A stretch of DNA of 38,078 nt from a virus, in IMG/VR virus record IMGVR_UViG_3300047359_000479, positions 1-38,078 of that record; one strand, written 5' to 3'. Below are positions 1 to 38,078 of the stretch, one piece after another (positions within the stretch are counted from its first letter, which is position 1; each line of letters starts with the position of its first letter). The position numbers and the translations under genes were made by a program. Below the pieces are notes generated by a model, which saw nothing but the letters and a program-made list of their open reading frames with translations, did not search any database and was not told the DNA's origin.

Positions 1-1668
1 GCACATGAACGTGGTATGGTCGTACCCAACAAGATAAGATCAAATCTCAATACAATAAGTGAAGGTCAAGCGGCAGGTGCTTATGTGATGAATCCTAAGA
101 AAGGGTTACATGAGTGGATAGGCTCTATCGATATCAACTCACTATATCCGTCAACGATTCGTGCATTGAACATGGCTCCAGAGACTATTGTAGGACAAGT
201 CAGACAGACTCTAACTAATCAGTATATGGAAGAGAAAGGTCTTGAACTAGCAAAGAAAAAGCCTAGATATAAAGAAGGTGATGCTCCAGTAGAAGGTCCC
301 GTCTTATGGGAGGGACTGTTTAGTTCACTAGAATATACTGCTATTCAGAATCAGGAACGTGGCACAATGCTAACAATTGATTATGAAGATGGCAGAGAAG
401 AAGAAATGAGTGCCGCACAAGCATGGAAGATGATTTATGATTCTAACAATCCTTACATTCTTAGTGCGAACGGTACAATCTTTAGATCCGATCAAGAGGG
501 AGTGATTCCTGGATTGTTATCTAAATGGTATTCTGATCGTAAAGTGATGCAGAAGAAACTCAGAGAGTCTACTACAAAGACAGATATAGATTACTGGGAC
601 AAGAGACAGTTAGTTCGTAAGATTCTACTTAACTCAGCATATGGTGCACTTTTGAATGAGCATTGTCGTTTTTATGATAAACGTATAGGACAGAGTACAA
701 CACTCACAGGTCGTTCTATCACTAAACATATGTCAGCCTTTGTCAATGAGATAATGACTGGTGTATATGATCATACAGGCGACTCAATGATCTATGGTGA
801 TACTGACTCTTGTTACTTTAGTGCATGGCCTATGCTACAACAAGACTTGCCCTCAGACATGTCATTACAAGACAAGAAGCAAACGTTTATCGACTTATAT
901 GAAAGCATGTCTGATCAATGTAACGTATCGTTCCCGGGCTTTATGGAGAAAGCATTTCACTGTCCACGTGAAAAAGGTATGATTATCAAAGGTGGTAGAG
1001 AAGTCTGCGGTGACAGAGGTTTATTCATTACTAAGAAAAGATATGCAATCAATATCTATGATGCAGAGAACAAACGTACTGACATAGACGGTGCAATGAA
1101 AGTTAAAGCAATGGGCTTAGATTTAAAGAGAGCAGATACTCCTGCATATGTACAAGACTTCTTAATGGAAGTTTTAGAAATGACACTATCAGGTAAACAA
1201 CGTGATGAAATCATCGAAAAGATTAAAGAGTTTAAGATATCATTAGGTCAACAGGATTCATGGACAAAAGGTTCCCCTAAAGGTGTGAACAAACTGACTT
1301 CTTATACAATGCTTGAAAAGAATTCTAAAACTGGTAGAGCAAACATGCCGGGACATGTCAGAGCGGCAATGAACTGGAACACACTCAAACGTGTACATGG
1401 AGATAACTACTCAATGGAGATCATGGATGGCTTTAAAGTTGTTGTATGCAAACTAAAGTCTAATGCAATGGGTTATACTAGTATTGCATATCCAACCGAT
1501 CAACTCAGACTTCCTGAATGGTTCAAAGACTTGCCATTCGATGACAATCTGATGGAGTCTACACTCGTAGACGAAAAGATCAGCAACTTGCTAGGAGTTC
1601 TTAAGTGGGACTTACGAGCAAACACAGACACTAATTCAACGTTTGATGAGTTGTTTAGTTTCGGGTAA
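1..1668 (+). CDS. gp43: DNA polymerase family B (T4 gp43-like), C-terminal part, 5' end outside window
   Basis: Replicative DNA polymerase; the visible part is the palm, fingers and thumb. The frame is open from base 1 (reads AHERG before the Met at 16), so the exonuclease half lies left of the window. Counting from that Met, motif A is DINSLYPSTIR (Asp at about 39, a metal ligand), motif B is KILLNSAYG (near base 620) and motif C is YGDTDS (near base 795) with the two catalytic aspartates. All three motifs are intact, so the enzyme should be active. The clamp gene follows 86 bases downstream, fitting a replication module. In T4 itself regA, 62 and 44 lie between the clamp and polymerase genes; here they are not adjacent. 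Confidence 0.95.
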   Translation, partial: AHERGMVVPNKIRSNLNTISEGQAAGAYVMNPKKGLHEWIGSIDINSLYPSTIRALNMAPETIVGQVRQTLTNQYMEEKGLELAKKKPRYKEGDAPVEGPVLWEGLFSSLEYTAIQNQERGTMLTIDYEDGREEEMSAAQAWKMIYDSNNPYILSANGTIFRSDQEGVIPGLLSKWYSDRKVMQKKLRESTTKTDIDYWDKRQLVRKILLNSAYGALLNEHCRFYDKRIGQSTTLTGRSITKHMSAFVNEIMTGVYDHTGDSMIYGDTDSCYFSAWPMLQQDLPSDMSLQDKKQTFIDLYESMSDQCNVSFPGFMEKAFHCPREKGMIIKGGREVCGDRGLFITKKRYAINIYDAENKRTDIDGAMKVKAMGLDLKRADTPAYVQDFLMEVLEMTLSGKQRDEIIEKIKEFKISLGQQDSWTKGSPKGVNKLTSYTMLEKNSKTGRANMPGHVRAAMNWNTLKRVHGDNYSMEIMDGFKVVVCKLKSNAMGYTSIAYPTDQLRLPEWFKDLPFDDNLMESTLVDEKISNLLGVLKWDLRANTDTNSTFDELFSFG

Positions 1669-1686
1669 ACGCAATGACCAAAGTAC

Positions 1687-1715
1687 TTGCATTACACAAT
1701 AAATCCAGATATAAT
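1687..1715 (+). promoter_or_regulatory. Sigma-70-like promoter for the clamp gene
   Basis: TTGCAT (1687-1692), a 17-nt spacer, then TATAAT (1710-1715), in the short gap before the clamp gene. Same spacing as the other promoters in this window. Confidence 0.7.
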
Positions 1716-1730
1716 ACACAGTATATCTAC

Positions 1731-1738
1731 CTAAATAC
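1731..1738 (+). promoter_or_regulatory. T4-late-like promoter motif
   Basis: CTAAATAC, resembling the T4 late -10 element TATAAATA, 17 bases before the clamp start. It is one of a series of TAAATA motifs placed just upstream of genes in this window. The clamp gene may thus have both an early and a late promoter. Confidence 0.45.
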
Positions 1739-1754
1739 ATTACGAGGAGTATAA

Positions 1755-2489
1755 ATGAAAGATAATTTATTAGACATCATCGGTTACACGCATAGTCTAG
1801 GCATCATTGATCTAGTAAAGATCGTGGGAACTGATACAGAAACTGAAATTCATGCAATCGCAGAAGATAAATCTGTTATTGTGACTGGCAAAACTAAAAC
1901 GCCAGTTGCAGATTTTATCGGAACGTTTGGTATGCCGAATCTAACTAAACTAAAAACTATTTTAGGCTTTGATGTCTACAATGATGATAGTTCTACAATC
2001 GACATGACTAAAGCAAACAAAGATGGCAATGAAGTTCCTAGTGCGATTCACTTTGCAACTAAGCAAGGAGACTTTGTTAACGACTATCGTTTGATGTCAC
2101 AAGCAATCATTGAAGAAAAAGTAAGAAATGTTACTTTCAAAGGTGCAAACTGGGACGTAGAATTTGAACCGACAGTTGCAGGTATCATGCGTTTGAAAAT
2201 GCAGGCACAAGCAAACTCTGAAGAATTGAACTTTACTACTAAAACAGAAGATGGTGATCTTAAAATCTTCTTTGGTGATCCTTCAACTCACTCAGGTAAC
2301 TTTGTGTTTCAACCTACTGTAACAGGAGAACTTACAAGAGCATGGATGTGGCCTGTTAAAGTATTCTTGTCTATTATGGATTTGCCAGGTGACAAGACTG
2401 TGCGTATCTCTGATCAAGGGGCGGCACAAATTACTGTAGACAGCGGTTACACAGTTTACGAATATCTATTGCCTGCACAAGCCAAGTAA
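1755..2489 (+). CDS. gp45: Sliding clamp, DNA polymerase accessory protein (T4 gp45-like)
   Basis: Ring-shaped processivity factor that tethers the polymerase to DNA; in T4 it also activates late transcription. It has 244 residues against 228 in T4. The segment around VADFIGTFGMPNLTKLKTIL and the C-terminal region MWPVKVFLSIMDLPGDKTVR, ending in a short tail after YEYLLPAQ, match what I know of phage clamps. The start is fixed by a strong GAGGAG at 1744-1749. It directly follows the polymerase gene. A clamp next to T4-late-like promoters is consistent with the known role of gp45 as a mobile late-transcription enhancer. Confidence 0.85.
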   Translation: MKDNLLDIIGYTHSLGIIDLVKIVGTDTETEIHAIAEDKSVIVTGKTKTPVADFIGTFGMPNLTKLKTILGFDVYNDDSSTIDMTKANKDGNEVPSAIHFATKQGDFVNDYRLMSQAIIEEKVRNVTFKGANWDVEFEPTVAGIMRLKMQAQANSEELNFTTKTEDGDLKIFFGDPSTHSGNFVFQPTVTGELTRAWMWPVKVFLSIMDLPGDKTVRISDQGAAQITVDSGYTVYEYLLPAQAK

Positions 2490-3191
2490 TTGATAATTCA
2501 ACGTAGCAATTCACACTGGGAAGAACCTGAGTTTTGGACAAGGGGAAACAATACCCAACGAATTGTTAGGCGTCAAGGTCAATGCCAAGATATTATGGGG
2601 ACTAATTATTCATATATCCCTATCGGCAAAGTAGCATCAACGTTCATGTCAGAATTTGTTGCACAGTTAAAGTGGGTTAATACTACATGGAATTACAATG
2701 ATGTTGATAAGCATCGTACCCCTAAAAAATATATGGTTGTTTTGCGAGATCCAGTAGAACGTTGGTGTTCTGGTATTGTAGAATTCTTAGTTAACCACAC
2801 TAAGTTTATAGAAAAAGGACATGAGGTAGGATGGAACTTACAAAACAGAGAAACGTTAGATTTTATATTTGGTGTCGCAAAATTTGACAGACATACGTGT
2901 TCTCAAGTTGACTACTTACATGGCTTAGATACAAAAGATTGTGTATTCTTTAAATTAGATAAGAATTTTGAAGATACGATAAAACGGTTTGCAAAAGAAG
3001 AATTACATTCACCCATAAATGATGTAATTATAAGAGATTTTGCATATAATACATCAGACAGAGAAACACACAACACACTTAGGAATACAATTAATTTTCA
3101 AATTAAAAATAATCCTAGGTATATGAGAACGATAAAAAATCATTTTGTAAATGATATTATATTGTTTGATCAAGTAACTTTTTATGAATAA
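2490..3191 (+). CDS. PAPS-dependent sulfotransferase family protein
   Basis: Likely transfers a sulfuryl group from PAPS to an unknown acceptor. The PAPS 5'-phosphosulfate loop is visible as IPIGKVASTF and the 3'-phosphate motif as VVLRDPVERWCSGIVEFL, in the order typical of the sulfotransferase_2 family. At about 230 residues it is a compact single-domain enzyme. The start is uncertain: TTG at 2490 lies directly after the clamp stop, but no good ribosome site is seen there; an ATG at 2595 would begin just before the PAPS loop. Its stop overlaps the DpdA-like gene. The acceptor could be a glycan or a modified nucleoside; the sequence does not tell. Confidence 0.7.
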   Translation: MIIQRSNSHWEEPEFWTRGNNTQRIVRRQGQCQDIMGTNYSYIPIGKVASTFMSEFVAQLKWVNTTWNYNDVDKHRTPKKYMVVLRDPVERWCSGIVEFLVNHTKFIEKGHEVGWNLQNRETLDFIFGVAKFDRHTCSQVDYLHGLDTKDCVFFKLDKNFEDTIKRFAKEELHSPINDVIIRDFAYNTSDRETHNTLRNTINFQIKNNPRYMRTIKNHFVNDIILFDQVTFYE

Positions 3192-4680
3192 CGAGAATAT
3201 GGCAGAACAAATCGATCTTTCTAAAGAGCATAAGCCGGATTGGGCACTGTTCTTACCCGCAGTCAGTAGTTTTTTTATTACAGGCTTAGGTAAGCAACGT
3301 GATACGACAACTGAGGATTATTTCCCTCAAGAACGTATCCCAGCAGGGTTCAACGGAGACGTAGAACGTCTGAATTTCTTAAACTCTAAAGAAGGTTTGT
3401 TCACATATAAGTGGGGATTGTATTCTGCTGGCCATGCAGACTTGGATGTAACTAAAACAATCCCCGCTGAATCTATCATACGTGATAGAGAAGAGGGTAC
3501 GTTTATGCTAGGCGACTCAGGTGGTTTCCAGATTATGAAAGGTCAATGGCCTGCTGACTGGAAAAATCCGAATTGTCCTAAAGCACTTGAACAACGTATA
3601 AAAGTTCTGACGTGGATGGACACGTATATGGACTACGGCATGTGTTTAGACATACCCTCGCAAACTGTGCAAAATCAACATCTGTTTGACAAGCACGGTA
3701 TAAAAACCATAGAGGAAGCCGCACTGGCAACGCATATCAACAACGATTACTTTATACACAATCGTAATGGTAACTGCAAGTTCTTAAATGTCTTGCAGGG
3801 GTTGAATCATACTCAGTCAGATAACTGGTATGAGGAAATGAAGATGTATTGCGATCCGAATAAGTACCCAAATAATCATTTCAATGGTTGGGCATTCGGT
3901 GGTCAAAACAAAATCGATATACATCTTACCTTAAAAAGAATCGTTGGTATTATACATGATGGACTGTTGGAACCCGGAAAGCATGATCTTATTCATTGCT
4001 TAGGTACATCTATCTTAGAATATGCTGTCCTGTTCTCTGACATTCAGAAAGCAGTAAGAAAGTATCACAATCCAAACTTACAGATTACGTTTGATTGTGC
4101 GAGTCCTTTCTTTGGTGCGGCTAAAGGGTTAGCATACTTTAACTCTAACATGGAACACAATACAAAGTGGACATACTCTATGGAGAAGACTGCGGAAAAC
4201 AAAGACTTTGATACAGACATGCGTAAGTTTAGTGACGCCGTAATAGCAGAGGGCATACATGAAACGTTTGCAGACTCTCCTGTCACTAACGCAATGGTTA
4301 TGAAGGACCTTTGTTATCGTGGTCATGGTTTCTTAAACAAGCATGGGAAAGAAACTAAAACGAGTTGGGACACACTCAGTTATACATTGCTACAGGCACA
4401 CAATGTCTATCAGCATATGTTTGCAGTACAAGAAGCAAACAGACAATATGACTCAGGGTGTGTCCCCGCAATGTTAATGAATGAAACATTTGATAGTGTA
4501 AGATTTAGAGACGTTGTTGATGAAATCTTTGCACTTAAAGATAGACAAAAATCATTAGACTTGATTGATCAACACAGTAGGCTATGGATGCAAATTCAAT
4601 CAGGATCACAGGGATTTTCAGGTAAAAGGGCAGTTAATGCAGGCACAATGTTTGATCAACTGTTTACTGAAAATGGGTAA
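3184..4680 (+). CDS. dpdA: DpdA-like DNA 7-deazaguanine transglycosylase (TGT superfamily)
   Basis: Member of the tRNA-guanine transglycosylase superfamily; phage DpdA enzymes exchange guanine in DNA for a 7-deazaguanine base. The TGT hallmarks are present: GDSGGFQ (residues 110-116, catalytic Asp111), LDIPS (155-159), a substrate-loop-like FGGQNK (238-243), and FDCASPF (303-309, Asp304 at the place of the TGT nucleophile DCVMPTR), preceded by a HCLGTS segment like the TGT VGT loop. I do not find the tRNA-TGT zinc signature CxCxxC, which argues against a plain tRNA enzyme. At 498 residues it is longer than typical tRNA-TGT. FolE, QueD and QueE in the same block support a DNA-modifying role. 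The start may be ATG 3184 or ATG 3199. Confidence 0.85.
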   Translation: MNNENMAEQIDLSKEHKPDWALFLPAVSSFFITGLGKQRDTTTEDYFPQERIPAGFNGDVERLNFLNSKEGLFTYKWGLYSAGHADLDVTKTIPAESIIRDREEGTFMLGDSGGFQIMKGQWPADWKNPNCPKALEQRIKVLTWMDTYMDYGMCLDIPSQTVQNQHLFDKHGIKTIEEAALATHINNDYFIHNRNGNCKFLNVLQGLNHTQSDNWYEEMKMYCDPNKYPNNHFNGWAFGGQNKIDIHLTLKRIVGIIHDGLLEPGKHDLIHCLGTSILEYAVLFSDIQKAVRKYHNPNLQITFDCASPFFGAAKGLAYFNSNMEHNTKWTYSMEKTAENKDFDTDMRKFSDAVIAEGIHETFADSPVTNAMVMKDLCYRGHGFLNKHGKETKTSWDTLSYTLLQAHNVYQHMFAVQEANRQYDSGCVPAMLMNETFDSVRFRDVVDEIFALKDRQKSLDLIDQHSRLWMQIQSGSQGFSGKRAVNAGTMFDQLFTENG

Positions 4681-4688
4681 ATTAGTGC

Positions 4689-4717
4689 TTGACTTCAATA
4701 ACAAAACCAAGTATTAT
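4689..4717 (+). promoter_or_regulatory. Sigma-70-like promoter
   Basis: TTGACT (4689-4694), 17-nt spacer, TATTAT (4712-4717). The expected +1 falls on or near the ATG of the 31-residue peptide at 4723, so that reading frame would be leaderless or the promoter serves the next gene. Confidence 0.6.
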
Positions 4718-4722
4718 TAGTA

Positions 4723-4818
4723 ATGATAGAAATATTGTTTTGGAGTTTAGTAGTTATTACATGGGCATCATACGGTATGCATGTAATAAGACAATACATC
4801 AGACATCATATTGAGTAG
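4723..4818 (+). CDS. Small single-pass membrane peptide (31 aa)
   Basis: ATG at 4723 to TAG at 4816-4818 encodes a hydrophobic stretch (ILFWSLVVITWASYGMHVI) followed by a basic His-rich tail. No ribosome site is evident, and it begins where the promoter upstream would start transcription. Function unknown. The stop codon sits in the ribosome-binding region of the following membrane protein, which suggests coupled translation. It may be a leader peptide only. Confidence 0.35.
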   Translation: MIEILFWSLVVITWASYGMHVIRQYIRHHIE

Positions 4819-4827
4819 GAGTAAGAA

Positions 4828-5238
4828 ATGGTAGAACCAACAATTAAAAAGCCGAGTTTATTCAGAAGGACAGTTATGTCTTTAGTCAATGGTTGGAGAC
4901 GAGTAATGGATGTAAGATACAATCCTTTACGATATATTCCAGACCCAAGTTTGCAAACATACTTTATGTTAGTATTATTTACTGTATGGAGTGTATGGTT
5001 CGGATTCTTAGCATCTAACTACTTAGGCTTTTTTAACTACAATACTATAGTCAGTATTATCATTCATGTTTCAATATTACTTCCATTGGCATTCACTAAT
5101 GCAATCTTTATTGATGCAGAACGTGACGGTCATAAGTGGCTTAAAGAATGGAAAGAAGAACAAAGCAGATATAAGTTGGTGGTCAATAGATTGCGTAAAA
5201 AGAATCTGACTATTTGGGACCCTAGCAAGGAAGCATAA
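4828..5238 (+). CDS. Phage membrane protein, two transmembrane segments
   Basis: 136 residues, with hydrophobic helices at about 44-64 and 74-95, a basic N-terminal region and a charged C-terminal tail (KEWKEEQ, RLRKKN). Not recognised as a named family. The start has a good AGGAG just upstream. The stop overlaps the next start as TAATG, so it is translated together with the T-fold protein behind it. It probably sits in the host inner membrane. Confidence 0.7.
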   Translation: MVEPTIKKPSLFRRTVMSLVNGWRRVMDVRYNPLRYIPDPSLQTYFMLVLFTVWSVWFGFLASNYLGFFNYNTIVSIIIHVSILLPLAFTNAIFIDAERDGHKWLKEWKEEQSRYKLVVNRLRKKNLTIWDPSKEA

Positions 5239-5627
5239 TGAGAACTATTTGGGTAACATTTTCAAAAGAAGGCATTCATAAGTATCCGGGTGCGGACACT
5301 GATCCTAAGTTAGCAACAGGTGACTGGGACGATGTATCATTCTTGGGTTATCCTCACAGACACATCTTTCATTTTAAAGTATGGATTGAAGTCTACCATA
5401 ATGATAGAGATATCGAATTCATACAGTTTAAAAGATGGTTAGAACGTTTGTACGCAGAAGTAGAAAGCAGTACAAGTGTATTACAACTTAATCATAAGAG
5501 TTGTGAAATGATCGCAGACGATTTGGCATTAGAAATACAAACAAAGTATCCAGGTCGTTACATAAAGATTTCAGTAGCCGAAGATAACGAGAACGGTTGC
5601 GAAATGGAGTATCAGTATAATAACTGA
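5238..5627 (+). CDS. T-fold protein resembling QueD / 6-pyruvoyl-tetrahydropterin synthase
   Basis: 129 residues. Side by side with bacterial QueD the order of elements fits: His40-x-His42 followed by a beta strand (FHFKVWIEV), then DRDIEFIQFKR in place of the QueD IDFAELK strand-helix, then SCEMIADDL (88-96) in place of TSEVLAKWI, and a final strand ISVAEDNENGC with Glu115 where QueD has its VKET substrate glutamate. The QueD catalytic Cys and the third zinc His are not obvious, so activity is uncertain. This is a fold-level assignment by eye. It could be a diverged second pterin-type enzyme, a partner of the true QueD at 11.2 kb, or a repurposed T-fold protein. Confidence 0.55.
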   Translation: MRTIWVTFSKEGIHKYPGADTDPKLATGDWDDVSFLGYPHRHIFHFKVWIEVYHNDRDIEFIQFKRWLERLYAEVESSTSVLQLNHKSCEMIADDLALEIQTKYPGRYIKISVAEDNENGCEMEYQYNN

Positions 5628-5632
5628 TTTAA

Positions 5633-5641
5633 CTTAAATAG
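5633..5641 (+). promoter_or_regulatory. T4-late-like promoter motif
   Basis: CTTAAATAG in the gap before the small gene at 5672; weaker than the TATAAATA consensus but at the same distance to its gene as other copies. Confidence 0.3.
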
Positions 5642-5671
5642 TAATATGAGAATAGAAGAAGGAATATTACG

Positions 5672-5890
5672 ATGGCAAACCCTAAAACTGTTAAAGTTTT
5701 TGAGGACCTTGAGGCTTACACAGCCTTCTGTAAAGAATATGGATATAAGGTTAAGCCCGAATGTCTTTACAACAAGAGCAGTCGCATCTGGCGACTATAT
5801 AGTCAACGATATGTGGTGGGGAAACCCGTCCGAAATATGTGGGAGATAGATGGCCAAAAATACCAAAAAAGACGACACTACAAAAGGTAG
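5672..5890 (+). CDS. Small basic hypothetical protein (72 aa)
   Basis: Begins MANPKTVKVFEDLEAY and ends in a very basic KYQKRRHYKR tail. The ribosome site AAGGA lies 8 bases upstream of the ATG, which favours this frame over the overlapping frame that starts at 5646. The protein contains Cys and many Tyr, is not membrane-like, and I do not recognise it. It overlaps the start of the nucleotidyltransferase gene by 41 bases, so the last residues are encoded in shared DNA. Confidence 0.6.
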   Translation: MANPKTVKVFEDLEAYTAFCKEYGYKVKPECLYNKSSRIWRLYSQRYVVGKPVRNMWEIDGQKYQKRRHYKR

Positions 5891-6893
5891 CAAGAAAATG
5901 ACTGCTAAAAAAACTGTAGCAAAAAAGGTACCTGCTAAAAAGCCGGTAACTAAAAAAGCACCTACAAAGACAGTCAAAAAGAAAGCACCAGTCGCAAAAA
6001 AGAAAACTGTTGAAAAAGCAGTTCAACCGAAACCCGTCTTGCAAAAGATCGAAATGCCAAATACTCCTACTAGAGAAAATGGCACAGTAGTCTTAGTAAC
6101 AGGTGGATTTGATCCTATACATTCAGGCCATTTAGACTATATTGATTCTGCTAAAGAACTAGGTCGTGAGGAATCATGGCATGGTGCTAAAGTAGTAGTC
6201 GGTGTTAATAGTGATGATTGGCTTACTCGTAAGAAAGGCAAGTGTTTTATGCCTGTCGAAGAACGAGTGCGATTGTTATTGGCATTGCGTAATGTAGATC
6301 AAGTAATCACATTTGATGACTCAGACGATTCCAGTATGAATGCTATCCATATTACTAGACATATGTTCCCGGATGAGCATATAATATTTGCTAATGGTGG
6401 AGATAGAACTAGTGCTAACATCAAAGAAATGAACTATCCTGATGCAAATGTATCGTTTTCATTTGGAGTAGGTGGAGATAAAACTCAATCTAGTTCTAAT
6501 CTTTTAGGTGAATGGGCGGCTCCTCGTACTGAACGTGATTGGGGTTACTATCGTGTACTACATGAGTTTGGTAGAGAAGTGAAAGTTAAAGAACTAACTG
6601 TTGACCCGGGTAAATCATTAAGTATGCAAAGGCATGCAGGTAGATCAGAGTTTTGGTTTGTTGCTAGTGGTGTTGCTACAGTTTATACAGTAGCATATCC
6701 CAATGATCCTAAACGTGATATCGGTGATATCTTAGTTGGTAAGTTTGGCAAACATGAATCAACATGGATACCTGTGCAAGAATGGCATAGACTAGTGAAT
6801 AATGAGAGTGAACCATTAACTATATGTGAAGTTCAATACGGAGATAATTGTATTGAAGAAGACATTGAACGAGTATTTAGACCAAAGATATAA
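5850..6893 (+). CDS. Nucleotidyltransferase-cupin fusion with a histone H1-like Lys/Ala/Pro tail
   Basis: Three parts. Residues 1 to about 66 are a Lys/Ala/Pro/Thr-rich tail with repeated TKKAP/AKKP units, like bacterial histone H1-like tails. Residues about 77-220 are a cytidylyltransferase-type domain: VLVTGGFDPIHSGHLDY contains the HxGH nucleotide-binding motif, as in RfaE/HldE C-terminal and glycerol-3-phosphate cytidylyltransferase domains. The C-terminal third is a type II mannose-6-phosphate isomerase-like cupin (ELTVDPGKSLSMQRHAGRSE, then WIPVQEWHRLVN). It probably activates a sugar or polyol phosphate. The ATG at 5850 follows GGGAGA. The neighbouring glycosyltransferase and the epimerase at 18.8 kb fit a nucleotide-sugar route. 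The tail could bind DNA. Confidence 0.8.
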   Translation: MAKNTKKDDTTKGSKKMTAKKTVAKKVPAKKPVTKKAPTKTVKKKAPVAKKKTVEKAVQPKPVLQKIEMPNTPTRENGTVVLVTGGFDPIHSGHLDYIDSAKELGREESWHGAKVVVGVNSDDWLTRKKGKCFMPVEERVRLLLALRNVDQVITFDDSDDSSMNAIHITRHMFPDEHIIFANGGDRTSANIKEMNYPDANVSFSFGVGGDKTQSSSNLLGEWAAPRTERDWGYYRVLHEFGREVKVKELTVDPGKSLSMQRHAGRSEFWFVASGVATVYTVAYPNDPKRDIGDILVGKFGKHESTWIPVQEWHRLVNNESEPLTICEVQYGDNCIEEDIERVFRPKI

Positions 6894-6902
6894 GAGGTAA
6901 TT

Positions 6903-8090
6903 ATGCGTAAACTATATTACATGGGCTTAGAACCCTACGAAGCAAGATACACATTACAATTGCAACAGTGGAATACTGAAGCCTTTGACAAACGTGAACT
7001 TGACTATGTAGTGGTTCCAGGTGAACTATTAACAACTGATCAGTCCATTGTAACAGGTCAAGTATTAGACGCACATGGTCGTTCATACTTTGGTATGTCA
7101 CAAATGATGTCATTAGTTAAACTGATGAAAGAAGGTGAAGTAACAAGTGAAGACTGTATCTTCTTTGAAGATATGTTTCAGCCGGGTATCGAATCACTTC
7201 CTTATATAATGAATCAAGTTTCAGAAGAACACAGACCTAAAGTCTTTGTAAGATGTTTAGCACAGTCTGTTGATCCAGATGATTTTGTACATGTCTGGGG
7301 CATGGAGAAGTGGATGGGTCTGTATGAACAAATGGTCAATGAATTTGTAACAGGTGTCTTAGCAACTAATGAAGAAATGGTTGCACATATGAAGATTGCA
7401 GGTTGGACTGCACCCATCTATAATATCTCAGGTCTTGCATTTGGTAAAGATGAAGTACGTAGACGTTTACTAGAACTAGAAGAATACAAGCCCTTTGAAG
7501 AACGTAAAATGCGAGTGGCGTTTACTGCTCGTTGGGACCAAGAGAAACAACCTGACTTTTATATGGACCTTATCGAAGAATGGTATGCTAGATATGGTAA
7601 GAAGCATGGCATTGAGTTCTGTCTATTATCAGGTGGAGAGTTAAGAAGCAATAATGACTCATACATGAAACGTACAAAGAAATTGCAGAAACAAAAGAAA
7701 CTAGTTATCCATGAGAATCTATCTAAGAATGATTACTATAGAATTCTAAATGATACTAGAGTTGTATTTAATTGTGCATTACAAGACTGGGTAAGTAATA
7801 CAGTCTCTGAAGGTGATGCATTAGGATGTAATGTTTTGTTCCCTGCTTACAGAAGTTTCCCTGAAACGTTTGCTAATGACAGAGATAGACTTTATATTCC
7901 ATGGTCAATTGATGATGTGATCGATAAGATGCATCCTCTATTGGGTATTCAACATCAAAATCAAGGCAAAATTAGTGATTGGACTAATGGCACTATTGAT
8001 CGTTGTATCGACATCATGCAAGGTGATGGAGAAGAATGGCGCAGAGATAGTGTAGATTATCGACAACAAACAAGAGTGAGTAAATTCTAA
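6903..8090 (+). CDS. Glycosyltransferase, GT-B fold type
   Basis: 395 residues. The C-terminal half carries typical GT-B features: a strand [25 protein letters not shown] (new-domain start), [10 protein letters not shown], a mid region [26 protein letters not shown], and the donor-site-like [19 protein letters not shown]. The N-terminal half is less conserved. The start is supported by AGAGG upstream. It follows the nucleotidyltransferase-cupin gene by 9 bases and its stop overlaps guaC as TAATG. The acceptor is unknown; phage DNA bases, capsid proteins or host surface are all possible. Confidence 0.65.
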
Positions 8091-9124
8091 TGCGAATTGA
8101 ATCTGAGATTAAGTTAGACTTTTCAGATGTATTAATTAAACCAAAGAGATCAACACTAGGATCACGTAAGCAAGTACAATTAGAACGAGAGTATAACTTT
8201 AGAAATACCGATTCAAACGTAGGTTATAAAGGAATACCGATTATGGCATCTAATATGGATGGTGTTGGTACTTTTGAAATGGCAGACAAACTTGCTGATC
8301 TAGGGTTGTTTACATGTCTAGTTAAAACTTACAGTGTAGAACAACTAACACAATTCTTTTTAGAAACAAATGGTACAAGACGAGAGCATGTTGCCATGAG
8401 TATCGGCATCACTGACGATGATATTGAAAAACTAAACAGATTAATGAAAGTCAGAGGTATCAAATATCTCTGTATAGATGTTGCTAATGGTTACTCAGAA
8501 CGTTTTGCAGGAGTAGTCAAGCAAATTAGAGAAAAGCACCCATCACTAGTTATCATTGCAGGTAATGTAGTGACAGGTGAAATGACAGAGGAGTTGATAT
8601 TAAGTGGAGCAGATATCGTTAAAGTGGGCATTGGGCCTGGTAGTGTTTGTACTACTCGTATTAAGACTGGCGTTGGATATCCGCAACTCTCGGCAATCAT
8701 GGAATGTGCCGATGCCGCTCACGGTCTTGGTGGACACATCATTGCTGATGGCGGTTGTTCAAGTTCTGGAGATGTAGCAAAAGCATTTGGTGCTGGTGCA
8801 GACTTTATTATGCTTGGTGGCATGATGGCAGGACACGATGAAGGCGGCGGAGAGGTTATCGATGGTAACGTGCAATTCTATGGCATGAGCAGTGATACTG
8901 CTAATACTAAACACTTCGGTGGACTTAAAGAATATAGAAGTTCTGAAGGTAGAACTGTAAAGATTCCATATAAAGGTGCAATCAAAGATACAGTACAAGA
9001 CATCTTAGGGGGCATTAGAAGCGCCTGTACTTACGCAGGAGCACGTAAACTTAAAGACTTGAGCAAGTGTACTACCTTTGTTAGAGTAAACAATCAATAT
9101 AACAAAGTATTTGAAAACAATTAA
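8090..9124 (+). CDS. guaC: GMP reductase
   Basis: Converts GMP to IMP and ammonia with NADPH. 344 residues, against about 345-347 for bacterial and animal GuaC. It is an IMPDH/GMPR TIM barrel: [16 protein letters not shown] at the N terminus is characteristic of GMP reductases, the catalytic cysteine is Cys187 in GPGSVCTTR, the phosphate site is [25 protein letters not shown], and [10 protein letters not shown] plus YGMSSD are typical of GuaC. There is no CBS insert, which separates it from IMP dehydrogenase. A purine enzyme in a phage is unusual; beside folE and a purine phosphoribosyltransferase it points to handling of guanine released or consumed by DNA modification. Confidence 0.92.
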
Positions 9125-9139
9125 TATTACCCTTTCGAC

Positions 9140-9168
9140 TTGAAAAATATAATGTTAAGTAATATAAT
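9140..9168 (+). promoter_or_regulatory. Sigma-70-like promoter for folE
   Basis: TTGAAA (9140-9145), 17-nt spacer, TATAAT (9163-9168). It opens the folE leader, a 122-base gap after guaC. Confidence 0.65.
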
Positions 9169-9169
9169 G

Positions 9170-9178
9170 AATAAATAC
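9170..9178 (+). promoter_or_regulatory. T4-late-like promoter motif
   Basis: AATAAATAC directly after the sigma-70-like -10 box of the folE promoter. Confidence 0.5.
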
Positions 9179-9181
9179 AAA

Positions 9182-9199
9182 TGTAGCACAAAGGCTACA
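9182..9199 (+). other. Hairpin in the folE leader
   Basis: TGTAGC / GCTACA, a 6-bp stem with loop ACAAAG, close to the expected 5' end of transcripts from either folE promoter. It may stabilise the mRNA or regulate it. It does not match the preQ1 riboswitch consensus as I know it. Confidence 0.4.
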
Positions 9200-9246
9200 A
9201 CACAAATTAGTATAATAATATCCGCGTTAGGAAGGAGAAAAGACAC

Positions 9247-9918
9247 ATGTCTTATAACAAAACAAAAACCGACCCAGTTCTAGGGCAACAAGTACACGAA
9301 CATTTAGTCTCAGTAGGAGTAGAAACTCCAGTCACTGATAACGGTTTGTCTCGTACAGAAAAAATCGATAAAATCGAAAACAACTTTAATCAAATAATGG
9401 ATACATTAGGACTTGATCTTACTGATGATAGTCTTATGGATACACCAAAACGTGTTGCAAAAATGTATGTAAACGAAATCTTTTGGGGACTTGATTATGA
9501 AGCATTCCCTAAAGCAACTGTTGTTGATAACAAAATGAACTACAATGAAATGGTTGTAGAAAGAAACATTTCAGTCCAATCTAATTGTGAACATCACTTT
9601 GTTGTGATTGACGGACTAGCAACTGTTGCATATGTTCCTAATAAAAAAGTATTAGGCTTATCTAAGATCAATCGTATCGTTGAGTACTTTTCAAAAAGAC
9701 CTCAGATACAAGAACGTTTGACTGAGCAAGTATATCATGCATTATCATTCATACTGGATACAGAAGATGTAGCAGTAATGATTGATGCACAGCATTATTG
9801 CGTAAAGTCAAGAGGCGTTGAAGACACTGGTAGTTCTACTATTACAAGTAGACTAGGCGGTGGATTCAAATCGGACCCTGAAGTAAGGGCAGAGTTTTTA
9901 GCATTAGCAAGGTCGTAA
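9247..9918 (+). CDS. folE: GTP cyclohydrolase I
   Basis: Converts GTP to dihydroneopterin triphosphate, the first step towards both folate and 7-deazaguanines. 223 residues, practically the E. coli length of 222. Zinc and active-site residues are intact: Cys114 with His116/His117 in QSNCEHHFVVIDG, His183/Cys185 in AQHYCVKSRGVED, and LGLSKINRIVEYFSKRPQIQERLT. ATG 9247 follows AAGGAG. It has its own promoter pair and a 5' hairpin, so its expression is probably controlled separately. Downstream QueD and QueE use its product. Confidence 0.95.
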   Translation: MSYNKTKTDPVLGQQVHEHLVSVGVETPVTDNGLSRTEKIDKIENNFNQIMDTLGLDLTDDSLMDTPKRVAKMYVNEIFWGLDYEAFPKATVVDNKMNYNEMVVERNISVQSNCEHHFVVIDGLATVAYVPNKKVLGLSKINRIVEYFSKRPQIQERLTEQVYHALSFILDTEDVAVMIDAQHYCVKSRGVEDTGSSTITSRLGGGFKSDPEVRAEFLALARS

Positions 9919-9921
9919 ACA

Positions 9922-10158
9922 ATGGGCGGTCCTATATTACCTGATATAGACGATATCATGTCTAAGATACGTAAGATGAATATCGAAATGAGTTCTCCTT
10001 ACAATGATGGATATTTGTCATGGGGTATCAAGCAAGACTTATACATTCTTAAATTCTTTTTAGATAAAGTCATTGCAGATGCACCTACGTTTGTGAATGA
10101 AGATGAATGGATTAAAGAAAAAGAACAAGAACTAATGATGGAGATATTAAAAAAATAA
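9922..10158 (+). CDS. Hypothetical phage protein (78 aa)
   Basis: Starts MGGPILPDIDDIMSKIRK and is acidic and helical in look, ending with KEKEQELMMEILKK. Not recognised as a named family; no membrane segment or Cys motif. It lies 3 bases after folE and overlaps the oxygenase gene as TAATG, so it is a link in the same transcript. Confidence 0.6.
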   Translation: MGGPILPDIDDIMSKIRKMNIEMSSPYNDGYLSWGIKQDLYILKFFLDKVIADAPTFVNEDEWIKEKEQELMMEILKK

Positions 10159-10769
10159 TGTATTGTTATAAAGATAATTTTCTATCTGATGAATTATTCA
10201 ACTTGTTTAAAGAAGACATGCTTAATAAATATGAGCCTCGGAAAGAATGGGTAACTGACAATGGAGAAATGCGTTTTGGAAAATACTTGTCAGGTGAAAA
10301 TTATAAAGAAGATGCTCCTGTAAGAGTTATGGATTTGGCATACCCAGAAGACGGTAACTATATGTATACTGCGGTGAAACTAGGATCAAAGTCATTACCA
10401 GAAATAGCACGTAGTATTAAACAGTACATGATTGAATGTATGAATTTGATAAATCCTTTGGCTAGGCAGATGTGGTATCAATATCATTCAAAGAAACACA
10501 AAATAATATCACATTTGGATCAAGCAGTCAAGGATAAAACGAGTAAGCAATCATTTACTAGTCTTCTATACATGCATGATAATTGGGAAGATAGTTGGGG
10601 CGGTGAACTTACATTTCTTAATGATAAGCAATCTATACTACCTAAACCGAATAGATTAATAATATATAGCAGAGACGAAGAACATTGGGTCAACGAGATT
10701 ACACATGACTTAGATGATTATCAAAGAATGTTATTCTTTACTGCATGGGGAACAGATAATGATTTTTAA
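10158..10769 (+). CDS. 2-oxoglutarate/Fe(II)-dependent oxygenase (prolyl 4-hydroxylase-like)
   Basis: 203 residues. The iron-binding facial triad is visible as His119-x-Asp121 in ISHLDQA and His176 in DEEHWVNEI, with Arg190 in the final strand (YQRMLFFTAW) for 2-oxoglutarate. WGGELTFLND in between is typical of the P4H/2OG family. The substrate is unknown. T4-like marine phages often carry such enzymes; here, inside the deazaguanine block, a nucleobase substrate is conceivable but not shown. The end overlaps the next cytidylyltransferase. Confidence 0.8.
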   Translation: MYCYKDNFLSDELFNLFKEDMLNKYEPRKEWVTDNGEMRFGKYLSGENYKEDAPVRVMDLAYPEDGNYMYTAVKLGSKSLPEIARSIKQYMIECMNLINPLARQMWYQYHSKKHKIISHLDQAVKDKTSKQSFTSLLYMHDNWEDSWGGELTFLNDKQSILPKPNRLIIYSRDEEHWVNEITHDLDDYQRMLFFTAWGTDNDF

Positions 10770-11214
10770 TAAGATCAGACAACTTAAAGACGAAGGGAAA
10801 ACTATTGGCATTACGTTTAGTACATTTGACTTGTTACATGCAGGTCATATCGCAATGTTATCAGAAGCAAAGAATCATTGTGATTACTTAATCGCAGGAT
10901 TACAAACTGATCCAACAATAGATAGACCCGATCAAAAGAATCCGCCGATACAATCTATCGTAGAACGTCAGATACAATTAGCGGCAACAAGGTATGTAGA
11001 TGAAATTGTTATCTATCAAACTGAACAAGATTTAAAAGATTTACTTTTAGTCTTGCCACTTGATGTAAGAATCATCGGTGTTGAATACCAAGAACAAGAA
11101 TTCTCTGGCAAAGAAATTTGCGATGCTAGAGATATTAAAGTAATATATAATGGCAGAGATCATAGTTTTAGTTCATCGTCATTACGCAAAAGAGTAGCAG
11201 AGGGAGAAAAATGA
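10759..11214 (+). CDS. Cytidylyltransferase-like nucleotidyltransferase
   Basis: 151 residues starting MIFNKIRQLKDEGKTIGITF. The HxGH motif is in STFDLLHAGHIAML, and SSSSLRKRV near the C terminus corresponds to the family's nucleotide-binding RSSTxLRxR-type motif. It resembles TagD/GCT (glycerol-3-phosphate cytidylyltransferase). I chose ATG 10759, behind GGGGAA, rather than an upstream in-frame start at 10714 that would lie inside the oxygenase gene. The stop overlaps queD as ATGA. With the fusion at 5.85 kb this makes two enzymes of the family in 5 kb. Confidence 0.8.
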   Translation: MIFNKIRQLKDEGKTIGITFSTFDLLHAGHIAMLSEAKNHCDYLIAGLQTDPTIDRPDQKNPPIQSIVERQIQLAATRYVDEIVIYQTEQDLKDLLLVLPLDVRIIGVEYQEQEFSGKEICDARDIKVIYNGRDHSFSSSSLRKRVAEGEK

Positions 11215-11747
11215 AACTATTTAATAAGGTATTAGGAAACAAAAAAGTAAAAGCAAAGCCTGAAATTGACTTTGGTAAAGGCAAATACTTGTCTACTAAA
11301 ACATATGGAAACGATAGAGGTTTCTCATGTTGTTTTAGACAGTGGCGTGCAAAACATTCGCATTGCTCATTGTTACATGGTTATTCACTAGGATTCAAAC
11401 TTGTGTTTGAGTGTGATTCACTAGATGAACGTAACTGGGTTATGGACTTTGGTGGTTTGAAAGAACTGAAGAACTGGTTAGAAGATAATTTTGATCACAC
11501 AGTCGTTGTAGCAAAAGATGATCCTGATATAGGTAACTTGAGAGCATTGCAAAAGAAAGGTCTAGCAAAAATTAAAGTGTTTGACAATGTAGGTGCAGAG
11601 AAGTTTGCCGAAGAAGTATTCAAGCAAATGACTATCATCATTGAACGATCAAAGTATCAGAAGAAAGCACTTAACCCTACAGTAAGAGTTAAGAGTGTAG
11701 AAGTATTTGAACATGATGCTAACTCAGCAATATATGAGAGAGCATAA
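11211..11747 (+). CDS. queD: QueD-like 6-carboxy-tetrahydropterin synthase (phage type)
   Basis: Turns dihydroneopterin triphosphate into 6-carboxy-tetrahydropterin, the step after FolE. 178 residues against about 120 in E. coli; the extra length is an N-terminal extension and an insert after DHT. QueD landmarks: FSCCFRQWRAKHSHC with a Cys at 52, then LHGYSLGFKLVFE, VMDFGGLKELKNWLEDNFDHT (as IDFAELK..LDHH), and VEVFEHDANSAIYE at the C terminus (as VKET..Y). The third zinc ligand of the classical HGH is Tyr58 (HGY); His49, His51 and His56 could provide the zinc site instead. The family is clear, the exact activity less so. Confidence 0.8.
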   Translation: MKLFNKVLGNKKVKAKPEIDFGKGKYLSTKTYGNDRGFSCCFRQWRAKHSHCSLLHGYSLGFKLVFECDSLDERNWVMDFGGLKELKNWLEDNFDHTVVVAKDDPDIGNLRALQKKGLAKIKVFDNVGAEKFAEEVFKQMTIIIERSKYQKKALNPTVRVKSVEVFEHDANSAIYERA

Positions 11748-11830
11748 TGGATTTATTCACAACATTGCTGGCAGTCGGATTATTAGTGTTAATAGTAATT
11801 TTAAATAATAACAATAGACCGAGGTTTTAA
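11747..11830 (+). CDS. Small single-pass membrane peptide (27 aa)
   Basis: MDLFTTLLAVGLLVLIVIL followed by NNNNRPRF, one hydrophobic helix with a polar basic tail. The ATG overlaps the queD stop (TAATG) and the reading frame ends 1 base before the next start. It is too short to assign a family. Placement between two tightly packed genes makes it more credible than a random frame. Confidence 0.45.
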   Translation: MDLFTTLLAVGLLVLIVILNNNNRPRF

Positions 11831-11831
11831 C

Positions 11832-12086
11832 ATGGCTATAGGACAAACAATGTCGTTTGCTAATATCCCAAGAGATAGACTTGTGTCTATATGTCAGAGT
11901 TCAAATAAAGCAGATGTGTTTGAGACTATCTTAAAAGAGCATCCTCAGATCGCCAGAGAACGCCTTATAGAACGAATGCTTGATCAAGGTATCGATGATA
12001 CAGATAGAATTTTAAAAGATATAGATGATTATATTGAACTGCATAATGCAGGTCTATCATCTGCAATAGGTATTTTAGGTTTATAA
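11832..12086 (+). CDS. Hypothetical phage protein (84 aa)
   Basis: MAIGQTMSFANIPRDRLVSICQ start, an amphipathic helical middle (KEHPQIARERLIERMLDQGIDD without membrane character) and a hydrophobic end SSAIGILGL. Not recognised. A GAGG lies 8 bases before the ATG. It overlaps the next small membrane gene as TAATG. Confidence 0.6.
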   Translation: MAIGQTMSFANIPRDRLVSICQSSNKADVFETILKEHPQIARERLIERMLDQGIDDTDRILKDIDDYIELHNAGLSSAIGILGL

Positions 12087-12229
12087 TGTTAGAAATTATA
12101 GGCTTTTTTACTATTGCATATTTTGTTATCAAGTTTTTCCCAGAAATACTTGAAGCAGTGTTTAAATTTTCAGTAATAGTAATAGGCGTTACATTCTTTA
12201 TGATTTTAACGGCCTTACTACTGAACTAA
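12086..12229 (+). CDS. Small membrane protein, two hydrophobic segments (47 aa)
   Basis: ATG 12086 overlaps the preceding stop. It encodes MLEIIGFFTIAYFVIKFFPE, then a second hydrophobic helix (VIVIGVTFFMILTALLLN) running to the stop at 12227-12229. No family recognised. Similar tiny membrane proteins recur in this window (4.7, 11.7, 14.4 and 31.6 kb). Confidence 0.5.
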   Translation: MLEIIGFFTIAYFVIKFFPEILEAVFKFSVIVIGVTFFMILTALLLN

Positions 12230-12235
12230 TAAATA
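12228..12235 (+). promoter_or_regulatory. T4-late-like promoter motif
   Basis: AATAAATA at the end of the small membrane gene and 28 bases before the EF-hand gene. Confidence 0.4.
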
Positions 12236-12263
12236 TAATAGTAGCATATTATAGGAGAAGAAA

Positions 12264-12614
12264 ATGGCAAAGAACCCAAAAACAACAATAAAAAAGAAGG
12301 CGCCGGCTAAAAAGCCGGTAACTAAAAAAACTATTGCTAAAAAACTAACGTTAGATACTTTTCCTTTTGATGAATTATTAAAAATTTGTAAAAAGGATGA
12401 AGTAGTTGCAGAGAAGATGCAACAACTTATCAGTGATTATTCATTTGAGAAAGATCAAGCCGAACGTGAAAGATGTATAACTATTGCATATGGTAACTGG
12501 GCTAAAGTTAATTATGATGTAGATGGTGATGGACACGTAGACGAAAAAGAACTTGACGGCAATAAACATGCTGACAAGATTCTAAAAGCAATTAACAAAA
12601 AGATTGATGGATAA
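12264..12614 (+). CDS. EF-hand protein with histone H1-like basic tail
   Basis: 116 residues. Residues 1-30 are a Lys/Ala/Pro/Thr tail (KKKAPAKKPVTKKTIAKK); the rest is an acidic/helical domain that contains one canonical EF-hand loop, DVDGDGHVDEKE, with acidic ligands at positions 1, 3, 5, 9 and 12. The start has a clear AGGAG. A 24-base stretch of the tail is identical to the tail of the nucleotidyltransferase fusion at 5.9 kb. A calcium-binding phage protein with a nucleic-acid-binding tail is unusual. The function is not known; DNA condensation or a virion role are possibilities. Confidence 0.7.
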   Translation: MAKNPKTTIKKKAPAKKPVTKKTIAKKLTLDTFPFDELLKICKKDEVVAEKMQQLISDYSFEKDQAERERCITIAYGNWAKVNYDVDGDGHVDEKELDGNKHADKILKAINKKIDG

Positions 12615-12789
12615 AGTTATACGTGCAACCATACACGTAGAAGTTCCGTATAGTAATGAACTATTGAACTACGGTGACAAGTTAGATGCTGAACTTAAAC
12701 GAGTAATTGCTAATGCACCATTTTTAAATTGTAAAGTTACAGCAGGAAATTTAGAACCAACAGCATTAGTTATAAAGGAGAATGTATGA
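12607..12789 (+). CDS. Hypothetical protein (60 aa)
   Basis: MDKVIRATIHVEVPYSNELL.. with alternating hydrophobic residues suggests a small beta-alpha-beta domain; the ending ALVIKENV is a strand. ATG 12607 overlaps the previous stop by 8 bases and I prefer it to the TTG one codon upstream. No family recognised. Confidence 0.55.
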   Translation: MDKVIRATIHVEVPYSNELLNYGDKLDAELKRVIANAPFLNCKVTAGNLEPTALVIKENV

Positions 12790-12956
12790 GAGAATCAAAA
12801 ATAGTCACTGAAGAAGTTTACGTAGTTGAACTTATCGAAGATGGAAAAATAAAGGAAAGAAGGTACCTTCCTGGCAAGTCAAAGTTTTATGCAGAAGACT
12901 GTGCTGAGAATTGGACAAACGGTGTTATAAAGGAAGCAAATGAACAGACGGCTTAG
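12786..12956 (+). CDS. Hypothetical protein (56 aa)
   Basis: MRESKIVTEEVYVVELIEDG.. then KIKERRYLPG and an aromatic/acidic end with a single Cys. AAGGAG lies 5 bases upstream of the ATG and the start overlaps the previous stop (ATGA). The stop lies inside the start of the phosphoribosyltransferase gene (17 bases overlap). Not recognised. Confidence 0.5.
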   Translation: MRESKIVTEEVYVVELIEDGKIKERRYLPGKSKFYAEDCAENWTNGVIKEANEQTA

Positions 12957-13497
12957 TATCGGTGACATAAAGAACGCCGTACAAGAAATTCTAAGACAAA
13001 TGCACTTAGACAACTTTAGACCTGACTATGTAGTTGGGATAACAAGAGGTGGTTTACTACCTGCTAAGATGATTTCTCATTATCTTAAAGTGCCCATGCA
13101 TACATTAGACATATCATTACGTGATAATGTACAAGGAGGTCCAGAAAGTAATCTATGGATGCCTTGTGATGCGTTTGGCGCTGTCGATCCAGAAGATGTT
13201 CCTATAGTTAAGAACAGATGGGATGCCACTAAACGTAAAAATATTCTTATTATAGATGATATCAATGATTCTGGTGCAACATTAAGTTGGATCAAAAATG
13301 ATTGGGAGACATCATGTTTTCCTAATGAAAGAAATACATGGGACGTTGTTTGGGACAAGAATGTTAAGTTTGCTGTACTCATAAACAACGAAGCAAGTAA
13401 TTTTGATGAGGTATCTTATCAATATGATACTATCAATAGAATAGACACTCCTGATCTTTGGCTAGACTTCCCCTGGGAAAGTTGGTGGTTAGATTGA
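12940..13497 (+). CDS. Purine-type phosphoribosyltransferase
   Basis: Joins a base (guanine, hypoxanthine or xanthine type) to PRPP. 185 residues. The PRPP-binding loop is ILIIDDINDSGAT, and the N-terminal DYVVGITRGGLLPAKMISHYL is the usual first strand/loop of the type I PRTase fold. The C-terminal LWLDFPWESWW is typical of the Gpt/XGPRT-like group. AAGGA precedes ATG 12940. The base specificity cannot be read securely. In a phage whose DNA loses guanine to base exchange, salvage of guanine is an attractive role (inference). Confidence 0.8.
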   Translation: MNRRLSIGDIKNAVQEILRQMHLDNFRPDYVVGITRGGLLPAKMISHYLKVPMHTLDISLRDNVQGGPESNLWMPCDAFGAVDPEDVPIVKNRWDATKRKNILIIDDINDSGATLSWIKNDWETSCFPNERNTWDVVWDKNVKFAVLINNEASNFDEVSYQYDTINRIDTPDLWLDFPWESWWLD

Positions 13498-14330
13498 GTT
13501 CTATAGTATTCCTCGATCAAAAATTTTATAAAGAAGAAGACGCAAAGGTTTCTATATTAGATCACGGTTACCTATATGGTAACGGTTGTTGGACTACTAT
13601 GATGACATCAGGTGATCGTGTCTTTTTTATAGATGATCATATGGACAGACTACTTGAGTCTGCAAATATAATTGGGTTAGATATACCCTGGACAAAAGAT
13701 CAAATTAAAGATTGGACCCTTCAAACTTATGATAAGAATAAACATCTGTCAGGTCGTAGCAGAATTAGAGTAGGTTTGTATAAAGGGGTAGGATCAAGTA
13801 TTGTTGTAGGCACAACAGACTGCACACCTTCAATTAATATTATTGTTTCCCCTTATCCAGTTGCAGAAGAAGAACGTGCAGTAGAAAAGGGGTTACATAC
13901 AATAACTGTCCCGGCAGATAGGCCTTATGCTAAGTCAAAAAACTGCAATTATCTTCCTAGTTATGTTGCTATAACAAAAGCAAAGCAACAAGGTAAAGAT
14001 GATGCTATCTTTATCAACTATAACGGTGATGTAACGGAATCAACTACTGGCAACTTGTTTTATATTAAAGATAATATAATTTATACTGCTGAATATGACA
14101 TCTTATACGGCATAACAAGAAAAGTAATACTTGATTATCGCAAAGATATTGTTGAAACAATGTATAAACTAGAGACTTTGTTAGAAGCAGATGAAGTTTT
14201 TATATCAGGTACTACGAAACTTATTATTCCAGTAGTACAAATCAATGATACAATTATCGGTGACGGTAAACCCGGTAAACAAACATTGCAGTTAAGAAAA
14301 GAGGTAAGTAATTGGGTAGATTTAACTTGA
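13494..14330 (+). CDS. Class IV PLP-dependent aminotransferase/lyase
   Basis: 278 residues from a TTG start that overlaps the preceding TGA (TTGA); a second TTG at 13458 is in frame but would lie inside the phosphoribosyltransferase. Family features: SILDHGYLYGNGCWTTM near the N terminus, the PLP lysine in AKSKNCNYL (Lys149, with Lys147 as alternative), VTESTTGNLFYIKDN, and the C-terminal LYGITRKVIL and FISGTTKLIIPV. The K-x-x-N spacing is nearer to D-amino acid aminotransferase and aminodeoxychorismate lyase than to IlvE. The substrate is unknown. A pABA/folate role or an amino-group donor for base modification are both conceivable. Confidence 0.8.
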   Translation: MSSIVFLDQKFYKEEDAKVSILDHGYLYGNGCWTTMMTSGDRVFFIDDHMDRLLESANIIGLDIPWTKDQIKDWTLQTYDKNKHLSGRSRIRVGLYKGVGSSIVVGTTDCTPSINIIVSPYPVAEEERAVEKGLHTITVPADRPYAKSKNCNYLPSYVAITKAKQQGKDDAIFINYNGDVTESTTGNLFYIKDNIIYTAEYDILYGITRKVILDYRKDIVETMYKLETLLEADEVFISGTTKLIIPVVQINDTIIGDGKPGKQTLQLRKEVSNWVDLT

Positions 14331-14355
14331 CTCTAAGATCAATAGGAGATATAAT
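14327..14355 (+). promoter_or_regulatory. Sigma-70-like promoter overlapping a ribosome site
   Basis: TTGACT (14327-14332), 17-nt spacer, TATAAT (14350-14355). The spacer also holds AGGAG for ATG 14356, so a transcript from here would start inside the small membrane gene and serve queE and iscU. Confidence 0.45.
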
Positions 14356-14535
14356 ATGTATATGATTTATGAAATATTGAACGGTATTATTGCTTTCGTA
14401 ATAGTTGTCTTTTCAGGTTGGGTAGCATGGGAAAGTTCAGTAATGGTATCTGAAAAGAAAGCAAGATATAAAGCAGGAACACATGACTATTATGACAGAC
14501 CTATTGAGGACATAGATGACACTGAAGTACAGTGA
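14356..14535 (+). CDS. Small single-pass membrane protein (59 aa)
   Basis: MYMIYEILNGIIAFVIVVFS-type hydrophobic helix, then GWVAWESSVMVSEKKARYK and an acidic C-terminal end. AGGAG lies 7 bases before the ATG. The last 20 bases overlap the queE start. Unknown function. Confidence 0.55.
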   Translation: MYMIYEILNGIIAFVIVVFSGWVAWESSVMVSEKKARYKAGTHDYYDRPIEDIDDTEVQ

Positions 14536-15406
14536 AACATTCTTTTCAGCACAAGGTGAAGGGCAGTATGTAGGCATTCCGTCGTTATGGATGCGGTTCT
14601 TTTTGTGCAATCTACAATGCAATGGCTTTGGTCAAAAGGATCCGACTAATCCTGACACATATGAACTCCCTTATGAAACTATCGATATCACAAACATAGA
14701 TAGTGTGTTTGATCTCCCTGTATTTGACAAAGGTTGTGATAGTTCTTATACATGGAGTAAGAAGTACAAGCATCTTATCACTGATAAGACTGTAACAGAA
14801 GCAGTAGACGAACTGACAGCACTTCTCCCTCATGGCAAGTTCATACATCCTATTACAGGACAAGCATCACACATGGTGTTTACTGGTGGGGAGCCAATGA
14901 TCAAGGGCACACAGCCTGGCATGATCGAAGTTATTGAAGAATTCAAACGTAGAAAGAATCAGCCAATGAAGGTAACTGTAGAAACAAATGGTACCAGACC
15001 AATCACTGATGAGTTTGCTGAATGGATACAACGTGAGTATTCTCATTGGGCAGACGGTAGAGAATGGTACTGGTCACTCAGTCCTAAACTATGGGCAACT
15101 GCAGGTGAGAAATCTAAGAAAGCAATTAGACCTGATGTTGTAAAAAGATATGCTGAAGTGAGTCCTCATGGTCAACTAAAGTATGTAGTCAATGGGACAG
15201 ATGAAAGTTGGCGTGAAGTAGAAGAAAATACTAAACTGTTTAGAGAAGCAGGGTGTGATTATCCTGTATGGATCATGGGTGTAGGTGGTACATTTGAGGG
15301 CTTAGTACAAACTGAAGCAAGTATTGCTGATGAAGCAATCAGACGAGGTTATTATTATACAAGCAGAGTTCATGTTCACATCTATGGTAATGCAATAGGC
15401 AAATGA
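14516..15406 (+). CDS. queE: QueE, 7-carboxy-7-deazaguanine synthase (radical SAM)
   Basis: Contracts carboxytetrahydropterin to 7-carboxy-7-deazaguanine (CDG). 296 residues, longer than many bacterial QueE (about 210-225). YSETFFSAQGEGQYVGIPS is the QueE N-terminal signature; VFTGGEPM is the SAM-binding GGE; VTVETNGTRPI and WSLSPKLW match QueE. The cluster cysteines are Cys31-x3-Cys35, but the third cysteine of a canonical CX3CX2C is Phe; the next candidate is Cys74 in KGCDSSYTW, after an insert. QueE proteins are known to vary in this motif. ATG 14516 follows GAGGA. The gene for IscU is 265 bases downstream. Confidence 0.88.
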   Translation: MTLKYSETFFSAQGEGQYVGIPSLWMRFFLCNLQCNGFGQKDPTNPDTYELPYETIDITNIDSVFDLPVFDKGCDSSYTWSKKYKHLITDKTVTEAVDELTALLPHGKFIHPITGQASHMVFTGGEPMIKGTQPGMIEVIEEFKRRKNQPMKVTVETNGTRPITDEFAEWIQREYSHWADGREWYWSLSPKLWATAGEKSKKAIRPDVVKRYAEVSPHGQLKYVVNGTDESWREVEENTKLFREAGCDYPVWIMGVGGTFEGLVQTEASIADEAIRRGYYYTSRVHVHIYGNAIGK

Positions 15407-15441
15407 GAATCATTAATTTCTTGCAAATCAATGAATTACGT

Positions 15442-15450
15442 GATAAATAC
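15442..15450 (+). promoter_or_regulatory. T4-late-like promoter motif
   Basis: GATAAATAC, 21 bases before the gene at 15471. Confidence 0.5.
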
Positions 15451-15470
15451 TGTAGAAAGGAAATAACAAT

Positions 15471-15665
15471 ATGAATTATCTATTAGAAGCATTAATTAAA
15501 AAACTTGAAGGCGAGATTGCAATGGCAAAAGCCAACATAGAAGTTTACATCAATAACCCTGCTGGTATCGGAGAGCATCCTGATGTTGTCCAAGCAGTTG
15601 AGTCACAAATTGAAGCAATTGCAAATGCAGAGGAGAAAATAGAAACAATTCGCAAACATTTTTAA
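15471..15665 (+). CDS. Hypothetical phage protein, helical (64 aa)
   Basis: MNYLLEALIKKLEGEIAMAK.. is Ala/Glu/Lys-rich and predicted to be helical or coiled-coil; ends KIETIRKHF. AAGGA precedes the ATG. I do not know its function. It lies 6 bases before iscU and may be co-translated with it. Confidence 0.65.
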   Translation: MNYLLEALIKKLEGEIAMAKANIEVYINNPAGIGEHPDVVQAVESQIEAIANAEEKIETIRKHF

Positions 15666-15671
15666 AGTAAC

Positions 15672-16157
15672 ATGGCATATTCAGATAAAGTAGTAAAAAG
15701 GTTCGAGGATGTCCTTCAAAATCCTGAAAAACACGCAGTAGGCAGATTCGATCCTAATGATGCAGATGTAGCAACTGGAATGACAGGTGCACCAGCATGT
15801 GGTGACGTAATGAAACTGCAACTCAAACTAGACAAAGACGAAAAGATTGTTGATGTCAAATTTAAAACTTATGGTTGTGGTTCAGCAATAGCAAGTTCAA
15901 CGATGTTTGTTGAAATGCTAATGGGCAAGACAGTAGAAGAAGCACAAGAGATTAAAGATAAAGACATAGCGGCCGCATTAGAATTACCCCCTATTAAGTT
16001 ACATTGTAGTGTGTTAGCAGAAGCAAGTATTAAAGATGCCCTCAAGAATTGGGACGGCAAACGAGAAGAATTTATTGGAAGTAGTGATAGTATGATTGGA
16101 CATAACAGTCAAGGATTACTTCAAATAGAGGAGCCGACTACTACAGTCGAAATTTAA
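15672..16157 (+). CDS. iscU: IscU/NifU-type iron-sulfur cluster scaffold
   Basis: Assembles Fe-S clusters and hands them to client proteins. The three cluster cysteines and the catalytic Asp are all present: GAPACGDVMKLQ (Cys43, Asp45), TYGCGSAIASS (Cys69) and KLHCSVLAE (His111, Cys112). LPPIK at 105-109 is the HscA chaperone recognition site, so it should work with the host Isc machinery. 161 residues against about 128 for E. coli IscU; the extra 30 at the C terminus (HNSQGLLQIEEP) are not part of the family. A scaffold gene behind queE suggests it supports radical-SAM enzymes during infection. Confidence 0.9.
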   Translation: MAYSDKVVKRFEDVLQNPEKHAVGRFDPNDADVATGMTGAPACGDVMKLQLKLDKDEKIVDVKFKTYGCGSAIASSTMFVEMLMGKTVEEAQEIKDKDIAAALELPPIKLHCSVLAEASIKDALKNWDGKREEFIGSSDSMIGHNSQGLLQIEEPTTTVEI

Positions 16158-16175
16158 TAATTAACCAGGAGCGAA

Positions 16176-16397
16176 ATGCCAACGAAGTTTAAACAATCAC
16201 AAACCGTGAGAGAAAGAGGAACCGGAAAATTAGTAACAACAAATTACTGGATAAAAGGAATCTCTAAAGAAGAATTATTTGAAGAAATAAACAAAGATAA
16301 CCCTAACAAAAAACGCAGAGCAAAGGCTATCAGAGAGTTAGAACGTAGAGGAGTTAAATTAGTTTGGACAAAGAAAGAACCGAACAGTATCGTATAG
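16176..16397 (+). CDS. Small basic conserved phage protein (73 aa)
   Basis: MPTKFKQSQTVRERGTGKLV.. then KGISKEELFEEINKD and a basic RRAKAIRELERRG. I recall similar small proteins (MPTKFKPSQ-type starts) from marine T4-like phages, but no function. CAGGAG precedes the ATG. Its end overlaps the SET-domain gene by 34 bases. Confidence 0.7.
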   Translation: MPTKFKQSQTVRERGTGKLVTTNYWIKGISKEELFEEINKDNPNKKRRAKAIRELERRGVKLVWTKKEPNSIV

Positions 16398-16888
16398 ACG
16401 AATCGAAGTTTGGTAAAGGTGTTTTTGCTACTCAAGCAATCACTGCAGGTGAAATAATACTAAGTCTTGCTGGACCTGTTATAACATTGCAAGATGTATA
16501 TTTAAAAGGTGACAAGCAATGTAACCCGTTGCAAATAGCCGATGAGGTATATGTTGACTTACAACCACCCGGACTATTGATCAATCATCATTGTAATCCA
16601 AACTGCGGAATATTTGATGATATGTACATCATAGCAGTAAGAGACATTGAAGAAGGAGAAGAAATCTTCTACGATTATTCTACTACAATCAGTGAAGATT
16701 TTGAAGAAGACGGTAGTGAATTTGTTATGCTTTGTAATTGTGAAGACAAAACATGCAGAAAAAAGATAGGAGACTTCAAACATCTATCCAAATCTAAGCA
16801 AAAATATTATATTACAAAGAATGTAGTAATGTCTTTTATTATCAAAAAGATTTGGGAAAAAAAGATTAAAAATCCCTTGACTTCATAA
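16364..16888 (+). CDS. SET-domain protein (possible lysine methyltransferase)
   Basis: 174 residues. SET features in order: FGKGVFATQAITAGEIIL (N-terminal SET-N), LINHHCNPNCGIF (the NHSCxPN SAM/active-site motif), GEEIFYDYS (as GEELxxDY) and a post-SET Cys cluster CNCEDKTCRK. The catalytic parts are intact. The start is a TTG at 16364, the only reasonable in-frame choice; GGAG lies 11 bases upstream. The substrate is unknown; it may methylate a host or virion protein, possibly one of the histone-like tails encoded here (speculation). Confidence 0.85.
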   Translation: MDKERTEQYRIDESKFGKGVFATQAITAGEIILSLAGPVITLQDVYLKGDKQCNPLQIADEVYVDLQPPGLLINHHCNPNCGIFDDMYIIAVRDIEEGEEIFYDYSTTISEDFEEDGSEFVMLCNCEDKTCRKKIGDFKHLSKSKQKYYITKNVVMSFIIKKIWEKKIKNPLTS

Positions 16889-16905
16889 CGTAAAAGTAAT
16901 ATACT
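16877..16905 (+). promoter_or_regulatory. Sigma-70-like promoter for a short transcript
   Basis: TTGACT (16877-16882), 17-nt spacer, TATACT (16900-16905). The terminator at 17008-17033 lies only about 100 bases downstream. Confidence 0.6.
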
Positions 16906-16911
16906 TTCTTA

Positions 16912-17033
16912 ATGATAACTACACACCTGACGGGAATTCCCAGCCGAGTTAGGACATAGAATAAAAAATATGGGCCGAACATATATAACATACATGAGAG
17001 AATTAATGAAGGGTGGACGCACCCTTCCTTTTT
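16912..17033 (+). ncRNA. Candidate small RNA (promoter to terminator, about 120 nt)
   Basis: Between the promoter at 16877 and a strong terminator at 17008-17033 there is no convincing gene. The segment holds the palindrome GGGAATTCCC (16932-16941). Two tiny frames exist: 15 codons from 16913, and 26 codons from 16970 that reads through the terminator; neither has a ribosome site. A small regulatory RNA fits best, but it is only predicted from the layout. Confidence 0.4.
17008..17033 (+). terminator. Rho-independent terminator
   Basis: Perfect 8-bp stem GAAGGGTG / CACCCTTC with loop GACG, followed by CTTTTT. Confidence 0.8.
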
Positions 17034-17046
17034 GGGTACATTGGTG

Positions 17047-17075
17047 TTGACATTACTTTTAAGAGGAAGTATAAT
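17047..17075 (+). promoter_or_regulatory. Perfect sigma-70 consensus promoter
   Basis: TTGACA (17047-17052), 17-nt spacer, TATAAT (17070-17075): consensus in both boxes and in spacing. It directly follows the terminator and drives the glycosyltransferase/epimerase operon. The predicted +1 coincides with ATG 17082. Confidence 0.85.
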
Positions 17076-17081
17076 AATTAT

Positions 17082-17276
17082 ATGAGTGCTAATGACGGAT
17101 ATTACTTAATGCTAGATGCAAAGCAACTATGGCTTGCAGATAATCCTGGCAAAGCAGACAGAGACTTTTTTAGAGTGGGTGTGAACGTACAAGACGAATA
17201 CACAGAAAAAGCAGGTGGCAAAAAGATTAAGTATCTTGGTGCCGGTGCTTGGATATGGGAGAGACATGTACAATAA
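17082..17276 (+). CDS. Hypothetical protein, possibly leaderless (64 aa)
   Basis: MSANDGYYLMLDAKQLWLAD.. ends GAGAWIWERHVQ. I chose ATG 17082; upstream codons of the same frame lie in the promoter. No ribosome site stands at a normal distance and the predicted +1 is the ATG itself, so the mRNA may be leaderless. No family recognised. It overlaps the glycosyltransferase start by 11 bases. Confidence 0.55.
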   Translation: MSANDGYYLMLDAKQLWLADNPGKADRDFFRVGVNVQDEYTEKAGGKKIKYLGAGAWIWERHVQ

Positions 17277-18618
17277 ACGCATAGCATTCTTAATGTCATA
17301 TCAACATCTTATTCCCCATGGGGGCATAGGACAATTTGCTTTAAGTTTCGTAAAGCAGATGAAGGATAATAATATCAAAGTTGATATCATTACAGACAAG
17401 TTTGACAAGCATACAGAGTTTACTAAAACTTTGCAGAACGACGGTGCTAGATTTATCTACACAGACAATCCTTTGTCTTATTCTAAACATCAAGGTATCT
17501 TCATGTATGGCGATAGTTACTGTTTAGAACGTATGATTAACTTTAGAAACTCAGTGATCAAAGCCTTAGAGTCTAATCTGTATGATTCTATTGTTTGTAA
17601 TACTTACGAAACTTCACGTTTAATGTCTGAGATCGGATTAGAAGATTGTATTCAGATTATCAACTACACACATTTAGAAAGTCAGTTATTTGAGAATACA
17701 AAGAATCCTTTCTTAGACAACGTGAATCACTCAATGAGATTACAAATGCAAATCTCTAATACAACTATCGGTACGCAAAGTGAGTTTAATGCTCAGATAC
17801 TCGGTACACTTAAAGGAGTGCATTTACCTATACCATTGCCCGAACCTAGTCTATTAGAAGAACATCACAAAGAAAGAACAGGTGTACTTTATATCGGTAG
17901 ATGGGAAGAAGGAAAAGGTCCTGAAGACTTTTTGAAAGTTATTGAACAGACTAAACTGCCTGCTAAAGTTATGACTAACGCAAATGGTGCTAAGAAGTTT
18001 GAAGCACGATTAAAAGAGTTAGGCGTAGACTATGAAATTAAGTCAGGTATTATAGGACAAGAAAAGGTTAACTTTATTACTAGTGCAAGGGTAGCATTTA
18101 ATCCAAGCACTGTTGAGAGTTATGGTATTGCATTTTTAGAACAGCACATTCAGTTGCCAACTGTAGCATACGAAGGAAAACGTTGGCTAAAGAATTTCGA
18201 TGATAAGTATTATTATGTAGGAGACAAAAGTAACGTAGCAGAGATCATCTCCGTACTTTATGAAGAATATCCTACAGCAGAGTCTTATTACAAGTTAGGT
18301 GCATTAGAACATTATAATGCACAAGAAAAACTGATTGCTAAGAAATGGATTGATTGTTTTCATAGTTTTAAACGTAAGCAGTCTAATAATTCTACTGCAG
18401 GTATACTACAGCATACCACAATAAGTCATGCAGACTATATTACAAGTCTGAACAGAAGTACTATATGTATCGATGATGTAAGGAGTGTATTGACAAATAA
18501 ACATAAGTTTATTGTTTGTTATACTGATACAGATACGTGGTTGACAACTGACCCGTATTTTCAACCACCTGAAACTGTATCAACTACACAATCGGCACAA
18601 TTATTTGAAGGATTATAA
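17266..18618 (+). CDS. Glycosyltransferase, GT4-like (GT-B)
   Basis: 450 residues from ATG 17266, which has GGGAGA just upstream; a GTG 17 codons earlier is in frame but lies within the preceding gene. The N-terminal MSYQHLIPHGGIGQFALSFVKQ is the usual G-G-hydrophobic acceptor-side loop; VLYIGRWEEGKGPEDFLKVI starts the donor domain, and STVESYGIAFLEQ is the GT4 E-x7-E-like donor motif. A long C-terminal extension follows after the catalytic domain. Acceptor unknown. It forms an operon with a small membrane protein and a nucleotide-sugar epimerase, which could make its donor sugar. Confidence 0.85.
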   Translation: MYNKRIAFLMSYQHLIPHGGIGQFALSFVKQMKDNNIKVDIITDKFDKHTEFTKTLQNDGARFIYTDNPLSYSKHQGIFMYGDSYCLERMINFRNSVIKALESNLYDSIVCNTYETSRLMSEIGLEDCIQIINYTHLESQLFENTKNPFLDNVNHSMRLQMQISNTTIGTQSEFNAQILGTLKGVHLPIPLPEPSLLEEHHKERTGVLYIGRWEEGKGPEDFLKVIEQTKLPAKVMTNANGAKKFEARLKELGVDYEIKSGIIGQEKVNFITSARVAFNPSTVESYGIAFLEQHIQLPTVAYEGKRWLKNFDDKYYYVGDKSNVAEIISVLYEEYPTAESYYKLGALEHYNAQEKLIAKKWIDCFHSFKRKQSNNSTAGILQHTTISHADYITSLNRSTICIDDVRSVLTNKHKFIVCYTDTDTWLTTDPYFQPPETVSTTQSAQLFEGL

Positions 18619-18845
18619 TGGGAGAATGGTTAACTAAATTCTGGAAGAAGCCAGAACCAATTGAGATTAAAAAAGAAACAGTCGTTATCGACATGATGAA
18701 GGATGACGTAGATCCTGATGAAATAACAATTGAAAACGCATACAAAACTAGATGGATATGGTATCATACTATATTAGCCATAGGCATCTTTCTTACTAAC
18801 GTATTGCTAATTGCAATACTAACTATACTGGCAATAAAATTATGA
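18618..18845 (+). CDS. Small membrane-anchored protein (75 aa)
   Basis: Soluble N terminus of about 40 residues (EWLTKFWKKPEPIEIKKE) and a C-terminal hydrophobic helix (WYHTILAIGIFLTNVLLIAI). Start and stop both overlap its neighbours (TAATG before, ATGA after), so it is co-translated with the glycosyltransferase and epimerase and may anchor them at the membrane. Not recognised. Confidence 0.65.
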   Translation: MGEWLTKFWKKPEPIEIKKETVVIDMMKDDVDPDEITIENAYKTRWIWYHTILAIGIFLTNVLLIAILTILAIKL

Positions 18846-19684
18846 AAAAAGTATTAATAACAGGATGTTCAGGTTACATAGGTTCACATTTAGTTAATTA
18901 TCTAAAAGATGATTACGATATATGGGGACTAGATTTGTTTCCTCCTCAAGCAGAGGTTAACGAGAATCAGTTTATACAGCATGACATCAATCATCCTTTT
19001 GGAGAGTTTCCAGAAGAATTTGATACAGTCATTCATCTAGCGGCTAGAGTCAGAGTTAACGAAAGTAAACAAGTACCTATTCAATACTACATCACTAACC
19101 TTAATGGTACGATGAACGTATTGGCTAAGATTAAAACTAATAACTTTATATTCGCATCGACAGGTGTTGCTGAGTACTGTTATGATCCTTATGGTACATC
19201 TAAGAAAGCGGCAGAAGATGTCGTAACTGAGTATTGCACTACTCACAACAAACAAGATTATACTATTTTTAGATTTTACAATGTCGCAGGAGTAGATGGA
19301 TTTAGTCCAACTAATCCAGACGGACTAATGGCAAATTTATTAATGGCGCCGCAGAAAGGACATTTTATTGTATTCGGTGATGATTATGATACTCCAGATG
19401 GTTCATGTGTTAGAGATTACATACACGTGAATGAAGTATGTGCGGGTATCAAAACTGCAATCGAAAAGCCAGCAAACAAGATTGAATGTTTAGGTCATGG
19501 TAAAGGTCACAGTGTTAAAGAAATGGTTGAAACATTCAAGCAAGTCAACAATATAGACTTCAAGGTTGTTCAGTCAACACGCAGAGAAGGTGACTTACCT
19601 GAGACTGTATTAAAAGAAAAATCTACATATATGCAAGAACTATACAGTTTAGAAGAATTACTTAAAGTAATACCCGATGCATAG
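18842..19684 (+). CDS. NAD-dependent nucleotide-sugar epimerase/dehydratase
   Basis: 280-residue extended short-chain dehydrogenase. Rossmann motif ITGCSGYIGSHLV (GxxGxxG) at the N terminus, DTVIHLAARVRV, the catalytic ASTGVAEY and YGTSKKAAEDV (Ser/Thr and YxxxK), FRFYNVAG, and DYIHVNEVCAG, all in order as in UDP-glucose 4-epimerase (GalE-like). Slightly short compared with GalE (about 338), mostly at the C terminus. It probably modifies the sugar donor for the neighbouring glycosyltransferase. Confidence 0.88.
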   Translation: MKKVLITGCSGYIGSHLVNYLKDDYDIWGLDLFPPQAEVNENQFIQHDINHPFGEFPEEFDTVIHLAARVRVNESKQVPIQYYITNLNGTMNVLAKIKTNNFIFASTGVAEYCYDPYGTSKKAAEDVVTEYCTTHNKQDYTIFRFYNVAGVDGFSPTNPDGLMANLLMAPQKGHFIVFGDDYDTPDGSCVRDYIHVNEVCAGIKTAIEKPANKIECLGHGKGHSVKEMVETFKQVNNIDFKVVQSTRREGDLPETVLKEKSTYMQELYSLEELLKVIPDA

Positions 19685-19829
19685 TAGTTGGAAGGTTTAT
19701 GCCTATAAAGGTGACGAACTTGTTGCTGAATATCTTTTTGCGATAAAAAAGGACGCAGAGAAATTTAAAAAGGATATGCAATCCAAAGAGTTTAAAACTA
19801 AATTAGTGCATCAACAAGTAGGTACCTAA
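19677..19829 (+). CDS. Small hypothetical protein (50 aa), overlaps two genes
   Basis: ATG 19677 within the epimerase end. MHSSWKVYAYKGDELVAEYL then FAIKKDAEKFKKD reads like a small soluble beta/alpha protein. It overlaps the last 27 bases of the minus-strand GP88 gene tail to tail. Not recognised. Confidence 0.45.
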   Translation: MHSSWKVYAYKGDELVAEYLFAIKKDAEKFKKDMQSKEFKTKLVHQQVGT

Positions 19830-21716
19830 AACGTCAGCACGATTGGCTGAGTCATCACCGTCACCCGGCTTAACAATAACGTTGTAAATTCCTCTTTTGA
19901 ATGATCTATCTCCGTCAGCAACTCCACCGTCTATTCCACCGCCACCATATGGTGTCTTCATCATTTCATCATAAGTGATGATCGATTTAGGATCAATAGA
20001 ATATTTGGCAGCCATACGTTCTTTGAATGTTTGATAGTCTTTAGGACTATTCCATTGCCATTCACCGTCTGGTCCTTTTACTAATCTATTTCCGTCTTTC
20101 TTAAGAAGATCAGAAAATATATCTTTTGGTACAACAGATGAATGTTTAGTAACACCAAAATCTACACGTTTTTCTTCTGCTTTTCTAGCACCCATTGAGA
20201 AGTTAATCATAAAGTTGGGCGGTCTGTTTTGTGTAGAACCCGATACATCTGCTCGTTTAGTGTATGCATAGAAGTCAACTGTTGGATGCGTAGCGGCTAG
20301 TTTATATGCTAAGTCTAAGTATTCGTCAGAGAAGAAATCTCCTGCATCATGCCAACGTACAGTAACTTTATGTTTTTCTTGTTTAGCATCACCTTTACGT
20401 TTTTGTTCATCAATTTCTGCATTTAATTGATCAAAGAAACCACTCGGATCATTGTACAAATAGTTTAAAATTCTTGTTTGACTAAGTGATACTGGAGCCC
20501 ATTGTACATAACCACCTTTTAATGCATAACAGAATGTTTTACATTCGCCTGCTCCTGGGCAGGTATTAATGATTACAAACTCTTTCTGTTCTTCATCATA
20601 ACCTAATCCTGTTAGTGCAGGAAGACCTATGTTATAGAAGATACTAGTTGTACCGTCACTATGTTGCATCTTTTCGTTCTGCTTAAGTAAAGTTTTAGGT
20701 CTTTCAGTGATATCTGCGGCTAACTTATCTAAATCAAATTGTTTTCCTTCTGGATCTACAATTGGAATGTAGTTTTTAACATTTGATCTATGAACATAAG
20801 GTAACTTATACTTGTCAGTTTTCTGCTTATCTTTTGATAATATTCTGTCTAAGTAATCGTTTAATTCTTTATCTTTGATAACTCTTGTAGGTGCATCGAT
20901 TGCTTCATCAACATCATCATGTGTAGATTTAAGACCGCTTAATTGTCTCATGTGTCTTAGATGTCTAGCAACTTCGCCTTCATCTGCATCATTATGATCT
21001 CTTTTATCTCTTTTAGGGGGAGTTGCGTTTGCAATTCTTTGATCTAAATCTGCTTGGGTAGATTTGCTATAAGGTACTGCTGGCTTTTTACCGTCTTTAC
21101 CTAATTCTTCAAACATACTCATCTGATGAGGTTTGTCAGTTTCTAATTCTTCTTCTTTACCGGTGACAACTTCATCTTCTCTAGGACCAAATCCAATTCT
21201 TACAGGATTACCTTCAGCATCAACGTGACCTGAACCTAAACATTTTTCACATACTATAACTTCAGCATCATCTTCTGTTTCATCAACAACTGTTCCGTCG
21301 CCGTCACATGCTTCACAATTATATACTTTAGCAACTTCTGTTCTACTGTTACCATCGGCACGTGGTCTCCATTTGTATTCGTTTAGTTCGTCTTCTTCTA
21401 ATTCACCAGGCTTAGATCCAAAGTATGAATCCATTTCTTTGTCGATAGTTGGTTCTTTGTTGTCAGAGATGTTTTCGTCTACTTCTTCTTCTCTATTTTT
21501 TGGAAGTGCAACGCCTTCGTCATGCAAAAATTCGGGTAAAGTTTCAACTTCAAAACCAGAGACCATTGAATCTAGTGTTTCTTCTGCATGTGCGGCGAAT
21601 CTAGCATTGTTTTTAACGAAATCTGATGTTTCGCCTGGGTTAGATTCGGGTAAATGAGGCTTGACATCCTTCTCATTTTCCTGTATCATATCTAGTATGT
21701 TTCGTATATCACTCAT
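19803..21716 (-). CDS. GP88-family protein with DnaJ-like zinc motifs
   Basis: 637 residues and the only convincing minus-strand gene. Residues 1-130 are acidic and low-complexity; 134-163 hold two CxxCxGxG-type motifs (CEACDGDG, CEKCLGSG) as in DnaJ zinc domains; 200-300 is a charged linker; from about 310 on it matches the phage GP88 family as I recall it: CPGAGECKTFCYAL (Cys386, Cys392, Cys396), VRWHDAGDFFSDEYL (454-468) and FYAYTKR. The Cys triad followed by HDAGD suggests a metal or Fe-S site; function unknown. A late-like promoter motif is positioned on the minus strand 28 bases before its ATG, so it is probably a late, maybe virion-associated, protein. Confidence 0.8.
   Translation of the reverse strand: MSDIRNILDMIQENEKDVKPHLPESNPGETSDFVKNNARFAAHAEETLDSMVSGFEVETLPEFLHDEGVALPKNREEEVDENISDNKEPTIDKEMDSYFGSKPGELEEDELNEYKWRPRADGNSRTEVAKVYNCEACDGDGTVVDETEDDAEVIVCEKCLGSGHVDAEGNPVRIGFGPREDEVVTGKEEELETDKPHQMSMFEELGKDGKKPAVPYSKSTQADLDQRIANATPPKRDKRDHNDADEGEVARHLRHMRQLSGLKSTHDDVDEAIDAPTRVIKDKELNDYLDRILSKDKQKTDKYKLPYVHRSNVKNYIPIVDPEGKQFDLDKLAADITERPKTLLKQNEKMQHSDGTTSIFYNIGLPALTGLGYDEEQKEFVIINTCPGAGECKTFCYALKGGYVQWAPVSLSQTRILNYLYNDPSGFFDQLNAEIDEQKRKGDAKQEKHKVTVRWHDAGDFFSDEYLDLAYKLAATHPTVDFYAYTKRADVSGSTQNRPPNFMINFSMGARKAEEKRVDFGVTKHSSVVPKDIFSDLLKKDGNRLVKGPDGEWQWNSPKDYQTFKERMAAKYSIDPKSIITYDEMMKTPYGGGGIDGGVADGDRSFKRGIYNVIVKPGDGDDSANRADVLGTYLLMH
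21661..21689 (+). promoter_or_regulatory. Sigma-70-like promoter for uvdE, inside the GP88 gene
   Basis: TTGACA (21661-21666), 17-nt spacer, TATCAT (21684-21689), plus strand. It lies within the first codons of the oppositely oriented GP88 gene. Confidence 0.6.
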
Positions 21717-21744
21717 AGGTTTATTTTTCCATCACTTTATAAGA

Positions 21745-21753
21745 GTATTTATC
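21745..21753 (-). promoter_or_regulatory. T4-late-like promoter motif, minus strand
   Basis: GATAAATAC on the minus strand, 28 bases before the GP88 start. Same core as the plus-strand copies. Confidence 0.55.
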
Positions 21754-21754
21754 A

Positions 21755-22777
21755 ATGTTTACAGATAATAATATTAAACGCATCGGTTTCGCCTGCAAAT
21801 GGTCTGAGATCAATGACAAAGATCAACTAGTTTCTACTGAAGGACTCAATACAGGTGGCACTACACTGACGTGGTTGCGTAATAACCCTGACAAAGCAGA
21901 AGACAAGATGTGGGAAGTCATGGAACGCAACTTGACTAATACGTACAATCTTGTATCTAAGGTTGCTACTCTTCCCTTATCACTGCGTATGGTACGTCTA
22001 ACTAGTGATATGATGACTGGTTACACTCATCCGGAGTTCTCTTACTTCTACAAACGTGCTGACGTTATCAATCGTATGGAGCAACTATGTGCGCCAATCG
22101 GTGAGGTTGCACGTGCAAACAACGTCAGACTATCATTTCATCCGGGCCAGTTTACAGTTCTTGCATCAGCAAGTGAGGGCATAGTCAATAACAGCATAGA
22201 GGAATTTGAGTATCATGTGGATATGGCAAGGGCGATGGGATACGGTAAGTCCTTTCAGGACTTCAAAATCAATGTACACATCTCAGGACGTAAAGGTCCC
22301 CAAGGTATCATCGATGTCTTACCCAGACTCTCGCCCGAGGCACGCAACACGATCACAATCGAAAATGATGAAATGTCATGGGGACTTGACGCAAGCCTCG
22401 AACTCGCCGATCATCTTGCACTCGTACTCGACATACACCATCACTGGGTCAAGGAAGGAGAATATATTCTACCAACCGATGATCGATGTCTACGTATAAT
22501 TGATTCATGGCGCGGTGTACGTCCTGTGATTCATTACTCAGTATCACGTGAAGATTATCTTGTAGGACATAACATTGATCAGTCACCCGACTTAGACACA
22601 TTACTAGAATCAGGACACAAAAAGCAAAAACTTAGGGCACACTCTGACTACTACTGGAACAATGCTGTCAACGACTGGGCTATCGAACATCTATCATGGG
22701 CTGACATGATGTGCGAGTCTAAAGCAAAAAATCTTGCGTCCTTCCAATTGCATGATAAGTATATAGAGAGGACATAA
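21755..22777 (+). CDS. uvdE: UV damage endonuclease (UvdE)
   Basis: Nicks DNA 5' to UV photoproducts. 340 residues, TIM-barrel of the UVDE/AP endonuclease type. Metal-site motifs in order: RLSFHPGQFTVLAS, INVHISGRKG, ITIENDEMSWG, ALVLDIHHHWV, and PVIHYSVSRED. The start is supported by homology-like N terminus (RIGFACKWSEIN) rather than by a ribosome site, which is weak. By eye, codons are more GC-rich than in neighbours, which may mean recent acquisition. It makes sense in a sunlit marine setting and takes the place of T4 DenV. Confidence 0.92.
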   Translation: MFTDNNIKRIGFACKWSEINDKDQLVSTEGLNTGGTTLTWLRNNPDKAEDKMWEVMERNLTNTYNLVSKVATLPLSLRMVRLTSDMMTGYTHPEFSYFYKRADVINRMEQLCAPIGEVARANNVRLSFHPGQFTVLASASEGIVNNSIEEFEYHVDMARAMGYGKSFQDFKINVHISGRKGPQGIIDVLPRLSPEARNTITIENDEMSWGLDASLELADHLALVLDIHHHWVKEGEYILPTDDRCLRIIDSWRGVRPVIHYSVSREDYLVGHNIDQSPDLDTLLESGHKKQKLRAHSDYYWNNAVNDWAIEHLSWADMMCESKAKNLASFQLHDKYIERT

Positions 22778-23188
22778 ATGTTAGATAAAATTAAAAACAT
22801 GTTCGGTAAGAAGCCCGAACCTAAAAAGAAATCATCACCCAAACTTAGTGAAAAAGAAAAAGCCACTAGAGCCGGTGAGCCTTGGGTATCTATTTTAAAC
22901 GTAGATATAAACCCAGAAGATATTAATAACGGTGCATTTGAAATGGATTGGAATGATAAGTTTGTATTAAATCTTATCAAAGCAGGTTATAAACAATCAG
23001 AAGATGACACAGATGAAGAAATCGTAGACAGATGGTTTCAACAAGTTTGTCGTAATATTGCACTAGAAGTATATGAACAGGAACAAGCAGATCCTTATAA
23101 TAGAAAAGATAAGGATCCAATTACTGGTGCAGACATGAGAGTTGTTACTAGTACAGATTTAGGCGACGGCAGATCAGAGGTAAGTTAA
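22778..23188 (+). CDS. Conserved phage protein with basic N terminus (136 aa)
   Basis: A basic N-terminal part (MFGKKPEPKKKSSPKLSEKE) is followed by GEPWVSILNVDINPEDINNG, AFEMDWNDKFVLNLIKAGY and DEEIVDRWFQQVCRNIALE. I recall this GEPW...DWNDKF...DRWFQ pattern from marine T4-like phages, with no known function. The stop overlaps the next start as TAATG. Confidence 0.75.
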   Translation: MLDKIKNMFGKKPEPKKKSSPKLSEKEKATRAGEPWVSILNVDINPEDINNGAFEMDWNDKFVLNLIKAGYKQSEDDTDEEIVDRWFQQVCRNIALEVYEQEQADPYNRKDKDPITGADMRVVTSTDLGDGRSEVS

Positions 23189-23511
23189 TGGAAGCAGTTG
23201 TATTTTGTAAAAAATATCAAGAGGAACTTCCAGCAATGTCGTTTCCGCCTTTACCAGGTCAACCCGGTAAAGATTTAATGGCAACGGTATCTCAAAAAGC
23301 CTTTGATGCATGGAAACTTCATCAGACTACTCTTATCAATGAACGCCGATTAGATTTATCTGTTGCTGAAAACAGAACATTTCTTATTAAAGAAATGCAC
23401 AACTTCTTTGATAACAAAGAAGTAGCACAAGCAGAAGGTTTTGTGGATCCAAACAAAACACTCGACAATGCTGTACAATCGTATCAACCCCCTCTGTCAG
23501 ATAATAAATAG
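23188..23511 (+). CDS. Conserved phage protein, Fe-S-oxidation-like small protein of unknown function (107 aa)
   Basis: MEAVVFCKKYQEELPAMSFP starts a soluble domain with PPLPGQPGKDLMATVSQKAF and WKLHQTTLINERRLDL. The pattern (a trafficking-like KxxxEELPGLxxPPxPGxxGxxI and WxxHQTxLINExxLxxxD) is like the bacterial YggX family, which is linked to Fe(II) and oxidative damage of Fe-S clusters; length (about 90) also fits. This is recognised by eye, so moderate. The stop codon lies in the late motif of the next gene. Confidence 0.65.
   Translation: MEAVVFCKKYQEELPAMSFPPLPGQPGKDLMATVSQKAFDAWKLHQTTLINERRLDLSVAENRTFLIKEMHNFFDNKEVAQAEGFVDPNKTLDNAVQSYQPPLSDNK
23503..23511 (+). promoter_or_regulatory. 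T4-late-like promoter motif
   Basis: AATAAATAG, overlapping the stop of the YggX-like gene and only 5 bases before ATG 23517. Confidence 0.4.
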
Positions 23512-23516
23512 TCTAC

Positions 23517-25019
23517 ATGACTGAAAACAATTCCCATAACCCAGAAGGGGCAAGCCCTTATAAGGAAGTATTTGAACCTGATGAAAATTCAGGAATATAT
23601 GAGGATGATATAATTAAACCTATTACATCAGAAGCAGATGATGAACGTAGTTTTGAAGGTACTATGCATACCTCAATATTATTGGGCACCGATGCATATA
23701 ACGATTACTTTATAATTCTTGGTTACGACAATTATAATAGATACCTAGGCCCCGGTGTATCTTGGGTAGGAGATGAATCGTATCATCATTACATATCTAT
23801 TATAGGTGACCATATATGGGAAAAAGCACAAGAAATGAACAAAAACAAGTTTGTTTTCAAACTAGCATCTGAAGGTTATACTTTCTTAGAGTTAAAACTT
23901 TGGTCTGATGTATTTGAATATGTCAATCATAGATACTTAGTAGGTCCTGATCAACCAAACATAATAACTCCTAATCATTTTGTGATGATTTGGGCATGTG
24001 CTCCTCATACTAAAAACTATCGATATATGATAGAACACAACAAAAAATATAAATTAATGTTACACATGTCCCAAATATGTTCTAATGGATTAGAGGATAC
24101 ACTTAATAGTCAATGGAATAGAGCCAGTGACTCTGAAAAGAAGATGTTAAAAAAATTAAACAGCAAACCAAAAATTAAACCTTATAAGTTTTTATTCTAT
24201 AACAATCATCCTAAAATAAACAGAGTTTATTTTGTAGGACAAATAATTAGACGAAATTTACATGATAAAGGGTTAATGTCATTAAACGTACCAGAGAAAG
24301 AATTTGATGGAGTAGTAGAACAATATGCTAATCCTCGTAATTCTTTTACTCAGGCCTTTTTCCCTGAAACAGGACCAGATGTTTTTCAAGCATTAGTTAA
24401 CAACAAAGAATTAACTTTAAGTTTAAAAGGTCTAGGAAGCAGAGATTTTTTAGGCACCAATAATTTTGATTTACATAACTTTCATATGGACCAAGATCAG
24501 TGGATATCTTTAGGTGAAGACACGATAGAACATGCTAGTAAATGTTATTTTGCTATTATTACTGAAACAAAATATTTACAAGATATAACTAACAAAACTC
24601 ATCCAGAGATATATCCTCATGTAAGTGATACAGATTATGAATTTCCAATTACTATTGATACTAATTTTATAGACTGTATCACGTTTACTGAAAAGACATA
24701 TAAATTTATTCTAGCAAAGATGCCTTTTGTTTTATGCGGTATGCCCGGGGCCCTAGCAGTATTAAGAGAAACAGGATACAAGACTTTTTCTCCATGGATT
24801 AATGAAGCATACGACTTGATCGAAAATGACGAAGATAGAGCAGTTGCGATTGCTGAAGAAATCGAAAGGTTGTGTTCTATGACTGATGAATGGTGGTTGG
24901 AAGCCCAAAAAGAACTTCTACCTAGACTAGAACACAACTTCAAGTATCTTGTTTCCTCACAGCAAAGATGTCAACAGTCCTTTAGATTTGCACTCGGCGA
25001 TTCCAACGAAGAAATTTAA
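23517..25019 (+). CDS. Putative glycosyltransferase-like protein (500 aa)
   Basis: The N-terminal 330 residues are not recognised. The C-terminal part, FTEKTYKFILAKMPFVLCGM (residues about 393-412), then PGALAVLRETGYKTFSPWIN and YDLIENDEDRAVAIAEEIER, follows a pattern I know from phage and bacterial glycosyltransferase-like proteins (EKT..PFV..G.PG.L..L...G.KTF...YD...). Codon use is more AT-rich than in neighbours. No ribosome site precedes ATG 23517. Acceptor and sugar unknown. Confidence 0.5.
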   Translation: MTENNSHNPEGASPYKEVFEPDENSGIYEDDIIKPITSEADDERSFEGTMHTSILLGTDAYNDYFIILGYDNYNRYLGPGVSWVGDESYHHYISIIGDHIWEKAQEMNKNKFVFKLASEGYTFLELKLWSDVFEYVNHRYLVGPDQPNIITPNHFVMIWACAPHTKNYRYMIEHNKKYKLMLHMSQICSNGLEDTLNSQWNRASDSEKKMLKKLNSKPKIKPYKFLFYNNHPKINRVYFVGQIIRRNLHDKGLMSLNVPEKEFDGVVEQYANPRNSFTQAFFPETGPDVFQALVNNKELTLSLKGLGSRDFLGTNNFDLHNFHMDQDQWISLGEDTIEHASKCYFAIITETKYLQDITNKTHPEIYPHVSDTDYEFPITIDTNFIDCITFTEKTYKFILAKMPFVLCGMPGALAVLRETGYKTFSPWINEAYDLIENDEDRAVAIAEEIERLCSMTDEWWLEAQKELLPRLEHNFKYLVSSQQRCQQSFRFALGDSNEEI

Positions 25020-25043
25020 TTTACCCTTTTTACCCATAAAGGC

Positions 25044-25072
25044 TTGCAATATGCGTAGTTATTGCGTATAAT
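25044..25072 (+). promoter_or_regulatory. Sigma-70-like promoter for rnh
   Basis: TTGCAA (25044-25049), 17-nt spacer, TATAAT (25067-25072). The spacer end TTGCG before TATAAT is shared with the promoter at 30388. Confidence 0.7.
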
Positions 25073-25087
25073 AGTATCTTATTAAAT

Positions 25088-25095
25088 GATAAATA
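25088..25095 (+). promoter_or_regulatory. T4-late-like promoter motif
   Basis: GATAAATA, 10 bases before the rnh start. Confidence 0.4.
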
Positions 25096-25105
25096 AGAGA
25101 CTCGT

Positions 25106-26113
25106 ATGAAATATGCCCTTATAGACACAGCAAACACGTTCTTTCGTGCCCGTCATGTTGCAAGTCGTAACTCCAATACATGGGAAAAGATAGGCATGGC
25201 ACTACATCTACAGTTAGCATCTGCCAATCAGGCTGTGCGTAGATTCGGTATCGATCATGTCGTATTCTGTTTAGAGGGTCGTTCATGGCGTAAAGAGTTT
25301 TACACACCTTACAAAGCAAATCGTAAGGTTGCGGCTCAGTCATTGACTGAAGCAGAGCAAGAAGAAAATGAAATGTTCTGGGAGACTTATGAAACATTTA
25401 CAACGTATCTCAAAGACAAGACTAACTGTAGTGTTTTACGAGATCCCAATGCTGAGGCTGACGACTTGATTGCTCGTTTCGTTGCATTACATCCTGAAGA
25501 CGAGCATGTCATTATATCTAGTGACTCGGACTATGTTCAACTTATCTCAGAAAATGTACATCAATACAACGGTGTGTCAAATCAGTTTATCTGTTTAGAT
25601 GGATACTTTGATGACAAGAATCGTCCAATCAAAGATAAGAAGACAGGCGAACCCAAGTTACTTGAAGATCCTGCTTATCTACTGTTTGAAAAATGTATGC
25701 GTGGTGACACTACTGACAATGTGTTTAGTGCATATCCAGGTGTACGTAAGAAGGGTACTAAGAACAAAACAGGTCTGTTAGAAGCATATGCAGACAAAGA
25801 GAAGGGCGGATTCAACTGGAATAACATGATGTTACAACGTTGGACTGATCATAATGAAGTCGAACATAGAGTGCGTGAAGACTATGAACGCAATCGTGTA
25901 TTGATTGACTTGACAGCACAGCCCGAGGCTATCAGAAATGAAGTTGATGCTAATATCAAAAACGGCGTGACTGAAAAGAAAGAAGTCCCTCAAGTAGGTG
26001 TACACTTCATGCGTTTTTGTGGCAAGTATGAACTTAACAGAATCAGTGATCAAGCAGATAGTTATTCTAAATGGTTGAACTCGCCATACTCAGGAAAACT
26101 AGCAGATGGTTAA
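25106..26113 (+). CDS. rnh: 5'-3' exonuclease / RNase H (T4 Rnh-like)
   Basis: Removes RNA primers on the lagging strand; flap nuclease (FEN) superfamily. 335 residues against 305 in T4. Metal-binding acids are visible: Asp7 in YALIDTANTFFRARH, DPNAEADDLIARFVA, and SSDSDYVQLIS; the helix-hairpin-helix region follows as MRGDTTDNVFSAYPGVRKKG. With ligase (31.8 kb), polymerase and clamp it completes part of an Okazaki-fragment processing set. The stop overlaps the next gene. Confidence 0.92.
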   Translation: MKYALIDTANTFFRARHVASRNSNTWEKIGMALHLQLASANQAVRRFGIDHVVFCLEGRSWRKEFYTPYKANRKVAAQSLTEAEQEENEMFWETYETFTTYLKDKTNCSVLRDPNAEADDLIARFVALHPEDEHVIISSDSDYVQLISENVHQYNGVSNQFICLDGYFDDKNRPIKDKKTGEPKLLEDPAYLLFEKCMRGDTTDNVFSAYPGVRKKGTKNKTGLLEAYADKEKGGFNWNNMMLQRWTDHNEVEHRVREDYERNRVLIDLTAQPEAIRNEVDANIKNGVTEKKEVPQVGVHFMRFCGKYELNRISDQADSYSKWLNSPYSGKLADG

Positions 26114-26624
26114 AACTGAAAACAAAATTTACGTTTACGAACTTAATGGAGAAAAAATGATATTAGATATAGAATTGACTGCAAAGCCCATCAAAGATGA
26201 TGAGTTTTGGATTTTAAAAGATGGTGAAAGGAAAGTCGGTAATGTTTGTGCAAATAATGTAGGAACATTTAATGTTACACTACAAGACGAAGTATTTGAA
26301 TTTGAGTCTATCAAAAAGATTCAAAAGAATACAAAGATTAAGTTTGTAGCACCCAAAGAATCTAAAGTAAATGTAGATACTCCTTACCCTGAATATCCTA
26401 CAACTGCTAGGACATATAATTCTGTTTATGATGTCAAACGCGGTCTTCATGTTTTTACTAAGACTAAAAAATCAAAATGCTTCCATGCCGCAGGCTACTT
26501 TGTTGTTCAACACAATGGAATCGATCAAGTTATATTTTGCCCAAAATACATCTTTATTCAACGATATCCATATCAAGGACCTTTTAAAACAAGAGAAGAA
26601 GCAAAAAATCTGATAAATATATAA
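26106..26624 (+). CDS. Conserved phage protein (172 aa)
   Basis: Two parts: an N-terminal beta-rich domain (IYVYELNGEKMILDIELTAK) and a C-terminal region with YNSVYDVKRGLHVFTKTKKS, KCFHAAGYFVVQ and CPKYIFIQRYPYQGPFKTRE. I recall the C-terminal pattern from cyanomyoviruses without a function. The ATG overlaps the rnh stop by 8 bases. Confidence 0.75.
   Translation: MVKTENKIYVYELNGEKMILDIELTAKPIKDDEFWILKDGERKVGNVCANNVGTFNVTLQDEVFEFESIKKIQKNTKIKFVAPKESKVNVDTPYPEYPTTARTYNSVYDVKRGLHVFTKTKKSKCFHAAGYFVVQHNGIDQVIFCPKYIFIQRYPYQGPFKTREEAKNLINI
26612..26620 (+). promoter_or_regulatory. T4-late-like promoter motif
   Basis: GATAAATAT at the end of the preceding gene, 11 bases before ATG 26632. Confidence 0.35.
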
Positions 26625-26631
26625 GCATATT

Positions 26632-26832
26632 ATGTTACACATAAAAGATTTTGTGAACAAAGTATCATTAGGAGAGAGCAAAAGAAGTACAACTGTTGTT
26701 CTCCCAATTGAGCAAGCCAGAGGCTTGAAGGACGAATTAGTTATGTTGTTAGCAGATTTGCATGAGTTGAAAAAGGAAAAGAACAATGATGAAACATTTG
26801 ATGTACAAGTTAAAGGCGGCTCCTTCAAGTGA
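26632..26832 (+). CDS. Small conserved phage protein (66 aa)
   Basis: MLHIKDFVNKVSLGESKRST, VVLPIEQARGLKDELVMLLA and a helical DLHELKKEK, then KGGSFK. Looks like small proteins of unknown role in marine T4-like phages. It overlaps the following gene by 4 bases. Confidence 0.65.
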   Translation: MLHIKDFVNKVSLGESKRSTTVVLPIEQARGLKDELVMLLADLHELKKEKNNDETFDVQVKGGSFK

Positions 26833-27128
26833 GTAGAAACCAGCCACATGTAATTTTAGAGTATGTTGATAAGGAAACATACAAATGTGACCAAATCATA
26901 GAAGCATCTGGTATTTGGGCTGTTTACTATGATGATCAACCTATTAATCTAAAATCATCGCACTATCTAAACGGTGATGCGGCTCCAAAATATAAAAAGA
27001 CAAGTTTTTCTAATCCTGGTCATGCAAGAAACCTGTGTCGAAAATTAAATGCACAATTTAAAACAGATAAGTTTACAGTCGTATTCTTAAATTCCGGTCG
27101 CACAGTTTACCCGGATGAAATTTCCTAA
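26829..27128 (+). CDS. Conserved phage protein (99 aa)
   Basis: GTG start at 26829 overlapping the preceding TGA (GTGA). MSRNQPHVILEYVDKETYKC, EASGIWAVYYDDQPINL, then KKTSFSNPGHARNLCRKLN and FTVVFLNSGRTVYPD. A small mixed alpha/beta protein with two Cys; no function known to me. It overlaps the next start by 14 bases. Confidence 0.7.
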   Translation: MSRNQPHVILEYVDKETYKCDQIIEASGIWAVYYDDQPINLKSSHYLNGDAAPKYKKTSFSNPGHARNLCRKLNAQFKTDKFTVVFLNSGRTVYPDEIS

Positions 27129-27534
27129 AAATAAAGAACAAATTACTGAAGCAGTACTTAATGAGATACCCGAAGGTATTATACCTTCCAGTATGCCATT
27201 AGATGATATAGTTTTTAAAACATGGTTGACAGGTAGGGGCGGTCAAGGACTACGACTCAGTGATGAAGGACTTAAATTATTTGAGTTAGCAAAACTCAAG
27301 TACTATGATTTTGAATTGGGTCTTGATCCTAAGTCAATGCACAAACGCAGAATTATTGCTCCAGAGGCATTCATACAAGAAATCATAAAAAAGATTAAGT
27401 GTCCATATTACCTCGGTGTCCATAAATTAAGGGGCAAAAAGGGCGAGCCTTTTATTAGAGTTTATGAACATAAAACTGCCATGATGATTACGTTACACGG
27501 CAACTTAAGAGAATATTTAGACTCTAAAGTATGA
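27115..27534 (+). CDS. Conserved phage protein (139 aa)
   Basis: MKFPKNKEQITEAVLNEIPE, MPLDDIVFKTWLTGRGGQGL RLSDEG, YDFELGLDPKSM and CPYYLGVHKLRGKKGEPFIR. The RLSDEGLKLF part looks like a short helix-turn-helix-type segment, but I cannot name the family. The stop codon lies inside the first copy of the 19-base direct repeat of the structured intergenic region. Confidence 0.7.
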   Translation: MKFPKNKEQITEAVLNEIPEGIIPSSMPLDDIVFKTWLTGRGGQGLRLSDEGLKLFELAKLKYYDFELGLDPKSMHKRRIIAPEAFIQEIIKKIKCPYYLGVHKLRGKKGEPFIRVYEHKTAMMITLHGNLREYLDSKV

Positions 27535-27547
27535 CACTTTATGACAC
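27529..27547 (+). repeat. Direct repeat, copy 1 (19 bp)
   Basis: GTATGACACTTTATGACAC; identical copy at 27593-27611. Each copy is itself an internal tandem of the 7-mer ATGACAC. Confidence 0.85.
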
Positions 27548-27592
27548 GTTAGCAAACAACCTAACTTAAGTGTACCCCATACGGCTTCCGCG

Positions 27593-27611
27593 GTATGACA
27601 CTTTATGACAC
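27593..27611 (+). repeat. Direct repeat, copy 2 (19 bp)
   Basis: Second copy, 64 bases from the first. Between the copies lies the imperfect hairpin CATAC..GTATG. Confidence 0.85.
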
Positions 27612-27644
27612 TTGCTACGAAAAGTAGCATTATAGAAAATTAGG

Positions 27645-27652
27645 TATAAATA
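27645..27652 (+). promoter_or_regulatory. T4 late promoter, exact consensus
   Basis: TATAAATA, identical to the T4 late -10 element. The expected transcript would begin at about the hairpin at 27656 and end at the terminator at 27954, about 300 nt. Confidence 0.65.
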
Positions 27653-27756
27653 GAAATGTAGGAGGGTCCTACATAGTAGCATTTTTTACACATTTGAAAA
27701 AACCTTTTTTAGGTGTTAAAAAACTACTCCTTTGCATTACACACACGGAGACGACA

Positions 27757-27879
27757 TTGAAGAAATTCTTTTGCACAACGCAACACTGTATGCCCAGAGG
27801 CGAAGTATTAGGAGAAGTCATGTTATTTGTAACAACGACTTGGATTATGATTCACTCAATAGGGCAGATTAGCATTTAA
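27757..27879 (+). CDS. Possible small protein (40 aa)
   Basis: TTG start with GGAG 6 bases upstream; it encodes a KKFFCTTQHCMPRGEVLGEV segment and a hydrophobic end (MLFVTTTWIMIHSIGQISI). A second, better ribosome site (AGGAGA) stands before the internal ATG at 27821, giving only 19 residues. Weak evidence; the region could just as well be an RNA. Confidence 0.25.
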   Translation: MKKFFCTTQHCMPRGEVLGEVMLFVTTTWIMIHSIGQISI

Positions 27880-27921
27880 AAATCTAATATCAGTTCCTCA
27901 AAGAAAAGACTCAGAAAATCA

Positions 27922-27954
27922 AAATGCCCATTTCGCAAGATTTGGGCATTTTTC
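27922..27954 (+). terminator. Rho-independent terminator
   Basis: AAAATGCCCA / TGGGCATTTT, 10-bp stem with a 12-base loop, ending in TTTTT. It insulates the lipoprotein gene from upstream transcription. Confidence 0.8.
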
Positions 27955-27957
27955 TAT

Positions 27958-27986
27958 TGACATTGGGTACCATTTTATGTATACTG
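27958..27986 (+). promoter_or_regulatory. Sigma-70-like promoter for the lipoprotein gene
   Basis: TTGACA (27958-27963), 17-nt spacer, TATACT (27981-27986). Its spacer shares TTGGGTAC and ATTTT with the promoter at 30388. Confidence 0.75.
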
Positions 27987-28018
27987 TATAAACACTTGAC
28001 ACACTATAGGTACACAAA

Positions 28019-29722
28019 ATGACATTTTATCGACATATTATAATTGTTCCTTTACTAGCAATCATCACTGCATGTGGTGGAGGTGGAGGCAGTGGAGACA
28101 CTGCTGGGGCAATCATCGGTGGTACAATCGGTGGTAATAGTAGTGGCGGCAATAACAGTTCTAACGCATCCGTATCAATGACTGCAAGTAAAACAAGTGT
28201 TGTAAAAGGTGATAGTGTAACAATATCTTGGTCTAGTTCAAATGCATCCTCATGTACAGCCTCTGGTTATTGGTCAGGTAGCAAGTCATTAAGTGGTAGT
28301 GAAAACTTTGCAATGGATAGTTATGGCGACTACACGTTCTCTCTTAACTGTTCAGGTGGTACTGCAAGTGTAGATGTTACTGTCAATGATGAAGACAGTG
28401 AAGGCGGATGCACCAACCCTCATAGTGCAAAAATCAAAGAAGAATACTTAGGTGATTTTGATATACCTGTACCGCAAAATTCATTTGGAGAAGGGCATCT
28501 TAAAGCAATCGGCTTTAAAGATTTTGGTGTTCAATGGGTATGGGAAAATTACAAAAACAAAACCAATAAAGTAGAAAACTGTACTAAAACAGAATACGTC
28601 AAATTAATGTATAGAATGACATTGCGCCAACTAAAAGAACATGGTGTAGAAACTGCATGGGTATATAACTTTGGTTACTGGAACGATCATACAGAAGAAA
28701 CGTGGACTATTAACCATAGTCGTAAACATGTAAGTGATTGGCAGATAGAATATATCGCCGAGACTGCCCAAGAGTTAGGAATGAATATGCACTATGCATG
28801 GCAGTTTTTAGCATTAGACGATAATAATACACCCTTGTTTCCCTTTAATGGTATGGTTTATGTTGACCGAGCATTATTAAAAAGAATTATGGATAGCCAT
28901 GAAAAACATATGATTTGGGAAGCAGAACGATTAGAGCAATTGGGTGTAGGTGGCATGTCAGCAGATTGGAGTGCTATGTATGTTTGCATGTGCGGACTGT
29001 ATGGTGAAATAGATCAAACTGAAGCCAACTGGCTTAGATCATATTACATGGAACGTATGGGAGGCATTGTCACAGAAATTAAAGCAAGATTTAGTGGTGA
29101 GGTATATGTAGGGGAAGGCATATTATGGAATGATAGCCGAGTCTTAGATCAAGTCGACGGAGTTGTGTTTAGTTTGCCTAATATGTTTAGTAAGGGCGAA
29201 GAAGACGAAGCCACAGTCGAATTAATGGAAGAACGTGTATTAGAATATTCAAAGCAACATTATGATAATTGGACGTGTAATACTCCACAACCATGTTGGG
29301 AATATACTACATATGATCTTCCCCCTGTGATTTGGAATCTGTTCGCACAAAGTCATAAGATGTTTTTAAGTACAGGTTGGAAAGAAGACGGCTTCTGCAC
29401 CGAAGGCACATATGATGGCGTAACATATGAAGGTGAATGTATGCAGTGGAATATCCCAACAGATTTTTCAGCACAAGCACTTTTTATAGAAGGTATGCTC
29501 AGAGCAATTGATAAAGACCCGTGGTGGAACACAAAAGGTACTACAGCAAGTACTGCATATTGGTTAACAGATACTATAATTCCCAATAGTACTGAAACCC
29601 TTGCTTCTGGTATAGAAGGCTTCCCGAATATTTCACAATCAGTGAGGGGTAAGCCAGCAGAAAAAATTATTAAAGCCTGGTACACAGGCGAACACGAACA
29701 ATACAATCCGGAGTATGAATAG
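28019..29722 (+). CDS. Lipoprotein with Ig-like domain and TIM-barrel glycoside-hydrolase-like domain
   Basis: 567 residues. A lipobox IITAC then CGGGGG predicts a membrane-anchored lipoprotein. A Gly/Ser/Asn linker leads to an Ig-like domain (SKTSVVKGDSVTISWSSSNA, CTASGYWSGSK, YTFSLNCSGG). From about 140 on, a large domain with ETAWVYNFGYWND, LGMNMHYAWQFLALDD, VGGMSADWSAMY and EVYVGEGILWND recalls TIM-barrel glycoside hydrolases (GH113-like), which I cannot prove; Asp/Glu at strand ends (ADW, GEG) could be catalytic. CGGGGG starts with this Ig type are common in marine bacterial surface proteins, so the gene was probably taken from a host. A phage-encoded surface lipoprotein suggests altered cell surface, e.g. 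superinfection exclusion. Confidence 0.7.
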   Translation: MTFYRHIIIVPLLAIITACGGGGGSGDTAGAIIGGTIGGNSSGGNNSSNASVSMTASKTSVVKGDSVTISWSSSNASSCTASGYWSGSKSLSGSENFAMDSYGDYTFSLNCSGGTASVDVTVNDEDSEGGCTNPHSAKIKEEYLGDFDIPVPQNSFGEGHLKAIGFKDFGVQWVWENYKNKTNKVENCTKTEYVKLMYRMTLRQLKEHGVETAWVYNFGYWNDHTEETWTINHSRKHVSDWQIEYIAETAQELGMNMHYAWQFLALDDNNTPLFPFNGMVYVDRALLKRIMDSHEKHMIWEAERLEQLGVGGMSADWSAMYVCMCGLYGEIDQTEANWLRSYYMERMGGIVTEIKARFSGEVYVGEGILWNDSRVLDQVDGVVFSLPNMFSKGEEDEATVELMEERVLEYSKQHYDNWTCNTPQPCWEYTTYDLPPVIWNLFAQSHKMFLSTGWKEDGFCTEGTYDGVTYEGECMQWNIPTDFSAQALFIEGMLRAIDKDPWWNTKGTTASTAYWLTDTIIPNSTETLASGIEGFPNISQSVRGKPAEKIIKAWYTGEHEQYNPEYE

Positions 29723-30054
29723 TGCAAAAGGTAAAAATAGAAGACATTGGTGGAAAGGTAATTAAAGATAATGACCAATATGTATTGAGAGACAATGCAT
29801 TTGGTGATAACTTAATACTTAGTAGTACAATGCTTAGAGCAAATCAAAGTACAAATGGCCATACACATGCAGGTCAAGAAGAAGTTTATTTCTTTATTAA
29901 CGGCGAAGGTGAAATGGAAATAGATGGTGAACGATTTCCTGTCACAGAAGGAGATGTAATTTGCATCAATGACGGAGAGTTTCACAGAGTATTCAACACA
30001 GGATTCTTCGGTTTGTATTTTGTATGTGTATTTGACGGTGGGAGGAATCACTAA
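29722..30054 (+). CDS. Single-domain cupin (mannose-6-phosphate isomerase-like)
   Basis: 110 residues, GTG start overlapping the lipoprotein stop. Cupin motif 1 is NGHTHAGQEEVYFFINGEGE and motif 2 is GDVICINDGEFHRVFNTG; the His/His/Glu/His metal site is complete. Sugar-binding or isomerase-like role likely. It shares its fold with the C-terminal domain of the nucleotidyltransferase fusion at 6.6 kb. It overlaps the next gene by 1 base. Confidence 0.85.
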   Translation: MQKVKIEDIGGKVIKDNDQYVLRDNAFGDNLILSSTMLRANQSTNGHTHAGQEEVYFFINGEGEMEIDGERFPVTEGDVICINDGEFHRVFNTGFFGLYFVCVFDGGRNH

Positions 30055-30338
30055 TGAGTATTTGGAATGAAGGTAGATACTCTACCAATATAAAATGGGT
30101 AGCACAATTGTTATTCAATGGCGGTGTTGAAGAACTAGAAAAATGGCTAGAGACACTAGATAAACAAGAAGATAAAGATGATATGGTCCTGATGTTAGCA
30201 CAAATGGTTCAACACTTAAATAAGAAGATTGAGCCCACAGTTGAAGGTGCTGAATACAAAGGACCTCAGCCAGTTAATTCACCAAATATACGTCAAAAAC
30301 CGTTCTTGCGTATCGTTAGAGACGATGAAACTGAGTAA
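30054..30338 (+). CDS. Conserved phage protein (94 aa)
   Basis: MSIWNEGRYSTNIKWVAQLL, FNGGVEELEKWLETLDK, and a proline-rich end (QPVNSPNIRQKPFLRIV). Helical, acidic; unknown. Follows the cupin by overlap (TAATG). Confidence 0.6.
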   Translation: MSIWNEGRYSTNIKWVAQLLFNGGVEELEKWLETLDKQEDKDDMVLMLAQMVQHLNKKIEPTVEGAEYKGPQPVNSPNIRQKPFLRIVRDDETE

Positions 30339-30387
30339 GTTATTGATATTATTACAGTAAAAAAGTGAAAATAATTGGATAAAAGGC

Positions 30388-30416
30388 TTGACTTTGGGTA
30401 CGATTTTGCGTATAAT
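30388..30416 (+). promoter_or_regulatory. Sigma-70-like promoter
   Basis: TTGACT (30388-30393), 17-nt spacer, TATAAT (30411-30416). It drives the genes at 30449 and 30852. Confidence 0.8.
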
Positions 30417-30448
30417 ATATGTATATTATGAACAAACAAGGGAACAAT

Positions 30449-30859
30449 ATGTACTTAATCATCGACAACACTAATCAAGCAATCCACAGAGAGCCTAACA
30501 AAAAGAGTTATGCCTCTACTCAGTACAAGACTGTAGGTGCCGCTAAAGCAGGCATTACCCGTACTGTAAAGTATTATCAAAAGGCTTATGATCAAGTTGC
30601 TGAAGTTGTTGCAGAAGGTAAGCCGGAGTATGCGGCTCCTATGCACAATGCATACCGTGATGCTACTGAGTCACAGTTTAATCTTACTCATAAGCAGTTT
30701 GCATCGTCTTATACGATTGTTGCTGTCGAAGATTACGTTGAACCAATGATTACTAAGACTGGCATCTGCCCAGGTACTGGTAAAAAAATCACTGTAACTG
30801 AAGGAATCAATACTCCTCATTACATGTCAACTCTTTCAGAATCATACTGGAGTGCATAA
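30449..30859 (+). CDS. Hypothetical phage protein (136 aa)
   Basis: MYLIIDNTNQAIHREPNKKS, KTVGAAKAGITRTVKYYQKA and CPGTGKKITVTEGINTPHYM. I chose ATG 30449 because it has AAGGGA at a normal distance, whereas the two upstream in-frame ATGs fall within a few bases of the -10 box. Not recognised; T/K-rich, soluble. The stop overlaps the next start. Confidence 0.65.
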   Translation: MYLIIDNTNQAIHREPNKKSYASTQYKTVGAAKAGITRTVKYYQKAYDQVAEVVAEGKPEYAAPMHNAYRDATESQFNLTHKQFASSYTIVAVEDYVEPMITKTGICPGTGKKITVTEGINTPHYMSTLSESYWSA

Positions 30860-31565
30860 AGGAATGTATAGAACTATGCGTAGAAATCAAATCGAATATT
30901 CAGCCAACGATGTTTGGGCCGCTTCTGCAAAAGCATACTTGATGAATGGTAAGAAATACATCAAGGCAAATGTAACTGTCAAATATGACTCAGATGGAGA
31001 GGCATATGATGTCACTCCCAACCGAGACATTATGAAGCAGTTGTTGGAAAACAACCTCAAAGGTGTCGATGCGACTACAAAAAATCTTGGAGTTCAAGTT
31101 CGCCAGCATTATAAGGCCCTCACATTTAAGATGTTGACAGGTGGTTGGATGTCAGATTTTGAACGATCGGCAATGGCACTTGCAGATAAAGATGTGATTA
31201 CCGATATGAAAGATTTCGGTATGATTGCAAGTCTTCCAAAAGCATATGACCGTGCTATTATCAAAAAAGGTCAAGAGGACCGAATCGTACAGGAGTCAAA
31301 AACTTCTACTGCTATCGGTAAAATCAAAGACAGATTAGAGTTGGATATTACTATCCTTAGAACTATCCTGTCGCAAAGGTACGGTTGTTACTTTATCACT
31401 GCTAAGACTAGCACTGGTTCAGTAGTATTCTTTGCCTCTTCTACTTTGCATCCAGCAATAGATACCGAACTTAGAATTAAGGGCACAGTCAAAGGTCATC
31501 GCACTGACGATGATGGGCTAGTGACCACCCAGTTGAATCGTGTTAAAGTAATGGAGGAAAAATGA
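30852..31565 (+). CDS. Hypothetical protein with a C-terminal OB-fold-like domain
   Basis: 237 residues from GTG 30852; ATG 30864 or 30876 are alternatives with the same ribosome site AAAGGA (30858-30863). The C-terminal 70 residues, YGCYFITAKTSTGSVVFFAS and then DTELRIKGTVKGHRTDDDGL, VTTQLNRVKV, look like an OB-fold of the type G.VKxH..Y.GV..T.LxRVKV found in phage replication proteins. The N-terminal part is unknown. It could bind single-stranded DNA or RNA. Confidence 0.55.
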   Translation: MHKGMYRTMRRNQIEYSANDVWAASAKAYLMNGKKYIKANVTVKYDSDGEAYDVTPNRDIMKQLLENNLKGVDATTKNLGVQVRQHYKALTFKMLTGGWMSDFERSAMALADKDVITDMKDFGMIASLPKAYDRAIIKKGQEDRIVQESKTSTAIGKIKDRLELDITILRTILSQRYGCYFITAKTSTGSVVFFASSTLHPAIDTELRIKGTVKGHRTDDDGLVTTQLNRVKVMEEK

Positions 31566-31720
31566 AAAATCTAGCAATAGGCTTTGTCGTAGGATATCTA
31601 GTTTGTACATTTATGTACGGCGGAGCAGGAGCCGTAGGAGACGTTGTAAGTGCATCAGTCACTCAACTATCTGTATGGTGGGACCAAGCAGTTGCCGCTT
31701 TTAATCAACCTAGGGGTTGA
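31562..31720 (+). CDS. Small membrane protein (52 aa)
   Basis: MKNLAIGFVVGYLVCTFMYG then GGAGAVGDVVSASVTQLSVW; one N-terminal hydrophobic helix with Gly-zipper-like spacing. Starts by ATGA overlap, and its stop TGA is part of the -35 box of the ligase promoter. Unknown function. Confidence 0.55.
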   Translation: MKNLAIGFVVGYLVCTFMYGGAGAVGDVVSASVTQLSVWWDQAVAAFNQPRG

Positions 31721-31745
31721 CATTAGAACTGGCCGGCTGTATAAT
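31717..31745 (+). promoter_or_regulatory. Consensus sigma-70 promoter for DNA ligase
   Basis: TTGACA (31717-31722), 17-nt spacer, TATAAT (31740-31745), both boxes perfect. AGGAG and ATG 31769 follow. Confidence 0.85.
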
Positions 31746-31768
31746 AGTAGTATATTTAGGAGAAGCAT

Positions 31769-33127
31769 ATGAGTGCAAGTTGGATACATAAACTGAATGA
31801 ATCAAATTCAAAACTTCATAAACAAGATGTTTTGACCCAAGCATTAGAGGCTGCCACACTAGGAAGTGAGAATGCTGATACGTTTTTAAAACTTGCTGGC
31901 ATGTGTTACAATCCTTATGTAACATTTGGCGTCAGAAAAATTTCTGATAATCAGGAATCAGATAGAGAATATGCTAATCCTTGGCAAGACTTTATTGAAT
32001 TACTAGAGCAACTTAAAGAACGTAAGTTAACTGGTAATGATGCCATTGATGCAGTAGCAAAGATGTCTTTACAATTTTCTAGTGATGAGTGGAACAACTT
32101 TTGTGCTCCAGTCATTCGTAGAGATTTACGTGCAGGCTTCTCAGTTGCTACAATCAACAAAGTTTGTAAGAAGACTGACTACGAAGTACCAGTCTTTAAA
32201 TGTCAACTTGCTACTAACTCAGAGGGTCGTCCTGAAATGGCAGGCACTAAGAGACTTGAGCCCAAGTTAGATGGTGTAAGAGTTCTAATGGTAGTATCGT
32301 TTGAGCCAGGTATGTATGATCATCCTGAGCCAGTCGCAACATGTTACAGTCGTAACGGAAAAATCTTTGAGAACTTCACACATATTGAAGATCAAGTAAC
32401 CACTAATGTAAGAAAAATAATTACGTTGTTAGGCAACGATATCGGCAATTGCACTAAGGGTTTTGTATTCGATGGTGAAGTTGTCGGAGCATCATTTAAT
32501 GAATTAATGAAACAAGCACGTAGAAAAACTGATGCTAAGGCAGATGATACAGTGTTTCATGTATTCGATGTTATGCCATTAGCAGACTTTCAACGTGGTC
32601 ATTGCAATGCACAATTCAGAAAACGTGTATCAGCAATGAACAACTTAGTACCACTCTTTACTGATCTCAGTTCACTAGAAACTATGTCTCACATTATAGT
32701 AGACTTGGATACTGATGAAGGTAAACAAGAAATGAAAACATACTCTAACGATATGGTCAATGCAGGATTTGAGGGCATTATGATCAAAGATTTAGAGGCA
32801 CCTTACGAATGTAAACGTAATCTCTTTTGGATGAAATGGAAGCCTACTATTACTGTAGACTTAGAAGTCATCGATATCGAAGAGGGTACAGGTCGTAACG
32901 AAGGTAGATTGGGTGCATTAGTTTGTCAAGGAACAGACGATGGAAAACTAATCAAAGTTAATGTTGGCTCTGGATTTTCAGATGATCAACGAGCCGAGTT
33001 CTACTCAGCATCTGACGATGTGATTGGAGAGACTGCTGAAGTATTATGTGATGCAGTATCTCAGAATCAGGACGGCTCATACAGTTTAAGATTCCCTAGA
33101 TTTGTCAGATTTAGGGACGACAAATAG
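31769..33127 (+). CDS. gp30: ATP-dependent DNA ligase (T4 gp30-like)
   Basis: Seals nicks. 452 residues against 487 for T4 ligase. Motif I EPKLDGVR has the adenylated Lys166; motif III-like VFDGEVVGASF and VFHVFDVMP, motif IV FEGIMIKDLEAPYE and motif V WMKWKPTITVDLEVIDIEEG are in order, followed by the OB domain. AGGAG lies before ATG 31769. It has its own strong promoter, and ligase, RNase H, polymerase and clamp together give an own lagging-strand repair set. Confidence 0.93.
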   Translation: MSASWIHKLNESNSKLHKQDVLTQALEAATLGSENADTFLKLAGMCYNPYVTFGVRKISDNQESDREYANPWQDFIELLEQLKERKLTGNDAIDAVAKMSLQFSSDEWNNFCAPVIRRDLRAGFSVATINKVCKKTDYEVPVFKCQLATNSEGRPEMAGTKRLEPKLDGVRVLMVVSFEPGMYDHPEPVATCYSRNGKIFENFTHIEDQVTTNVRKIITLLGNDIGNCTKGFVFDGEVVGASFNELMKQARRKTDAKADDTVFHVFDVMPLADFQRGHCNAQFRKRVSAMNNLVPLFTDLSSLETMSHIIVDLDTDEGKQEMKTYSNDMVNAGFEGIMIKDLEAPYECKRNLFWMKWKPTITVDLEVIDIEEGTGRNEGRLGALVCQGTDDGKLIKVNVGSGFSDDQRAEFYSASDDVIGETAEVLCDAVSQNQDGSYSLRFPRFVRFRDDK

Positions 33128-33136
33128 GAGAATAAT

Positions 33137-33310
33137 ATGGCACAAATAAAAGATACGTTCAAAGACGAACAAGGAACCTTACACACATTAGCAGACATGC
33201 TTCCAGCACAACCAGGTGATGATGACTATGTAGATGTTGATGGTGGCCAATGTTGCTGTGGTGAGTACAATTGTAAAGAAGAATATGCACACTGGAGTTC
33301 AGGACACTAA
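33137..33310 (+). CDS. Small Cys/His-rich protein (57 aa)
   Basis: Starts MAQIKDTFKDEQGTLHTLAD and ends CCCGEYNCKEEYAHWSSGH: Cys39, Cys40, Cys41, Cys46, His52 and His57 could bind a metal. AGGAG lies 6 bases before the ATG. Not recognised. It follows the ligase by 9 bases and may be expressed with it. Confidence 0.6.
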   Translation: MAQIKDTFKDEQGTLHTLADMLPAQPGDDDYVDVDGGQCCCGEYNCKEEYAHWSSGH

Positions 33311-33311
33311 T

Positions 33312-33626
33312 ATGGCAAAGGTAATTATTGCAACGATGTCTGAATGGCATCAAGTCCAAAGAAAATATGCACTAGAAATTGATCTTGCATATATTAAAAG
33401 TATTTTTCCGGATAAGTCTGATAAAGAAGTTCAACAAATTTTTGATGATCTTGTATCAGGAGATTTACTTGTCGATGACCTAGAAGAAATGGGTTACGAA
33501 GAAAATGGTTATGATAAGTTTTACGGAATCGAATGGGACTACCTAGATGAAGACGATTGGTGGACTATGAGAAAGGGTGGATTTGATGTCACCTATGATC
33601 AAGAGGTCATAGAAAAGGATGACTGA
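33312..33626 (+). CDS. Conserved phage protein, acidic (104 aa)
   Basis: ATG 33312 begins MAKVIIATMSEWHQVQRKYA directly after the preceding stop; the in-frame region before it is the shadow of the Cys-rich gene. Further: SIFPDKSDKEVQQIFDDLVS and many Asp/Tyr/Trp (YGIEWDYLDEDDWWTM). Unknown. The stop overlaps the next start by 8 bases. Confidence 0.6.
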   Translation: MAKVIIATMSEWHQVQRKYALEIDLAYIKSIFPDKSDKEVQQIFDDLVSGDLLVDDLEEMGYEENGYDKFYGIEWDYLDEDDWWTMRKGGFDVTYDQEVIEKDD

Positions 33627-33912
33627 TATTAATTATGACCCTAATCAATGGCCAGAAGAAATTAAAAAGTTAAGACTAGATAAACTAGTTGGCGCAAAAT
33701 ATACTTTTCCAGACGGTGACTATTTACTGGTCACTGAAGTTAAACTTAGAGATAGAGGCATTGAAGGCAAAGGAGTAGATGGTATTGCTCCTTGTGTCAA
33801 ATACCATATTCAACAAGGTCCTGGCATTCCTAGACAGTTGACTATGTTTTACCAAGAATTTATTGACACTTATGGTCATTTGTTTGCTAAAGAGTTGGGG
33901 AGAGAAAAATAA
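33619..33912 (+). CDS. Conserved phage protein (97 aa)
   Basis: MTDINYDPNQWPEEIKKLRL, YTFPDGDYLLVTEVKLRDRG and KYHIQQGPGIPRQLTMFYQE, i.e. a small beta-rich domain. AAAGG before the ATG. Not recognised. Confidence 0.6.
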   Translation: MTDINYDPNQWPEEIKKLRLDKLVGAKYTFPDGDYLLVTEVKLRDRGIEGKGVDGIAPCVKYHIQQGPGIPRQLTMFYQEFIDTYGHLFAKELGREK

Positions 33913-33936
33913 TAGTAATTAAACCTGCAAAATCGC

Positions 33937-33945
33937 ACTAAATAC
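33937..33945 (+). promoter_or_regulatory. T4-late-like promoter motif
   Basis: ACTAAATAC; the expected +1 is at about 33950, behind the first in-frame ATG (33947) of the next gene, which supports the start at 33977. Confidence 0.5.
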
Positions 33946-33976
33946 TATGTACGATAACGCAAAGGACAACAATTAT

Positions 33977-36004
33977 ATGAAGACGAGTATCTTTATAGCC
34001 TGGCTGACTTTATTTACAGCACTCACTATTAGTGGTGTTGCCATTTATTATTCAGTATCAGGTTTAGCCGCTATTTTCTCAGCGGCAGTTATCCCCATCA
34101 TTGTCATGGGAGGGGTATTAGAAGTAAGCAAACTTGTTACAGCAGTTTGGTTACATAGATATTGGGGTATAGCCACATGGTGGTTGAAGACTTACCTCAG
34201 CATTGCCGTACTGGTTTTGATGTTAATTACATCAATCGGTATTTTTGGATTCTTATCTAAAGCACATGATACTGCATCAGGAAATGCAACAGAAGCCATC
34301 GCAACAGTACAACGTATCGACGGACAGATTGCGAGAGAAGAAAATAGAATTACGATATTAGAAGATCGTATTGCAGGTTTACAATCTGGAGAAGGATTTG
34401 ACGTATCTGCATCCATTACCCAACAAGAAACAATTAGAGACGGTGCTTGGACGAGAGTACAAGGTGATATTGATTATGCACAGGGTCAAATAGACAGACT
34501 TAGAGATCAATTAGCAGTATTGGATGAAGCAGTGAATGACCTCAGAAACAGAGGTGTTGAAGTAATTACGACAGATGAAGGCGGAACGTTTAGACGAGCA
34601 GAGACTGAAACAATCGACTATGTGGCTCAAGCAGAAGCCCTCTATGAGCAACAAACACCGCAACGTGACTCAATTGCAGATGATATTGCAACACAACAAG
34701 CAAACATCGACAGATACAGGGCACAAGCACAGACAACAATAAACGATGCTAACGCAGAAATTAATCGTTTAAGAGATCAATCTACATCATCACAGGACGA
34801 TGATCTAAATCAGATTGATGAATGGAATACAGATATAGATAATATCTATGAATTAATTGACCAACTTAAAGATGAAAAATTTGAGTCTGAGCAGGCAGTT
34901 AGATTAGTAGAAAGTGAAGTGGGTCCTATCAGATACATCGCAGAGTTTTTTACTGGTACTGAAGAAGCAGATAACAATTTACTAGAGACCGCAGTGTCTT
35001 GGTTGATTATGGTTATCATCTTTGTATTTGATCCTTTAGCAGTTCTATTGTTGATTGCATCGCAATATACATTTGAACAACGTAGAAAGGAAAAACAAAG
35101 CCTGGAAAAGCCTGAACCCCCTGAAGATCCAGATCCTCAACCCTTAGGAGAGGGTTTTGATATGGAACCTTTTGGTTCCGAACATGGGCGCCAACATATG
35201 CTAAAAAGCAAAAATGATTTTCCAGAAGATGCCCTAGAAGACTATGACAAAATGCAAGAAGACATCAAAACTAGTCCACCTAGTGCTGTAGACGATGCCG
35301 CAAATGTCATGTCAGGGTTTGATTTAGATTTTACAAAACTAGAACCTAGTATAGCAGAAGCAAAAGAGGCTTTTGAAAACTGGGAACTAAGTAAGTTTCA
35401 CAAAAAGTTAGAAGAAGAAGTCTCGGTTGAAAACGATCAGGTGAGTGAGCCTGTACCCGAGCCTGTCTTAGAAGAACCTGAAGTGATAACAGAAGACCCA
35501 GGGTTACAAGCAAAAATAGATGAAACAAAACAAGCATTTGCAGAGTATGAAGGTAACAAGGTAGTAGAAACACCGACTGAAGACGGTGGTCCTAGAGTTT
35601 CACAAGGCGTCACATATGAAAAAGTAAGAGATAGTGATTATTATATTGACCCAACCGGAAAACAAATACATGAAAATGCTATTAAAGAAATGCACCCTGA
35701 ATTGTTCTTACAAGAAGACAGCGGTGCTAGACAAGCAGGAACAAGTTTTGGAACCACATTCCCACTTATCGCAGTCAAAGGTGATATCTTTGTAAGAGTT
35801 GATCAGATGCCAAATCGTGTCTTTAAATTTGAGGGCAAAGATTGGATGGAGATCGATAAAGAATCGACAGACTCATATACGTTTGATGAGGAATACATCA
35901 AATACATAATTGCTCAGATTAAGACAGGCGAGTATGACATTGATTTATTATCAGAAGCCGAACGTTATCAAGTAGAAGTTTATCTCACTAAAACGGGCGG
36001 ATAA
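33977..36004 (+). CDS. Large membrane and coiled-coil protein (675 aa)
   Basis: Three N-terminal transmembrane helices (about 5-25, 32-56, 70-92), a long coiled coil (about 95-320, with repeats like IDGQIAREENRITILEDRIA and INRLRDQ), a fourth transmembrane segment (LIMVIIFVFDPLAVLLLIAS, about 341-360) and a long acidic, proline-rich cytoplasmic tail. ATG 33977 has AAAGGA, unlike ATG 33947. I recall large proteins of similar plan in marine T4-like phages, without a known function. It might organise the host membrane, or act in lysis control or superinfection exclusion. Confidence 0.8.
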   Translation: MKTSIFIAWLTLFTALTISGVAIYYSVSGLAAIFSAAVIPIIVMGGVLEVSKLVTAVWLHRYWGIATWWLKTYLSIAVLVLMLITSIGIFGFLSKAHDTASGNATEAIATVQRIDGQIAREENRITILEDRIAGLQSGEGFDVSASITQQETIRDGAWTRVQGDIDYAQGQIDRLRDQLAVLDEAVNDLRNRGVEVITTDEGGTFRRAETETIDYVAQAEALYEQQTPQRDSIADDIATQQANIDRYRAQAQTTINDANAEINRLRDQSTSSQDDDLNQIDEWNTDIDNIYELIDQLKDEKFESEQAVRLVESEVGPIRYIAEFFTGTEEADNNLLETAVSWLIMVIIFVFDPLAVLLLIASQYTFEQRRKEKQSLEKPEPPEDPDPQPLGEGFDMEPFGSEHGRQHMLKSKNDFPEDALEDYDKMQEDIKTSPPSAVDDAANVMSGFDLDFTKLEPSIAEAKEAFENWELSKFHKKLEEEVSVENDQVSEPVPEPVLEEPEVITEDPGLQAKIDETKQAFAEYEGNKVVETPTEDGGPRVSQGVTYEKVRDSDYYIDPTGKQIHENAIKEMHPELFLQEDSGARQAGTSFGTTFPLIAVKGDIFVRVDQMPNRVFKFEGKDWMEIDKESTDSYTFDEEYIKYIIAQIKTGEYDIDLLSEAERYQVEVYLTKTGG

Positions 36005-36018
36005 GTTACCCAAAAGTA

Positions 36019-36047
36019 TTGCATAAACCTTCGCAATTTCATATAAT
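36019..36047 (+). promoter_or_regulatory. Sigma-70-like promoter for the lipoprotein pair
   Basis: TTGCAT (36019-36024), 17-nt spacer, TATAAT (36042-36047). Confidence 0.75.
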
Positions 36048-36091
36048 ACTAAGTAAGTTAAATTAATAATGCCCAAGTTAGGAGGGTAAGT

Positions 36092-36820
36092 ATGAAAAAT
36101 ATATCAAATGTATTACTGTTATCAGCATTGATTGTAACCACAACGGGTTGTTCAATGTTCGGCGGTAAAAAAGCGGACAACGTTGAAGTCCCTAAGACTA
36201 CAGCAGTCACTCAACAAAAACTTAGTACATACTTTGAAGACGATGGTATCAGAGTCAATTGGGAATGTATTGACAGAAACGGTTGGACTCTTAATATTAC
36301 ATGTAAAGAGTCTGAGATCAAATCGATTGAAGCAACCATTACTATCCCATCAAACGGTGGCACTAATTTTAATGGTCAGTCTGCAAATCAAATAGGTCAA
36401 CTTGAATCAATGGCAATGATTGCTAGATTTATCAACGAAGATATTACTACTGAAAGGGTAGTAACTCTTATGGCTCAGAATGTTGAAAAAGCAGATGACA
36501 CTTATCGTAATCCAATTAAGGGCACAGGTCAAAACAATGTAAATGCTCCAAGACTACCAGCAGTCGTTGGCATTACAAGTAGTGAGCCGCCCGCCCCTAG
36601 AGACACTAGCAGACCTAATATGAACTTTGCTGTTCGTTCTAACATCAATGATACTGTAAGAGAACTCAATACAGTTGTCAAAGGGAACTCACAAGCAATC
36701 ATGCGAGGTACAGTATTTGAAGTTGATCAGAAAGACGACCAACTTATTCAAATTACTGCTACATGGAATAGAGAAAGAGCAGAAACAATTCAAAACGATA
36801 TCGCACCTTACTTTAACTAG
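36092..36820 (+). CDS. Lipoprotein (242 aa), unknown
   Basis: Signal peptide MKNISNVLLLSALIVTTTGC with lipobox TTGC. The mature part has SKS-type helices (QIGQLESMAMIARFINEDIT) and TTERVVTLMAQNVEKADDTY, and an ending QLIQITATWNRERAETIQND that looks like a beta strand common in LPP20/FlgO-like lipoproteins. GGAGGG precedes the ATG. It forms a pair with the next secreted protein; both probably work in the periplasm or outer membrane. Confidence 0.7.
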   Translation: MKNISNVLLLSALIVTTTGCSMFGGKKADNVEVPKTTAVTQQKLSTYFEDDGIRVNWECIDRNGWTLNITCKESEIKSIEATITIPSNGGTNFNGQSANQIGQLESMAMIARFINEDITTERVVTLMAQNVEKADDTYRNPIKGTGQNNVNAPRLPAVVGITSSEPPAPRDTSRPNMNFAVRSNINDTVRELNTVVKGNSQAIMRGTVFEVDQKDDQLIQITATWNRERAETIQNDIAPYFN

Positions 36821-36829
36821 GAGTTGTCT

Positions 36830-37795
36830 ATGCGACTAGTTCTCGCGGTCTTATTCATACTTACTTCTCCCGCGGCATATGCAATGCAAGTCGAGGGAGA
36901 AGGCCCTACATTAGAAATAGCACTTAATAACGCATTTAAAGTAGCAATTGATAACGAAGTAGGTGTCATATTAGATACTGAACGTCATTTGCAGAACGGT
37001 GAGATAGTACATAATCAAATCTTATCATACAGTGCAGGATACATTAACACATATCAAATTCAACATCATATTTACATAAGAGATTTAAACTTACATAAAA
37101 TTGTAGTAAATGTTTCTGTAGCCAGTTCTAAATTAAAAAACTTTTTATTAAGTAGTAATCATAACCCACTAAGTTTTAATGTCGATAACATCAAAGCACA
37201 AATACGATTTTACAAAGAAGGTTATGTAGACGGACAAAAGTTACTTGACAACACCCTTAAGTATTTCCCTGGCGAGGCTATCAATATAACTCCACATGAT
37301 TTCAATGTGGTTGCTGATTATCATAACCCTAACAAACATTATTTACATGTTCCCTTCACTGTATCATGGAACCAAAAATATTTGGTAGCATTGCAAGAAC
37401 TCTTAACTTTATTTGAAGGTGATAGGGGAGGCCGCATATACATTACGTTCGGTGATGAAAGAGTTTACATCACTGATCAAATGTTGTACAGAAAACTACG
37501 CAAAGTATTTGGACGAAAAGATTTTGTGTCATTAAGTATTAGTTCATTACTTAAAGATCCTTCTATAAATACATGTGTGCAGAGTATAAGGTATAGCCCT
37601 GGTAAATCTTGGGATAGTAGCAGAGCATTATATACGTACACGGGCGGGGGATTGACATTTCACACTGATAAAGAAACTAGCAGTTTTATAATGCACCCTA
37701 TAAATGAACAAGATTTACAAGAATTTCAGGGAACAACTGAACTTACTCTAAGGGTGTCTTCAGCAAATAATTGTCCAGAAAATTCAACAAGATAA
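36830..37795 (+). CDS. Secreted protein with FlgT-N-like domain (321 aa)
   Basis: Signal peptide MRLVLAVLFILTSPAAYA, cleaved before MQ. VEGEGPTLEIALNNAFKVAI, DNEVGVILDTERHLQNGEIV, HNQILSYSAGYINTYQI and HKIVVNVSV follow the pattern of the flagellar assembly protein T N-terminal domain (ALxxAxxxAV..G..V.S....NG.L..D.I...S.GYI..Y.I). The C-terminal part is not recognised. ATG 36830 with AGGAG is preferred to the TTG two codons earlier. The preceding lipoprotein is likely its partner. Confidence 0.65.
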   Translation: MRLVLAVLFILTSPAAYAMQVEGEGPTLEIALNNAFKVAIDNEVGVILDTERHLQNGEIVHNQILSYSAGYINTYQIQHHIYIRDLNLHKIVVNVSVASSKLKNFLLSSNHNPLSFNVDNIKAQIRFYKEGYVDGQKLLDNTLKYFPGEAINITPHDFNVVADYHNPNKHYLHVPFTVSWNQKYLVALQELLTLFEGDRGGRIYITFGDERVYITDQMLYRKLRKVFGRKDFVSLSISSLLKDPSINTCVQSIRYSPGKSWDSSRALYTYTGGGLTFHTDKETSSFIMHPINEQDLQEFQGTTELTLRVSSANNCPENSTR

Positions 37796-37804
37796 GTAGA
37801 ATAT

Positions 37805-38078
37805 ATGACTGATAAAGCAGAGTTTCATTGTTCTTTTTGTGGCACTCATAAGGACAATGTACAAAAATTAATCGTAGGAGAAAGTGTGGCAATCTGTTCG
37901 GATTGTGTTGTACTGTGCCAAACGTTAATTGAAGAAGAAAAGGTCGACAATAAAGATGATCGGTCTGATGTTATTGAAAAAGTTGAACCATATGCTATTT
38001 TAAGACACTTGAATAAATGGGTAGTCGGTCAACAATCTGCTAAAGAAGTATTAGCAGTAGCAATTACAAATCATTATA
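37805..38078 (+). CDS. clpX: ClpX-like protein, N-terminal part, cut by right edge
   Basis: ATG 37805 to the window end, 91 codons. The ClpX zinc-binding domain is present: FHCSFCGTHKDNVQKLIVGE and ICSDCVVLCQ (Cys9, Cys12, Cys31, Cys34). PYAILRHLNKWVVGQQSAKE and VLAVAITNHY match the start of the ClpX AAA+ domain (P.eI...LD.YVIGQ..AKK.LAVAVYNHY). Whether the ATPase domain is complete lies outside the window. A phage ClpX could redirect host ClpP or act as an unfoldase. Confidence 0.88.
   Translation, partial: MTDKAEFHCSFCGTHKDNVQKLIVGESVAICSDCVVLCQTLIEEEKVDNKDDRSDVIEKVEPYAILRHLNKWVVGQQSAKEVLAVAITNHY

Follow-up and report, generated by a model that had tools for sequence, protein, structure and literature searches.

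Features of the locus

The stretch analysed here (the window) is a 38,078-base sequence from an uncultured virus, with a T4-superfamily phage gene set (DNA polymerase, SbcC/D-like nuclease, ligase, QueE and others). The DNA polymerase is nearest to those of jumbo phages of Sinorhizobium and Agrobacterium, followed by phages of Serratia, Erwinia and Cronobacter, at about 44–50% identity, and a 128-kb relative, G001, covers most of the window at 83–92% DNA identity. Relatives were gathered via both genes flanking the region and the promoter-hairpin pair described below was scanned for in 2.9 million viral contigs; the relatives are mutually related, so sequence counts are not counts of independent events. 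The region comprises two separate things, both described on the plus strand: a TATGACAC repeat array and, downstream of it, a late unit at 27645–27957, whose carriers are uncultured marine T4-like bacterial viruses. The late unit opens with a T4-type late promoter, TATAAATA (27645–27652), with a predicted +1 at 27658, and the hairpin GTAGGA-GGG-TCCTAC occupies predicted positions +1 to +15 (27658–27672). The leader continues through a second, AU-rich hairpin (27675–27728) and a ACACACAC-type spacer with the Shine-Dalgarno GGAG (27740–27750, the GGAG at 27747–27750), invariant in alignment A2, to a 40-aa ORF with a TTG start (MKKFFCTTQHCMPRGEVLGEVMLFVTTTWIMIHSIGQISI, 27757–27879). The motif TTCCTC (27894–27899) lies between the stop codon and an intrinsic terminator (27921–27957) formed by a 10-bp stem (27921–27952) followed by TTTTT, with a folding energy of −16 kcal/mol. 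A sigma70-type promoter, TTGACA-17-TATACT (27957–27985), begins right past the terminator and serves the gene at 28019–29722; its position is kept in relatives. The elements named by an earlier sequence-only reading were recovered as described, namely the exact late promoter, the perfect 8-bp GGG-loop hairpin (counted over 27656–27674), the GAAAA-loop hairpin (27614–27628) and the strong terminator; the 40-aa ORF and the downstream sigma70-like promoter had been overlooked. A 166-nt region folds better than its shuffles (z −2.97), a simple shuffle test that only moderately favours structure. The second leader hairpin was set aside as a conserved element, having no RNAalifold support for covariation and being missing in other clades. 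The product of the gene at 28019–29722 measures 567 aa and combines a lipoprotein-like N-terminus with a serine-rich domain; it is conserved in many relatives and has no Pfam or PHROG match.

The upstream repeat array

The array consists of two identical 19-mers, GTATGACACTTTATGACAC, at 27529–27547 and 27593–27611, the second lying 64 bp from the first. Together they hold four TATGACAC units, 10 bp apart inside each pair, where chance predicts 1.95 for both strands of the entire window. The stop codon (27532–27534) of the upstream 139-aa gene sits within the first copy, a feature missed from the sequence alone. The hairpin said to be flanked by the repeats (27578–27597, CATACGGC-TTCC-GCGGTATG) has one mismatch, its 3' arm belongs to the second copy and its pairing is better in the relative L008. 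Further downstream, the GAAAA-loop dyad is surrounded by a weak sigma70-like promoter, ATGACA-17-CATTAT (27605–27633), which overlaps the second repeat pair. L166 has a better sigma70 match at this place (TTGACA-18-CATAAT), and the last TATGACAC repeat may therefore double as a −35 element. The dyad itself, exact in the window, was rejected as a conserved stem, its outer pairs being disrupted in several relatives with the core sequence retained.

Relatives that all retain the late unit carry from none to five copies of TATGACAC, with pairs 41–64 bp apart, near whole helical turns of DNA. The array was rejected as an essential component of the late unit because it is missing from many relatives and, judged by this comparison, its phased 10-bp units form a set of their own, limited to certain clades, that the late unit does not appear to need. 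In L030, L101, L193, L197, L203 and L205, TATGCATATAGGTTAT or close variants lie upstream of the late box, in place of the TATGACAC array of other clades. Other T4-like phages (L113, L114, L125, L126, L130, L174 and L183) have arrays of TATGACAC units between convergent genes, a location that argues against a purely promoter-linked role, and some of these arrays carry palindromes like ACATTTTTATGTACGAAAAAGTGT. At L174:2856–2990 and L183:1849–1980, TATGACA units and repeated ACATTTTTATGTACGAAAAAGTGT palindromes occur together between convergent genes. The array probably represents a set of protein-binding sites. The sequence-only reading had also suggested an origin or recombination site, which we consider improbable for the array and its hairpins. 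Direct repeats at helical spacing, as in iteron origins, are present in the 10-bp units and the near-helical pair distances, arrays recur between convergent genes, where a promoter is unneeded, and a single array occurs within the 128 kb of G001. However, the AT-rich unwinding region or skew turn expected of such origins was not found, the array having a GC content of 43% against 37% for the window and G001 showing no skew turn at its array, and many relatives bearing the late unit have no array at all. For an origin function as such, nothing beyond the spacing speaks, and the claim is unsupported.

A T4-type late promoter joined to a conserved hairpin

Taken as a bare 8-mer in a window this rich in AT, TATAAATA is not rarer than chance (2 found against 4.65 expected), and its significance derives from its conserved position. 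In 34 distinct sequences of uncultured phages the core ATAAATAG is invariant and is followed, 5 or 6 nt from the end of the box, by the hairpin. The late TATA box of T4 begins at −13 and covers −13 to −6 (PMC2988020), and this rule, combined with the 5–6-nt spacer, makes the stem start at +1 or +2. Provided that the rule applies here, the predicted RNA begins on a paired base in 32 of the 34 sequences and has one unpaired 5' base in the other two. The promoter shares with T4 late promoters (gp55/gp33/gp45) the 8-bp TATAAATA box, the absence of a −35 sequence, the location upstream of ORFs and the presence of gp55 homologs, here in related large phages, whereas the first box base, which may be T, C, G or A, and the hairpin at the predicted +1 set it apart. 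A gp55-like late sigma is encoded by L114 and by four large hairpin-bearing phages; a search of G001, a perhaps incomplete genome, gave no gp55 match, and the window too is incomplete. In G001, 24 of 43 ATAAATA sites lie at most 80 bp upstream of an ORF, compared with a mean of 7.4 for 21 same-letter permutations, among which ATAAATA ranks first for this enrichment. Leader hairpins were rejected as a general trait of late promoters, a stem 3–6 nt past the box occurring in 15 of 144 TATA-like site clusters, which is a mild excess over other offsets that are themselves not independent. Most late promoters of the same genome have no hairpin at that place and few ATAAATA sites of G001 precede any stem there; the rarity of stems at the other G001 boxes therefore suggests that the hairpin marks a chosen transcript. 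Directly after the late-type boxes of L060, L062 and L078 there are possible pseudoknots, such as GAAG-TTAGGGTT-CTTC-TTAAAAACCC.

The hairpin of the window, GTAGGAGGGTCCTAC, is identical in 29 of the 34 sequences, the others carrying GCAGGGCGGTCCTGC (three) or GCAGGGTGGTCCTGC (two), and the loop GGU is retained in all of them. The stem is short, with 6–7 bp and about −7 kcal/mol. Spacer bases, flanks and upstream genes vary among the 34 loci while box, stem and the 5–6-nt distance are retained and, since it occurs after differing upstream sequences, the unit behaves as a module of its own. Conservation in close relatives, the check proposed for the region as a whole, thus came out strongly for the GGG-loop hairpin and in some clades only for the repeats. 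Scans that left stem bases free revealed a second family, in which promoter and hairpin (ATAAATA, 5–6 nt, G[TC]AGG[AG]NGGTCCT[AG]C) precede an unrelated gene in L217, L218 and L223–L230, mostly large contigs of up to 343 kb, the large phages among them belonging to the T4 superfamily. The encoded protein measures approximately 250 aa and may contain a zinc ribbon. Homologs occur in Stenotrophomonas phages and in Xanthomonas phage XacN1, where the gene adjoins that of the tail sheath; in the isolates XacN1 and CM1 the gene is present without the hairpin. An H-type pseudoknot, without an Rfam match, lies between hairpin and Shine-Dalgarno, just 5' of the latter, in L217, L218 and L223–L230, and is retained in the hairpin-less isolates (L231 and L232, which are XacN1 and CM1). 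Its stem 1 (ACACTCT/AGAGTGT or ACCACCT/AGGTGGT) and stem 2 (GGTAC/GTACC, GGTGT/ACACC, GGCGT/ACGCC or GGCTC/GAGCC) display clear compensatory changes.

Across both gene families the consensus is GYAGG-RNGGU-CCURC, in which part of the constancy follows by construction from bases fixed in the search pattern; within the family found through its flanking genes, the constancy of the hairpin bases is not of this kind. The second stem pair (positions 2 and 14) was left free in the search and is a standard pair in all 37 sites (31 T-A, 5 C-G and 1 T-G), so that the stem is conserved through compensatory change. The C-G pair is seen in two large phages as well as in a single clade of the family with the small ORF, and probably arose more than once. 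At position 6 every site has a purine that faces U, and all four bases are found at position 7. No Rfam family reached its gathering score anywhere in the window, hairpin included, the promoter-hairpin pattern had no match in the genome collection, and the hairpin had none, with up to three mismatches, in the five related isolates Phosso, Atu_ph07, BF, XacN1 and CM1. Among ten whole records searched, six contain exactly one exact match and a seventh hit, with three mismatches, looks like chance; hits in L212 and L213 were likewise dismissed as chance (tRNA region). The inverted repeat lies at +1, at a constant distance from the TATA box, and might also act as DNA, in the form of a dyad operator that covers the late promoter's start site. 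This seems rather remote, as the G-T facing bases of several variants and the odd, variable centre fit RNA pairing better, and in the distant phage L061 the dyad in this position is spaced differently.

The encoded protein and the proposed fate of the late mRNA

Among relatives the small ORF has 39–52 codons and a single C-terminal hydrophobic segment, predicted to lie in the membrane. Its start codon (TTG, or ATG in L036 and L039) and Shine-Dalgarno are conserved in the 34 sequences. The main groups have a mean dN/dS of about 0.2, and a small diverged group has one of 0.4. Searches with the ORF gave no match of meaningful E-value in Pfam or PHROGs and no convincing one in phage genomes. The product would be a membrane protein of 39–52 aa. 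AC-repeat stretches directly 5' of the Shine-Dalgarno recur in the late leaders of these phages (for example L072, L061, L054 and L047). Comparison of the 34 sequences shows promoter, stem, spacing and ORF to be conserved, and likewise the terminator in most clades; in the group L024–L028 the terminator has no clear T tract. The late RNA of roughly 300 nt suggested by the sequence-only reading is supported by comparison, but as an mRNA for a small protein and not obviously a non-coding RNA; a purely non-coding RNA was rejected on account of the purifying selection on the ORF.

The same selection weighs against a regulatory RNA released from the 3'UTR as the main product, an explanation that we regard as very doubtful. 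TTCCTC is retained in 25 of 30 otherwise diverged 3'UTRs against an average of 0.15 in shuffles, a contrast that is inflated by shared ancestry and is given little weight. The Rfam family Yfr10 matches 27889–27965 with 36.3 bits, below its gathering score of 43, and two relatives with 32–33 bits. Yfr10 carries the motif ACUCCUCACAC (PMC2518516), common to Yfr10 and Yfr1 (PMC6778093), and the window has in common with it a UCCUCA motif followed by a terminator. Unlike Yfr10, however, the match is under the gathering score and is located in the 3'UTR of a coding mRNA, and the nearest DNA polymerases are those of Proteobacteria jumbo phages, not of cyanophages. The likeness to Yfr10 is a lead and not family membership.

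Taken together, 27645–27957 is best explained as a monocistronic late unit in which the 5'-terminal hairpin probably shields a strongly expressed late mRNA against 5'-end-dependent decay, an interpretation drawn from comparative evidence in which the +1 position, the late timing, the mRNA stabilisation and the membrane location of the protein are all inferred. A gp55-type late RNA polymerase would start at about 27658 and the first 15 or so nucleotides of the RNA would fold into a nearly blunt 5'-terminal hairpin of the consensus given above. The triphosphate end would thereby be hidden from 5'-end-dependent decay of the RppH and RNase E type, and the short mRNA would be long-lived. An unstructured AC-rich stretch would then present the GGAG and the TTG start, and the terminator would end the RNA at about 300 nt. 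Stabilisation of mRNA by 5' stem-loops is established in E. coli, and a stem at the first base is known to protect mRNAs against pyrophosphate removal and 5'-end-dependent cleavage by RNase E (review PMC3997798 and works it lists); from this known arrangement the hairpin is taken to stabilise a late mRNA that would need to be made in quantity. According to PMC3014915, an action of RppH on T4 mRNAs had still to be established. As in the E. coli ompA and papA leaders, a stem-loop at or near the 5' end is followed by an unstructured stretch and then the Shine-Dalgarno; unlike in those leaders, sequence and RNGGU loop are conserved, the element is tied to a T4-type late promoter and to two unrelated genes, and stabilisation is here a prediction. 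The leaders of T7 gene 10 and of T4 gene 32 also have 5'-terminal mRNA-stabilising stem-loops. The leaders of T4 gene e and I-TevI similarly combine a late promoter with mRNA structure. In T4 that structure prevents early translation, and its 5' half is missing from the late transcripts (PMC3014915), whereas here the whole hairpin lies within the predicted late transcript.

Against stabilisation counts the near-invariance of the hairpin sequence, which together with the kept GGU loop exceeds a purely structural need, and a protein-bound operator therefore remains a serious rival. The hairpin-free majority of late promoters in the same genome, the negative gp55 search in G001 and the shortness of the stem also weigh against stabilisation. 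As the main competing explanation, less probable though of some weight, the hairpin would be the operator through which an RNA-binding protein, of the phage or of its host, governs how the late mRNA is translated or what becomes of it. Conservation of GGU and of most stem bases beyond pairing, next to a preceding loop position that is free, fits such recognition, as does the occurrence of the motif before two unrelated genes with one true match per genome, and T4 provides precedents for protein-bound leader hairpins in gp43 and gp32, which act on their own mRNAs (PMC3014915). Conversely, the hairpin of the window lies approximately 85–100 nt upstream of the start codon, away from the ribosome-binding site, and no candidate binding protein emerged. 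A more ambitious combination, which we put forward as a long shot, would make GYAGG-RNGGU-CCURC at +1 an undescribed, factor-recognised RNA element of late mRNAs in the T4 superfamily that has been put to use before two unrelated genes, with the same mRNA releasing from its 3'UTR a regulatory RNA whose seed is UUCCUC, such that one transcript would yield both a membrane microprotein and an sRNA.

The locus links a T4-type late promoter with a conserved hairpin at the predicted message start, a combination that precedes two unrelated genes and occurs in uncultured phages that are widespread, and indicates a conserved family of unannotated 39–52-aa predicted late membrane proteins. If the proposed stabilisation is true, these phages would set the stability of selected late mRNAs through the first 15 nt of each, and the hairpin would be a short 5' element, both testable and transferable.
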